64,000 nucleotides of DNA from Actinacidiphila acidipaludis (GTDB lineage Bacteria; Actinomycetota; Actinomycetes; Streptomycetales; Streptomycetaceae): assembly GCF_019890725.1 (NCBI RefSeq), contig NZ_JAINZZ010000003.1, positions 124,001-188,000 of the forward strand. Reading direction: 5' to 3'. Shown piece by piece: positions 1-64,000 of this stretch; the stretch's first letter is position 1; each line of letters starts with the position of its first letter. A program made the position numbers and the translations under genes. The notes below the pieces were generated by a model. That model searched no databases. It had not been told where the DNA came from and worked only from the letters and a program-made list of their open reading frames with translations.

Positions 1-135
1 GACCTCGGTGTGGACGAAGACGATCATGTCCGGGGTGCGCATGTAGGTGGCCATCCCGGCGAGCTCGCCGCCGATGCGCGCCTCGTACCGCCGCGCGTCG
101 GGGACGTCGGTGACGGTGACGTCCGGCGTGCTCAC
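1..135 (-). CDS. GNAT-family N-acetyltransferase, short YidJ-like type (partial, C-terminus outside window)
   Basis: Only the first 45 residues lie in the window, starting at a GTG at 135. They read VSTPDVTVTDVPDARRYEAR followed by the beta-hairpin pattern G-E-L-A-G and a strand ending in I-V-F-V-H-T-E-V. This is the beginning of the roughly 100-residue GCN5-related acetyltransferases of the Acetyltransf_CG type, where the H-T-E-V strand precedes the acetyl-CoA binding loop (not visible here). The start codon overlaps the stop of the upstream DUF2630 gene by four bases (GTGA), so the two are probably translated from one message. Substrate unknown. Confidence 0.75.
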   Translation of the reverse strand, partial: MSTPDVTVTDVPDARRYEARIGGELAGMATYMRTPDMIVFVHTEV

Positions 136-398
136 GACCGGTAACCCTCGACGGTCGAGGAGGGCCGCACGCGGGCGCCGCTCGGGTCCTCGCCGGCCTC
201 CTTCAGCGCCCGGCGCTGCCGCAGCAGGTCCCAGCACTGGTCGAGTTCGCGCTCCAGCGCCGCCAGGCGCTCGTGTTCGGTCCCGCCCTCGATGGAGCCT
301 TGGGCGAGGAGGTCGCGCAGAGTCTTCTCGTCGGCGACCATCTTGTTGATGCGGCTGAGGATGGCCGCTTCGGCGTTGACGTCGTGGGGCTGTTCCAC
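132..398 (-). CDS. DUF2630 family protein
   Basis: An 88-residue charged protein beginning at a GTG at 398 preceded by CTGGAGG, which decides this start over longer versions. It contains the pattern I-L-S-R-I near the N-terminus, a central acidic helical stretch and the sequence LDQCWDLLRQRRALKEAGED, then V-R-P and a C-terminal V-E-G-Y. This is the typical layout of actinobacterial DUF2630 proteins, which are small, predicted helical and of unknown function. It is the first gene of a two-gene unit with the GNAT at 1-135 and lies downstream, on the same strand, of the MerR gene with a 113-base gap. Confidence 0.85.
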   Translation of the reverse strand: MEQPHDVNAEAAILSRINKMVADEKTLRDLLAQGSIEGGTEHERLAALERELDQCWDLLRQRRALKEAGEDPSGARVRPSSTVEGYRS

Positions 399-511
399 GG
401 AAAGGCACCTCCAGAGTTCCGTTTCCGGACGGTCCGGCTCTTCCACTCTTGCAGGTCGCGCGCCGCGCCGCAGACCGTCCCCCTGGGAACGTCGTCCGCC
501 GCCTCTGACCC

Positions 512-1285
512 TCACTCCGCCGCGGCGGCGCCGGCCTCAGTCTGCTCGCGCACCCACTGCTCGATCTCGGCGCGCACCCGGCGGTCCATCGCCAGCGACA
601 TCTCGGCGTCCACGATGTTCTTGGCGAGCGGGCGCAGGCGCTGCAGGGCCTCGGCGATGCGATGGGCCTCGTCGGGCGGCAGGTCGGCGAGCGAACTGAG
701 CACATGGGTCTTCACGACCTGGGTGAACAGTTCGGCGATGGCGTCGACGTGACCGCGCACCTCGCGGCCCGCGGCCAGCACGGCGGACAGCGGCACGCCC
801 TCGCGCACCAAGGCGGCGGACGCGTCCAGCAGACGGCGGCTGATGTGCAGGACGTTCTCGCCGTCGACCGCGATGTAGCCGATCTCCAGGGCCGACGTGA
901 GGTTCTCCGGACTGACGTCCTCGCCGAAGTAATCGGCGAGCTCCTGGGGGGTGAGCCTTACCGGGGTCTCGTCGGACCAGGGCGCGGACAGGGCGCCCTC
1001 CAGACCGAGCTGTTCGGCGACGCCGTCGAGGGTGCGGCCCTTCTCCCAGGCGGCGATGAGGTCGGCGATGCCGCCCAGGGTGTGGCCGCGCTCCAGAAGG
1101 GCGGCGATGGTGCGCAGCCGGGCGAGATGGTCCTCGGAGTACCAGGCGATGCGGCCGTCGCGGCGCGGGGGCGGCAGCAGGCGGCGTTCGCGGTAGAAGC
1201 GCAGGGTCCTGACGGGGATTCCGGCCGCCTCGGCCAGTTCCTCGACGCGGTACTCGCGGGTCCCGGTGCCGTCGTTGTCGTCCAC
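512..1285 (-). CDS. MerR-family transcriptional regulator
   Basis: A 257-residue protein (GTG start at 1285). Residues about 12-80 form a MerR winged helix-turn-helix: Y-R-V-E-E-L-A-E-A-A-G-I, then R-T-L-R-F-Y-R-E-R-R-L-L-P-P-P, an R-D-G-R-I-A-W-Y-S turn and a second wing with L-L-E-R-G-H-T-L. The C-terminal 170 residues are helical, without the cysteine metal-binding pattern of metal-sensing MerR proteins, so an organic ligand or a protein signal is more likely. It is divergent from the monooxygenase-hydrolase-SDR operon at 1529, with dyads in between, and is therefore the obvious candidate regulator of that operon (inference). Confidence 0.88.
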   Translation of the reverse strand: MDDNDGTGTREYRVEELAEAAGIPVRTLRFYRERRLLPPPRRDGRIAWYSEDHLARLRTIAALLERGHTLGGIADLIAAWEKGRTLDGVAEQLGLEGALSAPWSDETPVRLTPQELADYFGEDVSPENLTSALEIGYIAVDGENVLHISRRLLDASAALVREGVPLSAVLAAGREVRGHVDAIAELFTQVVKTHVLSSLADLPPDEAHRIAEALQRLRPLAKNIVDAEMSLAMDRRVRAEIEQWVREQTEAGAAAAE

Positions 1286-1364
1286 CCGGTCAGCCTATGC
1301 GCTGGCGAACGCGTGATCGGCCCGCTCCTGGGCGCCGCGCCCGGTGCGGGGAGCGGCCAGGAGA

Positions 1365-1434
1365 CTTACCGGGCGGTAAGAATTCCGCCGATCCCCTACC
1401 GCAGGTAACTCGCGTGCCCTACAGTCCGACTGTA
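1365..1434. promoter_or_regulatory. Divergent control region with three dyads between merR and the monooxygenase operon
   Basis: The 243-base gap between the two divergent genes holds CTTACCGGGCGGTAAG at 1365-1380 (arms CTTACC/GGTAAG), a related TACC-GCA-GGTA dyad at 1397-1407 and TACAGTCCGACTGTA at 1420-1434 (perfect 6-base arms, 3-base spacer). Dyads like these are typical regulator binding sites. The TACC/GGTA pair could bind one protein twice, and the third resembles a MerR-type site placed between promoter elements. No binding is shown. Confidence 0.5.
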
Positions 1435-1528
1435 CGACCGTGCCAGTGATTGCTGGCGTGATTGTCGGACGAGACGGTAACGCGGAAAGCTCAGGCGGTT
1501 CAGTCAGTCGGTCGAAGGGCGGTGCCAG

Positions 1529-3034
1529 GTGGACGGCGACCTCGAACACGTGCGGGTGGCGGTGATCGGGTCAGGGTTCGGCGGACTGGGGGCCGCCGTC
1601 AGACTGCGCAGGGAAGGGATCACCGACTTCGTGATCCTGGAACGCGCCGACGCGGTGGGCGGGACCTGGCGGGACAACAGCTACCCCGGTTGTGCCTGCG
1701 ACGTCCCCTCCCACCTCTACTCGTTCTCCTTCGCGCCCAACCCGGACTGGCCGCGGGCCTTCTCCGGGCAGGAGCACATCCGGGCGTACCTCGAACGGGT
1801 CACCGACACCTTCGGGCTGCGGCCGCATCTGCGGTTCGGCGCCGAGGTGCTGCAGGCCCGCTGGGACGACGGCGCCCGCCGCTGGCACCTGACGACGGCG
1901 GCCGGCGAACTGACCGCGGACGTGGTCGTCTCCGCCACCGGGCCGCTGTCGGACCCGAAGATCCCGGACATCCCCGGGATCGAGGACTTCCCCGGGCGGG
2001 TCTTCCACTCCTCGCGCTGGGACCACGACTTCGACCTCAAGGGCAAGCGGGTCGCCATGGTGGGCACGGGGGCCTCGGCGATCCAGATCGTGCCGTCGAT
2101 CCAGCCCGAGGTGGGCCGGCTGACCGTCATCCAGCGCACCCCGCCGTGGGTGATGCCGCGGATGGACCGGCCGATCGGCGCCGTCGAGCGCCGGCTGCAC
2201 GGGATCGTGCCGGGCACGGCCAAGGCCAGGCGCGGACTGCTGTGGCTGATCCGCGAGTTCCAGGTGGGCGCGTTCGTCAAGCGGCCCAAACTGATGAAGG
2301 CCGCTGAGCAGATCGCCCGCAACCACCTGCGGCGCTCGGTGAAGGACCCGGACCTGCGCGCCCGGCTCACCCCCGACTACACCATCGGCTGCAAGCGCAT
2401 CCTGCTGTCCAACACCTACTATCCGGCGCTCGCGCAGCCGAACACCGAGGTGCTCACCTCCGCGCTCACCGAAGTGCGCGGCTCGACGGTGGTCACCGCG
2501 GACGGCGCCGAGCGGGACGTCGACGCGATCATCTTCGGAACCGGCTTCCACGTCACCGACATGCCGATCGGCGACCGGGTGATCGGTGCCGACGGCCGCA
2601 GGCTCAGCGAGCACTGGAAGGACGGCATGGCGGCCCTGCGCGGCTGCACGGTGGACGGATTTCCCAATCTTCTGTTCATCATCGGTCCGAACACCGGACT
2701 GGGGAACAGTTCGATGATCCTGATGATCGAATCGTCGCTCAACTACGTCGCCTCCTACCTGCGGGCCCTGTCGGCGAGCGGCGGCGCGGCGCTGGACGCC
2801 AAGCCGGACGCAGTGAAGGCGTGGAACGACGAGATGCAGCGACGGGCGTCGCGCACGGTGTGGAACACCGGCGGCTGCAAGAGCTGGTACCTGGACGCCA
2901 ACGGCCGCAACACCACCGCCTGGCCGGGTACCACCGCCGAGTTCCGGCGGGCCACCCGCGAACTGAAGCTGTCGGAGTACGAGGTGCTGGCGCCGGTCGC
3001 CGCCCAGGAGCGATCGGTGGAGGCCGTCTCATGA
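1529..3034 (+). CDS. Flavin-containing Baeyer-Villiger-type monooxygenase
   Basis: A 501-residue FAD- and NADPH-dependent monooxygenase, expected to insert oxygen next to a ketone or to oxidise a heteroatom. The first Rossmann motif G-S-G-F-G-G is at residues 14-19. The Baeyer-Villiger fingerprint F-x-G-x-x-x-H-x-x-x-W-D is at 154-165 (FPGRVFHSSRWD). A second nucleotide-binding motif G-T-G-A-S-A-I-Q follows at about 180. The length fits the family. The GTG start is preceded by GAAGGGCGG. It overlaps the next gene by four bases (ATGA), so it heads an operon with a hydrolase and a dehydrogenase. This set suits ketone to ester to acid plus alcohol degradation, or remodelling of a lipid or steroid substrate (inference). 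It resembles the mycobacterial mymA-lipR-sadH order. Confidence 0.9.
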   Translation: MDGDLEHVRVAVIGSGFGGLGAAVRLRREGITDFVILERADAVGGTWRDNSYPGCACDVPSHLYSFSFAPNPDWPRAFSGQEHIRAYLERVTDTFGLRPHLRFGAEVLQARWDDGARRWHLTTAAGELTADVVVSATGPLSDPKIPDIPGIEDFPGRVFHSSRWDHDFDLKGKRVAMVGTGASAIQIVPSIQPEVGRLTVIQRTPPWVMPRMDRPIGAVERRLHGIVPGTAKARRGLLWLIREFQVGAFVKRPKLMKAAEQIARNHLRRSVKDPDLRARLTPDYTIGCKRILLSNTYYPALAQPNTEVLTSALTEVRGSTVVTADGAERDVDAIIFGTGFHVTDMPIGDRVIGADGRRLSEHWKDGMAALRGCTVDGFPNLLFIIGPNTGLGNSSMILMIESSLNYVASYLRALSASGGAALDAKPDAVKAWNDEMQRRASRTVWNTGGCKSWYLDANGRNTTAWPGTTAEFRRATRELKLSEYEVLAPVAAQERSVEAVS

Positions 3035-3996
3035 CCCTGCCCTACGAGGCGGTGCGTGCCCGCCGTGAGCACACCGTCGTATCAGCGGACGGAACGCGCC
3101 TGCACGTCGAGGAGTACGGGCGGGCCGATGGTCCCACCGTCGTACTGGCGCACGGCTGGACGTGCTCCACGCTCTTCTGGGCGCCGGTCGTGCGGCTGCT
3201 GGCCGCCGACCACCGCGTCGTCGCCTACGACCAGCGCGGCCACGGCCGCAGCGGCGGGCCGGCCACCCGCACGGGTTACAGCACGGACCTCCTGGCCGAT
3301 GATCTGCAAGCCGTACTGGAAACCGTCGTCCCCGACGGTCAACAGGCCGTGCTCGCAGGTCACTCCATGGGCGGTATGACGATCATGGCGGCATCCGGGC
3401 GGGTGCCGGTCACCACCCGCACGGCCGCGGTGCTGCTCGCCAGCACCGGCAGCGGGCGCCTGCTGGGCAGCACCGAGGTGCTGCCGCCCCGGTTCGGCGG
3501 GCGGTGGCTGCGGCGCGTCCTGCACCGTCAACTGCTCGTCTCCCGGCTGCCACTCGGACCGGTGACCCCCGTCTCGAAGGCCGCGCTGAAGTACGGCGTC
3601 CTGGGCGCCGCGTCGTCACCCGCGCAGGTGACCTTCACCGCGCGCATCGTGCACGCATGCCGCCCACGTCACCGCTCGGCCTGGGGACAGGTGCTGGCCC
3701 TGCTCGACCTGGACCGCGAACTCGCCGCGATCGGCGCGCCCACCGCCGTCCTGGTCGGCACCTCCGACAAGCTCACCCCCAAGTCGCACGCCCACCGCAT
3801 GGCCGCCGCCCTGCCGCAGCTGGTCTCCCTGACCGAACTGCCACACCTCGGCCACATGACACCGATCGAGGACCCGCCCGCCGTCGCGCAGGTCATCCGG
3901 GACCTGGCCGCCCGGCACCTGGCGCCCGCCGCGGACCAGGCGGCCGGGAAGCCCGAACAGCAGCAGGAGCTGGCGAAGGAGGAGAAGACCGCATGA
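3031..3996 (+). CDS. Alpha/beta-fold hydrolase
   Basis: A 321-residue hydrolase. It shows the oxyanion-strand pattern V-L-A-H-G-W, then Y-D-Q-R-G-H-G-R-S-G, and the nucleophile elbow G-H-S-M-G-G with Ser112. A late strand (V-L-V-G-T-S-D-K-L-T-P) would carry the acid, and H-L-G-H-M-T-P supplies the catalytic His. ATG at 3031 overlaps the monooxygenase stop (ATGA), and the end overlaps the following SDR start in the same way, so translation is coupled across three genes. Likely role is hydrolysis of the ester or lactone made by the monooxygenase (inference). The C-terminal 20 residues are Gln/Glu/Lys-rich and look disordered. Confidence 0.88.
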   Translation: MTLPYEAVRARREHTVVSADGTRLHVEEYGRADGPTVVLAHGWTCSTLFWAPVVRLLAADHRVVAYDQRGHGRSGGPATRTGYSTDLLADDLQAVLETVVPDGQQAVLAGHSMGGMTIMAASGRVPVTTRTAAVLLASTGSGRLLGSTEVLPPRFGGRWLRRVLHRQLLVSRLPLGPVTPVSKAALKYGVLGAASSPAQVTFTARIVHACRPRHRSAWGQVLALLDLDRELAAIGAPTAVLVGTSDKLTPKSHAHRMAAALPQLVSLTELPHLGHMTPIEDPPAVAQVIRDLAARHLAPAADQAAGKPEQQQELAKEEKTA

Positions 3997-4895
3997 GCGG
4001 ACGATCGCTGGACGGCCGGGTGGCCGTCGTCACCGGAGCGGCCCGCGGCGTGGGGGAGATGATCGCCCGCAAGCTCGCGGCCCGCGGCGCACGGGTGGCC
4101 CTGGTGGGCCTGGAACCCGACGAGTTGAAGAAGGTCGCGCAGTCGCTGCCCGGCGACGCCGCCCACTGGACCGCGGACGTCACGGACCGCGAGGCGATGA
4201 AGACGGTGGCCGCCGAGGTGCTCGCGCACTTCGGCCGCATCGACGTCGTCGTGGCCAACGCCGGTGTCGCCACCGGCGGTCCGTTCCTCGACTCCGACGC
4301 CGACGCGTTCGACCGGGTCATCCAGGTCAACCTGCTGGGCAGTGTCGCCACCGCCCGCGCGTTCCTGCCGGCGCTGGTCACCACCCGTGGCTACCTGCTG
4401 CAGATCGCCTCCCTCGCCGCGATCACCCCCGCCCCGATGATGGCCGCGTACTGCGCGAGCAAGTCGGGCGTGGAGGCGTTCGCGCACAGCCTGCGGGCCG
4501 AACTCGGCCACCGGGGTGTGGGGGTGGGCGTCGGCTACCTCAGCTGGACCGACACCGACATGGTGCGCGGCGCCGACGAGGACGAGGCGCTGCGCCTGAT
4601 GCGGTCGCGTCTGCCCTGGCCCGCCAACCGGACCTACCCGCTGGAGCCCGCCGTCGACCGGCTCGTGGAGGGCATCGTCCGCCGCTCGCCGCACGTGTAC
4701 GGACAGTGGTGGCTGCGCGGGATGCAGCCGCTGCGCGGCTATCTGCCGTCGATCATCGGCGGACCCATGGGACGCCGCGAAATGCGGCGTGCGGCACCGG
4801 CGCTGGCGCGCAACGCCGGTGCTCCCAGGGGCCTGGTCGGCCGCGGTGGGGCGGCGGACGAGGCCGAGCGATCATCGATCGATCACGCTCGGTAA
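3993..4895 (+). CDS. Short-chain dehydrogenase/reductase (SDR)
   Basis: A 300-residue classical SDR. The cofactor motif T-G-A-A-R-G-V-G is near residue 15, N-A-G-V-A near 90, the catalytic Ser in L-Q-I-A-S-L and the Y-C-A-S-K catalytic Tyr/Lys at about 152-156. Its extended C-terminus, with W-L-R-G-M-Q-P-L-R-G, resembles SDRs found beside Baeyer-Villiger monooxygenases in mycobacteria (SadH-like, recognised from memory). It is third in the coupled operon starting at 1529 and probably oxidises or reduces the alcohol/ketone of the same pathway. The real start is the ATG at 3993 that overlaps the hydrolase stop. Confidence 0.88.
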   Translation: MSGRSLDGRVAVVTGAARGVGEMIARKLAARGARVALVGLEPDELKKVAQSLPGDAAHWTADVTDREAMKTVAAEVLAHFGRIDVVVANAGVATGGPFLDSDADAFDRVIQVNLLGSVATARAFLPALVTTRGYLLQIASLAAITPAPMMAAYCASKSGVEAFAHSLRAELGHRGVGVGVGYLSWTDTDMVRGADEDEALRLMRSRLPWPANRTYPLEPAVDRLVEGIVRRSPHVYGQWWLRGMQPLRGYLPSIIGGPMGRREMRRAAPALARNAGAPRGLVGRGGAADEAERSSIDHAR

Positions 4896-5001
4896 CAGTA
4901 ACCGGCCGCTGACCTGCGGTAATTGTCCCAGGATGCGGGGGTTGTCCGGTCATGTCACTCTTGTCGAGGCCCCATTCCCACACACTCCAGGAGGAGTAAC
5001 C

Positions 5002-5220
5002 ATGGGCGCTTTCGATCAGTTCAAGGACCAGGCCACCCAGTACGAGGAGCAGGCCAAGGGCGCGGTCGGCAACAAGCGCGACAAGTCCGCCAACCCCCAG
5101 CAGCAGGAGCGCATGGACCGCGAGCGCGGCCAGCGTGACCCGCAGCGCGGCTCCGAGTTCGAGGACCGTGCGCGTGAGCGCATGGACCGGGACGCCGAGG
5201 AAGAGCAGGACTGGGCCTGA
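5002..5220 (+). CDS. Small highly charged hydrophilic protein (unknown)
   Basis: A 72-residue protein with an excellent ribosome site (AGGAGGAG nine bases before ATG). It starts MGAFDQFKDQATQYEEQAKG and continues as Arg/Asp/Gln/Glu-rich sequence with two E-R-M-D-R repeats. It has no membrane segment or cysteine and is predicted to be disordered or helical. The first half resembles CsbD/late-embryogenesis-like stress proteins and short antitoxin-like proteins of actinobacteria, but I cannot assign a family. It stands alone between the SDR operon and a strong terminator, so it is probably monocistronic. The strong SD and terminator suggest high expression (inference). Confidence 0.75.
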   Translation: MGAFDQFKDQATQYEEQAKGAVGNKRDKSANPQQQERMDRERGQRDPQRGSEFEDRARERMDRDAEEEQDWA

Positions 5221-5286
5221 ACGGCCTGACTTGAACGGTCGCCGACGACGACGGCGCGTGCGCCGCAGTCGGACGCAGTGACACGG

Positions 5287-5314
5287 GAAGGGGCACCCCC
5301 CGGGGTGCCCCTTC
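5287..5314. terminator. Strong intrinsic hairpin after the small hydrophilic gene
   Basis: Perfect 13-base arms, GAAGGGGCACCCC at 5287-5299 and its complement at 5302-5314, with a 2-base CC tip. It lies 66 bases after the stop at 5220 and 87 bases from the end of the convergent tricorn gene, so it can serve both strands. There is no long U tract, as is usual in Streptomyces. Confidence 0.85.
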
Positions 5315-5400
5315 TTCGCTGCCCGCGACAGGTCGCCCTGCCGAGCCGTCCGGAAGAGTCTGCCGAGCCGTCCGGAAGACCGGAAGGGGGGGAACCCCGG

Positions 5401-8400
5401 TCAGCGCGGCGGGAGTTCGGGGCGGGCCCGGTTGGGTCGCGTGGACAGGTCCGGCGGCACGGCGGCCGGATGCCGCTCCAGCAGGTCGAGTGCGGTCCGC
5501 ACGGCCACGGCGAGTTGGCCGTGGCGGCCCTCCGCCCAGTCGAGCGGCGTACGCAGGCACTCGATGTCGGGCGAGACGCCGTGGTTCTCGACCGCCCAGC
5601 CGTAGGCGTCGAACCAGGCGGCGTTCATCGGCACGGTGATGACGGTGTTGTCGCCCAGCCGGTGCCGGCCGGTCATGCCGACGACCCCGCCCCACGTGCG
5701 CAGGCCCACCACCGGTCCCAGGCCCAGGAGTTTGAAGGCCGCGGTGATCATGTCGCCGTCGGACGACGTCGCTTCGTCGGCGACCGCCACGATCGGCCCG
5801 CGCGGCGCGCTGCCGGCGTACGAGACCGGCTGGGCGTTGCGCGTCAGGTCCCAGCCGAGGACCTTGCGGGTCAGCTTCTCGATGACGAGTTCGCTGATGT
5901 TGCCGCCGGCGTTGCCGCGGACGTCCACCAGCAGCGCGTCGTACGCGACCTCCTTGCGCAGGTCCCGGTTGAACTGCGCCCAGCCGGAGCCGCCGAGGTC
6001 CGGGATGTGCAGGTAGCCGCAGCGGCCGCCGCTCAGCCGCCGCACGACCCTGCGGCGCCGGGCGACCCAGTGCTGGTAACGCAGCGGCCGGTCGTCGATC
6101 AGCGGGACGACGGCGACCCTGCGCGGCGCGCCCCGCCCGCCCGGCGGGAGGAACGTCAGCTCCACGGTGGTGCCCCCGGCGCCCGACAGCAGCGGGAACG
6201 GCCCGGCCTGCGGGTCGACCGGGCGGCCGTCGACGTGGGTGAGCACCGCGCCCTCCCGGATGCCGGTGCCGGCCAGCGGCGACCGCGCCTTGGAGTCCGA
6301 GGACTCGCCGGGCAGGATCCGCAGCACCGTCCACGTGCCGTCCTTGTTGTGCTGGAAGTCCGCGCCGAGCAGGCCGATCGGGCGCTGGTAGTGCGGCGGC
6401 CCCTCGCTGCGGCGGGCGGGCTGCACATACGCGTGCGAGGTGCCGAGTTCGCCGAGGACCTCCCGCAGCAGGTCGGCGAACTCGTCGGGCGTGGAGACGC
6501 GTTCGACCAGCGGCCGGTACTGGTCGAGGATCGCCGGCCAGTCCACGCCGCACATGTCGGGCGCCCAGAAGTAGTCGCGGATCAGCCGCCCGGCCTCGGC
6601 GTACGACTGACGCCATTCGGCGGTCGGTTCGACCTCGTGCAGGATGCGGCGCATGTCGACGTAGACGGTCGAGTCGTCGTCGCCGCGCTCGGTGGCGGGC
6701 AGCACCGCGAGGTCGCCCTCGTCGAAGACCGCCAGACGCTGGCCGTCGCCGCTCACCGCGTACCAGTCCATGTGGTGGACGAGTTCGGTGCGCTTGGACT
6801 TCCCGAGGTTGAAGTAGTCCAGCGTGGGCCGCGCGGAGGGGTCGGCCGGGTTGACGAACGTCTCGCCCAGCGCGCCGGAGATCGGCCAGCGCAGCCACAC
6901 CAGGCCGCCCTGCACGGGTTCCAGCGCCGAGTACTTCGACGCGGCCACCGGGAACGGCGTCACCCGGTTCGGCAGACCCTCGGCCTCGACGACCACCGGC
7001 CCGTCGCCGACCGCCTCGCCCGGGTCCAGGCCGGAGCCGACCGGACTGCCCTCGACGCGCAGGGCGAAGGGCGAGGGCGTCGCCGAGTTCAGCGGCACGA
7101 GGTAGGGGCGGCAGCCCAGCGGGAACGACAGGTCGCCGGTGTGCACGTCGTACACCGGGTCGAAACCGCGCCACGACAGGAACGCCAGGTAGCGGCCGTC
7201 GCGGGTGAACACCGGCTGCTCGTCCTCGAAACGGCCGTTGGTCACGTCGAGGATCGTGTGATCGGACAACCGGGCGATCTTGATGGAACGCAGCGAGCGG
7301 CCCACCCCGGGGTGCGACCACGTCAGCCACGCCGAGTCCGGGGAGAACGCCAGGTCGCGCACGGGACCGTTGGTCGAGCGGATCAGCTCCTGGACGGTGC
7401 CCGCGGGCCGCGCGACCGGCGGGCGGCCGTGCGTCAACCGGTCGTCGTCGAAGTCACCCTCGCCGGTGGCCGGCCCGCGCGTCCCCGAGCCGACGGAGCC
7501 GTCGCCGTCGTCCCCCACACCGGTGCTCACCAGCAGCAGCCGGCCGTCGTGCGAGGCGACGGCGAGAGTGCCGCCGTCCGGCGAGGACACCAGTTCCAGG
7601 GCACGGCCCAGGCGTCCTGTCGCCAGCCGGACGCGGACGTCGTCCACGTCCCGCACGTCGCCGGAGCCAGACCCGGCCCCTGACCCGTCCGCCGATCCGG
7701 CCGCGGGTCCCGTCGCCGCGCCGCCCCCCGGGCCGCCGTCCCCCGAGCCGCCCTCCTCCGAGCCGTCGTCCGCCGAGCCGTCGTCACCGGCACCGCCGTC
7801 CCCCGCGCCCCCCTCCACCAGCGCCTCGGGCCGCGGCCCGGGCCGCTCCGTGCCGCCGCCCTCCCGACCGGACGGGCCCACGCCGGAACCGTCCGCCCGG
7901 GAACTGCTAGCGCCGGATCCGTCCGCCCCGGAACCGCTCGCCCCAGCCCCGTCCGGCCCGGTGCGCTCCGGCCCCGTGCCGCCGTCCGGCGGCCCCGGAC
8001 CGTCCGGTCCTGCGCCGGTCCCCTCGTCCTGCCCGGTCCACCGCGTGGACCCCCGGCGGGCCCCCGCCCCCACCTGCACCGCGTCCCCGGCGGCCGCCGC
8101 ACCGGCCGCCACCTCAGCCACCTCGCCGAGGCCCCCCTCATCCAGTTCCCCCAGTTCCTCCCGCTCACGGGACAGCGTCCGCGCCGCGCGGCCCGGCAGC
8201 GGCGCGAGCTCGATGCCGTCCTCGCCCTCCGCGTCCGTGACGTACGCGATCAGGCCGGTGTCGCCCAGCATCCTCGGCAGCCGCACCCGGGCGCCCGGCT
8301 CGTCGGCGATGGTGCGGGCCGGGCCGTCGCGGTGGGTGAGCCAGTACAGGCTGCCGCGGACGCACACCGCGCTCGCCCGCCCGGTGCGGTCGGTGGCCAG

Positions 8401-9312
8401 TCCGTCGACGTTCGAGGCGGCCGGCACCTGGTACGGGCGGCGCCCGCTTCGGGGCCCGCCCAGCCGGATGTCCAGGCGGCGCGGCAGGGCGTCCGGGTCG
8501 GCCAGGTCCTCGACCACCCACAGCTCGCCCGCGCACTGGTACACCACGCGCTCGCCGTCGGTCGACGCGCTGCGGGCGTAGAAGTCGGCGTGGTCGGTGT
8601 GGCGGCGCAGGCCGCTGCCGTCGGTCGCGCAGGAGTACAGGTTGCCGATGCCCTCGTGGTCGGACAGGAACGCGATGCGGCCCGCGACGAACATCGGCGA
8701 CGCCAGATGCCCGTCGATGTCCGGGACCAGCCGCTCACCGTGCAGCCACAGGCGCCCGGTGGCACCGCCGCGGTACCGCTTCCAGGCGTGCGGCTCGTGC
8801 GGCGGCGTGCCGGTCAGCAGCAGGGTGCGGCGCTCGGTGCCGCCGCCCCGGGCGCACGGCCGGTCCTGGACGGCGATGTCGGAGACCGGACCCCACGGCA
8901 GCGGGGCGCCGGGCTCGCCCTCGGCCGGGACGCTGTGCGCCCACGTGTGGTACGCGAACGGCTTGCCGTGCGACGACACGGCCAGCACGTGGCCGTCCGG
9001 CGTCCACGAGCACACGCGGGTGTCGGTGCTGCCCCAGTACGTCAGCCGACGCGAGGGGCCGCCCTCGGCCGGGACGAGGTAGACCTCGGGGTCGAGACTG
9101 CGCCAGTTCGTGAACGCGATGGTGCCGCCGTCCGGCGAGAAGCGTGGTGGCCCCACCCGTGTACGGTCCGCGGTCACCCGCCACGCGCGCCCGGGAGGTC
9201 CGCCGGGCGGCCCGAGCGGGGCCACCCAGATGTCGTCCTCGGCGGCGAAGCAGACGAGGTCGCCGTTCAGGTGCGGGAACCGGAGGTACGCGCCATCGCT
9301 CACCCCTCCCAT
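5401..9312 (-). CDS. Tricorn-type S41 protease with a large Gly/Asp/Ser-rich insertion
   Basis: A 1303-residue protein read from the ATG at 9312 (a GTG at 9303 is an alternative). The order of domains fits tricorn protease: N-terminal WD-like propeller blades (F-S-P-D-G-G-T-I-A-F, T-P-D-G-H), a second propeller (F-S-P-D-S-A-W-L, F-T-R-D-G-R-Y), a helical domain, a PDZ-like region and the S41 core. Catalytic candidates visible are the Ser-His pair at 959-960 in G-T-S-H-A-Y and Ser1184 in S-S-D-G-D-M. Tricorn trims proteasome or Clp products to short peptides in the cytoplasm. Unusual: some 150-190 residues of low-complexity Gly/Ala/Asp/Ser/Pro sequence (about 7640-8110) lie between the two propellers, which makes the protein some 200 residues longer than usual. 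Cytoplasmic; no signal peptide. Confidence 0.88.
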   Translation of the reverse strand: MGGVSDGAYLRFPHLNGDLVCFAAEDDIWVAPLGPPGGPPGRAWRVTADRTRVGPPRFSPDGGTIAFTNWRSLDPEVYLVPAEGGPSRRLTYWGSTDTRVCSWTPDGHVLAVSSHGKPFAYHTWAHSVPAEGEPGAPLPWGPVSDIAVQDRPCARGGGTERRTLLLTGTPPHEPHAWKRYRGGATGRLWLHGERLVPDIDGHLASPMFVAGRIAFLSDHEGIGNLYSCATDGSGLRRHTDHADFYARSASTDGERVVYQCAGELWVVEDLADPDALPRRLDIRLGGPRSGRRPYQVPAASNVDGLATDRTGRASAVCVRGSLYWLTHRDGPARTIADEPGARVRLPRMLGDTGLIAYVTDAEGEDGIELAPLPGRAARTLSREREELGELDEGGLGEVAEVAAGAAAAGDAVQVGAGARRGSTRWTGQDEGTGAGPDGPGPPDGGTGPERTGPDGAGASGSGADGSGASSSRADGSGVGPSGREGGGTERPGPRPEALVEGGAGDGGAGDDGSADDGSEEGGSGDGGPGGGAATGPAAGSADGSGAGSGSGDVRDVDDVRVRLATGRLGRALELVSSPDGGTLAVASHDGRLLLVSTGVGDDGDGSVGSGTRGPATGEGDFDDDRLTHGRPPVARPAGTVQELIRSTNGPVRDLAFSPDSAWLTWSHPGVGRSLRSIKIARLSDHTILDVTNGRFEDEQPVFTRDGRYLAFLSWRGFDPVYDVHTGDLSFPLGCRPYLVPLNSATPSPFALRVEGSPVGSGLDPGEAVGDGPVVVEAEGLPNRVTPFPVAASKYSALEPVQGGLVWLRWPISGALGETFVNPADPSARPTLDYFNLGKSKRTELVHHMDWYAVSGDGQRLAVFDEGDLAVLPATERGDDDSTVYVDMRRILHEVEPTAEWRQSYAEAGRLIRDYFWAPDMCGVDWPAILDQYRPLVERVSTPDEFADLLREVLGELGTSHAYVQPARRSEGPPHYQRPIGLLGADFQHNKDGTWTVLRILPGESSDSKARSPLAGTGIREGAVLTHVDGRPVDPQAGPFPLLSGAGGTTVELTFLPPGGRGAPRRVAVVPLIDDRPLRYQHWVARRRRVVRRLSGGRCGYLHIPDLGGSGWAQFNRDLRKEVAYDALLVDVRGNAGGNISELVIEKLTRKVLGWDLTRNAQPVSYAGSAPRGPIVAVADEATSSDGDMITAAFKLLGLGPVVGLRTWGGVVGMTGRHRLGDNTVITVPMNAAWFDAYGWAVENHGVSPDIECLRTPLDWAEGRHGQLAVAVRTALDLLERHPAAVPPDLSTRPNRARPELPPR

Positions 9313-9473
9313 GGTTCGGGGCGCCCGGAGGCCCAGCAACTTTTCGGACAGGGGTGCGCCCCCGCGATACCCCGATCCGCCGTACACGCGCCCCGCGCTC
9401 CGGCGGCCGACCGCCCGCGCCCTGCCCGCGCCCGGCACCCCCAGGGGCCCCGCGCCGCACAAGGGCGCCCCCG

Positions 9474-10898
9474 CTACTCCTGCCCCTGCTCCCGCAGCCG
9501 CCGCTCCGCCGCCGCCAGCCGCGCCAGCGTCCGCTCCCGGCCCAGCGCGACCAGGGACTCGAAGAGCGGCAGGCCGACCGTGCGGCCGGTGACCGCGACC
9601 CGCACCGGAGCCTGCGCCTTGCCGAGCTTGAGGCCGTGCGCCTCGGCCACCGCCTCCAGCGCGGCCTTCAGCGGCTCCGCCTCCCACACCGCGCCGGACA
9701 GCGCCGCCGAGGCGTCCCGCAGCAGTTCCCGGGCGCCCGGCTTCATGGCCTTGGCCCACGACGCCTCGTCGTCCACCGGCTCGTCGAGGAAGAGGAAGTC
9801 GACGTTCGCGGTGATGTCCGACAGCACCGCGAGCCGGGTCTGCGCCAGCGGCGCCACCTGCGCGAAGACCTCCGGGTCGTACGACTCCGGCGCCCAGGGG
9901 GCGTGCGGCGCCATCAGCCACGGCGTGCACTCGGCGACGAAGTCCGCACCGGACAGCGCCCGGATGTACTCGCCGTTGAACGCGGTGAGCTTCTTGAGGT
10001 CGAAGAAGGCCGACGAGCCGTTGACGTCCTCGATGCGGAAGAGCCGCTCCAGCTCCTGGTAGGGCATGATCTCGCGGTCGCCGCCCGGGCCCCAGCCCAG
10101 CAGCATCAGGTAGTTGACCATGGCCTCGGGCAGGTAGCCCTCGGCGAGGTAGTCCTCCAAAGCGACCTTGTCCCGGCGCTTGGAGAGCTTCTGCCGCTTC
10201 TCGTTGACGATCACGGGCAGGTGCGCCCACACCGGCGGCCGGGCGCCGAGGGCCTGCCACAGCAGCTGCTGCTTGGGCGTGTTCGACAGGTGCTCCTCGC
10301 CGCGGATGACCTCGGTGATGCCCTCGTCGAGGTCGTCGACCACGTTGGCCAGCAGGAACACCGGCGAACCGTCGCCACGCGCGATCACGAAGTCCTCGAT
10401 CGCGCTGTTGGGGAACGACGGCTCGCCGCGGATCAGGTCCACCACGACCGTCTCGCCCTCGTCCGGGGTGCGGAAGCGCAGGGCGCGGCCCGGCTCGTGG
10501 GCGAGCCCGCGGTCGCGGCAGAAGCCGTCGTAGCCCAGGTGCGGGGAGCCGGTGCGCTCGGCGAGCTGCTCGCGGGTGCAGTCGCAGTAGTACGCCGCGC
10601 CCGCCGCGTGCAGTTTCAGGGCGGCCTCGCGGTGGCGGCCGGCGTTCGCGGACTGGAAGTACGGGCCCTCGAAGTGCGGGTCGGCCTGCGAGATGCCGAT
10701 CGCGGCGAGCGCGCTGACGATCCCGTCGATCCACTCCGGCTTGTTGCGGGCCGCGTCGGTGTCCTCGATCCGCAGTACGAAGGTGCCGCCGGACTGTCGT
10801 GCCACGGCCCAGTTGTAGAGCGCGGACCGCGCGCCTCCGACGTGGAACATGCCGGTCGGGGACGGTGCGAAACGGACGCGGGGCGCGGCATCAGACAT
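9474..10898 (-). CDS. gltX: Glutamyl-tRNA synthetase
   Basis: A 474-residue class I synthetase that charges tRNA-Glu. The HIGH-equivalent motif is in [12 protein letters not shown] (residues about 11-22), followed by R-S-A-L-Y-N-W and the family signature L-R-I-E-D-T-D. A zinc-type cluster C-D-C appears in Y-Y-C-D-C-T, and the KMSKS equivalent is K-L-S-K-R. The C-terminal helical anticodon-binding domain is complete. Start ATG at 10898 has no strong SD; nothing upstream is better. It is divergent from the FAD dehydrogenase at 11046. Actinobacteria normally use a non-discriminating GluRS with GatCAB (family knowledge). Confidence 0.96.
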
Positions 10899-10981
10899 GG
10901 GCCACAGCCTATCCGGCCGATCACCGGTGCCCGCGGACAATGACCTGGCCGCGGGGCTCGCGTAACGTGCTCCGGACGTTG

Positions 10982-11009
10982 ACCGGTGAGGAGCAACCGG
11001 TGAGGAGCA
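10982..11009 (+). repeat. 14-base tandem duplication ahead of the FAD dehydrogenase
   Basis: ACCGGTGAGGAGCA occurs twice head to tail (10982-10995 and 10996-11009) and is followed by ACC. Each unit contains a GGTGAGGAG Shine-Dalgarno-like core, 37 and more bases before the chosen ATG at 11046. It could be a simple slippage duplication or mark a leader element. Confidence 0.7.
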
Positions 11010-11045
11010 ACCCGCGGGTTGCGCACAGTGGACGGGAGCGGGCCG

Positions 11046-12722
11046 ATGGCACTGGACGCGGACGTCGTGGTGGTGGGAGGCGGGCTGGCCGGGCTGGTCG
11101 CCACCGCCGAGCTGGCCGGGGCAGGACGCAAGGTGATCCTGCTCGACCAGGAACCGGAGGCGTCGCTGGGCGGGCAGGCCTTCTGGTCGTTCGGCGGGCT
11201 GTTCCTCGTCGACTCGCCGGAGCAGCGCCGTATGCGGATCAAGGACAGCACCGAGCTGGCGCTGCAGGACTGGATGGGCACCGCGGGCTTCGATCGGCCC
11301 GAGGACCACTGGCCGCGGCGCTGGGCGGAGGCGTACGTGCACTTCGCGGCGGGGGAGAAGCGGGCGTGGCTGCGCGAGCGCGGCATAGGCCTGTTCCCCG
11401 TGGTCGGCTGGGCCGAGCGCGGCGGGTTCCTGGCGACCGGCCCCGGCAACTCGGTGCCGCGCTTCCACATCACGTGGGGGACCGGCCCCGGCGTCGTGGC
11501 GCCGTTCGAGCAGCGGGTGCGGGACGCGGTCGCCGCGGGCCGGGTCGAGATGCGCTTCCGGCACCGGGTGACCGCGCTGTCGGTGACGGACGGCGTGGTG
11601 GACGGCGTCAGCGGCGAGGTGCTGGTGCCCAGCCTGGTGGGCCGGGGGGAGGCCAGTTCGCGCGAGGTGGCGGGCGAGTTCAGCCTGAAGGCGCAGGCCG
11701 TGGTGGTCACGTCCGGCGGCATCGGCGGCAACCACGACCTGGTGCGGGCCGCGTGGCCCGAACGGCTCGGCACCCCGCCGCAGAAGCTGCTGTCGGGGGT
11801 TCCGGCGCACGTCGACGGGCTGATGCTCGGGGTGGCCGGGAAGGCCGGCGCCGGTCTGATCAACGGCGACCGGATGTGGCACTACACCGAGGGCATCGAG
11901 AACTGGAACCCGATCTGGGCCCGCCACGGCATCCGCATCCTGCCCGGCCCGTCCTCGCTGTGGCTGGACGCGACCGGCCGGCGGCTGCCGGTGCCGTACT
12001 TCCCCGGTTTCGACACCCTCGGGACGCTCGAGCACATCATGCGTACCGGGCACGAGTACACCTGGTTCGTCCTCACCCAGAAGATCATCGAGAAGGAGTT
12101 CGCGCTGTCGGGCTCCGAGCAGAACCCTGACCTGACGGGCAAGAGCGTGCGCGAGGTGCTCAAGCGCGCGCTGCCCGGCGCTCCGGGACCGGTCGAGGCG
12201 TTCAAGCAGCACGGCGTGGACTTCGTGGTGGAACGCGAACTCGGCGCGCTGGTCCGGGGGATGAACGCGCTCAGCGGCGAGGGGCTGATCGACGAGACCG
12301 AGCTGCGGCGGGAGATCGAGGCGCGCGACCGCGAGATCGCCAACGCCTACACCAAGGACCTGCAGGTCACCGCGATCCGCGGCGCCCGCAACTACCTGGG
12401 CGACAAGCTCATCCGCACCGCCACCCCGCACCGGCTGCTGGACCCGAAGGCCGGACCGCTGATCGCGGTGCGGCTCAACATCCTCACCCGCAAGTCGCTC
12501 GGCGGCCTGGAGACCGACCTGGACGCCCGCGTGCTCACCCCGGCGCCCGGTGCGGGCGAGAGCCGCGGCGAACCGCTGCCCGGGCTCTACGCGGCGGGCG
12601 AGGCGGCGGGCTTCGGCGGCGGGGGGATGCACGGGTACCGCTCGCTGGAGGGCACGTTCCTCGGCGGCTGCATCTTCTCCGGGCGCGCGGCGGGCCGTGC
12701 GGCGGCCAAGGTGACCGCGTAG
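11046..12722 (+). CDS. FAD-binding dehydrogenase (flavocytochrome c / 3-ketosteroid dehydrogenase-like)
   Basis: A 558-residue flavoprotein starting [18 protein letters not shown], the classic G-G-G-x-A-G FAD motif at about residues 11-16. A late FAD-site pattern [21 protein letters not shown] is near the C-terminus, typical of the succinate dehydrogenase/fumarate reductase flavoprotein superfamily and of the stand-alone FAD-binding dehydrogenases common in actinobacteria. Substrate cannot be told from sequence; a steroid or enone is possible. An in-frame TTG at 11019 would add nine residues. It is followed by a strong hairpin, so it is probably monocistronic. Confidence 0.86.
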
Positions 12723-12763
12723 GGCGCGCGGCGGACGGGGATTCGGCAGCGGAATCCCGAACC

Positions 12764-12797
12764 GGGCCCGGAGGGTGCGTACATGCCCTCCGGGCCC
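12764..12797. terminator. Intrinsic hairpin after the FAD dehydrogenase
   Basis: Perfect 12-base arms GGGCCCGGAGGG (12764-12775) and its complement (12786-12797) with a 10-base loop, 41 bases after the stop at 12722. A smaller GGGATTC/GAATCCC stem just before it (12738-12758) may add to it. Confidence 0.85.
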
Positions 12798-12901
12798 TGT
12801 TCACGCGGCAGTTGGCAACTGATGTGACGGGACGTCAACTCGCCCCGGATGTCCGCCACTCCTGCTTCAAGCATTGACAGGGACAGGGCGGCTCCGCACT
12901 A

Positions 12902-12915
12902 TGGGAGCGCTCCCA
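12902..12915. promoter_or_regulatory. CebR operator (cellobiose/cello-oligosaccharide repressor box)
   Basis: TGGGAGCGCTCCCA is a perfect 14-base palindrome identical to the known Streptomyces CebR box that controls cellulase and cebEFG genes. It lies 100 bases before the GH6 cellulase start, a usual distance for an operator over a promoter. It predicts repression relieved by cellobiose or cellotriose. Confidence 0.92.
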
Positions 12916-13015
12916 CGTTAAGAGCGTGTAACCGAACCATGAATCACCGCACCACCTCCCTTGACCTCTCGAACCAGCTTCGACGGTCCACCCCCCATAT
13001 GGAGGTTGTTCGCAC

Positions 13016-14875
13016 ATGGCAGTCCCGATAGTCCGACGCAGAACGGCCGCGTTGGCGGCGGCAGGCGCGCTCGTCGTCGCCTCCGGTGCCGTGGCCGCTG
13101 CGATGAGCACCACCGCCTCGGCCGCCACGGCCGGCTGCTCGGTGAACTACAGCGTGAACCAGTGGGACAGCGGGTTCACCGCGCAGGTCACCATCACCAA
13201 CACCGGCCCCGCACTGAGCACCTGGACCCTCGGCTGGACCTTCGCCGGCAACCAGAAGGTCACCCAGGGCTGGAACGCCACCATCACCCAGAACGGCCAG
13301 GCGGTCACCGCCAAGGACATGGGGTACAACGGCGCGATCGCGACCGGCGGCACCACGAACTTCGGCTTCAACGCCTCGTACAGCGGCACCAACGCCTCGC
13401 CGACCGCGTTCACGCTCAACGGCGTGGCCTGCGGCGGCTCCGGCAGCACCGGTGGCAGCACGACCGGCGGCAGCACCACGGGCGGCAGCACGACCGGTGG
13501 CAGCACGACCGGCGGCAGCACCACCGGCGGCAGTACGACGGGTGGCAGCACCACGGGCGGCAGCACCACGGGCGGCAGCACGACCGGTGGCAGCACCGGC
13601 GGCACCACCCCGCCCCCGCCCGGGCAGAAGCTGGACAATCCGTACGTGGGCGCCAAGGGCTACGTCAACCCGGAGTGGTCCGCCGAGGCCGCCGGCGACG
13701 GCGGCCAGGCCATCGCCAACCAGTCGACCGCCGTGTGGCTGGACCGGATCGCCGCGATCAACGGCGTGAACGGCGGGATGGGTCTGAAGGCCCACCTCGA
13801 CGCCGCGGTGCAGCAGGCCGCGGGACAGCCGCTGACCGTGGAGTTCGTGATCTACGACCTCCCCGGCCGTGACTGCTCCGCCCTCGCCTCCAACGGCGAG
13901 CTCGGCCCCACGGACATCGACAAGTACGAGACGCAGTACATCGACCCGATCACCTCGATCATGTCGGACTCGAAGTACGCGAACCTGCGGATCGTCAACA
14001 TCATCGAACCCGACTCGCTGCCGAACCTCGTCACCAACGCGGGCGGCACGGCCGGTTCGACGGACGCCTGCGCGACCATGAAGGCGAACGGCAACTACGA
14101 GAAGGGCGTCAGCTACGCGCTGGCCAAGCTCGGCGCGCTGCCGAACACCTACAACTACATCGACGCCGGCCACCACGCCTGGCTCGGCTGGGACAGCAAC
14201 CTCGGTCCCTCCGCCCAGGAGTTCTACAAGGTCGCGACGACGGGCGGCGCCAGCCTGGCCGACGTCCAGGGCTTCATCACCAACACGGCCAACTACAGCG
14301 CCACGGTGGAGCCTTACGTCAAGATCACGGACAACGTCAACGGCACGACCGTGCGCCAGTCCAAGTGGATCGACTGGAACAACTACGACGACGAGCAGTC
14401 GTACGCGGTCGGCCTGCGCAACCAGCTGATCTCCGACGGCTTCCCGTCCAGCATCGGCATGCTGATCGACACCGGCCGCAACGGCTGGGGCGGCTCCGCG
14501 CGTCCCACCGGTCCGGGCGCGACCACCAGCGTCGACACGTACGTCAACGGCGGCCGGATCGACCGCCGTATCCACGCCGGCAACTGGTGCAACCAGTCCG
14601 GTGCGGGCATCGGTGCCCGTCCGACGGCGGCGCCCGCGGCGAACATCGACGCCTACGTGTGGATCAAGCCCCCGGGCGAGTCGGACGGTTCGAGCTCGGC
14701 CATCTCGAACGACGAGGGCAAGGGCTTCGACCAGATGTGTGACCCGACCTACGGCGGCAACGCGCGCAACGGCAACAACCCGACGGGTGCCCTGCCGAAC
14801 GCGCCGCTCGCCGGCCACTGGTTCTCGGCGGAGTTCCACCAGCTCCTGCAGAACGCGTACCCGCCGCTGTCGTAA
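13016..14875 (+). CDS. Secreted CBM2-GH6 cellulase (cellobiohydrolase/1,4-beta-cellobiosidase)
   Basis: A 619-residue exoenzyme. Residues 1 to about 36 are a signal peptide: an R-R-R n-region, a hydrophobic core and an A-S-A cleavage site. Residues about 37-142 are a CBM2 cellulose-binding module with its conserved Trp residues and terminal cysteines. Residues about 143-200 are a Gly/Ser/Thr repeat linker, and 205-619 are the GH6 catalytic domain. GH6 signatures are Y-D-L-P-G-R-D-C-S-A-L-A-S-N-G-E, I-I-E-P-D-S-L-P-N, D-A-G-H-H-A-W-L-G-W and W-I-K-P-P-G-E-S-D-G. It hydrolyses cellulose chains to cellobiose outside the cell. GGAGG precedes the ATG by 10 bases. The CebR box at 12902 implies induction by cello-oligosaccharides. 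Confidence 0.95.
   Translation: MAVPIVRRRTAALAAAGALVVASGAVAAAMSTTASAATAGCSVNYSVNQWDSGFTAQVTITNTGPALSTWTLGWTFAGNQKVTQGWNATITQNGQAVTAKDMGYNGAIATGGTTNFGFNASYSGTNASPTAFTLNGVACGGSGSTGGSTTGGSTTGGSTTGGSTTGGSTTGGSTTGGSTTGGSTTGGSTTGGSTGGTTPPPPGQKLDNPYVGAKGYVNPEWSAEAAGDGGQAIANQSTAVWLDRIAAINGVNGGMGLKAHLDAAVQQAAGQPLTVEFVIYDLPGRDCSALASNGELGPTDIDKYETQYIDPITSIMSDSKYANLRIVNIIEPDSLPNLVTNAGGTAGSTDACATMKANGNYEKGVSYALAKLGALPNTYNYIDAGHHAWLGWDSNLGPSAQEFYKVATTGGASLADVQGFITNTANYSATVEPYVKITDNVNGTTVRQSKWIDWNNYDDEQSYAVGLRNQLISDGFPSSIGMLIDTGRNGWGGSARPTGPGATTSVDTYVNGGRIDRRIHAGNWCNQSGAGIGARPTAAPAANIDAYVWIKPPGESDGSSSAISNDEGKGFDQMCDPTYGGNARNGNNPTGALPNAPLAGHWFSAEFHQLLQNAYPPLS
13440..13606 (+). repeat. GGST-encoding minisatellite (cellulase linker)
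   Basis: About a dozen in-frame 12-base units coding G-G-S-T-T or G-G-S-T, varying only at third positions (ACC/ACG, GGC/GGT). It encodes the flexible linker between the binding module and the catalytic domain; copy number may vary between strains by slippage. Confidence 0.9.
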
Positions 14876-14936
14876 GTCCTGAAGAGCCTGAAGAGGCGGA
14901 CGGCGGATCCCCCCACCGGGCCCGTGACGGGGCCGC

Positions 14937-14959
14937 GTCCTGGTCGACCCGACCAGGAC
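14937..14959. terminator. Intrinsic hairpin after the cellulase
   Basis: Perfect 10-base arms GTCCTGGTCG (14937-14946) and its complement (14950-14959) with an ACC loop, 61 bases after the stop at 14875. Flanking GC-rich sequence can extend the stem imperfectly. Confidence 0.75.
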
Positions 14960-15153
14960 CGCGGTCCCGGAGCGGGCCTGCCGCCTGTCCGGGCGCCGTC
15001 CAGGTCCCCGGGGTCCATGACGCCCCGCCCGCGGCCCCCGGACCTGCCGGTCCTCGCCGTCGTGCACCATGGAGGGCGGAACGACGACACGCAGGCGGGC
15101 ACGGGTACGGCACCCATCGCCCCGCAGGCCGGGCAACGCAGGAGGCACCGCTC

Positions 15154-16386
15154 ATGGGCTTCGGGGACGTCCACGGGACGGTGGCGGACGGCTGGCAGCC
15201 GGTACGCGAGACCTTCGCGCACAACTTCTCCCGCCGCGGCGACCGCGGCGCGGCCGTCAGCGTCTACCACCAGGGGCACAAGGTGGTGGACCTGTGGGGC
15301 GGCACCCGCGACTTCGACGGCGGCCCCGGCGGCAAGCCGTGGGAGCGGGACACCGCGCAGACCGTGCGGTCCGCCACCAAGGGCGTGGCCGCGGCCTGCC
15401 TGCTGCTGCTCCACCAGAGCGGCCGGCTCGACCTCGACGCGCCGGTGGGCGCGTACTGGCCGGAGTTCAAGGCCCAGGGCAAGGACCGCGTCACCGTGCG
15501 GGACGTCCTCGCGCACCGGGCCGGCGTGCCCGCGCTCGACGTGCCGCTGACCCCCGCCCAGGCGCTGGACGGCGTGTCCGGCCCGCGGGCGCTGGCCGCC
15601 CAGGCGCCGCTGTTCCCGCCCGGCGCCGCGCACGGCTACCACGCGCAGACCTACAGCTGGCTGCTCGGCGAACTGGTGCTGCGCGTCACCGGCCGGACCC
15701 TGGGGCGGTTCGTCGCCGAGGAGATCGCCTGGCCGCTCGGCCTCGACCTGTGGATAGGCCTGCCCGCGGGCCAGGAGCACCGTGTCGGCCGCATCGGCGC
15801 GACCCCGGCCCCCGAGCCCACGGCCTCGGGCGCGCTGCGTGCCCGCCCCAAGCCGGCCGTCAACGACGCCTACGCCGACCCCGAGTCGCTGACCCGCCGT
15901 GCCTTCGCCGCGATCACCCCGCTGCCCGACGAGAACGACCCGGTCTACCGGGCCGGCGAACTCGCCGCGTCGGGCGGCATCGCGACCGCCCGCGCGCTGG
16001 CCCGCTGCTATGCGGCGTTCGTCGGCGACGTGGACGGTGAGGCCGGCGGTGAACCCGGCGGTCCGGGCGCGCGAACGTCACCGGACGGGCACCGGCTGCT
16101 CGCCCCGGCCACCGTGACGGCCGCCCGCACGGAGGAGTCCGCGGGTCCGGACCGCGTCCTGGTGGTCAACACCCGCTTCGGGCTGGGCTACATGCTGCAC
16201 GGCCCGTCCTCCCCGCTGCTCGGCCCGGCCTCCTTCGGGCACCCCGGCCGCGGCGGCTCGCTCGCGTTCGCCGACCCCGACCACGCGGTCGGCTTCGGCT
16301 ACGTCACCAACGGCATGCAGCAGAACGTCACCGCCGACCCTCGTGCACAGGCTCTGGTCAGGGCCGTTCGGGAGTGCCTAACCTGA
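15154..16386 (+). CDS. Beta-lactamase-fold serine hydrolase (esterase/class C-like)
   Basis: A 410-residue protein of the EstB/penicillin-binding-protein-like class C superfamily. It has no signal peptide, so it is cytoplasmic and probably an esterase or amide hydrolase rather than a true beta-lactamase. The catalytic S-x-x-K is S-A-T-K at residues 73-76 (T-V-R-S-A-T-K-G-V-A). A Tyr motif follows in T-Y-S-W-L-L-G-E, and a late H-P-G-R-G-G-S-L takes the place of the K-T-G box, as in esterases of this fold. GGAGG lies eight bases before the ATG. It ends five bases before the next SDR gene, so the two are likely co-transcribed. Confidence 0.88.
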   Translation: MGFGDVHGTVADGWQPVRETFAHNFSRRGDRGAAVSVYHQGHKVVDLWGGTRDFDGGPGGKPWERDTAQTVRSATKGVAAACLLLLHQSGRLDLDAPVGAYWPEFKAQGKDRVTVRDVLAHRAGVPALDVPLTPAQALDGVSGPRALAAQAPLFPPGAAHGYHAQTYSWLLGELVLRVTGRTLGRFVAEEIAWPLGLDLWIGLPAGQEHRVGRIGATPAPEPTASGALRARPKPAVNDAYADPESLTRRAFAAITPLPDENDPVYRAGELAASGGIATARALARCYAAFVGDVDGEAGGEPGGPGARTSPDGHRLLAPATVTAARTEESAGPDRVLVVNTRFGLGYMLHGPSSPLLGPASFGHPGRGGSLAFADPDHAVGFGYVTNGMQQNVTADPRAQALVRAVRECLT

Positions 16387-16390
16387 CCCG

Positions 16391-17197
16391 ATGAAACGCT
16401 TCGACACCTACGGTGTGATGGTCACGGGCGGTGCCCGCGGGATCGGCGAGGCGACCGCGCGGCGCTTCGCCGCGGAGGGGGCCGGTGTGCTGATCGCCGA
16501 CCGCGACGGCGCGTCGGGCGCGCGCACGGCGGCGTCGATCCGGGAGGACGGCGGGCTGGCCGAGCACATCGTGTGCGACGTGGCCGACCGCGACTCCGTG
16601 GACGCGGCGGTGGCCTGGGCGGCGGCCGCCTTCGGCACGCTGGACGTGCTGGTCAACAACGCGTACTCGTGCACCGACCACCACGAGGACTTCGGCGACG
16701 AACGGGACGAGGAGTGGCTCCTCGACCTGGACGTCAGCCTCGTCGGCGCGATGCGCTGCGCGCGGGCCGCGCTGCCGCACCTGGCGAAGGCGCCGGGCCG
16801 GCGCGGCGCGATCGTCAACATCGGCTCGGTCAACGGGCTTTCGTATTTCGGCAACCACGCGTACAGCGCGGCGAAGGCCGGGCTGGTGTCGCTGACCCGC
16901 ACCCTCGCGCAGACCGCGGCCGCCCAGGGTGTGCGGGTGAACCTGGTCGCCCCCGGCACGATCCGCACCCCGGTGTGGGAGGGGCGCGAGGCGACGCTGA
17001 CGGCCGCGGCCCGGATCTACCCGCTGGGCCGCGTGGGCGAGCCGGCCGACATCGCGGCGGCGGTCACCTTCCTCGCGTCGGCCGACGCGTCGTGGATCAC
17101 GGGGGTGACGCTGCCGGTGGACGGCGGCATCCTGGGGTCGAACGCGGGGTTCACCGATGCGTTGGCGGCTGAGGCCGCGGCCGACTCCCTGGGCTGA
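16391..17197 (+). CDS. SDR family oxidoreductase
   Basis: A 268-residue classical SDR. It has T-G-G-A-R-G-I-G (about 12-19), N-N-A-Y at about 90, the catalytic Ser in N-I-G-S-V-N-G and the active-site Y-S-A-A-K. The C-terminal G-W/I-T-G-V-T-L-P-V-D-G-G-I substrate loop is also present. Gly-rich N-terminal motif and length fit the NAD(P)-dependent FabG-like group. Four bases separate it from the preceding hydrolase gene, suggesting one transcript. Substrate unknown. Its 3' side runs directly into a tandem repeat array. Confidence 0.87.
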   Translation: MKRFDTYGVMVTGGARGIGEATARRFAAEGAGVLIADRDGASGARTAASIREDGGLAEHIVCDVADRDSVDAAVAWAAAAFGTLDVLVNNAYSCTDHHEDFGDERDEEWLLDLDVSLVGAMRCARAALPHLAKAPGRRGAIVNIGSVNGLSYFGNHAYSAAKAGLVSLTRTLAQTAAAQGVRVNLVAPGTIRTPVWEGREATLTAAARIYPLGRVGEPADIAAAVTFLASADASWITGVTLPVDGGILGSNAGFTDALAAEAAADSLG

Positions 17198-17210
17198 GGG
17201 CCCTCCTCAC

Positions 17211-17716
17211 GTGCCCGGGTGCCGGGTCGGGTCTGCCCCTGCGGGGGGCGTTGTGGTGTGGCGGCGCGTTGTGGCTGGTCGCGCGGTTCCTCGCGCCCCT
17301 GGGGTGGGCGTTCGGGGTGTGTGCGGCCTCTTCATGCGTGCCCGGGCGCCGGGTCGGGTCTGGCCCTGCGGGGGGCGTTGCGGTGTGGCGGCGCGTTGTG
17401 GCTGGTCGCGTCGTTCCCCGCGCCCCTGGGGTGGGCCTTCGGGGTGTGTGCGGCCTCTTCATGCGTGCCCGGGCGCCGGGGTGGGGTCTGCCCGTGCGGG
17501 GGGCGTTGCGGTGTGGCGGCGCGTTGTGGCTGGTCGCGCCGTTCCCCGCGCCCCTGGGGTGGGCGTTCGGGGTGTGTGCGGCCTCTTCATGCGTGCCCGG
17601 GTGCCGGGGTGGCGTCTGCCCCTGCGGGCGCGTTGTGGCTGGTCGCGCCGTTCCTCGCGCCCCTGGGGTGGGCCTTCGGGGTGCGTGCGGGCACTCCTCG
17701 CGTGGCCGGGCGCCGG
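17211..17716. repeat. Tandem array of about 127-bp intergenic repeats (three full units, one short, one partial)
   Basis: Units begin with GTGCCCGGG(T/C)GCCGGG at 17211, 17338, 17465 and 17593, and a truncated one at 17702. Periods are 127, 127, 128 and 109 bases. Each contains GTTGTGGCTGGTCGCG and CGCGCCCCTGGGGTG, segments of a repeat family that I recall as dispersed between genes in many Streptomyces genomes. The array fills the whole 519-base gap between two convergent genes. Open frames through it on both strands are repeat artefacts. Confidence 0.9.
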
Positions 17717-18559
17717 TCAGCCGGCGAGGAGGAGGGTGATGCCGGTGACGACCAGGGCGGCGGCGAGGAGGCGGGGGCGGCCGAAGCGCTCCTTGAAGAC
17801 CAGGGTGCCGATGGCCGCGCCCACCAGGATGGACGTCTCGCGCAGGGCGGCCACCGGCGCGAGCGCGGCGCGGGTCTGGGCCCACACCACCAGGCCGTAC
17901 GCGGCGGTCGACATCGCACCCCCGAGCAGCCCGCGGGCGGCCACCGGGCGCAGCTCGGCCAGGAGGTCGGCACGGCGGGCGGTCGCCGCAGCCACGGGGA
18001 TCGCCATGCCCTGCATCAGCATCAGCCACGCGATGTAGCCCACCGAGGTGCCCGACGCGCGGACACCCACCCCGTCCACCACCGTGTACGAGGCGATCGT
18101 CAGCCCGGTGCCGACGGCGGCCGCCAGCGCGGGCCAGTTCGGCCGGCGTCCCCGCAGCCCCCACAGGGCGACCCCGCCGAGCCCGGCCGAGGCCACCAGC
18201 ACGCCCGCCGCCTGCCACGCGTCGGGCCGTTCCGAGACGAACACCGCGGCCAGCACCGTCACCGTGACCGGCGCCACCCCGCGGGCCACCGGGTAGACCT
18301 GCCCGAACTCGCCGAGCTGGAACGACCGCATCAGCAGGTACTGGTACGCCAGGTGGATCGCCACCGAGGCGGCCAGGTACGGCCACGCCGCCCGGTGCGG
18401 GGCCGCCGCGAACGGCAGCATCACCAGCGCGCACAGCGCCCCGCCCCCACCCACGAGGGTGAAGGCGAGGAGCTGGTCCTTGATGCCGTGCGCGATGGCG
18501 TTCCAGGCAGCGTGCGTCACGGCGGCGATGAGGACGACGAGGACGACGACCGGGCTCAT
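17717..18559 (-). CDS. EamA/DMT-family transporter
   Basis: A 280-residue integral membrane protein starting M-S-P-V-V-V-L-V-V-L-I-A-A-V-T-H-A-A-W-N, the usual beginning of two-fold EamA permeases. About ten hydrophobic helices are visible in two halves. The pattern R-S-F-Q-L-G-E-F-G-Q-V-Y-P-V-A-R-G-x-A-P in the first half and the E-R-F-G-R-P-R-L at the end of the second are typical of the drug/metabolite transporter superfamily. Substrate not predictable. The ATG at 18559 is chosen because the longer version adds no recognisable sequence. It lies 61 bases downstream of the penicillin-binding protein on the same strand. Confidence 0.87.
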   Translation of the reverse strand: MSPVVVLVVLIAAVTHAAWNAIAHGIKDQLLAFTLVGGGGALCALVMLPFAAAPHRAAWPYLAASVAIHLAYQYLLMRSFQLGEFGQVYPVARGVAPVTVTVLAAVFVSERPDAWQAAGVLVASAGLGGVALWGLRGRRPNWPALAAAVGTGLTIASYTVVDGVGVRASGTSVGYIAWLMLMQGMAIPVAAATARRADLLAELRPVAARGLLGGAMSTAAYGLVVWAQTRAALAPVAALRETSILVGAAIGTLVFKERFGRPRLLAAALVVTGITLLLAG

Positions 18560-18620
18560 CCGCGGCGGCGCCCGCCGGTTCGAACGTCCGCAGCCGTCAC
18601 GGCGGAACGGGCCGCCGCCG

Positions 18621-20273
18621 TCACTGCGCTGCCAGGACCTGGGCCACGATCGGGCCCGCGGAGGTGTTGCCGTGGCCGCCGCCCTGCACGATCGCCGCCG
18701 CGGACACATGACCGCTGTACGCGGTGAACCAGCCGTTCGTCGTGGGGGCGCCGTCCACCTCGGCGGAGCCGGTCTTGGCGCCCGCGCCGGAGCCGAAGCC
18801 GCGCATGACGCCGCCGGCCGTGCCGTAGGTGATCGTGTCGTGCATCATCGCCCGGAGACCGGACGAGACGCCCGGCGGGAGCGAGCGGGACGGGACGATC
18901 TGCCCCTGGACCAGGCCGCGGTCGACGATCAGCGGCTGGTGGAAGGTGCCGGTGGAGGCCGTGGCGGCCACCGAGGCCATCACCAGCGGGCTCATCGCGA
19001 GCTGCCCCTGGCCGATCATCTCCGAGGTCAACTCGTCCTGGTCGCCGCCCGGGTCGGGCATGGTCGGCTGGTTGGCGGGGGTCGGGGTGCCGACGCTCCA
19101 CGGCTGGGTGAGGCCGAACTGCGCGGCGGTGTGCCGCAGTCCGCCGTCCGGCAGGTGGCCGGCCTGCGTGATGAACCCGGTGTTGCAGGACACCGCGAAG
19201 TCCCAGCGCAGGGTCGCGCCGGGGTTGTCGTGGACGCCGCTGTCGTTGTGGTAGATCCGGCCGTACTTGTAGTTCCTGGCGTTGACGCACGGCGCCGGGG
19301 AGTTCGGGGTGAGGCCGCCCTCCAGCAGGGCCGCCGCGGTGACGATCTTGAACGTCGAACCGGGCGCCGCGCTGCCCTGCAGAGCGGTGTCCCAGCCCGC
19401 GGCGGGGGCGTAGGCGGCCGCGAGGACGCCGCCGGTGCGTGTGTCCAGCGCCACGACGCCCGCCTGGTCCTTGCCGGCCACCGCCTTCTCCGCCGCCGCC
19501 TGCAGCTTGGAGTCGAGAGTGGTCGTCAGGCGCTTGCCCTTGCCCTTCTGCAGGGTGACCAGGGTCTGGCCCTCGGAACCGTCGGCCTTCTGGACGTACG
19601 TCCTGACGGCGGGCGTCCCGCCGGAGAGCTGGTCGCCGTACTTGGTCGCGAAGTCGTCGAAGATCCGGGCGAGGGAGGGGTACTGCTGCGCCGTCATGGT
19701 CGTGCCGTGGCGGTCCACGATGTCCAGGTCCGGCGTCCTGGCCTGCCCGGTGACGATGGTGTCGCCGTCGGCCAGCCCCGGGTACAGCACCGAGGACGCC
19801 CAGGTGACGGCGGGATCACCCTTGTCGTCGCGGCCGACGGTCAGCGAGGAACGGTACTGCAGGGCCGTGTCCTTGCCCTGATATCCGACGTGCGCGATGA
19901 CGGTGTACGGCATGGACGTCGCCGAGGGCGTGCCCGGGGTGATCTCCACTTTGGTGATATGGCCGTCCGAGGCGAATCCGCGCAATGCGCTGGTTGCCGT
20001 CTGCACTGAGTCCGTCAGTCCGGCCGCCCTGGAGATGTCGCCGCCCGCCCACGCGGTGAGGAAATCCGTCGCCGTCTCGGAGACCTCCTTGGCCGACAGC
20101 GCGTTGTTCGCGGCCGTCGAGGAGGTCCCGGTACTGCTCTTGCCACTGCTCCCGCCCCCGCCGCCGGTGTCCAGCGCGCTGAAGATGTTGAACGCGCCGA
20201 ACGCGGCGACCCCCACCATTCCGGCGAACACCGTGCCGATGATGCCGATTTTGACACCTCTTGCCATGGGCAC
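18621..20273 (-). CDS. Penicillin-binding protein (transpeptidase with MecA-like N-terminal domain)
   Basis: A 550-residue membrane-anchored class B-like PBP. One N-terminal membrane segment (G-V-K-I-G-I-I-G-T-V-F-A-G-M-V-G-V) is followed by a Gly/Ser spacer, an NTF2/MecA-like domain (about 65-190), a dimerisation region and the transpeptidase. Active-site motifs are S-T-F-K, S-C-N and K-T-G (G-A-K-T-G-S-A). It cross-links peptidoglycan peptides outside the membrane. GTG at 20273 is preceded at eight bases by GGAGGGGGG; ATG at 20267 is nearly as good. The ATG at 20306 would put that SD inside the gene and is less likely. Such PBPs lie near pmt/rsmI in Streptomyces (from memory). Confidence 0.9.
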   Translation of the reverse strand: MPMARGVKIGIIGTVFAGMVGVAAFGAFNIFSALDTGGGGGSSGKSSTGTSSTAANNALSAKEVSETATDFLTAWAGGDISRAAGLTDSVQTATSALRGFASDGHITKVEITPGTPSATSMPYTVIAHVGYQGKDTALQYRSSLTVGRDDKGDPAVTWASSVLYPGLADGDTIVTGQARTPDLDIVDRHGTTMTAQQYPSLARIFDDFATKYGDQLSGGTPAVRTYVQKADGSEGQTLVTLQKGKGKRLTTTLDSKLQAAAEKAVAGKDQAGVVALDTRTGGVLAAAYAPAAGWDTALQGSAAPGSTFKIVTAAALLEGGLTPNSPAPCVNARNYKYGRIYHNDSGVHDNPGATLRWDFAVSCNTGFITQAGHLPDGGLRHTAAQFGLTQPWSVGTPTPANQPTMPDPGGDQDELTSEMIGQGQLAMSPLVMASVAATASTGTFHQPLIVDRGLVQGQIVPSRSLPPGVSSGLRAMMHDTITYGTAGGVMRGFGSGAGAKTGSAEVDGAPTTNGWFTAYSGHVSAAAIVQGGGHGNTSAGPIVAQVLAAQ

Positions 20274-20292
20274 AGCCCAATCCCCCCTCCCC

Positions 20293-20306
20293 TTGAACGC
20301 GTTCAA
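20293..20306. promoter_or_regulatory. Perfect palindrome in the PBP leader
   Basis: TTGAACGCGTTCAA is a perfect 14-base palindrome 20-33 bases upstream of the PBP start, immediately followed by a half-site-like TGAACGCG. The position suits an operator for a TetR/GntR/LacI-type repressor. No cognate regulator is seen nearby. Confidence 0.5.
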
Positions 20307-20496
20307 TGAACGCGCTTACCGGACTCTACGGGAGCGGCCGGAACCCTCGGGTCTCGGCAATGCAACGGGTTCGTGCCGAAACCCTATGAAGAGGAACCGC
20401 GTTGACCGCTTTCCACTCGCCGCCCGCACGGGCCGCCCGTCCGGGCCCGGGCCGGAATCGGATGCCGCGTCCGCGCGTCCCTGGAACGCTGGCCAC

Positions 20497-20817
20497 ATGC
20501 CTCGACGGATCATGTTCGTGCAGCTGAAGACGGGTTACGACACCGACCGCGGGCCCTCGTGGATCGGATGGGTGGACTTCTCGAGGTCCTGGGGCACGGC
20601 GTACTTCCGCGGGCGCACCCTGCGCCGGACCACGGGCCTGTACGACGCGAACTTCCACGACGTCGGGACCGGCGAGGAGTTCTGGCTCTCCGGCCCCAGA
20701 CGGGACCGCGCCGACACCCGCTACGGTCCCCTCCCCCCGGAGATCGAGCCGGCTGCCGCCACCGCCTACCGCGCCTTTCTGGACGGCGCGCCCCTGCCGG
20801 GCCGGGAGAACGGCTGA
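20497..20817 (+). CDS. Conserved actinobacterial protein of unknown function
   Basis: A 106-residue protein starting M-P-R-R-I-M-F-V-Q-L-K-T-G-Y-D-T-D-R-G-P and containing S-W-G-T-A-Y-F-R-G-R-T-L-R-R and E-F-W-L-S-G-P-R-R-D-R-A-D-T-R-Y. I recognise it as a widespread Streptomyces family that has sometimes been labelled 1-deoxy-D-xylulose-5-phosphate synthase. That label is not supported: the protein is far too short and has no TPP-binding motif. The mixed beta pattern suggests a small beta barrel. It is divergent from the PBP gene. Confidence 0.8.
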   Translation: MPRRIMFVQLKTGYDTDRGPSWIGWVDFSRSWGTAYFRGRTLRRTTGLYDANFHDVGTGEEFWLSGPRRDRADTRYGPLPPEIEPAAATAYRAFLDGAPLPGRENG

Positions 20818-20945
20818 GGGCCGGGTCGCCCGCGCGTGATCCGGGAGTCCGGACGGCCCGGGACCTGCCGGAGTGTCCGCAGGGCCCTGGGGTGCGGTGA
20901 GGCGGTCGAGGTGTCGGTGACGGGACCCCGGCCTAGCGTGGGGGT

Positions 20946-21509
20946 ATGAGCGGCAGCGACGGCGCACTGACCCGGAACGCGGAGGTGATAGACCGCCTCC
21001 CCCGGGAGCCGCTGCCCGTCGTGGGGTTCTGGGGCCGTGGTCAGGACCGGGCGCTCACGGTACGGCTCGGCGGCCGGGAGCAGCGTGCCGTCGCGACCGA
21101 GGAGTACGCGTACAGCGACGGCCGGGTCGCCTACCGGATCCGTCCCGCCGAGGCCGACGGTCCGCAGGTCCGCGTGTGGTGGGACGACGCCGCGATGCGG
21201 TGGGGGTGGCTGCCGCCGGGCCGTGACGGCCGGACGGCGCCGCGGTACGGCGGGCCCGGCGAGGTCCGGAGCCGCCGGTGGCCCGAGGACGACTGGCCGA
21301 TGCTCTGGGTCCACGTCCGCGGCCGGTGGCGGCCGGCACTGCTGTACCAGCGGGAGGACTGGCCGGACGGCACGGTCGTCTACACGGTCGGCGTCGACCC
21401 CGAGGGTGCCGCGGGGTCCGCGGACCGGGAGGAGCTGCGGCTGACCTACGACCCGCGGGCGATCCAGCCCCGCGAACACCTGGTGCGCGCCGACGGCTCC
21501 CAGGCATGA
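20946..21509 (+). CDS. Hypothetical protein, Trp/Arg-rich
   Basis: A 187-residue soluble protein rich in Trp, Arg and Asp, with alternating short strands (for example A-V-A-T-E-E-Y-A-Y and V-R-V-W-W-D-D-A-A-M-R-W-G-W-L). There is no signal peptide, membrane segment or known catalytic motif, and I do not recognise a family. The ATG at 20946 has a weak upstream SD. It ends three bases before a strong hairpin that it once shared with the convergent pmt gene; the integrated element now lies beyond that hairpin, so this gene marks the left chromosomal flank. Confidence 0.7.
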   Translation: MSGSDGALTRNAEVIDRLPREPLPVVGFWGRGQDRALTVRLGGREQRAVATEEYAYSDGRVAYRIRPAEADGPQVRVWWDDAAMRWGWLPPGRDGRTAPRYGGPGEVRSRRWPEDDWPMLWVHVRGRWRPALLYQREDWPDGTVVYTVGVDPEGAAGSADREELRLTYDPRAIQPREHLVRADGSQA

Positions 21510-21512
21510 CGA

Positions 21513-21549
21513 GGGCCCCGCGCCCGGCGTACCGGTGCGGGGCCCCGCG
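21513..21549. terminator. Original chromosomal pmt terminator, left of the element
   Basis: GGGCCCCGC and GCGGGGCCC arms around a 15-base loop, 37 bases identical to the copy at 37590-37626. It sits between the chromosomal hypothetical gene and attL, where the 3' end of pmt would have been before insertion. Confidence 0.85.
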
Positions 21550-21570
21550 GTGTCTCCACGTCATCGCGTA

Positions 21571-21677
21571 TCAGCTCGCCGACCTGGCTAGATCCAGGAG
21601 TCGAGCCACATTCGGGCCTGCCACCCGGAGTACGGGATCGTCATGCCCGTGTAGATCGGGAAGAAGTAGATGAAGTT
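21571..21677. other. attL: direct repeat of the pmt 3' end
   Basis: Matches 37637-37743 at 105 of 107 positions: 43 identical bases, a G/T mismatch at 21614, 18 identical, a C/G mismatch at 21633, then 44 identical. Read on the minus strand it would encode the last 30 pmt residues (N-F-I-Y-F-F to L-D-S-W-I stop), and both mismatches are synonymous (CGA/AGA Arg and CCG/CCC Pro). The crossover must lie in one of the identical blocks. Confidence 0.92.
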
Positions 21678-21694
21678 GCGGCTGGCCAGTGCCG

Positions 21695-21764
21695 TGGGCC
21701 TCTGACCAGCCGATACGTGTTCGTTTGGGCCGCCGCTACGCAGCCTGGGCCGTGTGTGGGCCGT
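21695..21764. repeat. Candidate integrase arm-type repeats, left end
   Basis: TGGGCCTCTGACCA at 21695-21708 and two TGGGCCGT cores (CCTGGGCCGT at 21744-21753, TGGGCCGT at 21757-21764). The same words recur at the right end at 37525-37562. Short direct repeats flanking the crossover region are the usual form of tyrosine-recombinase arm sites. The rest of the 309-base gap 21510-21818 is attL and a terminator; no gene is seen. Confidence 0.5.
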
Positions 21765-21818
21765 GATCTTGCGTACCCGTGGTCCTGCTCACGGGCTTTC
21801 CAGCGCTTGGCTACTCGG

Positions 21819-22253
21819 CTAGAGATCGAACAGCGGTTCTTGGGACTCCGGCTTGGGTGCCAGGACTGCGCGCATGCGGCTGATGCTCTGCCGCCACTTT
21901 GGACCATCGGGCGTCTCGTCCCAAAGTGCGGCAAGCTCGGATGCCTCTGCGGTCACGCGGTCGAGCACCTCAACGGCAAGCGGGCGCAGATCGTCGGCGA
22001 AGCGCGGAAGGTCTCCCTTGGGACCGTAGCTTGTGCTGATCGGCTCACCCCCCGGGTACTGCGCTGCGATGAGAGCAACGGCAGCGACGGCTTCCACCCC
22101 TTCTGGGCATTCCAAGTAGTCCCGCGGCCGGATTGCGCGTGCCAGAGTCGCCCTGACAACGCCCTCGCGTTCGTCCTGGGCTGTCTCGTCCAGGGTGTAG
22201 GCGAAGTCCGCGGCTGTGTCGTTCTCGAACGGGCCGATGTCCCATGTCCCCAT
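21819..22253 (-). CDS. DUF4259 domain-containing protein (AICE cargo)
   Basis: A 144-residue soluble protein that starts M-G-T-W-D-I-G-P-F-E-N-D-T-A-A-D-F, the hallmark of the DUF4259 family (G-T-W-x-x-G-P-F-x-N-D-x-A-x-D-F). The rest is helical with R-P-R-D-Y-L-E-C-P-E-G-V-E-A-V-A-A. Start ATG at 22253 has GAGGAG upstream, which excludes the longer frame. The family is of unknown function and often lies near immunity or stress genes. It lies between the integrase and attL, outside the conserved AICE core, so it is an acquired or end-captured gene. Confidence 0.85.
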   Translation of the reverse strand: MGTWDIGPFENDTAADFAYTLDETAQDEREGVVRATLARAIRPRDYLECPEGVEAVAAVALIAAQYPGGEPISTSYGPKGDLPRFADDLRPLAVEVLDRVTAEASELAALWDETPDGPKWRQSISRMRAVLAPKPESQEPLFDL

Positions 22254-22350
22254 AGCGACTCCTCGCGTCAAAGTGCAGTGATCGTCGCATTGGCCACCGA
22301 CAGCGGCGCCAAAAGGCGAGTGGCGCTCCCCGTGTGCGACCCAGCCACAA

Positions 22351-23595
22351 TCAGGCGTCCAGGCCACCAAGCGGCCTGGACGCCTGGTAGACACTCTCGA
22401 CTGCCTTTCGAGTCCTTCCCTCGCTACTCGGCATCAAGTGCGTATACGTGCGGAGCGTGAACCCCGGATCGGCATGGCCGAGGTACTGGCTCAGCGCGCG
22501 GATGTTCTCCCCCGCGTCCAGCAGGACCGAGGCGTAGAAGTGCCGCAAGGCATGCATGCCGTGCTCTCGCGCTGCGGCGTACCGGTTGCCCTGTTCGGCA
22601 GCCGCGATGACGCCGGCAGCCGACAGAGCAGGCTTCCACATGAAATCGTTGAAGTAGCTCGCCCGGATGTGCTCACTGCTACTGCCAGTGAAGATGAGCC
22701 GCTTCGCCACGATCGGCCCATCGGGCGTCCGCCAGGGCAGCGCAACCTCGACGGCCGGGAATGCCTCCATGTGAGCCCGGAGCGCGCTAGCGACGGCCGG
22801 AGGGAGCGGAACGTCTCGCACCTTTCCGCCCTTGGGCAGGGCGAACACGTGCTTTCCGCGAATGCGCTTGAGCTGGTGGCCGACGGTCAGCCAGCCTCCT
22901 GCGAAGTCGATCTCGTCCAGGGAGAGGCCGAAGATCTCGCCTTGTCTGAGTCCGCATCCCGCTCCGGGGTCTACGGTCGCTCGCACACGTGCCGGCAGTG
23001 CTGCCCGCACTGCGAACACCTGCTGTGCCGTCCAGGGGCTGACGCGGGGCTTTCCCGGTTTCGGTAGCTGCACAGTCCGCGCCCGACATGGGTTCTTCGA
23101 GATCAGGCCGTCATCCACAGCGGCGCTCATCGCTGCGGAGACGGTTCCCACGATGATGCGGCGGTGCGATTCGGCGGGCACGGTCTTCTCAAGCTCGCTG
23201 ATCCATGTACGGATGTGCTCGGGCTTGAACGAGCCGAGGGGGCGAGTGCCGATGTGGGGATAGGCGTGCAGCCGAAGCCGTCGTTCGGCGGCTTCTCGGC
23301 TGTTGATTTCGCCGGTATGCGACTTCACCCAGCGCTCCGCGTACTGGCGGAAGGTGATGCGGGCCGCCCTGGGATCGACGTAATGGCCACGCATCATGTC
23401 GGCCTCAGTCTGGGCGAGCCACTGCTCTGCCAAGCGCTTTTGGCGGTCCGGGAAGCTCTTGCTCTTCTCGGTGCCGTCCGGTCCGATGTATCGGGCCCGG
23501 TAGCGCAGGCCGGTGCCGTAGCGCTCTGTCTTCACGGGACGGCCTGTGCCGTCGGGGTTGGTCCTGTACCAGCGGTCTTGGATGTGGCCTGCCAT
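22351..23595 (-). CDS. int: Tyrosine recombinase/integrase of the AICE
   Basis: A 414-residue phage-type integrase. An N-terminal arm-binding region (1-75, with R-Y-R-A-R-Y-I-G-P-D-G-T) is followed by a SAM-like core-binding domain (about 80-170) and a catalytic domain. Catalytic residues visible are Arg217 (G-L-R-Q-G-E), His348-x-x-Arg351 (H-A-L-R-H-F-Y-A-S), His374 (L-G-H) and nucleophile Tyr384 (T-Y-T-H-L). It catalyses recombination between attP and the 3' end of pmt. ATG at 23595 has TAGGAG upstream. It lies adjacent to attL with only DUF4259 between, and is separated from xis by a 16-bp hairpin. Confidence 0.95.
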   Translation of the reverse strand: MAGHIQDRWYRTNPDGTGRPVKTERYGTGLRYRARYIGPDGTEKSKSFPDRQKRLAEQWLAQTEADMMRGHYVDPRAARITFRQYAERWVKSHTGEINSREAAERRLRLHAYPHIGTRPLGSFKPEHIRTWISELEKTVPAESHRRIIVGTVSAAMSAAVDDGLISKNPCRARTVQLPKPGKPRVSPWTAQQVFAVRAALPARVRATVDPGAGCGLRQGEIFGLSLDEIDFAGGWLTVGHQLKRIRGKHVFALPKGGKVRDVPLPPAVASALRAHMEAFPAVEVALPWRTPDGPIVAKRLIFTGSSSEHIRASYFNDFMWKPALSAAGVIAAAEQGNRYAAAREHGMHALRHFYASVLLDAGENIRALSQYLGHADPGFTLRTYTHLMPSSEGRTRKAVESVYQASRPLGGLDA

Positions 23596-23622
23596 GTGGG
23601 GCGACTCCTAGCGGACATGGCT

Positions 23623-23660
23623 GCGGCCGGTGGCGAGCGTCGTGGCTCGCCACCGGCCGC
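23623..23660. terminator. 16-bp perfect hairpin between xis and int
   Basis: GCGGCCGGTGGCGAGC (23623-23638) pairs perfectly with 23645-23660 around a GTCGTG loop. It follows the xis stop on the minus strand and precedes the int ribosome site, so it can end xis transcripts before int or act as an attenuator. Confidence 0.8.
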
Positions 23661-23679
23661 GGTGGTCGATGGGTGGCGG

Positions 23680-23916
23680 TTAGGCGGCTTGGGTGGCCTG
23701 TTCGTCCGTCCAGGCGCGTACGGCGGCGGGGTCGTAGCGCACGTGCTTGCCGACGCGGAATCCGGGCGGCCCGGTGCGCTTCTTGCGCCAGGCGTAGACG
23801 GTCTCCAGCGGCACGCTGAACAGGTTGGCGATGTCTTCGGGGGTGAGGTACCGGTCTGGGAGACCGCCGCGAAGGGTGGCGCGGGGGTCGGGTTGAGCGG
23901 ATTGGAGTCGGCTCAT
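23680..23916 (-). CDS. xis: Excisionase / helix-turn-helix DNA-binding protein
   Basis: A 78-residue protein of the MerR-like excisionase type: Y-L-T-P-E-D-I-A-N-L-F-S-V-P-L-E-T-V-Y-A-W-R, then G-P-P-G-F-R-V-G-K-H-V-R-Y-D-P-A-A-V-R-A-W. This is the usual pattern of DNA-bending Xis proteins of actinobacterial elements. ATG at 23916 with GAGGAC upstream is preferred over a longer frame whose N-terminus is low-complexity. It directs excision together with Int. Upstream (23917-24358) there is no gene, only the iteron-like array and a terminator. Confidence 0.88.
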   Translation of the reverse strand: MSRLQSAQPDPRATLRGGLPDRYLTPEDIANLFSVPLETVYAWRKKRTGPPGFRVGKHVRYDPAAVRAWTDEQATQAA

Positions 23917-23989
23917 GGGGTCCTCAACAGTCGAGTCGGAGGCGCGGTCGGGAGCTCTTGGGGCCCGTGCTGTCCGAGGTTCGGATTTC

Positions 23990-24183
23990 TGCGTCACTGC
24001 GTCACCTGCGTCATGCGGACTTGTGACCTGCGGATTTTGGTGACGCAGGCGCGTAAGGCTGCGTCATCCGTGCGTCATCGGGTGACGCAGGTGACGCACG
24101 ATGACGCAGAGCCCGCCGTCTGCGTCATCGCTGTTCCCGCAGGTCAAGCGGCGTTTCGTGACGCAGGTGACGCAGGTGACGCA
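23990..24183. repeat. Iteron-like array of TGACGCA (13 copies, both orientations)
   Basis: TGACGCA starts at 24041, 24083, 24092, 24102, 24159, 24168 and 24177. Its complement TGCGTCA starts at 23990, 23998, 24007, 24060, 24071 and 24121. Several follow each other at exact 9-base spacing (consensus GTGACGCAG). The array is directly followed by an A/T-rich palindrome TTTCCTA-CT-TAGGAAA at 24187-24202. Tandem short repeats plus an AT-rich stretch between xis and the replication genes are what one expects of a replication origin or an initiator/regulator binding array. It is not CRISPR: the repeats are 7-9 bases without unique spacers. Confidence 0.85.
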
Positions 24184-24296
24184 GGATTTCCTACTTAGGA
24201 AAAAAGAGGGGGTGTTTGTAGTCGTCTGGGTGTGCCTCAGAGCGTGAAGAAGGAGCCGCTGCGCGGCGCGACCCTTCGGCGGCCCATGGGCCGAAC

Positions 24297-24340
24297 AGCA
24301 AGAGGAGCACCCCCGCGGCGCGGCTGGTGCTCTTCTTGCT
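24297..24340. terminator. Hairpin after the replication ATPase gene
   Basis: AGCAAGAGGAGCAC (24297-24310) pairs with 24327-24340 with one G-T wobble and a 16-base GC-rich loop. It lies just 19 bases beyond the minus-strand stop at 24359. Confidence 0.7.
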
Positions 24341-24358
24341 TGTCCGCCCGAGCGGCCG

Positions 24359-25840
24359 TCAGAACGCTGCCTGTTGCTCGGGTGGCGGTTGTGCGGCGGG
24401 GCGGCTCATTTCGAGGTAGCGGCCTTCCTTGGTGCGGCCAGAGTCGATGAGCACCCCGCGGGCGGCCAGAGTGGGCTGGAGGCGCTTGAGGCGGTCGGAG
24501 AGTACCTTCCCCGTAGTCGGCCACCCTTTGGGCAGGGGACGGCAGTCCTCGCCGTTGTAGAGGCGGCTGAGGGTTTGCAGCCACTCGGTAGAGGTCATCC
24601 GCTCCTCGATGCCCGGGGTCATGGTTTCGGCGTGCTGGAGGACTGTCTGCGCGAGCAAGTCCCCCTCGATCACGTCGTCATTCAGGTCATCCAGGCTGGC
24701 CCGGTACGCGGCCAGGGCCCCGATGCCGGTGGCCCCGTCGAGCTGCGCACACAGATGCGCGAAGTCGGCCATCCGCAGGTCTGTGGGCGTCTCCGCGGCA
24801 ACGGCACGGACCTTGACCGTCAGGTCCAGGAGCGATCCAAGGATGACGGGTAGGGCTTCGGCGTACTCCGCCCACAGTTCCGCTTCCGTGCGGCGGACGC
24901 CGGGCCGCTCCAGCCGCAGCGGCAGGAGCCGTTCAGCGAGGTCCGGCCGGATCACGCCCACGTCGATACCGGTCAGCAGCAGCGGTCGGCGGTAGCGGGC
25001 GCGGAAGACATCCCCATCGGTGAACAGGGCCCGCTTGACGTTCTCCGCGCCGGTCACGATGCAGCACATCGCATCCGACAGGTCGGGGGTCATGTGGGAG
25101 AGGTTGTCGAGCGCCGTGACCCATCCGGCAGCCACGGCCGCGATCAGGTTCTCTTCATCCTTCGGGGCGCGCCGCAGGTCCCCGCTCATGCCCTCAATGA
25201 TCCGGATCAGCATCCGCCCCCCGGTGGACTTGCCCGCGCCCTGCGGGCCGGTGAGGAACGGGGCCGGCACGGGAACGGACGGGGCGAGGCAGCCGATCAG
25301 CCACGCGATGGCCAGGCATTCGGTCTCGGCGGTGGCAAAGTTGCACAAGCCCAACAGCAGATCGATGCCCTTGCCGTCGGTGTCCTTGACGGGCAGGGGG
25401 AGTTCTCCAGTGAGCTGGGTGCGACGCCAGCACACCTCGCGCGGGTCGGGCGTTTGGATGTCCCAGCCGGTGGGGTGGATACGGACTGACTGCCCGTCGT
25501 TGCGTCCCAGGTCCAGCCACGTCGCGCCGTCGAAACCGGGGGCGACGCGGATGTGTACCGGCTGCACCTCCTCCGACAGGGCCAGGGCTTCGATCAGGTC
25601 CAGCGCCTCTTTCAGAGCGGTGCCGTTGAAGACTCCGCAACCGTCCTTGAACAGCCCCACCATGAGTTCCTGTCGGTGGCTGCCCGTCGTGCCCTGGGAG
25701 CGGATGGGACGGGCAACAGGGTGGCCGTTCTTCTGCGCGTAGACGGTCCCGTCGGCGGTGCGGAAGTACCGGAAGTGCGCGCGGGCGTAGTCGGCGATGA
25801 TCTCGCGTGCGGGGTTCTTCTCGTCGTCCGACACGATCAC
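24359..25840 (-). CDS. Replication P-loop ATPase/helicase-like protein of the AICE
   Basis: A 493-residue protein with a Walker A G-P-Q-G-A-G-K-S-T (Lys204) in a P4/DUF927-like helicase context: A-P-F-L-T-G-P-Q-G, then A-L-D-N-L-S-H-M and L-L-L-T-G-I-D-V-G-V-I-R-P-D-L-A-E-R, the pattern of AAA+ superfamily III-type initiators. The C-terminus has a winged-helix-like segment. The GTG start at 25840 overlaps the stop of the upstream Prim-Pol gene (GTGA), so the two are co-translated. Together they should unwind and prime the excised circular element. It could also be described as a RepA-like initiator. Confidence 0.85.
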   Translation of the reverse strand: MIVSDDEKNPAREIIADYARAHFRYFRTADGTVYAQKNGHPVARPIRSQGTTGSHRQELMVGLFKDGCGVFNGTALKEALDLIEALALSEEVQPVHIRVAPGFDGATWLDLGRNDGQSVRIHPTGWDIQTPDPREVCWRRTQLTGELPLPVKDTDGKGIDLLLGLCNFATAETECLAIAWLIGCLAPSVPVPAPFLTGPQGAGKSTGGRMLIRIIEGMSGDLRRAPKDEENLIAAVAAGWVTALDNLSHMTPDLSDAMCCIVTGAENVKRALFTDGDVFRARYRRPLLLTGIDVGVIRPDLAERLLPLRLERPGVRRTEAELWAEYAEALPVILGSLLDLTVKVRAVAAETPTDLRMADFAHLCAQLDGATGIGALAAYRASLDDLNDDVIEGDLLAQTVLQHAETMTPGIEERMTSTEWLQTLSRLYNGEDCRPLPKGWPTTGKVLSDRLKRLQPTLAARGVLIDSGRTKEGRYLEMSRPAAQPPPEQQAAF

Positions 25841-26658
25841 ACCCCCAACCGTGCTCGGGCGTTGGTCCATGCGTCGGTGCAGTGGCGGGCACTCTCGCCT
25901 TTGGCCTGCGCGGCGGTGAACAGCCGGGCGATGTGGGCGTCGGTGAGGCACCCGCACCGGCCATGGGCGGACAGCACCGCGAGGAACGTGCGGTAGACCG
26001 TGGCGTGCACGCCCGCGGACGCGGCCGTGATGGTCTGTTCAGCCATCGCGATACCGCGTTCCAAGTAGGTCGGCGTGCGGTGCGGGCAGGCACCCGCACC
26101 GGCCGGCGCGGGCACGGCAACCGGTCGCACAGCGGCGGGCGCTTTCACCGCCAGAGCGCGCACGGCATCCGGCAGATCCGCCAGCATGCCCGTGCCGTGG
26201 CCCAGCCAGCGGGCGTAGGCCATCGTGGACTTGATGTCCACGCCCGGCCGGACCGCGTTCGCAGACTGCATCGCCCCGCGGTAGATCCAGTGCTCACCGC
26301 GGGTCGTCGGAACCGTCCGGGTGGCGGGCAGGGTGTCGCGGGCCCACTCGATGGCCGCCGCGTTGTCCAGGTCCACCACCGTCAGCCCAGCACCGCCCGG
26401 GTGATAGGCGATACAGACGGCCCGGCGCCACGCGTTCGCCCACGGCCGGGAGGCCAGGATGGTGGGGTCGGTGGTGGCGGCGGCCCATCCGTGGCACGGG
26501 CGCGGGCAGGCGCACGGGCCGGGGGTCTTCATGTTCGGTCGGCCGCCGCATGCGTTGCGCGCACACGCGGGGCAGTTCGCGAAGGGCACTTTGCCCTTGC
26601 GTAGCGGCAGCACGGGCACGCCACTGGACGCAAGACGCAGTGCGGTCGGATCGGTCAT
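25837..26658 (-). CDS. Bifunctional DNA primase/polymerase (Prim-Pol) of the AICE
   Basis: A 273-residue archaeo-eukaryotic-primase-type protein. It opens with A-L-R-L-A-S-S-G-V-P-V-L-P-L-R-K-G-K. The catalytic V-V-D-L-D-N (Asp96, Asp98) and G-E-H-W-I-Y (His123) are visible. Between them lie six cysteines (Cys29, 32, 37, 49, 51, 55) with His56, an apparent zinc cluster. ATG at 26658 has TGGAGAC upstream. It is followed by the P-loop ATPase with a GTGA overlap. This places the element in the Prim-Pol class of AICE replication systems rather than the RepSA class. Confidence 0.9.
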   Translation of the reverse strand: MTDPTALRLASSGVPVLPLRKGKVPFANCPACARNACGGRPNMKTPGPCACPRPCHGWAAATTDPTILASRPWANAWRRAVCIAYHPGGAGLTVVDLDNAAAIEWARDTLPATRTVPTTRGEHWIYRGAMQSANAVRPGVDIKSTMAYARWLGHGTGMLADLPDAVRALAVKAPAAVRPVAVPAPAGAGACPHRTPTYLERGIAMAEQTITAASAGVHATVYRTFLAVLSAHGRCGCLTDAHIARLFTAAQAKGESARHCTDAWTNARARLGV

Positions 26659-26697
26659 GCTGGATGTCTCCAGTTCCTTGGTTGGTGCTGGGAGTGA

Positions 26698-26734
26698 GGG
26701 GCGACCGCGGTCTTTGGCGAGAGGCGGTCGCCCC
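26698..26734. terminator. Hairpin between the 106-aa gene and prim-pol
   Basis: Perfect 11-base arms GGGGCGACCGC (26698-26708) and its complement (26724-26734) with a 15-base loop, just after the stop at 26740 on the minus strand. It separates the replication genes from the upstream cluster. Confidence 0.8.
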
Positions 26735-26739
26735 GAGCG

Positions 26740-27060
26740 TCATCGGGCTTGCCGGGCACGTTCGTTGAGGCTGAGTTGTTCGGGGCGGGTGCGGGGCACG
26801 CCGGTCACCCAGGGGAAGGGGTTGATGTCGGCGGCGGCGGTGAAGACCCGAAGGGCCGCACCCTTCGGGGCGTCGGGCAGGGCGTAGACGCGCCCGCCGT
26901 TCAGGGACGCCAGCAGTCGCGCGGCGTGATGCTCGCAGCCGTTCGCGCCTGCGTTGGTGGCGTCCAGGATGGTGACGGCTGGGGCCCCGGTGCACGGCGT
27001 GTGGTCGTCGGGGTGGGCTACCGGGCAGCGGGCCGTGGTGGATGTGAAGGCCTCGTTCAC
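26740..27060 (-). CDS. Hypothetical AICE protein with Cys/His residues
   Basis: A 106-residue protein (GTG at 27060) with C-P-V-A-H-P-D-D-H-T-P-C near the N-terminus and N-G-C-E-H-H-A-A-R in the middle, a possible zinc site. The C-terminal half holds a short strand-rich segment (V-Y-A-L-P-D-A-P) and P-F-P-W-V. No membrane segment. I have the impression of similar small genes next to Prim-Pol in other Streptomyces elements but cannot name a family. Only 13 bases separate it from the DpdA-like gene, so it is probably in the same transcript. Confidence 0.7.
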   Translation of the reverse strand: MNEAFTSTTARCPVAHPDDHTPCTGAPAVTILDATNAGANGCEHHAARLLASLNGGRVYALPDAPKGAALRVFTAAADINPFPWVTGVPRTRPEQLSLNERARQAR

Positions 27061-27073
27061 GCGGGTCTCCTGA

Positions 27074-27865
27074 TCACACAGGCGGGATGTTGGCGGGGAG
27101 TCCGGTCAGGACTTTGGTGCGCCAGTTGAGGGCGTAGGGCAGGCAGTTGGCGCAGTTCTTGTGGGTGGTGTGGCCGGGCATGGGGGGTCGTCTGCGGGCG
27201 TGGTAGGACCAGGCGGCGGAGTCGGCGGATGCCATGAGGTGGCCTACGCGCTGGAGGCCGAGGGTTTTGAAGCCGAAGCCGTGCAGGGGTATGCCGTGCG
27301 CGGCCAGGGTGGTGACGATGGCGGCGCCGTCGTTGGTGGATTGGCGGCGGCAGACCGACCCGAGGCCGACGAGGGGTTCGCGGGTGAGGTCGATGCCGGC
27401 GCGCTGGTAGAGACCGACGCAGTGTTCGTAGTCCGGGAGCTCCCAGCCCTGGAGGACGGGCACGATCGGCAGGTCCGGGGCCAACTCGCGCAGGTGCAGG
27501 TAGTTGGCGACGGTGCGGTGTTGGTGTTCGGCCACGGATAGGCCGGTGCCGGTGAAGGTCTGTCCTGCGAAGGTGCCGCCGTGGATGATCGCGGGTTCGC
27601 ACATCCAGTCCTGGGGTGCGGCCCAGTCGAACGGGCCGACCTGATCGCGGATGCGCCGCAGGTCGTCCACGTAGTGCTGCGGGGTGATGGTCCAGGTGCC
27701 GAAGCGCTGGAGGATGGTGAAGCCACCGGAGTCGATGGCGTAGCGGCCGATGGCACGCGGCAGGCTGCGGGCGGTGCCCACGCCGAAGTGCTCGTACTTC
27801 AAGAACAGCGGCACGTCGGTGAGGGTGACCCAGTGCCGTTTGTGGGTGGTCAGGTAGAACCTCAC
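27074..27865 (-). CDS. DpdA-like DNA-guanine transglycosylase (7-deazaguanine DNA modification)
   Basis: A 263-residue TIM-barrel protein of the tRNA-guanine transglycosylase superfamily, DpdA type. Visible are D-S-G-G-F at residues 45-49 (the TGT active-site motif with the catalytic Asp), A-P-Q-D-W-M-C-E-P at 83-91, G-L-G-S-V-C-R-R-Q, H-G-F-G-F-K-T-L-G and S-A-D-S-A-A-W-S. A C-terminal H-x-x-H-x-x-C-x-x-C (His232, His235, Cys238, Cys241) is a likely zinc site. DpdA proteins exchange guanine in DNA for preQ0-type bases, which can block restriction. No dpdB/C or queCDE genes are in the window, so the base must come from elsewhere or the protein has another role. The GTG start overlaps the upstream gene (GTGA). 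Confidence 0.82.
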   Translation of the reverse strand: MRFYLTTHKRHWVTLTDVPLFLKYEHFGVGTARSLPRAIGRYAIDSGGFTILQRFGTWTITPQHYVDDLRRIRDQVGPFDWAAPQDWMCEPAIIHGGTFAGQTFTGTGLSVAEHQHRTVANYLHLRELAPDLPIVPVLQGWELPDYEHCVGLYQRAGIDLTREPLVGLGSVCRRQSTNDGAAIVTTLAAHGIPLHGFGFKTLGLQRVGHLMASADSAAWSYHARRRPPMPGHTTHKNCANCLPYALNWRTKVLTGLPANIPPV

Positions 27866-28188
27866 GCGGCCTCCTTCGAGGCGTCGGCGCAGGGCCAGCA
27901 GCAGCCCAGCGAGCGGGGGATGACGTAGCCGCGATCGCGGCGGCAGGTGGAGCAGGTGCGGCGGGCCCGCATCGCCGCGGACAGCGCGTGCCAGCGGCCC
28001 GCGGTCATCGGCCGGACGGGCTTCGCGCGGCTGCGGTCGTAGAGGAGTGCATAGCGTCGTCCGCGTCGCCAGCGGATCTCAGCGACGGGATCGACGCCGC
28101 CCGGGCGTAGGCCTGCCGCACGTGACTGGCGGCGGGTCAGCAGGCCATCGGGGGCGCATCGGTAGGGGTAGACGGGCAGGGCAGGCAC
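27862..28188 (-). CDS. Small zinc-binding protein with RRQ motif (AICE)
   Basis: A 108-residue basic protein. The N-terminal T-R-R-Q-S-R-A-A-G-L-R-P-G-G is close to the RRQRL motif used to name a family of small actinobacterial zinc-binding proteins. A C-terminal C-S-T-C and C-C-W-P-C in R-R-T-C-S-T-C-R-R and L-G-C-C-W-P-C-A-D could bind one zinc. Its stop overlaps the GTG of the DpdA-like gene, so both are made together. A role in DNA binding or in the DpdA reaction is inference. About 200 bases upstream lies the CAGGGAG repeat cluster. Confidence 0.78.
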   Translation of the reverse strand: MPALPVYPYRCAPDGLLTRRQSRAAGLRPGGVDPVAEIRWRRGRRYALLYDRSRAKPVRPMTAGRWHALSAAMRARRTCSTCRRDRGYVIPRSLGCCWPCADASKEAA

Positions 28189-28223
28189 GTGCGCTTCTCC
28201 TCCCGTGTTGGTGACTGTGTGTG

Positions 28224-28382
28224 CAGGGAGGGAGGCATGGGGGACCCTGGGAACCCGGGTTGTCGGGGGTTTCCGCAGGTCCGGGCCGGGTGCCTCCCTG
28301 ACTCCCTGTGCGGGTGTTCGTGCTGATCAGGTCAGGGAGGCGGGGTCAGGGAGGCAGTCAGGGAGAACTCCCTGCCTCCCTG
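28224..28382. repeat. CAGGGAG repeat cluster downstream of the tra gene (candidate clt/TRS)
   Basis: Eight copies of the 7-mer CAGGGAG in 159 bases: forward at 28224, 28333, 28347 and 28359; reverse (CTCCCTG) at 28294, 28302, 28368 and 28376. Most have the form CAGGGAGG. The innermost pair CAGGGAG-AA-CTCCCTG (28359-28374) can form a hairpin and may also end tra transcription. Streptomyces TraB translocases recognise clusters of 8-bp repeats located at the 3' side of traB (clt locus), which is just where this lies. The 205-base gap 28189-28393 holds nothing else. Confidence 0.7.
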
Positions 28383-28393
28383 ACCGCCTCCCT

Positions 28394-30556
28394 TCACTCA
28401 GCGTCACTCTCGGCGGTGTTCTCGGTCCGGTCGTCCAGTGCCTCACGGACCCTGCCCCGGTCCACGACCATGCGCCCATCGGACTTGCGGACCGCGCCGG
28501 AGGGGGCGAGGACCTCGCGCAGATCGGCGAACGTCCACTCCCGGTACTCGCGGCCGTTGCGCTCGGAGAGGCGGTGCAGCACCTCTTGGGTGCGCATCCG
28601 CTCCGCCTGCCCGAGCACCGCGTAGATGTCGGCGAGGTGGTCCACCACAACACCGACCGGAGCATCGGCAGCAGCGGCGGGCGTGATGCCTTCGCGCAGT
28701 GCCAACGCCCGCTGGACCACGGGTGTCACCTGGTCGACCTCGGCGTCCTTGCGGACGTAGTAGGCCCGGACCAGCTCGAACGCGTTCGACGTGAAGCCGA
28801 CCGTGAGGGCGGTGCCGATGTTTTCGGCGGGGTTGAGGGTGGTGGCGGTGATGCCGGCGCGGTGCTTGCCGGTGCCCAGCAGACCGTCGTTGGCGACGTG
28901 GTCTCCGACCGCGAACGCCACCCGATGGGAGGTGTTGCGGGTGACGTCCTTCGGGATGCTGGACGCGGTCGGGGAGACGGTGACGAACACCAGCGTGATG
29001 CCGACCTTCCGGGCCTTCTTGAGCACCTTGATGGCCAGCTCAGCGGCTTCCTCACCGTACTTCTTGTGCTCGAACAGCTCGTGGCACTCATCGAACACCA
29101 CCACGCGCGGACGCATGCGCGGGTCGCGTTCGGCAAGGTCGCGGGTGAGCTTGACGGTCTCCCCGCCCATCTCCTCCAGCAGCTTGCCGCGGCGGGTCAC
29201 CTCGTCGCGCAGGTCCCGCAGCGCATACAGGGCGTCTTTGACCTGCTCGTCCTCGTCGCCCTTGACCAGCGTGCGCAGACGCTCACGCATCGGGTCGTAG
29301 TCCACGTTGTAGGCCATGACGTAGACGTCGATCTCGACCAGCGGGTCGAGCATCGCGCCCAGCAGCAGGCCCACGACCAGGGACGACTTACCCGAGCCCA
29401 TGATGCCGCCGACCATGTAGTTGGAGGCCATGAGCTTGCCCATGACCGGCTCCCCACGCTGCGAGACACCGACCGGAACGCCCTTGAAGTAGTCCGCGGA
29501 CCCCTCCGTGAGCAGGGGCCAGGCGGGCACCTTCCCGGACAGTGAACCCTGGTCAGCCACCCACAGATCGAGGGTGCCGGGTGCGGTGCTGGGCTCGGTC
29601 GGCCACACCTCGACGGGCAGGCGCAGCAGGTTGTGGGCGAGCACGTCCTTGTGCTTGTTGATCATCTCGACAGTGACGCCCATCGGGAGCTGCAACTGGG
29701 TGTGCCAGCCCTTCCCCAGCCGGGTCGTCGGCTGGACCCATCGGGCCTGCCAACCAGCCTTGAAAGCCTGGTTGAGCGGACCGATACCCAGGTGCCGCAG
29801 GGCGTCCAGGATCGCGCCCTCATCCGGCACCACATCCCGCTGCTCCTGCTCGGAGGCGGGCAGGGCCCAGTTCGGCGCGGACTGCCCCTTGCGGCCGATG
29901 TTCCAAAGCGCCGCGAGACCCAGCCACGGTCCGAAGAACGTCGCAGGTCCCCACACGATCGACGCCAGCCACACCAGCGTGCTTATCGCGTGGATGGTGA
30001 ACATGATCGGGGCGATGGTCAGGCCCGGCTGCTTCTCGGCGATGGCCAGCACGATGCCCAGGGCCAGCAGGCCGCCCGCGGTTCCTGTGGTGCCGACCGC
30101 AGCGGACTTCACCACCCGCGGGGCGGCGGTCAGCAGCTCCATACGGCGCTTGTGGCGGTCCTCGCGGGCCTTGGCTGCCGCCTGCGCCCACTCCAGGGCC
30201 ACCTCGTGTTGACCGGCTGCCTCAGCGGCGCGCATCATCCGCTCATGTCGGGCGACCGTGCGCGCATCCCACGCGCGCTTTGCCACGATGCGAGCACCCC
30301 CCACCACATAGGCGGTGTGGCGGGCAGCAAGTCGTACACCGGTCTTAGTGCGGTCGTGGGTGACGACGTGCAGCGTCACACCCGCGGCACGCTTGAGGCG
30401 CACCCCCGTGGGCCGCGCGGCGGGGCGTTCGTCGGAGGGGATGACGACGCCCTCCAGCACCCGCGGAGCGTCCGCAGAGGTGGGGTCGGTGTCGTGCTTG
30501 GTGAGGTCGGTGACGGGCCGGGCCCGTCGTGTGCTGATGTCGATGATCTCGGTCAT
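28394..30556 (-). CDS. FtsK/SpoIIIE-type DNA translocase (TraB/TraSA-like conjugation protein)
   Basis: A 720-residue membrane-bound ATPase expected to move double-stranded DNA between hyphae. It has a charged N-terminal region, two to three membrane helices at about 150-215 (G-G-L-L-A-L-G-I-V-L-A and T-I-H-A-I-S-T-L-V-W-L-A), Walker A G-S-G-K-S-S (Lys390), Walker B V-V-V-F-D-E-C-H-E (Asp489, Glu490) and a C-terminal winged-helix region (E-V-L-H-R-L-S to D-L-R-E-V-L) of the gamma type that could read DNA repeats. ATG at 30556 is preceded by GGGAAG. Candidate recognition repeats lie directly downstream. Confidence 0.93.
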   Translation of the reverse strand: MTEIIDISTRRARPVTDLTKHDTDPTSADAPRVLEGVVIPSDERPAARPTGVRLKRAAGVTLHVVTHDRTKTGVRLAARHTAYVVGGARIVAKRAWDARTVARHERMMRAAEAAGQHEVALEWAQAAAKAREDRHKRRMELLTAAPRVVKSAAVGTTGTAGGLLALGIVLAIAEKQPGLTIAPIMFTIHAISTLVWLASIVWGPATFFGPWLGLAALWNIGRKGQSAPNWALPASEQEQRDVVPDEGAILDALRHLGIGPLNQAFKAGWQARWVQPTTRLGKGWHTQLQLPMGVTVEMINKHKDVLAHNLLRLPVEVWPTEPSTAPGTLDLWVADQGSLSGKVPAWPLLTEGSADYFKGVPVGVSQRGEPVMGKLMASNYMVGGIMGSGKSSLVVGLLLGAMLDPLVEIDVYVMAYNVDYDPMRERLRTLVKGDEDEQVKDALYALRDLRDEVTRRGKLLEEMGGETVKLTRDLAERDPRMRPRVVVFDECHELFEHKKYGEEAAELAIKVLKKARKVGITLVFVTVSPTASSIPKDVTRNTSHRVAFAVGDHVANDGLLGTGKHRAGITATTLNPAENIGTALTVGFTSNAFELVRAYYVRKDAEVDQVTPVVQRALALREGITPAAAADAPVGVVVDHLADIYAVLGQAERMRTQEVLHRLSERNGREYREWTFADLREVLAPSGAVRKSDGRMVVDRGRVREALDDRTENTAESDAE

Positions 30557-30642
30557 GCTGGGCTTCCCTGCTCTCTGGCATGAGGTGTGGGGCCCGGGCC
30601 GGCCGGATGTCTTGGCGGATAGGCGGCCGGTCCGGGGCGGAT

Positions 30643-30825
30643 TCACTTGCTGGCGTCGGCGCGCTTGCGTGCGCCGTCCAAGATGCGATCGAGCTTGCGT
30701 TGCAGGTCGCGCTGATCAACGTCCTCACCCGCAACGCCACGCTTGGCCATACGGGCGATCAGCCACGCCACGCGGGCGGCTTCCGCGCCGGTCAGCGGCG
30801 GGTCGTCGGGATGGGTGCGGATCAC
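30643..30825 (-). CDS. Small transfer-operon protein (60 aa)
   Basis: A 60-residue basic helical protein from a GTG at 30825: M-I-R-T-H-P-D-D-P-P-L-T-G-A-E-A-A-R-V-A, ending K-R-A-D-A-S-K. The start overlaps the preceding gene stop (GTGA). The W-L-I-A-R-M-A-K-R-G-V-A-G-E-D-V-D segment looks like a three-helix DNA- or protein-binding unit. No family recognised. It is the last of four overlapping genes upstream of the translocase gene. Confidence 0.7.
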   Translation of the reverse strand: MIRTHPDDPPLTGAEAARVAWLIARMAKRGVAGEDVDQRDLQRKLDRILDGARKRADASK

Positions 30826-31187
30826 TTCCGCCCCCGGATGTCGCGGTAGATGCCGTAGACGACCAGCGCCACCAACGCGATGCACGCGGCGGCGATGGCC
30901 AGCGCCACCGCAGCGAACGCCACGGTGACCATGAGCATCGAGCCGCCGACCGCGATGGCCAGCCACTTACCTGCCTGACCGGCGCCGGACTTCTGGATGA
31001 CGATCGGCGCGGGCGGGGCCGGAGCCTGTTGGGCGTTGATGATGTGCTGGGCTTGCAGCGCGGCCACGATGACCGCGAACTGGTCGCCCTGCCGGGCGGC
31101 TTCCACCGCTTCGGCGGAAGCCTTGCCGATCTCGGACACGTCGGTGCCTCCGGTCTTCCGGGTCAGGTGGGGGTCGGCGGGGGTCAT
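30822..31187 (-). CDS. Small membrane protein of the transfer operon
   Basis: A 121-residue protein. The N-terminal half is soluble (I-G-K-A-S-A-E-A-V-E-A-A-R-Q-G-D-Q-F), followed by a proline/alanine spacer. Two hydrophobic stretches then make up the end (K-W-L-A-I-A-V-G-G-S-M-L-M-V-T-V and A-A-C-I-A-L-V-A-L-V-V-Y-G-I-Y), before a basic R-D-I-R-G-R-K tail. ATG at 31187 overlaps the upstream stop (ATGA), and its own stop overlaps the next start (GTGA). The gene position and membrane topology suit a Spd-type spread protein. Confidence 0.75.
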   Translation of the reverse strand: MTPADPHLTRKTGGTDVSEIGKASAEAVEAARQGDQFAVIVAALQAQHIINAQQAPAPPAPIVIQKSGAGQAGKWLAIAVGGSMLMVTVAFAAVALAIAAACIALVALVVYGIYRDIRGRK

Positions 31188-32086
31188 CCGGTTGCGCCAT
31201 CGGCCGTCAGGCGCTTCCACGACGCCCGCAGCCGGGTCTCTGAGGCGCTGTGACCGGCAGCGCGGAAGCGGGAAGCGGCCTCGCGGTAGGAAGGCGGCGG
31301 GGTCTGGGAGGCGAGGATCTGCCCGATGATCGAGTCCAGTTCGTCATCCGACAGCGCGGGCGCGTCCAGCGCGGGCAGGGCCGGTAGCGGCTCAACCGGG
31401 CCCCACACCGGCAGTTCCCACATCGGCTGTGAGCCGGGCGTGACACGGCCGGTCACGCTGGCCAGAGCCGCCGCAGACTTGTCGTCCAGACGTGCCTTTT
31501 CCAGCACCGCCCACGCCTCCGAGAGCGCGGCGGCGGTAGCGGCCTGCACCTTGGCGACGCGCGCGCCTGCCTCCGTCACGGCGGTCAGGCGGGTCTCTTC
31601 GGTCGTGGCGTCGGCCTGCAGCCGAGCCCGCGCCACGGCGGCTTCATCGCGCGCCTCTTGCTGGATAGTGCTGATCTTGTCCAGCGCCCCTGCGGTAAGC
31701 GCGGTGCGCTCCCACAGGCTGTGGACAAGCCACAGCGCCTTCGCAGCCAGGGGCAGCCAGGCGACGGCCAGCCACGCACCCGCGGAGGCTTCGGCGAGCA
31801 GCGCGTGAGCGACCAGAACAGCGGTCGCGAGCACGCCGAACGACCAGCCGACCGCGGTAACGGGGCGGGAATGGTCGCCCTGTGCGGCAAGGCGACGCTC
31901 GTAGGCGAGGGTTGAGAGCCATCCGCCGTCCAGGCCGAGACCGACGACCAGGGCGACCTGCCACGGCATTGACTGGCCCAGCCACATCACGACCACGGCC
32001 AGGGTGAGGACCATGGACACGAGCGTCATGGCGACGGCCGGCGCGACCGTCAACAGCCGCTTGAGGTTCTTCCGGGTGCGGTTCAT
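31184..32086 (-). CDS. SpdB-like multispanning spread/transfer protein
   Basis: A 300-residue protein. The first 130 residues hold three to four membrane helices (V-A-M-T-L-V-S-M-V-L-T-L-A-V-V-V-M-W-L, W-Q-V-A-L-V-V-G-L-G-L-D-G-G-W, V-L-A-T-A-V-L-V-A-H-A-L-L and A-W-L-A-V-A-W-L-P-L). A charged, Ala-rich coiled coil follows at about 140-210, then a C-terminal soluble tail with R-L-R-A-S-W-K-R. Such proteins next to the translocase promote intramycelial spread of pSAM2/SLP1-type elements. ATG at 32086 overlaps the upstream stop, so translation is coupled. Assignment rests on topology and context. Confidence 0.75.
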   Translation of the reverse strand: MNRTRKNLKRLLTVAPAVAMTLVSMVLTLAVVVMWLGQSMPWQVALVVGLGLDGGWLSTLAYERRLAAQGDHSRPVTAVGWSFGVLATAVLVAHALLAEASAGAWLAVAWLPLAAKALWLVHSLWERTALTAGALDKISTIQQEARDEAAVARARLQADATTEETRLTAVTEAGARVAKVQAATAAALSEAWAVLEKARLDDKSAAALASVTGRVTPGSQPMWELPVWGPVEPLPALPALDAPALSDDELDSIIGQILASQTPPPSYREAASRFRAAGHSASETRLRASWKRLTADGATG

Positions 32087-32379
32087 GCCGCCACCTGCTT
32101 TCCCCGCGGGCGGCGGCGGGCCGGGACGGTGGGGCGGGCCGGGACGAGGTTCAGGAGCTCCGGCATCGTGCGGCCGATGGTCTCGACGGCCAGTGCGGTG
32201 GTGCGGTCGTACAGGCTCGGGTCGTCGGCGAGGATGTCGCGCGCGGCGGCCAGGCGGGCGGCGCGCTCTTCCTCGCTCTCGCCCTCCTCGCCCAGCCACA
32301 GGTCCAGCGGGGTACCGATAGCGAGCTCAACGAACTCCGTGGCGTTGGCGGCCACGTGACCAGCGACGATACTTCTCAT
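32083..32379 (-). CDS. Small acidic/basic protein, first gene of the transfer operon
   Basis: A 98-residue protein (ATG at 32379): an N-terminal helix M-R-S-I-V-A-G-H-V-A-A-N-A-T-E-F-V-E-L-A, an acidic E-E-G-E-S-E-E-E-R centre and an Arg/Pro-rich end. No family recognised. It heads a chain of four overlapping genes (32379 to 30643) leading to the translocase, all on the minus strand and divergent from the GntR regulator, so it is likely under GntR control. Confidence 0.72.
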   Translation of the reverse strand: MRSIVAGHVAANATEFVELAIGTPLDLWLGEEGESEEERAARLAAARDILADDPSLYDRTTALAVETIGRTMPELLNLVPARPTVPARRRPRGKQVAA

Positions 32380-32424
32380 GGGTCGTGCACTCTCCTAGGT
32401 AGATAGGGGAACGGCCCGAACAAG

Positions 32425-32452
32425 CGCCCCCGGAGTTGCACCTCCGGGGGCG
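32425..32452. other. Hairpin in the leader between the transfer operon and gntR
   Basis: CGCCCCCGGAG (32425-32435) pairs perfectly with 32442-32452 around TTGCAC. It is 46 bases upstream of the first transfer gene, where a terminator has no obvious gene to serve, so it may be an attenuator in the leader or an insulator. The remaining sequence between 32380 and 32810 shows no gene, only the dyads at 32694-32778. Confidence 0.6.
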
Positions 32453-32693
32453 TTCGCCGTTCTGGGGTGCTTCCTGCGGCCGCACGCCGACCACCGCCAC
32501 GACAGGCGCGGTGGACGACGTGCAGCACAGGTCTGCAAACGCGCAGCTCAACAGCCACGCAATCCGCCTTTTCGACTCGGGGAGACGGGACCCGGTATGG
32601 AGTTCTCAAGCAACCAGCGCTTCCTTCGGACCCGTGTCACGGAGCCCTCCAGGCGCATCCGAGCAGCCCAAAGAAGGGCCGTTCGATGTAGCT

Positions 32694-32778
32694 ATTGTCC
32701 GTACAATGGCTACAGTCAGGATGTTGGCAGCGAGAGGTGGCGTCGTCAAGGGCAATGCCCGCATTGACTGGACAATGC
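32694..32778. promoter_or_regulatory. Inverted repeats upstream of gntR (candidate auto-operators)
   Basis: ATTGT-CCGT-ACAAT at 32694-32707 and GCATTG-ACTGGA-CAATGC at 32761-32778, with a related GGCAATGCC half-site between. Both have ATTG/CAAT arms and are 117 and 33 bases before the GTG of the regulator. GntR-type regulators of AICEs repress their own and neighbouring genes, so these are the most likely sites. Confidence 0.55.
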
Positions 32779-32810
32779 CTACAACCTGCGGCTTTCATGG
32801 AGGCGTGACG

Positions 32811-33587
32811 GTGAACCGACTCGGGCGAAACCCGATGTACCAGCAGATTGCGGACGTCATCCGCAGTCAGATCGACACCGGACAACTGGCCCCGGGCGCC
32901 AAGCTCCCGACGGAGGCAGAGCTCCGGGAGGAGTACGGCGTCTCACGCGAGACCGTGCGCAAGGCGCTGGGCCTCCTCGTCAACGAAGGGCTTGTCGTCT
33001 CAGCGCGACCGCAAGGGCACTTCGTGCGGCGACGGCAGCCGATGGTATTCCGCCCGCAGGCGGAGTTCCGTGAGCGGCCGTACACGCCAGAGATGGACGC
33101 CTTCGTGACGGAGTACAGCGCGGAGGGACGCGAACCCCGGCAGGAGATCGAGGTTGCCATCGTGGAGCCGCCGGCCGACGTGGCCAAGCGCCTGCGGCTG
33201 GAGCCGGGCGAGCTCGTCGCGGTGCGCAAGCGGGTCCGGTACCTGGATGGCGAGCCGTTCAACACGAACGACAGCTACTTCCCGCTGAGCATCGTCCGCG
33301 ACTCGGAGATCATGCGGCCGGAGAACATAACGCGGGGAGCCAACGAGGTGCTGGCGGACCTCGGCTACCGCCAGGTGCGTGCGCTGGACGAGCTGTACGT
33401 GCGGATGCCGGTCCCAGACGAGGTGCACCGCCTGGACCTGGGACCCGGAACGCCGGTCGGTGTCCACCTCACGACAGGGTTCACGGAGAAGGGCAAGCCG
33501 GTCCGCGTCGCGATCACGACGCTGCCGGGGGATAGGCACGTCGTGTCGTACGAACGCCGTTGGGAAGCGCCGGACGGGGAAGCATGA
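32811..33587 (+). CDS. GntR-family regulator with UTRA domain (KorSA-like)
   Basis: A 258-residue protein. Residues about 5-75 are a GntR winged helix (P-M-Y-Q-Q-I-A-D-V-I-R-S-Q-I, L-P-T-E-A-E-L-R-E-E-Y-G-V-S-R-E-T-V-R-K-A). Residues about 90-250 are a HutC/UTRA ligand-binding domain (V-A-K-R-L-R-L-E-P-G-E-L-V). GTG at 32811 sits seven bases after GGAGG, and the upstream extension is not coding-like. In pSAM2-type elements KorSA of this class holds transfer/replication genes silent in the integrated state. It is coupled by ATGA to a GNAT gene. Confidence 0.9.
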   Translation: MNRLGRNPMYQQIADVIRSQIDTGQLAPGAKLPTEAELREEYGVSRETVRKALGLLVNEGLVVSARPQGHFVRRRQPMVFRPQAEFRERPYTPEMDAFVTEYSAEGREPRQEIEVAIVEPPADVAKRLRLEPGELVAVRKRVRYLDGEPFNTNDSYFPLSIVRDSEIMRPENITRGANEVLADLGYRQVRALDELYVRMPVPDEVHRLDLGPGTPVGVHLTTGFTEKGKPVRVAITTLPGDRHVVSYERRWEAPDGEA

Positions 33588-34084
33588 CCCCCTTGCACAT
33601 CCGGCCCGCTCAACCTGACGAACTCACAACCGTGGAGAGCCTGCTCATAGAGGTGAGCGAGTGGCTTGCCTCGCGGGGCATCGATCAGTGGCAGTTCCCC
33701 CCACACCGCGACCGCATCACGGCAGCCCTCCACCGCGGCGAGGTCTTCCTCGCCGAAGTGGAGGGGCGGCCCATCGCCACCCTGCAATTGGATAACCACG
33801 CCGACCCGGAGTTCTGGACCGCGGTGGACGAACCCGGGAACGCCCTATACGTGCACCGCATGGCCGTCGCCCGCGACTTCGCTGGCTTTGGTGTCGGTGG
33901 TGCCCTGCTGCGATGGGCGTCAGACCGTGCTGCTTTGATGGGTAAGGCGTGGCTGAGGCTCGACGCATGGAAAGACAACCTTGGACTGCACCGTTACTAC
34001 GAGAGCCAGGGCTTCACGCTTATACGGGTGATCAACCTGCCCCATCGAGGTTCTGGAGCGCTCTTCCAGCGGCCAACCCGCTGA
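33584..34084 (+). CDS. GNAT-family N-acetyltransferase (AICE cargo)
   Basis: A 166-residue acetyltransferase: L-H-I-R-P-A-Q-P-D-E-L start, central strand V-H-R-M-A-V-A-R-D-F-A-G-F-G-V-G-G-A-L-L, which is the acetyl-CoA pyrophosphate loop (motif A, Q/R-x-x-G-x-G/A form), and a last strand L-R-L-D-A-W-K-D-N-L-G-L-H-R-Y-Y-E-S-Q-G-F. The ATG overlaps the GntR stop (ATGA). Substrate unknown. No RHH antitoxin is adjacent, so it does not look like a TacT-type toxin. Tight coupling with the regulator suggests coordinated expression. Confidence 0.87.
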   Translation: MTPLHIRPAQPDELTTVESLLIEVSEWLASRGIDQWQFPPHRDRITAALHRGEVFLAEVEGRPIATLQLDNHADPEFWTAVDEPGNALYVHRMAVARDFAGFGVGGALLRWASDRAALMGKAWLRLDAWKDNLGLHRYYESQGFTLIRVINLPHRGSGALFQRPTR

Positions 34085-34160
34085 AGTCTCGTCTACGGGC
34101 CTGTACCCACTCGCTGCACCAAGACAGCGCCACCACGATGCCAGTCCGTTCGATGAGGGC

Positions 34161-36749
34161 TTAAGTGGTGCGGCGGCCAGTGCTTTCCTCGTCATAGTTG
34201 ATCATGTTTCGAACCATCTCATATGCCGGGGTCAGATCATACGACACACTATCCATCAGCTCGCGAGCTCGGGCTGGGTCGCCGTCCCTGAGTGCCAGGT
34301 AGGCAAGCATGTGAGAGACGGGCTCCCCTTTCTTATTTGCCTCCACTAGGTATGTGCGCGCCTTTTCGTAATCTCGTTTACGGAGGCAGAGCTGACCCAA
34401 ATGGTAGAGCGCATGGCCCTCGCCATTCTGTGCCGCCTTAGCGTAAATCCTGGTTGCAGCCTTGATTTTTCCTTGTCTCTCGTACAGAAATCCTAGGGCG
34501 GTGGCGCCTCGGTATTGCCCAGCATCCATGGCGCGTCGATACCAGAGCATGGCCTTATTTGGCTCCATGAGCGCCTCTTGAACCATTCCCATCTCGATGT
34601 AGTACTCGGGCTTTCCGGAGGCTAGAGCTTGGTTGATCCAAGACAGGGCTTCGCGCGGATCCCGGCTCTTGCGGCAGCGAGTAGAAAGATTAGCCATCGC
34701 TCGCACATCTCCGTCGGCGGCTGCTTCACGAAATAGTGCGTCAGCTTCTTCGTCGCGATCGGCCTTCTCCAGAAGTAGTGCCAGATTGTTTTTTGCGTAC
34801 TCCGAACCCATAGCTATCGCTTTTCTGTACAACTCTTCTGCTTCGTTCGCACGGCCATTCTTTGCTAGCAGGGCAGCGAGATTGAAGGCGGCATACTTAT
34901 CGTCAGCCTGAGCCAAGCGTTCGCGGTAGAGAGACTCTGCCTCCTCTGGCTCGCCTAGCTGGTTGAGAACCCCGGCCAAGTTGTTCGCCGCTTCAGCGTT
35001 GCCGGCCCTTATCGCCTGCCGGTAGGAAGAGGAAGCTGCCTCTAGGTCCCCATTTTCTTCTTGTGCGACACCCAAGAAGAACCAAGCGTCATCGTTATCG
35101 CCTTCGTCAATCGCCTGCCGAAGCCACTCCTCGGCTTTCCGGTAGTCGTCTTGATGAATGCAAAGGCGCCCCAGTACAGTCTTTGCTACGGGCGAATCTT
35201 TCTGCGCAAAAGAAAGAAATAGTTCTTTTGCTTCATCCAATTGGTCGTGAACTAGAAAATAGTTTCCGAGGTTGCGCATCGCGTGACCGTCGCCCTCTTG
35301 GGCTGCCTCTAGAAACCAATATGACGCTTCGTCTTCGCGACCGGAGCGACTCAGTACCAAGCCCAGGTTGTTCTTGGCTAGTAAACTTCCCTGAGAGATC
35401 GCCTTGCGGTACCAAAACTCGGCCTCTTCCAGGTCGTCGCGCTTGGCGGATATGTAGCCTAGGTGGAATGAGCCCTCGGAAATACCGGCAGATGCCAGAC
35501 GCTCGTATGCGCGGGATGCGTAGTCGTATTTGGCTGCCTTTTCGGCTCTATGTCCTACGCTATGCGTGACCTCTAGGGAAAAGTCATCGACAGCCGAATC
35601 CCATACTTCCTGTGGTAGTGATGGGTCTTTTTTGTCGCGAGCATGGGCTTCCGCAAGGTACTCGAAAGATCTATATGTTTCTTCCCCTACTGGTATTAGC
35701 AAGCTGCTTGTAGCATGTAGGGGCTCGAGTGCCCAATGGATGGCATCAAGCAGAGACTCGGGACGTAGGCGAGATCCGCCACGCTTATCTAGGTAGATGG
35801 CATGCAGTCGTTCTAGCAGTTGTTTAGAAATGGGCTCCCGGACCCCGGCGCGTCTCAAATCGACCGCAGCTGAAACAAGGGCGGCGCCGCGAGGGTGAAG
35901 GCCTGGCGACCAGGCATTCTGCCATTCGCGATAAAGCTGCGGGCCCGCCGCCAGATATTCTGCGATCCCATACTCGGATGCGTAGCGGCTTGCGTCCTTT
36001 ACTCGCGGGTCTTTAGACCGACTTGCCCGCTTTACCTCGTCATCGCTCCATTGCCGGTCTATGTAGAGTATGTGAGCCCTCGCCGTGACCCCTCTGGCTG
36101 CCCTGACAAGGGCTCTAGCCTCGGCGCTATGACCTCTTTCGTGTCGAGGTGACAGCAAGTCTAATTGATCAGCGCGCATAGTCCCGATGAGGACGGCGCC
36201 AGACCGCAATGCTTCATCCAGCGTGCTCGTCGAAATGGATGGGCGGCTAAGGAACCTATCGAGTTCGTCAAGCCAGATCACTTTGTCGCGCGACCGCGCA
36301 AAGGCCACACACTCTGCAAACTCCAGTCCATCTTCTGGCCGAAATGCGAGATATTCGGGAAATTTACTTTTGATGGCCTCGAAAGCAGTGCGTGACTTCC
36401 CCGATGTGGGGTCGCCTACGAGCAGTACGAATGCGCCTGGCTGCAATACGGCGTAGAGGTCCTCATCGATATCCCTGCGCACGTACTCTGGAAATTGAGT
36501 TTGGTTCCATGTAGCCGCTGGGTGTACGCCAAAGCTTACAGGGTCGCGATATTCCCGGAAGCGGAGAGTCCTGTCTAGGGCGAGCAGATGTGCAGTATTG
36601 GCCAACTCTTCCGGCGATCTTGCTCCGCGGCTGGCGTAGTAGATTTGGACGCCGTGATTTTGCTGGAAGGCCGTTCCGTGATCGTGAACGTCAGCAGATT
36701 GAGACGGCTTAGATGAACCGGCAGCTTCCCATTCAGATTCAGGTTCCAT
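34161..36749 (-). CDS. P-loop NTPase with Sel1/TPR-repeat C-terminus (candidate conflict/signalling protein, low G+C)
   Basis: An 862-residue protein. Residues 18-38 carry a peptide S-A-D-V-H-D-H-G-T-A-F-Q-Q-N-H-G-V-Q-I-Y matched in the neighbour gene. G-V-H-P-A and P-E-Y-V-R-R-D-I-D lead to Walker A G-D-P-T-S-G-K-S-R (112-120) and Walker B V-I-W-L-D-E-L-D-R-F (157-166). A helical region follows, and from about 410 to 830 some twelve degenerate 36-residue TPR/Sel1-like repeats (N-N-L-G-L-V-L, A-E-F-W-Y-R-K-A). No membrane segment or recognised nuclease or protease effector is visible. G+C is near half, against about 70 percent around it, indicating recent transfer. Similar P-loop-TPR proteins occur in Streptomyces. 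It starts one base after the partner gene stop. Confidence 0.85.
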   Translation of the reverse strand: MEPESEWEAAGSSKPSQSADVHDHGTAFQQNHGVQIYYASRGARSPEELANTAHLLALDRTLRFREYRDPVSFGVHPAATWNQTQFPEYVRRDIDEDLYAVLQPGAFVLLVGDPTSGKSRTAFEAIKSKFPEYLAFRPEDGLEFAECVAFARSRDKVIWLDELDRFLSRPSISTSTLDEALRSGAVLIGTMRADQLDLLSPRHERGHSAEARALVRAARGVTARAHILYIDRQWSDDEVKRASRSKDPRVKDASRYASEYGIAEYLAAGPQLYREWQNAWSPGLHPRGAALVSAAVDLRRAGVREPISKQLLERLHAIYLDKRGGSRLRPESLLDAIHWALEPLHATSSLLIPVGEETYRSFEYLAEAHARDKKDPSLPQEVWDSAVDDFSLEVTHSVGHRAEKAAKYDYASRAYERLASAGISEGSFHLGYISAKRDDLEEAEFWYRKAISQGSLLAKNNLGLVLSRSGREDEASYWFLEAAQEGDGHAMRNLGNYFLVHDQLDEAKELFLSFAQKDSPVAKTVLGRLCIHQDDYRKAEEWLRQAIDEGDNDDAWFFLGVAQEENGDLEAASSSYRQAIRAGNAEAANNLAGVLNQLGEPEEAESLYRERLAQADDKYAAFNLAALLAKNGRANEAEELYRKAIAMGSEYAKNNLALLLEKADRDEEADALFREAAADGDVRAMANLSTRCRKSRDPREALSWINQALASGKPEYYIEMGMVQEALMEPNKAMLWYRRAMDAGQYRGATALGFLYERQGKIKAATRIYAKAAQNGEGHALYHLGQLCLRKRDYEKARTYLVEANKKGEPVSHMLAYLALRDGDPARARELMDSVSYDLTPAYEMVRNMINYDEESTGRRTT

Positions 36750-36750
36750 T

Positions 36751-37161
36751 TTAGCTCTTGCGGTAATTCTGGATGCCGCTGATCTGCTGGAAATTCACGC
36801 CGTTATCTTGAACCGTTGCGCTCTGGTGAATTTCTCTCGCCTTAACTGGTGCGGAACTGTCTTCCAGATCCCTGAGTAGCTCCTTTAGAGGGGCTATCGC
36901 GCCGGGGTCTCTGGAAATCGCTGTGCACAGGAGGGCGAATACTTCGCTTCTCCTCTGCTCAAGCGCTTCAGGAGAGTTGTTTGCAATCGCCCGCTGCCGA
37001 AGTTCGTCAAGGCTTTGCCCAGCCGTTTGGGGGTCCCCTTCCGTTCTAGAAAAAATGTGAATGAGTCGCCCCTTAGCGGCGTTCCACCCGTCAGTGAGCA
37101 TTGTCGCCAAAAGTGTTTGTGCAGCTGGCGCTGCAAACTGAGCAAGTTCCAACTCGTTCAC
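36751..37161 (-). CDS. Small partner protein sharing a peptide signature with the P-loop/TPR gene
   Basis: A 136-residue protein (GTG at 37161, GGGGGGAA upstream). The N-terminus is helical, L-A-Q-F-A-A-P-A-A-Q-T-L-L-A-T-M-L-T-D-G-W-N-A-A-K-G-R, like small Streptomyces proteins that sit next to NTPase conflict genes. The C-terminus reads S-A-T-V-Q-D-N-G-V-N-F-Q-Q-I-S-G-I-Q-N-Y, aligning with residues 18-37 of the downstream protein. The shared peptide may be a beta-strand assembly tag that recruits the NTPase (inference). TAA stop, then one base, then the ATG of the NTPase gene: a translationally linked pair. Low G+C like its partner. Confidence 0.8.
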   Translation of the reverse strand: MNELELAQFAAPAAQTLLATMLTDGWNAAKGRLIHIFSRTEGDPQTAGQSLDELRQRAIANNSPEALEQRRSEVFALLCTAISRDPGAIAPLKELLRDLEDSSAPVKAREIHQSATVQDNGVNFQQISGIQNYRKS

Positions 37162-37524
37162 GGTTCCCCCCTACACACGTAGCTACCTTTGCCGAGGCTA
37201 GCGTTGCGTGCGGCGGTATGTCGCGCGATTGAGCAAAGATGCTTGCTCCGTTGAGTCGAGGGGGTGATGCCATCGAAGGTGCAGATGGCGAGCCTGATCT
37301 TGTGAGAGTCACGAGAAGATGAAGGACAAGGTGGCCACCTCAAAGTTGCGTCCGAGTTGCTCAGCCCACCCCCGGCTGGCTGGACGTCCGTCCGCCGGCT
37401 CAGACCCGGAACGGTTCTTGTGGTGGCCGCGACATGATCATCCCCCCTGCCCAGGTGTTGAGGCGAAGCGCCTGCTCGGGAGGGATGTAACCGGCTCCGT
37501 GTAAAGACGCCCATTGCGTACCTT

Positions 37525-37562
37525 CCTGGGCCGTCCCTGGGCCGTCTGACCACGGCCCAGGG
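37525..37562. repeat. Right-end repeats and hairpin (candidate integrase arm sites)
   Basis: CCTGGGCCGT occurs at 37525-37534 and 37536-37545 and inverted at 37552-37561; CCCTGGGCCGT (37535-37545) pairs perfectly with 37552-37562 over a CTGACC loop. TGGGCCGTCTGACCA at 37538-37552 matches the left-end TGGGCCTCTGACCA. It lies 75 bases from attR. The rest of 37162-37590 shows no convincing gene. Confidence 0.5.
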
Positions 37563-37589
37563 CCACCATGGACCACCAACAACGACCGG

Positions 37590-37626
37590 GGGCCCCGCGC
37601 CCGGCGTACCGGTGCGGGGCCCCGCG
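37590..37626. terminator. Element-borne copy of the pmt terminator
   Basis: 37 bases identical to 21513-21549, arms GGGCCCCGC/GCGGGGCCC. It follows the minus-strand stop of pmt at 37654 by 10 bases of different sequence (the left copy has a 21-base spacer). So the element carries its own terminator as well as the coding 3' end. Confidence 0.85.
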
Positions 37627-37636
37627 TCGTCTGGTT

Positions 37637-37743
37637 TCAGCTCGCCGACCTGGCTAGATCCAGGAGTCGAGCCACATTCTGGCCTGCCACCCGGAGTAGG
37701 GGATCGTCATGCCCGTGTAGATCGGGAAGAAGTAGATGAAGTT
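37637..37743. other. attR: direct repeat inside the 3' end of pmt
   Basis: Pairs with 21571-21677 (105/107 identical). It supplies the last 30 codons and stop of pmt, so integration leaves the gene intact. It contains a rare AGA Arg codon where attL has CGA. Confidence 0.92.
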
Positions 37744-39378
37744 CCAGATGATGAGCAGGACGAGGGTGCCGGCGCCCACCGCGCCCCACATCCGGCGGCC
37801 CTCACTGGCGCCCGGTGGGCCGAGGAACGCGCCCACCATCATCGCCACCGCCAGGCACAGGTAGGGGACGAACGCCACCGCGTAGAAGTAGAAGATCGTC
37901 CGGTCCTGGTAGTGGAACCACGGCAGCCACCCGGCGCCCAGCGCGCACAGGATCGCGCCGGCCCGCCAGTCGCGCCGCATCGCCCACCGGAACAGCAGAT
38001 AGACGATCGCGAAGCACGCCGACCACCACAGCAGCGGCGTCCCCAGCGCCAGGATCTCCCGCGAGCAGCCGGACGTCGTGTGGCAGCCGTCCTGCCCGTA
38101 CTTCGGCGACTCGAAGTAGTACGACACCGGCCGCCCCAGCACGATCCAGCTCCACGGGTTGGACTGGTACGGGTGCGGGGTGTGCAGGCCGACGTTGAAC
38201 TTGTAGACCTCGTGCTCGTAGTGCCACAGGCTGCGCAGCGGCGCCGGGATCCACGACCAGGTGCCGCCGCGGTCGTCGGCCCAGTGCCGGAAGTAGCCGT
38301 TGCCGGTGACGAACCAGCCGGTCCACGTCAGCAGGTAGGTGACCAGCGCGACCGGCAGCATCGACAGCACCGACCAGCCGAGGTCCTTCCGCAGCACCGC
38401 CAGGTGCGGGCGCCGCGCCCCGGCCAGACGGCGCGAGCCGACGTCCCACAGCACGGTCATGATCATGAAGAAGGCCAGGAAGTACAGGCCGTTCCACTTG
38501 CTGGCCGCGGCCAGTCCCAGGAAGAAGCCCGCCGCGAGCCGCCACGGCCGCCAGCCCATGCCCGCCCGGTCGCCCGTGTGCTGGTCGGGCCCGGCGAAGC
38601 CGTCCTCGCCGACCGGCAGCGCCGCCGCCAGTCTGGCTCTGGCCCAGTCCCGGTCGATCAGCAGGCACCCGAACGCCGCCAGCGCGAAGAACATGATCAC
38701 CAGGTCGAGCAGCGCGATCCGGCTCATCACGTAGTGCAGGCCGTCCACCGCCATCAGCGTCCCGGCCACGCAGCCCAGCGCCGTCGAACGGAACAGCCGC
38801 CGCCCGATCCGGCACAGCATCAGCACCGACAGGCTGCCGAGCAGCGCCATCATGAAGCGCCAGCCGAACGGGTTCAGGCCGAACATCCACTCGCCGGCCG
38901 CGATCACCCACTTGCCCATCGGCGGGTGCACGACATAGCCGGGGGCGTCGGAGAGGGGGATGGTCTGCGGGTGCGCCAGGATCTGAGGGTTGGAGATCTT
39001 GCCGTCCGGCCAGCTGCCCTCGTAGCCGAGCTTCAGCAGCGCCCAGGCGTCCTTGGCGTAGTACGTCTCGTCGAAGACGACCTCGCGCGGGCTGCCCAGG
39101 TGCCAGAAACGGATGCCGCCGGCGACGGCGGCGACGAGCAGCGGACCGAGCCAGCCCGACCACCGCGCCAGCCGGTGGGCCGCCACCGGGCCGAGGCCCA
39201 GCATCTCCCACATGCGGGTCCCGGGCTCGGGAAAGGGCGGGACCAGGCGTTCGCGGGTGTCGGTCCGGGGACGCTCGGCGTAGCCGAAGCGACGCAGGCG
39301 CCGCGCCCAGGGACTGGCGTCGGCCTGCACCCGGACCTCCTCGTCGACGCGGTCCTGCGTCGCGGTGTCACTCGTCAC
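37654..39378 (-). CDS. pmt: Protein O-mannosyltransferase (GT39), target gene of the AICE
   Basis: A 574-residue polytopic membrane glycosyltransferase that moves mannose from polyprenyl-phosphomannose to Ser/Thr of secreted proteins. The first outside loop has the catalytic acidic motif F-D-E-T-Y-Y-A-K-D. Also visible are H-P-P-M-G-K-W, R-F-M-M-A-L-L-G-S-L, A-S-K-W-N-G-L-Y and a C-terminal W-L-P-W-F-H-Y-Q-D-R-T-I-F-Y-F-Y, all typical of bacterial Pmt. About eleven hydrophobic helices. GTG start at 39378. The last 30 codons lie in attR and are therefore partly element-derived, without change to the protein. Streptomyces Pmt is needed for phiC31 infection (family knowledge). Confidence 0.94.
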   Translation of the reverse strand: MTSDTATQDRVDEEVRVQADASPWARRLRRFGYAERPRTDTRERLVPPFPEPGTRMWEMLGLGPVAAHRLARWSGWLGPLLVAAVAGGIRFWHLGSPREVVFDETYYAKDAWALLKLGYEGSWPDGKISNPQILAHPQTIPLSDAPGYVVHPPMGKWVIAAGEWMFGLNPFGWRFMMALLGSLSVLMLCRIGRRLFRSTALGCVAGTLMAVDGLHYVMSRIALLDLVIMFFALAAFGCLLIDRDWARARLAAALPVGEDGFAGPDQHTGDRAGMGWRPWRLAAGFFLGLAAASKWNGLYFLAFFMIMTVLWDVGSRRLAGARRPHLAVLRKDLGWSVLSMLPVALVTYLLTWTGWFVTGNGYFRHWADDRGGTWSWIPAPLRSLWHYEHEVYKFNVGLHTPHPYQSNPWSWIVLGRPVSYYFESPKYGQDGCHTTSGCSREILALGTPLLWWSACFAIVYLLFRWAMRRDWRAGAILCALGAGWLPWFHYQDRTIFYFYAVAFVPYLCLAVAMMVGAFLGPPGASEGRRMWGAVGAGTLVLLIIWNFIYFFPIYTGMTIPYSGWQARMWLDSWI

Positions 39379-39734
39379 CGGGCCATCGTAGGGAAACCAC
39401 CTGAGAAAGCGATGTGCCCGGCGGAGGGCGGCGGTATTTGCCCCCTATCTCCGTGTGACGGCCCCGCCGCCGGCCTGTGGGCGCTCGGCCGGCCGTCTCC
39501 GTGCCCGGCAACCGCGGGGTGCCTGGTCGCGGGGCCTGCCCGCCCCTCGTCCCCGGCCGGCCGCTCCCTGGTCGCGGGACTGCCGCGCCGGCGGGCCGGA
39601 CCGCCCGCCGCCGTGCTCGAAAGCACACGCACCCGCGGCCGAAGGCACTCGCTCCCGGCCTCGACCGCGTCCGCCGGCGTGGCCCGCGGCCCGCCCGTGC
39701 GGGGCCGGGTCGCCGCCGGTGGGAGGATGCCGGG
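39379..39734. other. Intergenic region between divergent pmt and rsmI
   Basis: 356 bases. It presumably holds both promoters. The only departures from GC-rich background are a short GGTATTTGCCCCCTATC segment (39430-39446) and GAAAGCACACGCACCC near 39618. I see no dyad longer than six bases, repeat or small gene that I could support. Confidence 0.6.
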
Positions 39735-40598
39735 GTGAACAGCAGCGCAGCCGAAGGCGTCCTCGTCCTGGCCGGAACCCCCATCGGCGACCCCGCGGAC
39801 GCCCCGCCCCGGCTGGTGACCGAGCTGGCGGGCGCGGACGTGGTCGCCGCGGAGGACACCCGGCGGCTGCGGCGGCTGGCCCAGGCCCTGCAGGTGGAGA
39901 TCGGCGGCCGGGTGGTCTCGTACTTCGAGGGCAACGAGGCGGGCCGGACGCCCGAGCTGGTGGAGGCGCTGCTCGGCGGGGCGCGCGTGGTGCTCGTCAC
40001 GGACGCGGGCATGCCGTCGGTGTCCGACCCCGGCTACCGGCTGGTGGCCGCCGCGGTCGAACACGGCATTCGCGTCACCGCGGTGCCCGGCCCGTCGGCG
40101 GTGCTGACCGCCCTCGCGCTGTCCGGGCTGCCGGTCGACCGGTTCTGCTTCGAGGGCTTCCTGCCGCGCAAGGCGGGTGAGCGCGCGGCCCGGCTCCGGG
40201 AGGTGGCCGCCGACCGCCGCACCCTGGTCTACTTCGAGGCGCCGCACCGGATCGCCGACGCGCTCGCCGCCATGGCCGAGGTGTTCGGGTCCGAGCGGCG
40301 GGCCGCGGTGTGCCGCGAGCTGACCAAGACGTACGAGGAGGTCCGGCGCGGTCCGCTGGGGGAGCTGGCGCAGTGGGCGGCCGACGGGGTGCGCGGCGAG
40401 ATCACCGTGGTGGTCGAGGGCGCTCCGGAGCCCGGTCCCGGCGACCTGGAACCGGCCGAGCTGGTGCGCAGGGTCGCGGCCCGCGAGGCGGCGGGGGAGC
40501 GGCGCAAGGAGGCGATCGCGGCGGTCGCGGCGGAGGCGGGCGTGCCCAAGCGCGAGGTGTTCGACGCCGTGGTGGCCGCCAAGCACGGCACCGCCTGA
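39735..40598 (+). CDS. rsmI: 16S rRNA (cytidine(1402)-2'-O)-methyltransferase
   Basis: A 287-residue SAM-dependent tetrapyrrole-methylase-fold enzyme that 2'-O-methylates C1402 of 16S rRNA. It begins V-L-V-L-A-G-T-P-I-G-D and contains A-A-E-D-T-R-R, V-T-D-A-G-M-P-S-V-S-D-P-G-Y (SAM-binding motif), V-P-G-P-S-A-V-L-T-A-L and F-E-G-F-L-P-R-K, all diagnostic of RsmI. GTG at 39735 has GGGAGG upstream. Divergent from pmt, an arrangement conserved in actinobacteria. Cytoplasmic. The C-terminal helical region R-K-E-A-I-A-A-V-A is complete. Confidence 0.95.
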   Translation: MNSSAAEGVLVLAGTPIGDPADAPPRLVTELAGADVVAAEDTRRLRRLAQALQVEIGGRVVSYFEGNEAGRTPELVEALLGGARVVLVTDAGMPSVSDPGYRLVAAAVEHGIRVTAVPGPSAVLTALALSGLPVDRFCFEGFLPRKAGERAARLREVAADRRTLVYFEAPHRIADALAAMAEVFGSERRAAVCRELTKTYEEVRRGPLGELAQWAADGVRGEITVVVEGAPEPGPGDLEPAELVRRVAAREAAGERRKEAIAAVAAEAGVPKREVFDAVVAAKHGTA

Positions 40599-40678
40599 CG
40601 GCACGGCCGACCACCAGACCACCCGACCGTCTGATCACCTGACCGTCTGACGGCCCGGCCGTGTGATCATCGCCCCCG

Positions 40679-40707
40679 TTGTCCACAGGTTCCGGGCTTC
40701 GTCCACA
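40679..40707. promoter_or_regulatory. Two DnaA-box-like sites
   Basis: TTGTCCACA (40679-40687, equal to the Streptomyces DnaA-box consensus) and TCGTCCACA (40699-40707, one mismatch) in the same orientation, 20 bases apart (two helical turns). They lie in the 300-base gap between rsmI and the next gene; the rest of the gap has short direct repeats of ACCGTCTGA (40617-40651) and no gene. Confidence 0.55.
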
Positions 40708-40898
40708 GGCCCGTCCGGAGGGCACCCGGCGGACCTAGACTTGGGACAAGGCAAAGCAACAGCCCCCAACTTCCACATACGCGCCAAATCTCCCCCAAGA
40801 GTCGGATGCTGGGCTGCGGTATCCGTCCGGGAGGCGTTCGCTGGGAGGTGGGAAGTCCCGGTCCGGGCACCTCGCTCGGAGGGCACGCAGGAGCTGCC

Positions 40899-41303
40899 AT
40901 GAGCGACACCGTCGGAAGCGACCGCGGCACGGAAGGACAGACCGTCACCGAGGCGTACTCGTTCGCCTGCATGAACTGCGGGCACTGCTGGGAGCAGACG
41001 TACGAGATCGAGCACCACAAGGACACCGCGGGGCGCCCGTACGTCACCTACCGCGCCGAGGGCGTCGAGGTGCCCTCACCGCTGACGCGGCCCACCTGCG
41101 ACAACTGCGACGGTCACCGGGTGCGCATCATGGGGTCCGGGCAGGTCTCGCACGCCGTGGCGCAGCGCTGGACGCTGGAGCACAGCGACCGCGAGCGCGG
41201 CGTGCACCGCACCCGCCACTGGCCGACCCTGCACCTGATGCACCGCAAGCAGGGCCGTGCGCCGCGGGACGCCGAGGGCTCCGGGCCCCGGATGACGCCG
41301 TGA
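40899..41303 (+). CDS. Conserved hypothetical protein with two CxxC knuckles
   Basis: A 134-residue protein. F-A-C-M-N-C-G-H-C-W and T-C-D-N-C-D-G are about 60 residues apart, so four cysteines could form a zinc ribbon; between them is E-I-E-H-H-K-D. The ATG at 40899 has GGAG upstream. Other Streptomyces have a similar gene beside tatD (from memory). Function unknown; a DNA- or RNA-binding zinc ribbon is plausible. It precedes tatD by 58 bases and is in the same direction. Confidence 0.8.
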   Translation: MSDTVGSDRGTEGQTVTEAYSFACMNCGHCWEQTYEIEHHKDTAGRPYVTYRAEGVEVPSPLTRPTCDNCDGHRVRIMGSGQVSHAVAQRWTLEHSDRERGVHRTRHWPTLHLMHRKQGRAPRDAEGSGPRMTP

Positions 41304-41361
41304 CGGTCTGACGCCCGGCCGCCGCCGACGCCCGGCCGCCGGGGTCCCTAGGATCGGGCGC

Positions 41362-42336
41362 ATGGCGACGCACGAAGAGCACAGCAATCCCGCGGGCGGC
41401 ACCGGCTCCACCGGCGCCCCCGCCCCGGCGCGGGCGACGACCCCGGCGGCGAAGGACGCGGACCGCAGGAAGGCCGCCCCGCCCGCCCCCGAGCCGCTGC
41501 GGATCGCCGTCGCCGACTCGCACACCCACCTGGACATGCAGTCCGGCACCGTCGAGGAGGCGCTCGCCGCGGCCGCCGCGGTCGGCGTCACCACGCTCAT
41601 CCAGGTCGGCTGCGATCTGCCCGGCTCGCGGTGGGCCGCCGAGACCGCCGCCGCCCACCCGGCCGTCTGGGCCGCGGTGGCCCTGCACCCCAACGAGGCC
41701 CCGCGGATCGTCCACGGCGACGCCGAGGCCGGCTCGCCGCGCGCCGCCGGCCGCACCCGCGACGGCGGCGGCACGGCCGCCCTGGACGAGGCGCTCGACG
41801 AGATCGACGCGCTCGCCGCCCTGCCGCAGGTCCGCGCCGTCGGCGAGACCGGCCTGGACTACTACCGGACCGGCCCCGAGGGCGTCGCCGCCCAGCACCA
41901 CTCCTTCCGCCGCCACATCGCCATCGCCAAGCAGCACGGCAAGGCCCTGGTCATCCACGACCGGGAGGCACACGACGACGTGCTGCGCATCCTCGACGAG
42001 GAGGGCGCGCCGGACACCGTGGTCTTCCACTGCTTCTCCGGTGACGCCGCGATGGCCCGGGTGTGCGCCGAGCACGGCTACTACCTCTCCTTCGCCGGGA
42101 CGGTCAGCTACAAGAACGCGCAGAACCTGCGGGACGCCGTCGCCGTCGCCCCGCTGGACCGGCTGCTGGTGGAGACCGACGCGCCGTTCCTGACGCCGGT
42201 GCCCTTCCGCGGCCGCCCCAACGCGCCCTACCTCATCCCGCTCACCGTGCGGGCGATGGCCGAGGCCCGCGGGATCGGCGAGGACACGCTGGCCGAGGCG
42301 ATCGCCGCGAACACCGCCAGGGCCTTCGACTACTGA
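41362..42336 (+). CDS. tatD: TatD-family metal-dependent hydrolase/deoxyribonuclease
   Basis: A 324-residue TIM-barrel amidohydrolase-fold nuclease. The first 50 residues are an Ala/Pro/Thr-rich extension. Metal and active-site motifs follow: D-S-H-T-H-L-D, G-E-T-G-L-D-Y-Y, V-I-H-D-R-E-A-H-D-D, H-C-F-S-G-D and E-T-D-A-P-F-L-T-P. It acts on DNA ends or other nucleic acid or peptidyl substrates; 3'-5' exonuclease activity is known for the family. It is followed after 60 bases by ksgA. In many actinobacteria rpfB lies between these two genes and is missing here. Confidence 0.94.
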   Translation: MATHEEHSNPAGGTGSTGAPAPARATTPAAKDADRRKAAPPAPEPLRIAVADSHTHLDMQSGTVEEALAAAAAVGVTTLIQVGCDLPGSRWAAETAAAHPAVWAAVALHPNEAPRIVHGDAEAGSPRAAGRTRDGGGTAALDEALDEIDALAALPQVRAVGETGLDYYRTGPEGVAAQHHSFRRHIAIAKQHGKALVIHDREAHDDVLRILDEEGAPDTVVFHCFSGDAAMARVCAEHGYYLSFAGTVSYKNAQNLRDAVAVAPLDRLLVETDAPFLTPVPFRGRPNAPYLIPLTVRAMAEARGIGEDTLAEAIAANTARAFDY

Positions 42337-42396
42337 CGGGCGCCGGGCGGTCCTCCGGTGCCGGGGGGCCGCCCGGCGGGCCGATAACCTTGCGGT

Positions 42397-43296
42397 GTGA
42401 GTACGACACCCCCCGACGACCAGGACTCCCTGCTCGGCCCGGCCGACATCCGCGAGCTGGCCGCCGCGCTGGGCGTGCGCCCGACCAAGCAGCGCGGCCA
42501 GAACTTCGTCATCGACGCGAACACCGTGCGGCGCATCGTCAGGACCGCGGGGGTGCGGCCGGAGGACACCGTCGTGGAGGTCGGCCCCGGCCTCGGGTCG
42601 CTGACGCTGGGGCTGCTGGAGGCCGCCGACCGCGTCACGGCCATCGAGATCGACGACGTGCTGGCCGGTGCGCTGCCCGCCACGGTGGCCGCCCGCCTGC
42701 CGGAGCGTGCCGACCGCTTCGCGCTCGTCCACAGCGACGCCATGCAGGTCACCGAACTGCCAGGGCCGCCGCCGACCACCCTGGTGGCGAACCTGCCCTA
42801 CAACGTGGCGGTCCCGGTGCTGCTGCACATGCTGGCGACCTTCCCGACCATCGAACGCACCCTGGTCATGGTCCAGTCCGAGGTCGCCGACCGGCTGGCC
42901 GCGCAGCCCGGCAACAAGGTCTACGGCGTGCCGTCGGTGAAGGCCAACTGGTACGCCGAGGTCCGGCGGGCCGGCGCGATCGGGCGCAACGTCTTCTGGC
43001 CCGCGCCGCACGTGGACTCCGGCCTGGTGTCGCTCGTCCGGCGCGATCCGCCGAGCACCACCGCGTCGCGCGAGGCGGTGTTCGCCGCCGTCGACGCCGC
43101 GTTCGCCCAGCGGCGCAAGACGCTGCGCGCCGCCCTGGCCGGCTGGGCGGGGTCCGCGCCGGCCGCGGAGGCCGCGCTGGTCGCCGCCGGGATCTCACCG
43201 CAGGCCCGCGGCGAGGCCCTGACCGTCGAGGAGTTCGCCGCGATCGCCGAGCACCGGCCCGCCGAGGCCGCGGGGGCCCGGGCGGTCCGCCCGTGA
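42397..43296 (+). CDS. rsmA (ksgA): 16S rRNA (adenine(1518)-N6/adenine(1519)-N6)-dimethyltransferase
   Basis: A 299-residue Rossmann-fold methyltransferase that dimethylates A1518 and A1519 near the 3' end of 16S rRNA. Motifs: [22 protein letters not shown] (SAM motif I), A-I-E-I-D and the catalytic N-L-P-Y-N-V. The C-terminal helical domain has [12 protein letters not shown] start. It is followed by ispE after a 166-base gap, the same order as in mycobacteria and streptomycetes. Loss confers kasugamycin resistance (family knowledge). Confidence 0.95.
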
Positions 43297-43462
43297 CGCC
43301 GCCAGCCGTGACGCCGGCGCCGCCCGCGCCCGGCCGCGACGAAGCACGCCCCGTCGCCCGCGCCCGCGGCTCCGTCGTGCCGGAGCCCGCCGCTTCCGTC
43401 CGTGGGGCCGCGACCCCCGCAGCCCGTGCCGTACCGTCACCGTCCCCGAGGAGCGTCCGCCC

Positions 43463-44374
43463 GTGAGCGTCAACGCCGTGACCGTCCGCGTTCCCGCCAA
43501 GGTCAACGTCCAGCTCGCCGTGGGCGGGCGCCGGCCGGACGGTTTCCACGACCTGGCCAATGTGTTCCTGGCCGTCGGCCTCTACGACCACGTGACCGCG
43601 ACCCCGGCCCAGGAGTTGCGCATCACCGGCGAGGGGCCGGACATCGCGTCCGTGCCGCTCGACGCGTCGAACCTCGCTGCCCGCGCCGCCGTCGCCCTCG
43701 CCGAGCGCCACAACATCACGCCGCGCGTGCACCTGCACATCGGCAAGGACATCCCGGTCGCCGGCGGCATGGCCGGCGGCAGCGCCGACGCGGCCGCCGC
43801 GCTGCTCGCCTGCGACACCCTCTGGGGCCTGGGCTCCTCCCGCGCCGACCTGCTGGCGATCTGCGCCGAACTCGGCAGCGACGTTCCGTTCAGCCTGGCC
43901 GGCGGCGCCGCGCTCGGGGTCGGGCGCGGCGAGATCCTCACCCCGCTCGAGGTCGGCGGCTCCTTCTCCTGGGTCTTCGCCGTCGCCGACGGCGGCCTGT
44001 CCACGCCCGCGGTCTACCGCGAGTGCGACCGGCTGCGGCGCGAGCAGGGCACCGGCGACGCCGCCGGGGACGTCCCCGTGCCGGAGGCCGACCCGCGTCT
44101 GCTGTCCGCGCTGCGCGACGGCGACGTGCACGCGCTGGCCGCCGCCCTGCACAACGACCTCCAGGCGGCCGCCCTGTCCCTGCGGCCCGAGCTGGCCGGC
44201 ACGCTCCAGGCCGGCACCGAGGCAGGCGCGCTGGCCGCGATCGTGTCCGGTTCCGGGCCCACCTGCGCGTTCCTCGCGCCCGACGCCGACACCGCCGGCA
44301 AGATCGCCGCCACCCTCGGGTCCTCCGCCCGCGCCGCCACGTCCCCGGCCCCCGGCGCCTCCGTCGTGGCCTGA
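43463..44374 (+). CDS. ispE: 4-diphosphocytidyl-2-C-methyl-D-erythritol kinase
   Basis: A 303-residue GHMP kinase of the MEP isoprenoid pathway. It phosphorylates CDP-methylerythritol at the 2-OH. Seen: V-P-A-K-V-N-V-Q-L-A-V near the start, the phosphate-binding I-P-V-A-G-G-M-A-G-G-S-A-D-A-A-A-A-L loop, G-S-D-V-P-F-S-L and the late S-G-S-G-P-T-C-A-F-L motif. GTG start at 43463 with GAGGAG upstream. Lies between ksgA and the ABC-F gene. Confidence 0.95.
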   Translation: MSVNAVTVRVPAKVNVQLAVGGRRPDGFHDLANVFLAVGLYDHVTATPAQELRITGEGPDIASVPLDASNLAARAAVALAERHNITPRVHLHIGKDIPVAGGMAGGSADAAAALLACDTLWGLGSSRADLLAICAELGSDVPFSLAGGAALGVGRGEILTPLEVGGSFSWVFAVADGGLSTPAVYRECDRLRREQGTGDAAGDVPVPEADPRLLSALRDGDVHALAAALHNDLQAAALSLRPELAGTLQAGTEAGALAAIVSGSGPTCAFLAPDADTAGKIAATLGSSARAATSPAPGASVVA

Positions 44375-44620
44375 GGCCCGGACCGGCCTGAGCCCGGCCC
44401 CGGCCGGGTCTCCGTCCCGGAAGCCGGGCGGCCCCGGCACGGCCTGAGGTTGGTCTCGGGCGGGTCTCCGTCCCGGAGGCCGGGCGGCCCCGGCCTCCCT
44501 CGGTTGCCCGGCAGTCCCGGCCTCCCTCGGCTGCCGCACCCCCGCGGGGGACCGGCCCCCCGTGGTGGGCCAGTAGGCTGGAAGGCCGTACACCCGAGTG
44601 AAGCGTGGAGAACCGCCGAC

Positions 44621-46411
44621 GTGGCCGTCAATCTCGTCAATGTCGAAGGCGTCGGCAAGACCTACGGGACCCGCACGCTGCTGGACTCGCTGAGTCTGGG
44701 CGTCTCGGAGGGCGACCGCATCGGCGTCGTCGGCCGCAACGGCGACGGCAAGACCACACTCATCCGGATCCTCGCCAAGCTCGAGGAGCCCGACTCCGGC
44801 CGCGTCACCCACCAGGGCGGACTGCGCTTCGGCGTGCTGACCCAGGGCGACACCCTCGACCCCACGGCCACCGTCCGGCACGAGATCGTCGGCGACCGGC
44901 CGGACCACGACTGGGCGGGCGACTCCCGGATCCGCGACGTCCTGACCGGCCTGTTCGGCTCGCTCGACCTGCCCGGCTTCCCCGACGGCCTCGACACCGT
45001 CATCGGCCCGCTGTCCGGCGGTGAGCGCCGGCGCATCGCCCTGGCCCGCCTGCTCATCCAGGAGCAGGACCTGATCGTCCTCGACGAGCCGACCAACCAC
45101 CTCGACGTCGAAGGCATCGCCTGGCTCGCCGGCCACCTCCAGGCCCGCCGCTCGGCCCTCGTCTGCGTCACCCACGACCGCTGGTTCCTCGACCAGGTCT
45201 GCACCCGCATGTGGGACGTGCAGCGCGGCGCCGTCTACGAGTACGAGGGCGGCTACAGCGACTACGTCTTCGCCCGCGCCGAACGCGAGCGGATCGCCGC
45301 CACCGAGGAGGCCAAGCGGCAGAACCTGGTCCGCAAGGAGCTGGCCTGGCTGCGCCGCGGCGCCCCCGCCCGGACCTCCAAGCCGCGCTTCCGGATCGAG
45401 GCGGCCAACGCGCTCATCGAGGACGTCCCGCCGCCGCGCGACACCGCGGAGCTGATGAAGTTCGCCAACTCCCGCCTCGGCAAGACGGTGTTCGGCCTGG
45501 AGAACGTCACCGTCACCGCCGGTCCCAAGGAACTCCTCGCCCACGTCACCTGGCAGCTCGGCCCCGGCGACCGCTTCGGCCTGGTCGGCGTCAACGGCGC
45601 GGGCAAGACCTCGTTCCTGCGGGCCCTGGCCGACGCCGCCCGCAGCGACGGCGACGAGCAGCCCGCGCACGGCCGGGTGGTCGTCGGCAAGACCGTCAAG
45701 CTCGCCTACCTCTCGCAGGAGGTCGCCGAGCTCGACCCGGCCCAGCGCGTCCTGCAGGCCGTGGAGTCGGTGCGGCAGCGCGTCGACCTCGGCAAGGGCC
45801 GCGAGATGACCGCCGGCCAGCTCTGCGAGCACTTCGGCTTCACCAAGGAGAAGCAGTGGACGCCCGTCGGCGACCTGTCCGGCGGTGAGCGCCGCCGACT
45901 GCAGCTCCTGCGCCTGCTCATGGACGAGCCCAACGTGCTGTTCCTGGACGAGCCGACCAACGACCTCGACATCGAGACGCTCACCCAGCTCGAGGACCTC
46001 CTCGACGGCTGGCCCGGCTCCATGATCGTCATCAGCCACGACCGCTACTTCCTGGAGCGCACCACCGACCGGACGTACGCGCTGCTCGGCGACCGGACCC
46101 TGCGGATGCTGCCGCGCGGCGTCGACGAGTACCTGGAGCGCCGCCGCCACGCGATCGAGGCGGCCACGCCCCCGCCGCCCGCGGCCAAGGAGAAGCCGGC
46201 CGCCGACACCCGGGCTGCCAAGAAGGAACTGCAGCGCGTCGAGCGCCAGTTGGACAAGATCGGCGACCGCGAGAGCCGCCTGCACGCCCAAATCGCGGAG
46301 AACGCGACCGACTTCGAGAAGGTCGCGACCCTCGACGCCGAACTCCGCTCCCTGCGCGACGAACGCGAACTCCTGGAGAGCCGCTGGCTGGAGCTGGCCG
46401 AGGACGTGTAG
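44621..46411 (+). CDS. ABC-F family ATPase (Uup-like)
   Basis: A 596-residue soluble twin-ABC protein, the type that works on ribosomes rather than as a transporter. First domain: Walker A G-R-N-G-D-G-K-T-T, signature L-S-G-G-E-R-R-R-I-A, Walker B L-I-V-L-D-E-P-T-N-H-L-D. Second: G-V-N-G-A-G-K-T-S, L-S-G-G-E-R-R-R-L-Q, L-F-L-D-E-P-T-N-D-L-D. A C-terminal coiled coil (E-L-Q-R-V-E-R-Q-L-D-K-I) is typical of Uup. No membrane helices. GTG at 44621 with GGAG upstream; the open frame continues upstream but is not coding-like. Role in ribosome rescue or DNA-structure handling is family inference. Confidence 0.93.
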   Translation: MAVNLVNVEGVGKTYGTRTLLDSLSLGVSEGDRIGVVGRNGDGKTTLIRILAKLEEPDSGRVTHQGGLRFGVLTQGDTLDPTATVRHEIVGDRPDHDWAGDSRIRDVLTGLFGSLDLPGFPDGLDTVIGPLSGGERRRIALARLLIQEQDLIVLDEPTNHLDVEGIAWLAGHLQARRSALVCVTHDRWFLDQVCTRMWDVQRGAVYEYEGGYSDYVFARAERERIAATEEAKRQNLVRKELAWLRRGAPARTSKPRFRIEAANALIEDVPPPRDTAELMKFANSRLGKTVFGLENVTVTAGPKELLAHVTWQLGPGDRFGLVGVNGAGKTSFLRALADAARSDGDEQPAHGRVVVGKTVKLAYLSQEVAELDPAQRVLQAVESVRQRVDLGKGREMTAGQLCEHFGFTKEKQWTPVGDLSGGERRRLQLLRLLMDEPNVLFLDEPTNDLDIETLTQLEDLLDGWPGSMIVISHDRYFLERTTDRTYALLGDRTLRMLPRGVDEYLERRRHAIEAATPPPPAAKEKPAADTRAAKKELQRVERQLDKIGDRESRLHAQIAENATDFEKVATLDAELRSLRDERELLESRWLELAEDV

Positions 46412-46518
46412 CAGGGCGGTAACGGAACCGCGGTGGGCCGGCTGCGGCGTGTCGGGCGGGTGGTAGAAAGAGTGACCGCCCACCCACCCCGATCCGATGT
46501 ACGAAGAGGACCCTGCTG

Positions 46519-48384
46519 ATGTCGCAGCCGCCCCCGCCCCCTGGAAATCCGCCCCGGTTCGGGGCGCCGGACGGTGCCGCGCCTCCGCCTCCGCCGCAGG
46601 GCCCGCCGCAGACGCCGCCGGCCGGCCAGGCGCCGCCCCCGCCACCGGGGTTGCAGAAGGAGCAGCAGGCCCCCGCGGGCGGCGGGTACGGGTACCCGGC
46701 GCCGCCGACTCCGACCCAGGTCGGCCCGCAGGCGCCGCCGCCGGTTCCGCCGGCCGGTGACAACCCGTACGCCGCGCCGGTGCCGCCGGGTCAGAACCCG
46801 TACGCGGCGCCGACGCAACCGGCCTACCCGCAGGCGCAGTTCCCGCAGCAGCAGCCGCCCCCGCCGTACCCGAGCGGGCAGCAGGCGCCGCCGCCCGGCT
46901 ACGGCTACCCGGCCCCGCAGCAGGGCTACGCGCAGCAGCCGTACGGCCAGCAACCGCCGTACGGCCAGCAGCCCTACGGCTACGGGCAGACCCCGCCGCC
47001 CGGCGGGTACCCGCAGCCGTACCCGGGGGCGCCCGCGGGCGGCGGGTCGAAGAACAAGGTGGTCGTGATCGTGGCGGCCGTGGTCGCGGCCGTGCTGGTC
47101 ATCGGTGGCGGCGTGTACTTCGCGACCAAGGGCGGCGGCGGGGACGGCAAGCCCACGCATCAGGCGTCCACGGGCGGCACGAAGAGCGCCAGCGGCGGCC
47201 CGACCGGCGGCGGCCACAACTCCGCGCTGACGCTCAAGTGGCAGGTCAACGGCGACACGGTGGCCGAGAAGGACAACCTGAAGGACGTCGTCGGGGTCTG
47301 GTACACCGACAAGTACGTGGTGAAGAACCAGATCGGCAAGGTCGTGGCCTACGACAAGTCGACCGGTGCCCCGGCCTGGACGCTGCCCGCGCCGTCCAGC
47401 GGCGACTGCACCGCCTCCCGCGAGTCGTTCAACAACCTGACCGCGATCCAGTACGGCTCCTTCTGCGACAAGATCATGGTCATCGACCTGACGACCGGCA
47501 AGGCGGCGTGGACCAAGGAGCTGCCGGGCGGGGCGGGCGCCGGCAAGAGCACCTTCGACTACAGCGAGATGGCGATCAGCGGGGACACCGTCGGCGTCTC
47601 CTGGCTGGAGGGCTCGGTCGCGTACCGGCTGAGCGACCAGAAGACGCTGTGGCAGGGCGGCGACGGCGAGTGCAAGGACGGCGGGTACGCGGGCGGCAAG
47701 CAGTTCGTGGCGGTCGTCAACTGCGGCTGGACGACCTACAAGGTGCAGGTGATCGACACGGCGAACGGCGGCAAGCCGAAGTGGTCGTGGACGGCGCCGT
47801 CCGGCACGCAGGTCACCGCGGTGGTGTCGACCGACCCGGTGGTGGTGATCCTCGGTACCGAGACCAAGCTGAAGACCGACGTGGCCGTGCTCGACAACGG
47901 CCGTCTGAAGTCGCGGATCTCGCTGGGCACCGACAAGTACGACATCGACACCGACGGCACCGAGCAGGACTCGGTGCACAACGTGCTGGTGTCCCAGGAC
48001 ACGGTGTATCTGTCCCTGCAGGGGCGGCCCGACGCCAACGGCCAGGTGCTGGCCGGCATCGTGGCGTTCGGCCTGGCGGACGGCAAGCAGAAGTGGGTCG
48101 CGCGGCCCAGCGACAAGCACGGCATCACCGGCCTGAGCTTCGCCGGGGACAAGGTGCTGGCCTACGAGCCGGCGGACTACGGGGTGCAGGGCGCGCTGGT
48201 CACGGTCGACCCGGCGACCGGCGCGATCTCCCCTTACGCGACCTTCCCCAAGGAGGCCTACGACACGCTGGACACGGCCGGGACCGGTGAGTACCCGGAG
48301 TGGAACGGCGGCCAGTTCTACATGATCAACCGGACGATGTACGCGGGCAACACCGACCAGAAGTACGTGGTCGCCTTCGGCTGA
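46519..48384 (+). CDS. PQQ-propeller membrane-anchored protein with Pro/Gln/Tyr-rich cytoplasmic tail
   Basis: A 621-residue protein. Residues 1-175 are a low-complexity Pro/Gln/Gly/Tyr tail (Y-G-Q-Q-P repeats), 178-202 are one membrane helix (V-V-V-I-V-A-A-V-V-A-A-V-L-V-I-G-G), followed by a Gly/Ser/Thr spacer and an outer PQQ-like beta-propeller (about 235-621) with blades such as V-V-A-Y-D-K-S-T-G-A-P-A-W and V-I-D-L-T-T-G-K-A-A-W. Such proteins lack enzyme residues and probably act as scaffolds or outer sensors at the membrane. Transcribed alone, 107 bases after the ABC-F gene. Confidence 0.85.
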   Translation: MSQPPPPPGNPPRFGAPDGAAPPPPPQGPPQTPPAGQAPPPPPGLQKEQQAPAGGGYGYPAPPTPTQVGPQAPPPVPPAGDNPYAAPVPPGQNPYAAPTQPAYPQAQFPQQQPPPPYPSGQQAPPPGYGYPAPQQGYAQQPYGQQPPYGQQPYGYGQTPPPGGYPQPYPGAPAGGGSKNKVVVIVAAVVAAVLVIGGGVYFATKGGGGDGKPTHQASTGGTKSASGGPTGGGHNSALTLKWQVNGDTVAEKDNLKDVVGVWYTDKYVVKNQIGKVVAYDKSTGAPAWTLPAPSSGDCTASRESFNNLTAIQYGSFCDKIMVIDLTTGKAAWTKELPGGAGAGKSTFDYSEMAISGDTVGVSWLEGSVAYRLSDQKTLWQGGDGECKDGGYAGGKQFVAVVNCGWTTYKVQVIDTANGGKPKWSWTAPSGTQVTAVVSTDPVVVILGTETKLKTDVAVLDNGRLKSRISLGTDKYDIDTDGTEQDSVHNVLVSQDTVYLSLQGRPDANGQVLAGIVAFGLADGKQKWVARPSDKHGITGLSFAGDKVLAYEPADYGVQGALVTVDPATGAISPYATFPKEAYDTLDTAGTGEYPEWNGGQFYMINRTMYAGNTDQKYVVAFG

Positions 48385-48677
48385 CGGCCGGTCAACCGGG
48401 CGGCGGCCGCCACTCGTCGGCGGTCCCCGCCCGGCTGTCGTCCGGCTCCCGGCCCGCCCGCCGGCAGCATCACGCGCCCCCTGCCGGGGTCACGTTTCCG
48501 GAATTGCCGGAACGTATCCGCCGGTTGGGGGCGCGCGCGGTTCCCGGACCGTGTAGCTTCGCGGCGGATGGAGCGGGTCTGTGCCAGGGGCATGGTTGGA
48601 ACCGGTCCCGCCGCGGTATGCACTGGGCAAACGGGACCGGCGGCGGTCCGGGTTCCGGGGGATGGGGGATTCCCGAG

Positions 48678-49352
48678 ATGGGTCTACGGCTCGTCGTGGT
48701 CGACGACCACCGGCTGCTCGCCGAGGCGCTGGCCTCTGCTCTGAAGCTGCGCGGTCACCGGGTGCTGGCGGCGGCCGCGCCCGCGCAGGGCGCCGCGGAA
48801 CTGGTGCTGAGCCGCTCACCGGAGGTGTGCCTGCTGGGCACCGCGGCGCCGTCGGAGCCGGGGGTGTTCGATCCGGTGGTACGGATCAAGCGGGAGCGGC
48901 CCGCGGTCGCCGTGGTGGTGCTGGGTCCGGTGCCCGATCCGCGGGGGATAGCGGCGGCGTTCGCCGCGGGCGCCTCGGGATACGTGCGGCACGACGAGCG
49001 CATCGAGGGTGTCGAGCGGGCGATGGCCAAGGCACGGGCGGGTGAGGTGGCGGTGGCGCCGGGCCTGCTGCAGGGCGCGTTCGCCGAACTGCTCAACCCG
49101 GCGCGGCAGCCCGACGACGAGGGCGTGCGGCTGCTGGAGATGCTGACGCCGCGCGAGGTCGAGGTGCTGGTGCGGGTCGCCGAGGGCGAGGACACGCGGG
49201 TGATCGCGGCGGGGATGCGGATCGCGCCCAGCACCGCGCGCACCCATGTGCAGCGGGTGCTGATGAAGCTGGGAGTGGGCTCCCGGCTGGAGGCGGCGGC
49301 GCTGGCCGCCCGGACCGGGCTGCTGGAGCGCGCGGCGGGCGACCGGGCCTGA
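48678..49352 (+). CDS. Orphan LuxR-type response regulator lacking the phospho-acceptor Asp
   Basis: A 224-residue NarL/FixJ-type regulator. The receiver domain begins L-V-V-V-D-D-H-R (acidic pair Asp9, Asp10), but the strand that should hold the phosphorylated Asp reads V-C-L-L-G-T-A, with Gly54 instead. The switch Thr/Ser and the conserved Lys are also replaced (V-V-V-L-G, Y-V-R-H-D). Residues about 150-215 are a normal LuxR helix-turn-helix: L-T-P-R-E-V-E-V-L, A-A-G-M-R-I-A-P-S-T-A-R-T-H-V. No kinase gene is adjacent. It probably works independently of phosphorylation, as known for atypical actinomycete regulators. Located directly before galTEK. Confidence 0.87.
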   Translation: MGLRLVVVDDHRLLAEALASALKLRGHRVLAAAAPAQGAAELVLSRSPEVCLLGTAAPSEPGVFDPVVRIKRERPAVAVVVLGPVPDPRGIAAAFAAGASGYVRHDERIEGVERAMAKARAGEVAVAPGLLQGAFAELLNPARQPDDEGVRLLEMLTPREVEVLVRVAEGEDTRVIAAGMRIAPSTARTHVQRVLMKLGVGSRLEAAALAARTGLLERAAGDRA

Positions 49353-49518
49353 CGCGGGCCTGACGGGTCCGCCCCGGCTCCTCCGCCGGGATGCGCGCCG
49401 ATTCCCTCGCACCGCCTCCCCGACGTGTTCGACTCCTGTTCGGCTTTGTTTGTTTGTGCCCGTACCGGGCTTTCGCTGAGCGTCTCTGCCCGCCATGAAC
49501 TTCGTGCTGCCCCGCGCA

Positions 49519-49563
49519 TTGACTCAACTGTTCTGTTGTGGTTCATTGTGTGCGGTTCTGTTG
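49519..49563 (+). promoter_or_regulatory. Putative galT promoter region with direct repeats
   Basis: An unusually T-rich stretch (49436-49563). TTGACT at 49519-49524 could be a -35 element, with TCATTG 18 bases later as a weak -10. GTTCTGTTG is repeated at 49530-49538 and 49555-49563, 25 bases apart. Direct repeats are known in the galactose-inducible gal promoter of S. lividans, but these are different words. Confidence 0.35.
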
Positions 49564-49590
49564 AGTGCACAGGGTGTGAGGTGCCGCAGG

Positions 49591-50634
49591 GTGAAGAAGA
49601 CGACGACGCGGCTCGCGGACGGCCGTGAGCTGATCTACTACGACTCGGCCGACGCCGTCGTCCGCGACGCCGTCGATCTGCGCCCGCTCGAGCCCGTCTC
49701 CACGGACTCCGACCTGCGGGCCGACCGGCTGCTCGGCGACACCGTCGCCATCGCCTCGCACCGGCAGGGCCGCACCTACCACCCGCCGGCCGACGAGTGC
49801 CCGCTGTGCCCGTCCCGCGAGGGCAGGCTCAGCGAGATCCCGGCGTCGGACTACGAGGTGGCGGTCTTCCAGAACCGCTTCCCGTCGCTCACCGGCGACA
49901 AGGGCCGCTGCGAAGTGGTGTGCTTCACCTCCGACCACGACGCCTCGTTCGCGTCGCTGAGCCCGGCCGGCGCCCGGCTGGTGCTCGACGTGTGGACGGA
50001 CCGCACCCAGGACCTCTCCCAGATGCCGGGCGTGGTGCAGGTCTACCCGTTCGAGAACCGCGGCGAGGAGATCGGGGTCACCCTCGGCCACCCGCACGGC
50101 CAGATCTACGGGTACCCGTTCGTCACCCCGCGCACGTCGCTGATGCTGCGCAACGCCGCCGAGCACCTGCAGCGCACCGGCCGCAACCTCTTCGACGACG
50201 TGGTCGCCGACGAGTTGGCCGACGGCCGCCGGATCGTGCTGGAGGGCGAGCACTGGACGGCCTTCGTGCCGTACGCCGCCCACTGGCCCTACGAGGTCCA
50301 CCTCTACCCCAAGCGCCGGGTGCCGGACCTGCTGGGGCTGGACGAGGACGCCCGGGCCGAGTTCCCCGGGATCTACCTGGAGCTGCTGCGCCGCTTCGAC
50401 CGGATCTTCGGCGAGGGGCAGCCGCCCACCCCGTACATCTCGGGCTGGCACCAGGCGCCGTTCACCGCGGCGGACCGCCGGGACTTCGCGCTCCACCTGG
50501 AGCTTTTCACCATTCGCCGCACATCGGGCAAGCTGAAGTTCCTCGCGGGTTCGGAATCGGGCATGAGCGCCTTCGTCAACGACGTGCCACCGGAGTCCGC
50601 GGCCCAGCGACTGCGAGAGGTAGCGAGCAATTGA
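49591..50634 (+). CDS. galT: Galactose-1-phosphate uridylyltransferase
   Basis: A 347-residue HIT-superfamily enzyme of the Leloir pathway that converts UDP-glucose plus Gal-1-P to Glc-1-P plus UDP-Gal. The active-site [10 protein letters not shown] (nucleophile is the second His), the zinc-type C-P-L-C, N-R-F-P and the W-P-Y-E-V-H-L-Y strand are present. GTG at 49591 is chosen as the frame upstream is non-coding. First gene of galTEK; its TGA overlaps the TTG start of galE. Confidence 0.94.
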
Positions 50635-51614
50635 GCACCGCCCAGAAGAAGCTCCTGGTCACCGGCGGAGCCGGATACGTCGGCGGCGTGGTCGCCGCTC
50701 ACCTCCTCGAGGCCGGCCACCAGGTGACCGTGCTCGACGACCTGTCCACGGGCTTCCGGGTCGGCGTCCCGGAGGGCGCCCGCTTCGTCGAGGGCCGCAT
50801 CCAGGACGCGGCGAAGGTGCTCGACGGCTCGTACGACGCGGTGCTGCACTTCGCCGCCTCCTCGCAGGTCGGCGAGTCGGTCGCGAACCCGGAGAAGTAC
50901 TGGCGCAACAACGTCGCCGGCACCCTGGAACTGCTCACCGCCATGCGGGAGTCCGGGGTCCGCACGCTGGTGTTCTCCTCCACCGCGGCCACCTACGGCG
51001 AGCCGGACCAGGTGCCGATCACCGAGACCGCCGCCACCGCGCCCACCAACCCCTACGGCGCGACCAAGCTCGCCGTGGACCACATGATCGCCTCGGAGTG
51101 CGCCGCGTACGGGCTGTCCGCGGTCTCGCTGCGGTACTTCAACGTCGCGGGCGCCTACGGCCGGTACGGCGAGCGCCACGACCCCGAGTCCCACCTGATC
51201 CCGCTGGTGCTGCAGGTGGCGCAGGAGCGCCGTGCCGCGATCTCGATCTTCGGCGACGACTACCCGACGCCCGACGGCACCTGCCTGCGCGACTACATCC
51301 ACGTCGCGGACCTCGCCGAGGCCCACCTGCTCGCCCTGGACCACGCGCCCGCAGGCGAGCACCTGATCTGCAACCTCGGCAACGGCAACGGCTTCTCGGT
51401 CCTGGAGGTCGTGGAGGCCGCCCGCCGGGTGACCGGCCACGCGATCCCGGCGACCGTCGAGCCGCGCCGGGCCGGCGACCCCGCCGTCCTGGTGGCCTCC
51501 GCGGACCGCGCCCGGGAGCGGCTGGGCTGGCAGCCGCGCCGCACCGACCTCGTGGAGATCATCCGCGACGCATGGAACTTCGCCACTTCAGCAGGGGAGG
51601 ACGGCGCGCAATGA
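50631..51614 (+). CDS. galE: UDP-glucose 4-epimerase
   Basis: A 327-residue extended SDR, NAD-dependent. [10 protein letters not shown] at the N-terminus binds [12 protein letters not shown] and N-P-Y-G-A-T-K provide the catalytic Ser/Tyr/Lys. R-Y-F-N-V-A-G-A and [12 protein letters not shown] are typical for GalE. It starts with TTG at 50631 overlapping the galT stop (TTGA) and has GAGAGG upstream, an unusual start codon that the overlap supports. It ends with an ATGA overlap to galK. Confidence 0.94.
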
Positions 51615-52750
51615 CCGACGCCGCGTTCGAGATCGCGTTCAAGAACGTCTTCGGGCGCGCGCCCGAGGGCGCGTGGTCGGCACCGGGCAGGGTCAACCTG
51701 ATCGGTGAGCACACCGACTACAACGACGGCCACGTCATGCCGTTCGCGCTGCCGCACGCCACCCGCGCCGCCGTCGCCCGCCGCGACGACGGCCTGCTGC
51801 GGCTGCACTCCGCGGACATGGACGGCGGGGTCGTCGAGCTGCGGGTCGCCGACCTGGCCCCCGGCACCACCGAGGGCTGGGCGCGCTACCCCGCGGCGGT
51901 GCTGTGGACGCTGCGCCAGGCCGGTCACGACATCGGCGGCGCGGACCTCCACTTCGACAGCAGCGTGCCGGTCGGCGGCGGCCTGTCGTCGTCGGCGGCG
52001 CTGCAGGTCGTCACCGCCCTGGCGCTGACCGAGCTGCACGGCGTGACGGGCCTGTCGCGCCAGGAACTGGCCCTGCTGTGCCAGTCCTCGGAGAACACCT
52101 ACGTGGGCGCGCCGGTCGGCGTCATGGACCAGACCGCGTCCGCCTGCTGCACCGAGGGCCACGCGCTCCACCTGGATGTGCGCGGGCTGGTGCAGCACCA
52201 GGTGCCGTTCGACCTGGCCGCGGAGGGCCTGCGACTGCTGGTGTGCGACACCCGGGTCAAGCACGCGCACGCCGACGGCGCCTACGGGAAGCTGCGGGCC
52301 GGCTGCGAGTCCGCGGCCGGGACGCTCGGGCTGCCCGCGCTGCGGGACGTCGCCTTCGACCAGCTCGACGCGGCGCTGGAGTCCCTGCCGGACGAGCGGC
52401 TGCGCCGGCTGACCCGGCACGTGGTGACCGAGAACCACCGCGTGGAGGAAGTCCTGGCGCTCCTGCGGGCAGGCCGCACCCGGGACATCGGCCCGGTGCT
52501 GACGGCCGGCCACGCCTCGCTGCGCGACGACTTCCAGGTCTCCTGCCCCGAGCTGGACCTCGTGGTGGACACCGCGCTGGCGGCCGGCGCGCTCGGCGCC
52601 CGGATGACCGGCGGCGGCTTCGGCGGGTCGGCGATCGTGCTGGTGGAGGAGTCGGACGAGGCGGCCGTCGCCGCCGCGGTGGAGGCCGCGCTGCCTCAGG
52701 TCCGGCAGTTCGCGACGGTTCCGGGGCCCGGCGCGCACCGCCTCTGGTGA
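51611..52750 (+). CDS. galK: Galactokinase
   Basis: A 379-residue GHMP kinase that phosphorylates galactose at C1. The galactokinase signature [15 protein letters not shown], the ATP loop [12 protein letters not shown] and the third motif [10 protein letters not shown] are all present. ATG at 51611 overlaps the galE stop. Last gene of galTEK; the next strong hairpin is 170 bases downstream. Regulation by galactose is expected from the family but the sequence alone does not show the regulator. Confidence 0.95.
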
Positions 52751-52920
52751 TCGTCCGCGCTGCTGGGCGGGCAGGTCAGAGGTGTAGACCAGTGCAAACG
52801 CGCGGAAGAACAGGCCGGTAACTTCCGGCAAGACGGTTCCATATCGCCGCCGAACCCCTACGCTTTTCCCACAGCGCCGGTGGGGGCCGGTGCTCATCAG
52901 GGGGCGAGACGCAAGGGGTT

Positions 52921-52960
52921 CGGCACCCGGACCGGGACGGCGGTCCCGGTCCGGGTGCCG
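52921..52960. terminator. 18-bp perfect hairpin between galK and the LuxR-type regulator
   Basis: CGGCACCCGGACCGGGAC (52921-52938) pairs perfectly with 52943-52960 around GGCG. It lies 170 bases after galK and 62 bases before the regulator start, so it could be the gal operon terminator, an attenuator of the regulator, or both. The rest of 52751-53022 shows no gene. Confidence 0.8.
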
Positions 52961-53022
52961 GATCCCACGCGAGCAGTGCCCCGCCACTGGGGGAGTGCCC
53001 TGTACCGGGAAAGTGGTGTCCC

Positions 53023-53823
53023 GTGGGAAGAATCCGCGTTCTCGTCGTCGACGACCACCGCATCTTCGCCGAGTCCCTGGCCGCCGCGCTCGCCGCGGAG
53101 CCGGACGTCGACGTGTCCGCCGCGGGCAGCGGTCCCGCCGCCCAGCGGTGCCTGGACCGGGCCGCGGTCGACAACCGGCGCTACGACGTCCTGCTGGTCG
53201 ACGCCGACCTCGGCGCCGGGCCGCGTCCGCCGGTGACGCTGGCCGCCGTGCCCTCGCTGACCGCGGGCGCCCGCCCGCTGGAGCCCCGCGACCCGGTCAT
53301 GGACGGCCTGGCGCTCGTGGAGCGGGTGCGCGCCGAGCACCCGGGAACGCGTACGGTCGTGCTCGCCGAGCGGGACGACCCGCTGCGCGCGGCCCGCGCC
53401 CTGCAGGCCGGCGCCTCGGGCTGGGTGGCCAAGGACTGTTCGCTGTCGCGGCTGCTGGCCGTGGTGCGCGGCGTGCTGCGGGACGAGACGCATCTGCCGC
53501 CGGCCCTGCTGACCGGTGTGCTGCGGGAGTTGACCTCGGCCCGGCGCAACCGCACCGAGAGCGAGCGGCTGGTGGAGTCGCTGACGCCGCGTGAGCAGGA
53601 GGTGCTGCGCTGCATGGTGGCGGGCCTCGGTCGCAAGGCGGTCGCCGAGCGGCTGTTCCTGTCCCCGCACACCGTCCGCACCCACATGCAGAACGTGCTC
53701 GGCAAGCTCGGTGTGCACTCCACGCTCGCCGCGGTCGCGTTGGCCCGCCGGGCCGGGGTGGGACCGGTCGAACTGGTGCCGTCAGCCGGGGACGTTGTCG
53801 AACGGCGCGGTCAGCTGTCGTAG
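53023..53823 (+). CDS. LuxR-type response regulator with an insertion in the receiver domain
   Basis: A 266-residue NarL/FixJ-type regulator. The receiver has Asp10-Asp11, phospho-acceptor Asp60 (L-L-V-D-A-D) and the conserved Lys (W-V-A-K-D). Roughly 30 residues (65-95, Pro/Ala-rich) are inserted after the phospho strand, which is unusual. The HTH is L-T-P-R-E-Q-E-V-L to L-S-P-H-T-V-R-T-H-M. GTG at 53023. No sensor kinase adjacent. Its last 42 bases overlap the end of the convergent MarR gene. Similar beginning V-V-D-D-H-R to the regulator at 48678 suggests an old duplication around galTEK (inference). Confidence 0.88.
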   Translation: MGRIRVLVVDDHRIFAESLAAALAAEPDVDVSAAGSGPAAQRCLDRAAVDNRRYDVLLVDADLGAGPRPPVTLAAVPSLTAGARPLEPRDPVMDGLALVERVRAEHPGTRTVVLAERDDPLRAARALQAGASGWVAKDCSLSRLLAVVRGVLRDETHLPPALLTGVLRELTSARRNRTESERLVESLTPREQEVLRCMVAGLGRKAVAERLFLSPHTVRTHMQNVLGKLGVHSTLAAVALARRAGVGPVELVPSAGDVVERRGQLS

Positions 53824-54279
53824 CAGACCGGCGAGTTCGGTGCGCTGACGGTCGCTGAGTTCGCCGAGGATGGCCCGCTCCTGGGCGAGCAGGCCGGCCA
53901 GCGCCTGGTCCGCGCGGTCCTGGCCCTCCGCCGTCAGCCGGACCAGCACCCCGCGCCGGTCGCTGGGGTCCGGAAGCCGTTCGACCAGGCCCTTCTTGGC
54001 CAGCCGGTCGATGCGGTTGGTCATCGTGCCCGAGGTGACCAGCGTCTGGGTGAGCAACTGCCCCGGGGAGAGCTGGTAGGGCGCGCCCGCGCGGCGCAGC
54101 GACGTCAGGACGTCGAACTCCCAGGGCTCCAGGCTGTGCTCGGCGAACGCCAGCCGCCGTGCCCGGTCCAGGTGACGGGCGAGCCTGCTGACCCGGCTGA
54201 GCACCTCAAGCGGTTCCACGTCGAGGTCGGGGCGCTCACGGCGCCATGCAGCGACCAGCCGGTCGACCTCGTCCTCCAT
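53782..54279 (-). CDS. tamR: MarR-family regulator, TamR
   Basis: A 165-residue winged-helix regulator: L-T-S-L-R-R-A-G-A-P-Y-Q-L-S-P-G-Q-L, then T-S-G-T-M-T-N-R-I-D-R-L and the wing D-R-R-G-V-L-V-R-L-T. It is divergent from a trans-aconitate methyltransferase gene with a palindromic operator between, exactly the Streptomyces TamR-tam arrangement. TamR senses citrate, cis-/trans-aconitate and isocitrate and releases DNA (known for S. coelicolor). ATG at 54279. Its 3' end overlaps the convergent response regulator by 42 bases. Confidence 0.9.
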   Translation of the reverse strand: MEDEVDRLVAAWRRERPDLDVEPLEVLSRVSRLARHLDRARRLAFAEHSLEPWEFDVLTSLRRAGAPYQLSPGQLLTQTLVTSGTMTNRIDRLAKKGLVERLPDPSDRRGVLVRLTAEGQDRADQALAGLLAQERAILGELSDRQRTELAGLLRQLTAPFDNVPG

Positions 54280-54313
54280 GGGATCAGTGTAATAGGTCTG
54301 TCGACATGAAGTC

Positions 54314-54327
54314 TCTTGACATCAAGA
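54314..54327. promoter_or_regulatory. TamR operator
   Basis: TCTTGA-CA-TCAAGA, perfect 6-base arms, between the divergent tamR and tam genes; a related half-site CGACATGAAG lies just upstream at 54302-54311. Matches the TTGATG/TCAAG-type site of TamR regulators as I recall it. Confidence 0.8.
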
Positions 54328-54424
54328 TACTTGGCGGTGGAGTCTGGAACGAGAGGGCCGCACACCCGGCAGTCCCCCCGCGCCGGTGCGTCGGCTTCGC
54401 GAACCACCCCAGGGAGTACGAACG

Positions 54425-55255
54425 ATGCAAGCAGCTCCGACGTGGGACCCGCAACAGTATCTCCGGCACTCCACCCACCGCACCCGCCCCTTTCTCGACC
54501 TCCTCGCCCGCATCCCCGACCTGCCCGGCGGCAACTCGCCCCGGATAGCCGACATCGGCTGCGGTCCGGGCAACGTCACCGCGCTGCTCGCCGACCGCTG
54601 GCCCAGCGCCCGGATCACCGGCTTCGACAGCTCACGGGAGATGCTGGCCGCCGCCGAGCACTACGCCGGACCCACCGCCGGCGGCGGCAGCCTGGACTTC
54701 CGGCGGGCGGACGCCGCCCAGTGGGTCCCCGGCGAGACCTTCGACCTGATCGTGTCCAACGCCGCGCTGCAGTGGGTGCCCGGGCACGCGGACCGCTTCC
54801 CCGACTGGCTGGACCGCGTCGCGCCCGGCGGCGCCCTCGCCTTCCAGGTCCCCGGCAACTTCACCGCCCCCAGCCACGCGCTGCTCGCCGAGCTGTGCGA
54901 GAGCCCGCGCTGGCGCCACCGGCTGAACGGCCACGGCCGCCGCTACGTCCACATCCTCAGCCCCGCCGACTACCTCGAACGCCTCACCGAGCTCGGCTGC
55001 GAGGCCGTCGACGTCTGGGAGAGCACCTACGTGCAACTGCTGCAGGGCGAGGACCCCGTTCTGGACTGGACGACGGGCACCGCGCTGCGGCCGGTGCTCA
55101 CCGCGCTGGAGGACGACCCGTCCGCGAGCTCGGAGTTCGTCGGCCAGTACCGCGACCTGCTGCGCAAGGCCTACCCGGCCGGGCCGCACGGCACCGTCTT
55201 CCCGTTCCGGCGGATCTTCGCCGTCGCCCGCACCGCACAGGAGCCGCGCGCATGA
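54425..55255 (+). CDS. tam: Trans-aconitate 2-methyltransferase
   Basis: A 276-residue SAM-dependent class I methyltransferase. It starts W-D-P-Q-Q-Y-L-R-H with A-D-I-G-C-G-P-G-N-V-T (SAM motif I), G-F-D-S-S, and the Tam-type N-A-A-L-Q-W-V-P-G-H, R-R-Y-V-H-I-L-S-P-A-D-Y and D-V-W-E-S-T-Y. It methylates trans-aconitate, which otherwise inhibits aconitase. ATG at 54425 with AGGGAG upstream. Coupled by ATGA to the VOC gene. Controlled by TamR through the palindrome at 54314. Confidence 0.93.
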   Translation: MQAAPTWDPQQYLRHSTHRTRPFLDLLARIPDLPGGNSPRIADIGCGPGNVTALLADRWPSARITGFDSSREMLAAAEHYAGPTAGGGSLDFRRADAAQWVPGETFDLIVSNAALQWVPGHADRFPDWLDRVAPGGALAFQVPGNFTAPSHALLAELCESPRWRHRLNGHGRRYVHILSPADYLERLTELGCEAVDVWESTYVQLLQGEDPVLDWTTGTALRPVLTALEDDPSASSEFVGQYRDLLRKAYPAGPHGTVFPFRRIFAVARTAQEPRA

Positions 55256-55632
55256 TCGCCGCCGTCGACCACGTCCAGCTCGCCGCGCCGCCCGGCAGCG
55301 AACCGGAACTGCGCGCCTTCTACACCGGGGTGCTGGGCATGACCGAGCTGCCCAAGCCGCCGGTGCTGGCGGCCCGGGGCGGCTGCTGGTTCGCCGCCGG
55401 CGGCGCGGTGCTGCACCTGGGCGTCGAGGAGGACTTCCGGGCCGCCCGCAAGGCCCACCCTGGCCTGCGGGTCACCGGCATCCACGCCTTCGCCGAACGC
55501 CTGCGGGACAAGGGCGCGACGGTGGTGTGGGACGACGACCTGCCCGGGCACGCGCGCTTCTACAGCGAGGACCCGGTCGGCAACCGCCTGGAGTTCCTGG
55601 AGCCGCTCGCGCCGGACGGCGCCTCCTCCTGA
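55252..55632 (+). CDS. VOC/glyoxalase-like protein
   Basis: A 126-residue vicinal-oxygen-chelate protein: D-H-V-Q-L-A-A-P-P-G-S-E at the start (first metal His), F-Y-T-G-V-L-G-M and the closing D-P-V-G-N-R-L-E-F-L-E (Glu ligand). The length is one VOC module pair. ATG overlaps the tam stop (ATGA), so it is made with Tam and may process or bind a related acid (inference). No further function can be told. Confidence 0.87.
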   Translation: MIAAVDHVQLAAPPGSEPELRAFYTGVLGMTELPKPPVLAARGGCWFAAGGAVLHLGVEEDFRAARKAHPGLRVTGIHAFAERLRDKGATVVWDDDLPGHARFYSEDPVGNRLEFLEPLAPDGASS

Positions 55633-55635
55633 CAG

Positions 55636-55677
55636 CCGGGGGCCTGTCCCGGCACGAAGACCGGGCCGGGCCCCCGG
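55636..55677. terminator. Bidirectional hairpin between the VOC gene and the membrane protein gene
   Basis: Outer arms CCGGGGGCC (55636-55644) and its complement (55669-55677), with an inner CCCGG/CCGGG stem in the loop, in the 71-base gap between two convergent genes. Confidence 0.75.
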
Positions 55678-55703
55678 GCGCCGGGGCGCGGCGTGCGCCC
55701 GCC

Positions 55704-56222
55704 CTACAGCGTCAGGAACGCCCCGCCGACCAGCGCGGCACCGGCCGCGGCCAGCGTCCAGGCCGTACGCGGCATCCGCAGGCCGCCGCCGACCACGACC
55801 GCGGCCAGCAGCAGCGCCCCGCCCAGCGGCAGCCAGGCGAACAGCACGCCGCCCAGGCCCGCCCTGATCCCGGTGTCGGTGCCGGGCTTGAGCACCACCG
55901 GCACGTGCGCGCCGACCTTGTGCCGGACCGGCAGGCTGACCGTCACCTTCGGGCGGGCGGTCGCGGCGCCCTCGGGCATGAACGGGCCGGTGCAGCTCGA
56001 GTCGCCGCAGGCGGCCAGCGTCACGGTGCCGCGCTCGCGGCCCTTGGTGAGCATCACGTGCTGGGCGGTCTGCCAGGAGGCCCACACCCCGGAGGCCAGG
56101 ATCAGCGCGGTGATCGCCCCGAGGCCCAGCACGCGGGCGAGCAGCACCAGACCCCAGGCTCTCTCGGCGACGCGCCGGGAACGGCTCCTCTTGACCATGC
56201 GGGCGATCTTTGGCCATGGCAT
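55704..56222 (-). CDS. Membrane protein of unknown function with a short outer domain
   Basis: A 172-residue protein with a basic N-terminus (M-V-K-R-S-R-S-R-R), a first membrane helix (L-G-L-G-A-I-T-A-L-I-L-A-S-G), an outer segment with C-G-D-S-S-C and V-P-V-V-L-K-P-G-T-D-T-G, and two C-terminal helices. The two cysteines may form a disulfide. ATG at 56222 or 56198 (M-V-K-R-S); no good SD decides. It lies 35 bases downstream of pth on the same strand, possibly in one transcript. No family recognised. Confidence 0.72.
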   Translation of the reverse strand: MPWPKIARMVKRSRSRRVAERAWGLVLLARVLGLGAITALILASGVWASWQTAQHVMLTKGRERGTVTLAACGDSSCTGPFMPEGAATARPKVTVSLPVRHKVGAHVPVVLKPGTDTGIRAGLGGVLFAWLPLGGALLLAAVVVGGGLRMPRTAWTLAAAGAALVGGAFLTL

Positions 56223-56257
56223 GCCGCCGGGTCAACCTGGGGCCGGCAAGCGGCGGT

Positions 56258-56860
56258 TCAGCTGTTGTACGTGCTCTGCGCCCGCTCCAGACCGTCGCCG
56301 ATCAGCGCCTCGACGGCGTCGGCGGCCCGGTCGACGAACCAGTCCAGGTCCTTGCGCTCGGCCGACGAGAAGTCCTTGAGCACGAAGGCGGCCACGTCCA
56401 TGCGGCCCGGCGGGCGGCCGATGCCGGCCCGCACCCGCAGATAGCCGGCGCCCAGCGACTTGGTGATGGACTTCAGCCCGTTGTGGCCGTTGTCCCCGCC
56501 GCCGAGCTTCAGCCGCAGCGTGCCGTAGTCGATGTCCAGCTCGTCGTGGATGGCGACGATCTGCTCGGTCGGCACCTTGTAGAAGTCCTTGAGGGCGGTG
56601 ACCGGGCCGCCCGACAGGTTCATGTAGGACATCGGCTTGGCCAGCACCACGCGCCGGCTCGACGGTCCCGGCGGGCCGATCCGGCCCTCCAGCACCTGGG
56701 CCTGGGTCTTGCCCGAGCGCTTGAAGGTGCCGCCGATCCGCTGGGCGAGCAGGTCGGCGACCATGAAGCCGATGTTGTGCCGGTTGCCCGCGTACTCGGG
56801 CCCGGGGTTGCCCAGGCCCACGACCATCCAGGGCCCTGCCATGCTGCTGGGGGTGCTCAT
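56258..56860 (-). CDS. pth: Peptidyl-tRNA hydrolase
   Basis: A 200-residue enzyme that releases peptides from dropped-off peptidyl-tRNA. Motifs: [19 protein letters not shown] (catalytic His), [15 protein letters not shown] and [15 protein letters not shown] at 56860 with GGAG eight bases before it. Located right after rplY, an order conserved in actinobacteria (prs-ctc-pth). Confidence 0.95.
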
Positions 56861-56966
56861 CGAAGTCTCCGTCCCGGACATGCGGCCGCCGCCGCACCCC
56901 AGGAGGGTACGACGGCGGCCGGTGCTGCGGGTGCAGCGGTCGATCGAGGTGGGATCCGCGGGCGGA

Positions 56967-57593
56967 TCAGGCCTCGGCGGCTTCCTCGCCCTCGGCGGCG
57001 GCCGGAGCGGCCTCACCCTCGGCCTCGGCCTCCTCCTCGGTCTCCTCGACCTCGACCTGCGCGGCGACGATCTGGATGACGACCGCGTCCTCGTCGACCG
57101 TCAGCGTGGTGCCCTTCGGCAGCTCGATGTCCTTGGCGAGGATCGAGGCGCCGGCCTCCAGGCCCTCGACGGAGACGGTGACGCCCTCGGGGATGTGGGT
57201 GGCCTCGGCCTCGACCGGCAGGGCGGCGAGGACGTGCTCCAGCAGGTTGCCGCCCGGGGCCAGCTCGCCCTCGACGGCGATCGGGACCTCGACGCTGACC
57301 TTCTCGCCGCGCTTGACGGCCAGCAGGTCGACGTGCTCCAGGAAGCCCTTGATCGGGTCGCGCTGCACGGCCTTGGGGATGACCAGCTCGGACTTGCCGT
57401 CGATCTCCAGGGAGATCAGCACGTTGGCGGTGCGCAGCGCGAGCAGCAGCTCGTGGCCGGGCACGGAGACGTGCTTGGGCTCGGCGCCGTGACCGTAGAT
57501 GACGGCGGGGACCTGGTTGGCGCGGCGCACGCGGCGGGCGGCGCCCTTGCCGAACTCGGTACGCGGCTCGGCGGCGATCTTGACCTCGGCCAT
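56967..57593 (-). CDS. rplY: 50S ribosomal protein L25/general stress protein Ctc
   Basis: A 208-residue long-form L25: the N-terminal domain [20 protein letters not shown] and I-Y-G-H-G (5S rRNA-binding), then the TL5-type C-terminal domain with [10 protein letters not shown] and a very acidic Glu/Ala tail. ATG at 57593 with GAGGAG upstream. Between prs and pth on the same strand. Confidence 0.95.
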
Positions 57594-57791
57594 GATGCTC
57601 AACTCCTCGTGGTGGGGAACCTGGCGGTGGAACAGTCGGTCGCCCGACCCACGACAGGCCGTTCTCCTGCGAGGAGCGCGTCGATAACGGAGGACCGGGT
57701 CCGGACACGCGTCCGGGGCCTCCCTCGCCGAGCAACGCGGACAGCGTAACCGGCGGGAAGGCCCCGGACGAAATCGATCAGTGCCCCGGGA

Positions 57792-58769
57792 TCAGTGGGA
57801 GTCCTCGAACAGGCTCGTCACCGAGCCGTCCTCGAAGACCTCGCGGACCGCGTTGGCGATGGTGGGCGCCATCGACAGCACGGTGATCTTGTCGAGGTCG
57901 AGCTGGCCCGGGGTGGGCAGCGTGTCGGTCAGCACGAACTCGCTCACCTTGGAGTTCTTCAGCCGGTCCGCGGCCGGGCCGGAGAGCACCCCGTGGGTTG
58001 CGGTCACGATGACGTCCTCGGCGCCGTTGGCGAACAGCGCGTCGGCGGCGGCGCAGATGGTGCCGCCGGTGTCGATCATGTCGTCGACCAGCACGCACAC
58101 GCGGCCCTTGACGTCACCGACGACCTCGTGGACCTTCACCTCGTTGGCGATGTTCGGGTCGCGGCGCTTGTGCACGATGGCCAGCGGGGCGCCGAGCCGG
58201 TCGCACCAGCGGTCGGCGACGCGGACCCGGCCGGCGTCCGGGGAGACGATCGTCAGCTTGGAGCGGTCGACCTTGGAGCCCACGTAGTCCGCCAGGACCG
58301 GCAGCGCGAACAGGTGGTCCACCGGGCCGTCGAAGAAGCCCTGGATCTGGTCGGTGTGCAGGTCGACCGTGAGGATCCGGTCGGCGCCCGCGGTACGGAA
58401 CAGGTCCGCCACCAGCCGCGCCGAGATCGGCTCGCGGCCGCGGTGCTTCTTGTCCTGCCGGGCGTAGCCGTAGAACGGCACGATCACCGTGATGCTCCGC
58501 GCGGAGGCCCGCTTCAGAGCGTCGATCATGATGAGCTGTTCCATGATCCACTGGTTGATCGGGTTGGTGTGGCTCTGGATGAGGAAGCAGTCGGCGCCGC
58601 GGGCCGACTCCTCGAACCGCACGTAGATCTCGCCGTTGGCGAAGTCGAAGGCGCGGGTCGGCACGAGCTCGACGCCCAGTTCGCTTGCCACCGCCTCCGC
58701 CAGATCGGGGTGGGCGCGGCCGGAGAAGAGCATCAGCTTCTTCTCACCGGTCGTCTTGATCCCGGTCAC
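57792..58769 (-). CDS. prs: Ribose-phosphate pyrophosphokinase (PRPP synthetase)
   Basis: A 325-residue class I enzyme forming PRPP from ribose-5-phosphate and ATP. Motifs: F-S-G-R-A-H-P-D-L-A, N-G-E-I-Y-V-R-F, Y-G-Y-A-R-Q-D-K-K-H-R-G-R-E-P, D-L-H-T-D-Q-I-Q-G-F-F and the PRPP loop V-L-V-D-D-M-I-D-T-G-G-T. GTG at 58769 is preceded by AAGGAG, which sets the start. Downstream of glmU with a strong hairpin between. Confidence 0.96.
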   Translation of the reverse strand: MTGIKTTGEKKLMLFSGRAHPDLAEAVASELGVELVPTRAFDFANGEIYVRFEESARGADCFLIQSHTNPINQWIMEQLIMIDALKRASARSITVIVPFYGYARQDKKHRGREPISARLVADLFRTAGADRILTVDLHTDQIQGFFDGPVDHLFALPVLADYVGSKVDRSKLTIVSPDAGRVRVADRWCDRLGAPLAIVHKRRDPNIANEVKVHEVVGDVKGRVCVLVDDMIDTGGTICAAADALFANGAEDVIVTATHGVLSGPAADRLKNSKVSEFVLTDTLPTPGQLDLDKITVLSMAPTIANAVREVFEDGSVTSLFEDSH

Positions 58770-58923
58770 TGCACCGTCTCCTTGGTGTTCGACTGGTGTT
58801 CGACGCAGCGTCGGCCGAGGTTCGGCGAGCTGGCGGAATGGTGTGCAACCCACACGGTACGCCCCATCCGCTGCACCTGTGCACCTCAGAGGCGGTGCTG
58901 ACCGGTGAGTGAGACGACGCTCA

Positions 58924-58959
58924 CGCGCGCCGTGTGAGACGGTCCTCACACGGCGCGCG
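58924..58959. terminator. 15-bp hairpin between glmU and prs
   Basis: CGCGCGCCGTGTGAG (58924-58938) pairs perfectly with 58945-58959 around ACGGTC; outer GTGAG/CTCAC repeats may extend it. It directly follows the glmU stop at 58966 on the minus strand. Confidence 0.85.
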
Positions 58960-58965
58960 CGACGC

Positions 58966-60423
58966 TCACTCGCTGTCCGGATCCCCCTGCTGAGCGGCGC
59001 GTTCGGCCGCCTGGGCGGCGGCGCTGCCGGGACGCTTGCGGGCGACCCAGCCCTCGATGTTGCGCTGCTGCCCGCGGGCGACGGCCAGCGAGCCGGCCGG
59101 TACGTCCTTGGTGATCACCGAGCCGGCCGCGGTGTACGCGCCGTCGCCGACCACGACCGGGGCGACGAACATGTTGTCCGAGCCGGTCTTGCAGTAACTG
59201 CCGATGGTCGTGTGGTGCTTGGCCTCGCCGTCGTAGTTCACGAAGACGCTGGCCGCGCCGATGTTGGTGTACTCGCCGATGGTGGCGTCGCCCACGTAGC
59301 TCAGGTGCGGCACCTTGGTGCCCTCGCCGATGGAGGCGTTCTTCATCTCGACGTAGGTGCCGGCCTTGGCCTTCAGGCCCAGCCGGGTGCCCGGGCGCAG
59401 GTAGGCGAAGGGGCCGACGCTGGCCTGCTCGCCGATCTCGGCCTGCAGCGCGACGGTGTTGGACACCGTGGCGCCGGCGCCGACGGCGGTGTCGGTGAGC
59501 GTGCAGTTCGGGCCGACCTCGGCGCCGCTGCCCACGCTGGTGGTGCCCATGAGCTGGGTGTTGGGCAGGACCAGGGCGTCCGGCTCGAAGGTGACGTCCA
59601 CGTCCACCCAGGTGGTCGCCGGGTCCACGATTGTGGCGCCGTCCAGCATCGCCCGGGTCAGCAGCCGGTCGTTGAGCACCCGGCGGGCCTCGGCGAGCTG
59701 CACCCGGTTGTTCACGCCCGCGATCTCACGGTGGTCGGGCGCGGTGTAGGCGCCGACCCGGTGGCCGCCCTCGCGCAGGATCGCCAGGGTGTCGGTGAGG
59801 TACTCCTCGCCCTGCGAGTTGTCCGTGGTCACCTTGCCGAGCGCCTCGGCCAGCAGCGCCGCGTCGTACGCGTACACACCGGAGTTGATCTCCGTGATGG
59901 CCTGCTGGGCGACGCTGGCGTCCTTCTGCTCGACGATCTCGGTGACCTGGCCGTCGGCGGCACGGACGATCCGGCCGTAGCCGGTCGGGTCGGGCACCTG
60001 GGCGGTGAGCACGGTGACGGCGTTGCCGTCCGTCTCGTGCAGGCGGACCAGGGTCGCCAGGGTCTCGGCGGTCAGCAGGGGGGTGTCGCCGTAGGTGACG
60101 ACCAGCGTGCCGTCCAGGACGATGCCCTGCCGGGTCAGCTCCTCCAGGCCCATCCGGACCGCGTGCCCGGTGCCGTTCTGCTCGTGCTGCACGGCGATCA
60201 GCGCCTGCGGGTCGAGGGCGCCGAGGTGCTCGCCGACCTGCGCGCGGGCGTGGCCGACGACGACGACGAGATGCTCGGGGTCCAGCGCGCGGGAGGCGGC
60301 CACGACATGGCCGACCAGCGAACGTCCGCTGATGGTGTGCAGGACTTTCGGGGTGGCCGACTTCATGCGGGTGCCCTCACCGGCGGCGAGGATGACGACG
60401 GCAGCCGGACGGTTGGGGCTCAC
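58966..60423 (-). CDS. glmU: Bifunctional UDP-N-acetylglucosamine pyrophosphorylase / glucosamine-1-phosphate N-acetyltransferase
   Basis: A 485-residue enzyme that makes UDP-GlcNAc for peptidoglycan. N-terminal pyrophosphorylase: I-L-A-A-G-E-G-T-R-M-K-S and H-E-Q-N-G-T-G-H-A; Y-G-D-T-P-L. C-terminal left-handed beta-helix acetyltransferase from about 250: hexapeptide repeats, R-P-G-T-R-L and K-N-A-S-I-G-E-G-T-K-V, then Y-D-G-E-A-K-H. GTG at 60423 with GAGGAG upstream. First protein gene after the tRNA-Gln gene. Confidence 0.96.
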   Translation of the reverse strand: MSPNRPAAVVILAAGEGTRMKSATPKVLHTISGRSLVGHVVAASRALDPEHLVVVVGHARAQVGEHLGALDPQALIAVQHEQNGTGHAVRMGLEELTRQGIVLDGTLVVTYGDTPLLTAETLATLVRLHETDGNAVTVLTAQVPDPTGYGRIVRAADGQVTEIVEQKDASVAQQAITEINSGVYAYDAALLAEALGKVTTDNSQGEEYLTDTLAILREGGHRVGAYTAPDHREIAGVNNRVQLAEARRVLNDRLLTRAMLDGATIVDPATTWVDVDVTFEPDALVLPNTQLMGTTSVGSGAEVGPNCTLTDTAVGAGATVSNTVALQAEIGEQASVGPFAYLRPGTRLGLKAKAGTYVEMKNASIGEGTKVPHLSYVGDATIGEYTNIGAASVFVNYDGEAKHHTTIGSYCKTGSDNMFVAPVVVGDGAYTAAGSVITKDVPAGSLAVARGQQRNIEGWVARKRPGSAAAQAAERAAQQGDPDSE

Positions 60424-60519
60424 GACGGAGACTCCTCGGCTTCGGGGTGCTGGACCCCCGCAGGATACCGACGCGGTGTACCGGGGGTGACCGCCGGTCG
60501 TACCGGCTCCCCACGACTG

Positions 60520-60591
60520 CTCCGCCGCCAGGACTCGAACCCGGACTTAAGGCACCAAAAGCCCCAGTGCTGCCAATTACACCACGGCGGA
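60520..60591 (-). tRNA. tRNA-Gln (anticodon TTG)
   Basis: A 72-base cloverleaf on the minus strand. The 7-bp acceptor stem is TCCGCCG/CGGCGGA with G73 as discriminator. The D arm is G-T-G-T-A-A-T-T-G-G-C-A-G-C-A-C, and the anticodon loop CTTTTGG gives anticodon TTG (reads CAA). The T loop GGTTCGAGTC is intact. CCA is not encoded. Located just upstream of glmU. Confidence 0.94.
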
Positions 60592-60764
60592 TCAACTCGA
60601 CATCCCGGGCCCGCTGTCGGACCCCGTCGGGACGGTCGGACCCATCATGCCGTACGGGCGGGGGTGGTGGCGACGGTGATCCGGGGTAGACATCCCCGTT
60701 GATGGATGAAGGCGGGCCTTACCTCGTGTGGTCCTGTTGCCCGGCCACACCCCGCTGCAATACT

Positions 60765-60776
60765 TACGGAGCCGTA
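60765..60776. promoter_or_regulatory. Candidate operator ahead of the desaturase gene
   Basis: TACGG-AG-CCGTA, perfect 5-base arms, within CTTACGGAGCCGTAGG; a further CTTACG half-site follows at 60788-60793. It overlaps the presumed promoter 66-77 bases before the desaturase start. The downstream TetR gene is the natural candidate to bind it. Confidence 0.6.
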
Positions 60777-60841
60777 GGTTCCGTGTGCTTACGCCATCAC
60801 CAGCTTTGACCTGCCCTCACTTCAGCCGACAAGGGACAGAC

Positions 60842-61834
60842 ATGACCACACAGACGGACGTGATCACCGAGTCCCGGGAACCCGGGCCTCAAGGACAGGA
60901 GCCGGACAATCCCAGCGCCACCCGAGGTGGCGAGAGCAAGCGCTCGATCGAGCAGATCGCGCTGCTCCTGTTCATCTGCATCCCGTTCGTGGCTCTGGTC
61001 GCCGCCGTCCCGCTGGCCTGGGGTCGCGGGATGAGCTGGCTCGACCTGGGGCTCATGGTCGGCATGTACTTCCTGGGCTGCCACGGCATCACCATCGGCT
61101 TCCACCGGCACTTCACCCACGGGTCGTTCAAGGCCAAGCGGCCGCTGAAGATCGTGCTGGCGATCGCCGGCTCGATGGCCGTCGAGGGCCCGATCGTGCG
61201 CTGGGTCGCCGACCACCGCCGGCACCACAAGTTCAGCGACGCCGAGGGCGACCCGCACAGCCCGTGGCGCTACGGCGAGACGCTGCCCGCGCTGATGAAG
61301 GGCCTGTGGTGGGCGCACATGGGCTGGCTCTTCGACGAGGAGCAGACCCCGCAGCAGAAGTACGCGCCCGACCTGATCAAGGACCCGGCCATCCGCCGGA
61401 TCTCCCGCGACTTCTGGGTGTGGACCGCGGTCTCGCTGCTGATCCCGCCGCTGGTCGGCGGCCTGGTCACCATGTCGTGGTACGGCGCGTTCACCGCGTT
61501 CTTCTGGGGTTCGCTCGTCCGGGTGGCGCTGCTGCACCACGTCACCTGGTCCATCAACTCCATCTGCCACGCGGTCGGCAAGCGCCCGTTCAAGTCCCGT
61601 GACCGTTCCGGCAACGTGTGGTGGCTGGCGGTCCTGTCCTGCGGCGAGTCGTGGCACAACCTGCACCACGCCGACCCCACGGCCGCCCGGCACGGCGTGC
61701 TCCGCGGCCAGATCGACTCCAGCGCCCGCGTCATCCGCTGGTTCGAGCAGGCCGGCTGGGCCACCGACGTCCGCTGGCCGGACGCCGACCGGATCGCTTC
61801 CCGCCGCCAGGAGCCGGCGAGCGAAGCGGCATGA
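60842..61834 (+). CDS. Membrane acyl-CoA/acyl-lipid desaturase
   Basis: A 330-residue integral-membrane di-iron desaturase. Three His boxes: H-R-H-F-T-H, H-R-R-H-H and H-N-L-H-H. Four membrane helices (L-L-L-F-I-C-I-P-F-V-A-L-V-A-A, L-G-L-M-V-G-M-Y-F-L-G, and others). It introduces a cis double bond, probably delta-9, into fatty acyl chains to regulate membrane fluidity. ATG at 60842, AAGGGA upstream. Followed after seven bases by a TetR gene in the same direction, likely an autoregulated pair. Confidence 0.93.
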   Translation: MTTQTDVITESREPGPQGQEPDNPSATRGGESKRSIEQIALLLFICIPFVALVAAVPLAWGRGMSWLDLGLMVGMYFLGCHGITIGFHRHFTHGSFKAKRPLKIVLAIAGSMAVEGPIVRWVADHRRHHKFSDAEGDPHSPWRYGETLPALMKGLWWAHMGWLFDEEQTPQQKYAPDLIKDPAIRRISRDFWVWTAVSLLIPPLVGGLVTMSWYGAFTAFFWGSLVRVALLHHVTWSINSICHAVGKRPFKSRDRSGNVWWLAVLSCGESWHNLHHADPTAARHGVLRGQIDSSARVIRWFEQAGWATDVRWPDADRIASRRQEPASEAA

Positions 61835-61841
61835 TGGACAT

Positions 61842-62522
61842 GTGAGCGACCGCAACAACGCACGGGGGACGGCCGGCGGTACCGCGGGCCCGTCGGCGCG
61901 ACGCGCCCGGCGGGTCCGCATGACCGGCAAGGAACGGCGCGAGCAGCTCCTCGACGTGGGACGGGTGCTCTTCGCCGAGCGCGGCTACGAGGGCACGTCG
62001 GTCGAGGAGATCGCGCACCAGGCCGGGGTGTCCAAGCCGGTCGTCTACGAGCACTTCGGCGGCAAGGAAGGCCTCTACGCCGTCGTGGTGGACCGCGAGA
62101 TGCGCCGCCTGCTGGACATGGTCACCGGCGCGCTGACCGGCGGGCATCCCCGCGAACTCCTGGAACAGGCCGCCTTCGCCCTCCTCGACTACATCGAGCA
62201 GTACACCGACGGCTTCCGCATCCTCGTGCGGGACTCGCCCGTCGCCCAGTCGACGGGCACCTTCGCGTCGCTGATCAGCGACATCGCCACCCAGGTCGAG
62301 GACATCCTCGGGCACGAGTTCTCCGAGCGCGGCTTCGACGCCAAGCTCGCGTCGCTCTACGCCCAGGCCCTGGTCGGCATGGTGGCGCTCACCGGCCAGT
62401 GGTGGCTGGACGCCCAGCACCCCGGCAAGGCCGACGTCGTCGCCCACCTGGTCAACCTGTCCTGGAACGGGCTGTCGGGCCTGGAGCCCCGCCCGCGGCT
62501 GATCGGCCACCGCAAGAGCTGA
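61842..62522 (+). CDS. TetR-family transcriptional regulator
   Basis: A 226-residue regulator. Residues about 28-75 hold the HTH: R-R-E-Q-L-L-D-V-G-R-V-L-F-A-E-R-G-Y-E-G-T-S-V-E-E-I-A, then S-K-P-V-V-Y-E-H-F-G-G-K-E. The C-terminal ligand domain is helical with Q-W-W-L-D near the end. GTG at 61842 gives a basic N-terminal arm; ATG at 61920 is a possible shorter start. Seven bases after the desaturase, so probably its co-transcribed regulator, possibly sensing acyl-CoA (inference). Confidence 0.88.
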   Translation: MSDRNNARGTAGGTAGPSARRARRVRMTGKERREQLLDVGRVLFAERGYEGTSVEEIAHQAGVSKPVVYEHFGGKEGLYAVVVDREMRRLLDMVTGALTGGHPRELLEQAAFALLDYIEQYTDGFRILVRDSPVAQSTGTFASLISDIATQVEDILGHEFSERGFDAKLASLYAQALVGMVALTGQWWLDAQHPGKADVVAHLVNLSWNGLSGLEPRPRLIGHRKS

Positions 62523-62600
62523 CCGGGCGCCGCCCGGACCGCCAGGGACCGGCGCTGACCGGCGCGGACCGCCGCGGACCTCGGCGGACTCCGCGAACGA

Positions 62601-62635
62601 CGAGGGCACCGCCGCGACGCGCGGCGGTGCCCTCG
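62601..62635. terminator. 16-bp bidirectional hairpin between tetR and ppc
   Basis: CGAGGGCACCGCCGCG (62601-62616) pairs perfectly with 62620-62635 around ACG. It is placed between convergent tetR and ppc, 38 bases from the ppc stop. Confidence 0.9.
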
Positions 62636-62672
62636 GACGAGCCGGTCCGGAGTGGCGGACCGGCCTCGCGTC

Positions 62673-64000
62673 TCAGCCGGTGTTGCGCAGACCCGCCGCG
62701 ACACCGTTGACGGTCAGCAGCAGCGCCCGGGACAGCAGCGGATCCGGCGTCTCGTCGGCCTCCACGGCCGCCCGCTGGCGGGCCAGCAGCGACACCTGCA
62801 GGTAGGAGATCGGGTCCAGGTACTGGTCACGGATGCGGAACGTCCGCGACAGCGCCGGGCTGCCGGCCAGCAGCTCGCTCTCCCCGGTGATCCGCAGCAC
62901 CTCCTGCACGGTCAGGTCGTGCTCCGCCTCGATCGTGGCGAACACGTGCTTGAGCTCGTCGGGCACCAGCGTGTCCACGTAGTGCCGGGCGATCCGCAGG
63001 TCGGTCTTGGCCAGCGTCATCTCGACGTTGGACAGGAAGTTGCGGAAGAAGTGCCACCGGCCGAACGCCTCGTCGATCACCGCGTCCAGCCCCGCCTCGC
63101 GGGCCGCCTTCAGACCGGACCCGACGCCGTACCAGCCGGGCACGATCTGCCGGGACTGCGTCCAGCCGAACACCCACGGGATCGCCCGCAGGCCGTCCAG
63201 ACCCGCGCCGGAGTCCGGCCGGCGCGACGGGCGCGAGCCCAGGTGCAGCTCGCCGAGCTGGTCGACCGGCGTGGAGGCGAAGAAGTACGGCGGCAGGTCC
63301 GGGTCCTCGACCAGCGCCCGGTACGCCGCGTGCGCCGCCTCCGAGACGATGTCCATCGCCCCGTCCCAGCGGGCCAGCGCCTCGTCGGACTGTCGCGGCG
63401 CGGTGTGCATGGCCGACGCCTGCAGCGTCGCCGCGACCGTCAGCTCCAGGTTCTCCCGGGCCAGCGACGGGATCAGGTACTTGTCGGAGATGACCTCGCC
63501 CTGCTCGGTCACCTTGATCTCGCCCTCCAGGGTGCCCCAGGGCTGGGCGAGCACCGCGGTGTGCGAGGGGCCGCCGCCGCGGCCGACCGTGCCGCCCCGG
63601 CCGTGGAACAGCCGCAGCCGCACCCCGTGCCGGTGCGCGACGTCACGCAGCCGCCGCTGCGCCCGGTGGATCTCCCACTGCGAGGTGGTGATGCCGCCGA
63701 ACTTCGAGGAGTCGGAGTAGCCGAGCATGACCTCCTGCACGTCGCCGCGCAGCGACACCAGCCGCCGGTAGGACGGGTCGGAGAGCATCTCGTCCAGCAG
63801 CTTGTCGGCGATCCGCAGCTCGTCGGTGGTCTCCAGCAGCGGCACGATGCCGATCTTGGCGACCCCGGCGTGCAGGTCGATCAGCCCCGCCTCGCGGGCC
63901 AGCACGGCCGCCGCGAAGACGTCGTCGGAGCCCAGGCACATGGAGATGATGTAGGACTCGACGACCTCGGGGCCGAAGCGCTCGAACGCCTCGCTGATGG
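62673..64000 (-). CDS. ppc: Phosphoenolpyruvate carboxylase (partial, N-terminal half outside window)
   Basis: The last 442 or so residues of PEPC, which carboxylates PEP to oxaloacetate. Visible: [25 protein letters not shown] (PEP/metal region), [13 protein letters not shown] (catalytic loop), [17 protein letters not shown] and the invariant C-terminal R-N-T-G. The open frame continues through base 64000 (A-I-S-E-A-F-E-R-F upstream of the cited part), so it is truncated only by the window. Convergent to the TetR gene. Confidence 0.95.

Follow-up and report, generated by a model that had tools for sequence, protein, structure and literature searches.

The 64,000-nucleotide window of Actinacidiphila acidipaludis analyzed here contains two adjacent genes, of which one encodes a receptor composed of a short tag, a P-loop NTPase and TPR repeats, and the neighboring small one ends in a matching tag. 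We consider it probable that this pair is a two-gene NLR-like signaling unit of the BASS type with an nSTAND3-like receptor, in which the tag of the sensor would template and activate an arresting effector.

The Gene Pair and Its Common Tag

The gene layout of the original prediction, namely an 862-aa and a 136-aa gene separated by one base, was borne out; both genes are on the minus strand and the 136-aa gene comes first, with a stop-to-start spacing of 1 base. The features of the pair are the following:

36751..37161, minus strand: small-protein gene, 136 aa, helical-type domain (residues 1 to about 105) and C-terminal tag; likely effector
36763..36825, minus strand: C-terminal tag of the small protein, residues 113-133
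34161..36749, minus strand: NLR-like receptor gene, 862 aa, tag, STAND-type P-loop NTPase and TPR/Sel1-like repeats
36636..36701, minus strand: N-terminal tag of the receptor, residues 17-38
36390..36416, minus strand: P-loop GDPTSGKSR, residues 112-120, read from the sequence
36252..36278, minus strand: IWLDELDRF, residues 158-166, with W159 and D161 unchanged across the 26 aligned rows
34260..35552, minus strand: TPR/Sel1-like repeats, likely the sensing part, Pfam TPR models above cut-off

Homologue searches returned relatives for each of the two frames (12 proteins for the small protein and at least 164 for NTPase residues 1-430, the window's own copy counted in both), and both are therefore regarded as real genes. 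The G+C contents of the receptor gene (0.554) and the small gene (0.543) were lower than those of 10 other measured genes in the window (0.646-0.788); the G+C content, earlier put at about half, is thus low against its surroundings, but its actual value is 54-55%.

The peptide proposed to be common to both proteins was confirmed. QSATVQDNGVNFQQISGIQNYRKS (small protein, residues 113-136) and QSADVHDHGTAFQQNHGVQIYYAS (NTPase, residues 17-40) aligned without gaps, with 13 identities over 24 columns, and the local score of the tags was 58, compared with a best score of 41 among 2000 shuffled pairs (mean 20.5, s.d. 4.0). When the receptor tag was compared with the C-terminal 60 residues of each of 540 open frames in the window, the score was 58 for the partner and 41 for the runner-up. 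Across 13 orthologues, the mean column identity of the receptor tag (residues 22-38) was 0.91, as against 0.28 before the tag, 0.59 after it and 0.74 in the NTPase core. Across 12 homologues of the small protein, the corresponding value was 0.79 for the tag versus 0.40 for the preceding linker, with 0.81 for residues 1-36 and 0.57 for residues 37-98, suggesting that constraint on this protein falls on the tag and on the N-terminal segment. On the evidence of its sequence conservation, the tag is under selection.

Domains and Class of the Receptor

The P-loop and TPR architecture originally proposed for the receptor held up, the TPR repeats being found by Pfam and the P-loop being read from the sequence with six of its residues (G112, D113, T115, G117, K118 and R120) invariant in a 26-row alignment. 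The motif IWLDELDRF is presumably the Walker B motif. Solved structures matched by the receptor profile were TPR and Sel1 proteins. Pfam gave only sub-threshold rows for the window NTPase, to nSTAND3 (PF20720, 11.6 bits vs a cut-off of 27.2) and AAA; the tagged homologue P0038 passed the nSTAND3 cut-off with 28.7 bits, and PF20720 was present in 5 of the best 120 of at least 164 receptor homologues. Neither NB-ARC nor NACHT gave a Pfam row at E 1 for the window NTPase. These comparisons suggest that the receptor NTPase is not of the NB-ARC or NACHT class and that its nearest class is nSTAND3.

No Sir2 row was given by Pfam for the window pair, and PADLOC gave neither an Avs row nor any other meaningful match for it; PADLOC analysis of 8 relatives likewise yielded nothing meaningful, with weak TIR rows for P0042 only. 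A tblastn search with the receptor found 13 plasmid records, every one below 60% identity, and no match in phages, and no viral contig matched the C-terminal 279 residues of this protein.

The N-terminus of the receptor is occupied by TIR in four relatives (P0039, P0040, P0042 and P0066). In a quick tree built from 98 NTPase cores, drawn from 207 de-duplicated rows with three untagged classes entered as samples, the minimum number of changes of the N-terminal label was 3 for the FQQ tag (the type found in the window), 2 for a second tag, 2 for TIR (4 rows) and 10 for membrane segments. These label changes suggest that the receptor N-terminus is an effector-side slot that is freely swapped. At another locus (L081:132-2689), a receptor relative has an AVAVGG peptide in common with the product of an upstream gene, for which a membrane segment is predicted; this upstream protein contains a second, similar copy of the peptide.

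Identity of the Small Protein

The small protein matched no Pfam family above cut-off, and its profile gave a best E of 0.07 against solved structures. Membership of EAD2 was rejected, since the score was 20.2 bits against a cut-off of 23.8 and no row at E 1 was obtained for P0002, a homologue with 74% identity. No clear transmembrane segment was found in the small protein (best 19-residue Kyte-Doolittle mean, 1.26).

At the locus L148, a single chain consists of the small domain, the tag and the receptor, and at L121 the small domain is fused to NB-ARC. The original prediction of a small partner linked through the tag is supported as to the link. The small protein is likely an effector rather than a mere partner; it is probably cell-arresting and probably membrane-directed.

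Pairing across Tagged Loci

Receptors bearing the FQQ tag were found under 13 locus identifiers, which were merged before counting into 8 distinct places (the window, L019, L020, L021, L024, L032, L036 and L070). A small gene with a C-terminal tag lay directly upstream of the receptor in all 8 places, the pairing in L024 being seen after the receptor start was shifted to an inner methionine. Judged by an equal length of the longest contig, an NTPase relative appears to lie on the same contig for 10 of the 12 small proteins, the window included; the other two, P0008 (on a 951-base contig) and P0012, were without a matching receptor among the receptor search results.

The small domain itself is more widely distributed, occurring in 83 of 394 Streptomycetaceae genomes (profile search, E 1e-6). 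Among 31 small-domain loci read with a flank of about 1.5 kb, 3 had a tag-matched neighbor (a membrane protein in L002, an NB-ARC protein in L130, and L112, which is the same place as L019), 1 was a fusion (L121) and 27 were without a match, which argues against the small domain being always part of a two-component system and is compatible with pairing in trans. Two loci in the window's own genome were noted. In L002:1495-2639, the small-domain gene and the gene that follows it, whose product is a membrane protein and not an NTPase, have a YQAGRD tag in common; in L003:643-1905, the small-domain gene and the preceding gene end alike by eye (ARDGGTVYAVQYGDQ and ASGHGVIYATQNGDQ), C-terminus to C-terminus.

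The original prediction had staked the two-component idea on conservation of the peptide in orthologous pairs and on homologues being accompanied by their partners. The tag is conserved in orthologous pairs; as for partners, the FQQ-tagged receptors were always paired, but the small domain at large was mostly unpaired. Recruitment through the common tag is supported by this conservation together with the pairing of all distinct FQQ loci. A generic docking device describes the tag less well, and by analogy it is best explained as a homotypic signaling motif like the published bacterial amyloid signaling sequences.

Exchange of Tags and Putative Effectors

A profile of the window's small domain, from which the tags had been cut off, was scored against the partners at other loci. 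It recognized the partners in L021 and L036, both of which are inside the profile, and found the domain in L148, which is outside it, with an E of 1.6e-17; it missed the partners in L020 (E 4), L024 (E 13) and L146 (E 2.6) and gave no row for L023 and L081. The FQQ tag is nevertheless carried by the small proteins in L020 and L024, which have no detectable homology to that of the window, indicating that one tag type serves at least two kinds of small protein.

The receptor family uses, as judged by sequence patterns, at least two tag types: the FQQ type and a second type (SGG..Q..VV.. and similar). Receptors with the second type were found at 11 loci, after four false positives of the regular expression (L017, L089, L106 and L155) had been removed by inspection. 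The second-type tag was common to the receptor and the upstream gene in L023 and L146, the single-chain locus L148 also belongs to this type, and a tagged neighbor was absent from the stretch examined in 8 of the 11 loci. Nine small-domain genes (L114, L118, L124, L127, L129, L130, L134, L135 and L137) were also seen to carry a C-terminal tag of the SGG/NGG..Q type, with no tag-matched neighbor except in L130; pairing in trans is possible for the unpaired tags of this type.

In 12 matched pairs, the mean tag score was 60.3 for cognate versus 29.5 for non-cognate combinations, a contrast that is inflated because the matrix took only pairs in which a match had already been found (L142, with the domain beside NB-ARC and no clear match, was excluded); the count of 8 paired FQQ places is unaffected by this selection. 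None of 100,000 permutations reached the observed cognate sum, and the cognate partner was top-ranked in 9 of the 12 rows and 8 of the 12 columns. Taken as sequence patterns, these comparisons show that the tags are conserved, agree within each pair and can be carried by partners unrelated to one another.

The Carrying Integrative Element

The integrative setting implied by the earlier mention of AICEs was borne out: the two genes lie inside an integrative element of about 16 kb that is bounded by two copies of the pmt 3' end. In addition to a Prim-Pol primase, the element contains the following features:

21510..21684: left att-like direct repeat, duplicating the 3' end of pmt and agreeing with the right repeat in 150 of 168 columns
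22351..23595, minus strand: integrase, Phage_integrase 49.5 bits, cut-off 27.1
27074-27865, minus strand: DpdA-family gene, PF23859, E 1.1e-75
28394..30646, minus strand: FtsK/TraB-type transfer protein, FtsK_SpoIIIE 31.5 bits, cut-off 24
37587..37750: right att-like direct repeat, formed by the 3' end of pmt

DpdA is named for the 7-deazapurine modification of DNA.

A survey of the genus (35 genomes) showed that, apart from the window's own genome, 9 contain an additional short copy of the pmt 3' end, in 7 cases on the same contig. Five such pmt loci were read; four of 14-17 kb have a related integrase (67-88%), and L185 has a backbone as in the window element (primase genes, 80-91%; transfer gene, 77%). 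The receptor and the small gene were absent from all five. The existence of related elements without the pair suggests that the pair is variable cargo next to the right end. Within the genus, insertions recur at the pmt 3' end (window, L185-L189), and the cargo immediately inside the right end differs; L187 has in this slot a 506-aa HTH protein gene with low third-position G+C (0.54). A receptor relative with a long untagged N-terminus in Streptomyces sclerotialus (L092:1470-8436) also adjoins pmt, together with rsmI.

Comparison with Known Systems

BASS motifs are described from filamentous bacteria, where they occur N-terminally in an NLR and C-terminally in a small Bell effector, and their association with Bell effectors is credited to Dyrka et al. 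2020 (PMC7889193, PMC8086366, PMC9815663). All 8 FQQ loci, the window pair among them, agree with this description in having adjacent genes with a short motif at the receptor N-terminus and the effector C-terminus; a small, helical-type candidate effector, a TPR receptor and an actinobacterial, filamentous host are further likenesses. The window pair differs in that its receptor has the repeats but is nearest nSTAND3, without an NB-ARC or NACHT match, in that it is carried on an integrative element, and in that its amyloid nature is proposed from sequence likeness. NB-ARC does pair with relatives of the small domain, in L121 and L130. Compared by description, the small protein fits Bell in size and position, whereas Bell is described with a hydrophobic segment and the small protein has no clear transmembrane helix.

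Against a 34-tag profile, three published amyloid-forming peptides outscored nearly all or all of their shuffles (8, 6 and 0 of 500 equaled the peptide), and a published non-aggregating peptide fell below most of its own (487 of 500 as high), in a comparison that comprises only these four peptides, the sigma and negative ones being long. By hand alignment, the tag core is one residue shorter than the BASS3 peptide. The published 21-residue BASS3 peptide was found in two plasmid places, both of which lack a small effector resembling that of the window; near a BASS3-peptide place (L142), the small domain adjoins an NB-ARC TPR gene.

The anti-phage system Avs5 (AVAST type 5), which is described as nSTAND3 with TPR or Sel1 repeats and a Sir2 N-terminus (PMC12931631), resembles the window receptor, whose NTPase is nearest this class, in the succession of NTPase and TPR/Sel1 repeats; its Sir2 effector lies in the same chain, whereas the window receptor has the tag in that place and the effector is a separate gene. 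The proposed templating from receptor to effector by a short Q/N/G motif is also a likeness to fungal HET-S/HeLo-type NLRs and animal RHIM (PMC7889193, PMC7885112), although sequence homology with the window tag is not claimed. Among the titles and abstracts retrieved on amyloid NLR signaling and defense, no nSTAND3 receptor was found.

Proposed Mechanism and Alternatives

The BASS-like architecture suggests a sequence of repeat sensing, NTPase oligomerization, tag templating and arrest by the small protein. The TPR region would sense an invader or stress, upon which the NTPase would oligomerize; the clustered N-terminal tags may then fold into a beta-arch and act as a template for the tags at the C-terminus of the small protein. 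The polymerized small protein, through its conserved N-terminal helix, would hit the membrane or otherwise arrest the cell, as proposed for Bell. The integrative element may carry the pair as cargo that protects the host or the element. The amyloid, toxic and defensive roles of the pair are ascribed to it here by analogy.

Tag matching alone cannot separate amyloid from other homotypic binding, and the tags might instead pair as a short beta-zipper or via a common scaffold, giving recruitment without prion-like templating. This would follow the principle of EADs, homotypic modules that occur as closely related copies in adjacent genes (PMC7159879) and link a core NTPase protein to adjacent-gene effectors (PMC7159879, PMC8195603). 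We regard such a non-amyloid adaptor as unlikely, because EADs are folded domains whereas the window tag is about 20 residues long and fits no EAD model, EAD2 being the sole weak match, and because its Q/N/G pattern resembles published amyloid motifs.

Still less probable is a regulatory or antitoxin role of the small protein, which would cap the receptor through the tag and hold it inactive, the effector then being the receptor or a host protein. The small gene is always first, with tight spacing, and the abundance of orphan small-domain copies in Streptomycetaceae would fit a housekeeping or regulatory role; against this, the domain fused at the receptor N-terminus in L148 and L121 takes the place of TIR in relatives, which is the effector position. 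Plain gene fission, with the tag as a functionless relic of a split fused protein, has a fused form in L148 to recommend it and is nonetheless very improbable, as the tag outlasts its flanks in the 13 orthologues and occurs on two other kinds of small protein.

Returning to the BASS-type signaling unit, a broader and more tentative reading, to which we give somewhat less than even chances, is that nSTAND3 receptors have an actinobacterial prion-signaling branch, in which a templating tag would replace the built-in effector and adjacent-gene effectors would be interchangeable, with a possible network in trans between receptors and orphan effectors of one tag type, and carriage by integrative elements.

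Implications

The logic of such a unit is already known from BASS; what is new to us is the receptor class, the swaps of tags and effectors, and the fusions, the tag having been set against BASS by description and by a few published peptides. The biological role of bacterial NLR-amyloid cascades is called a blind spot in PMC7889193. A pair that is compact and mobile, whose tag is constrained and which has natural variants of the tag, effector swaps and fusions, makes this role accessible to experiment, including which tag fits which receptor, whether templating is prion-like and whether phage is arrested. If the proposed reading is true, it would tie an Avs-type receptor to the prion-like logic of fungal and animal cell death.
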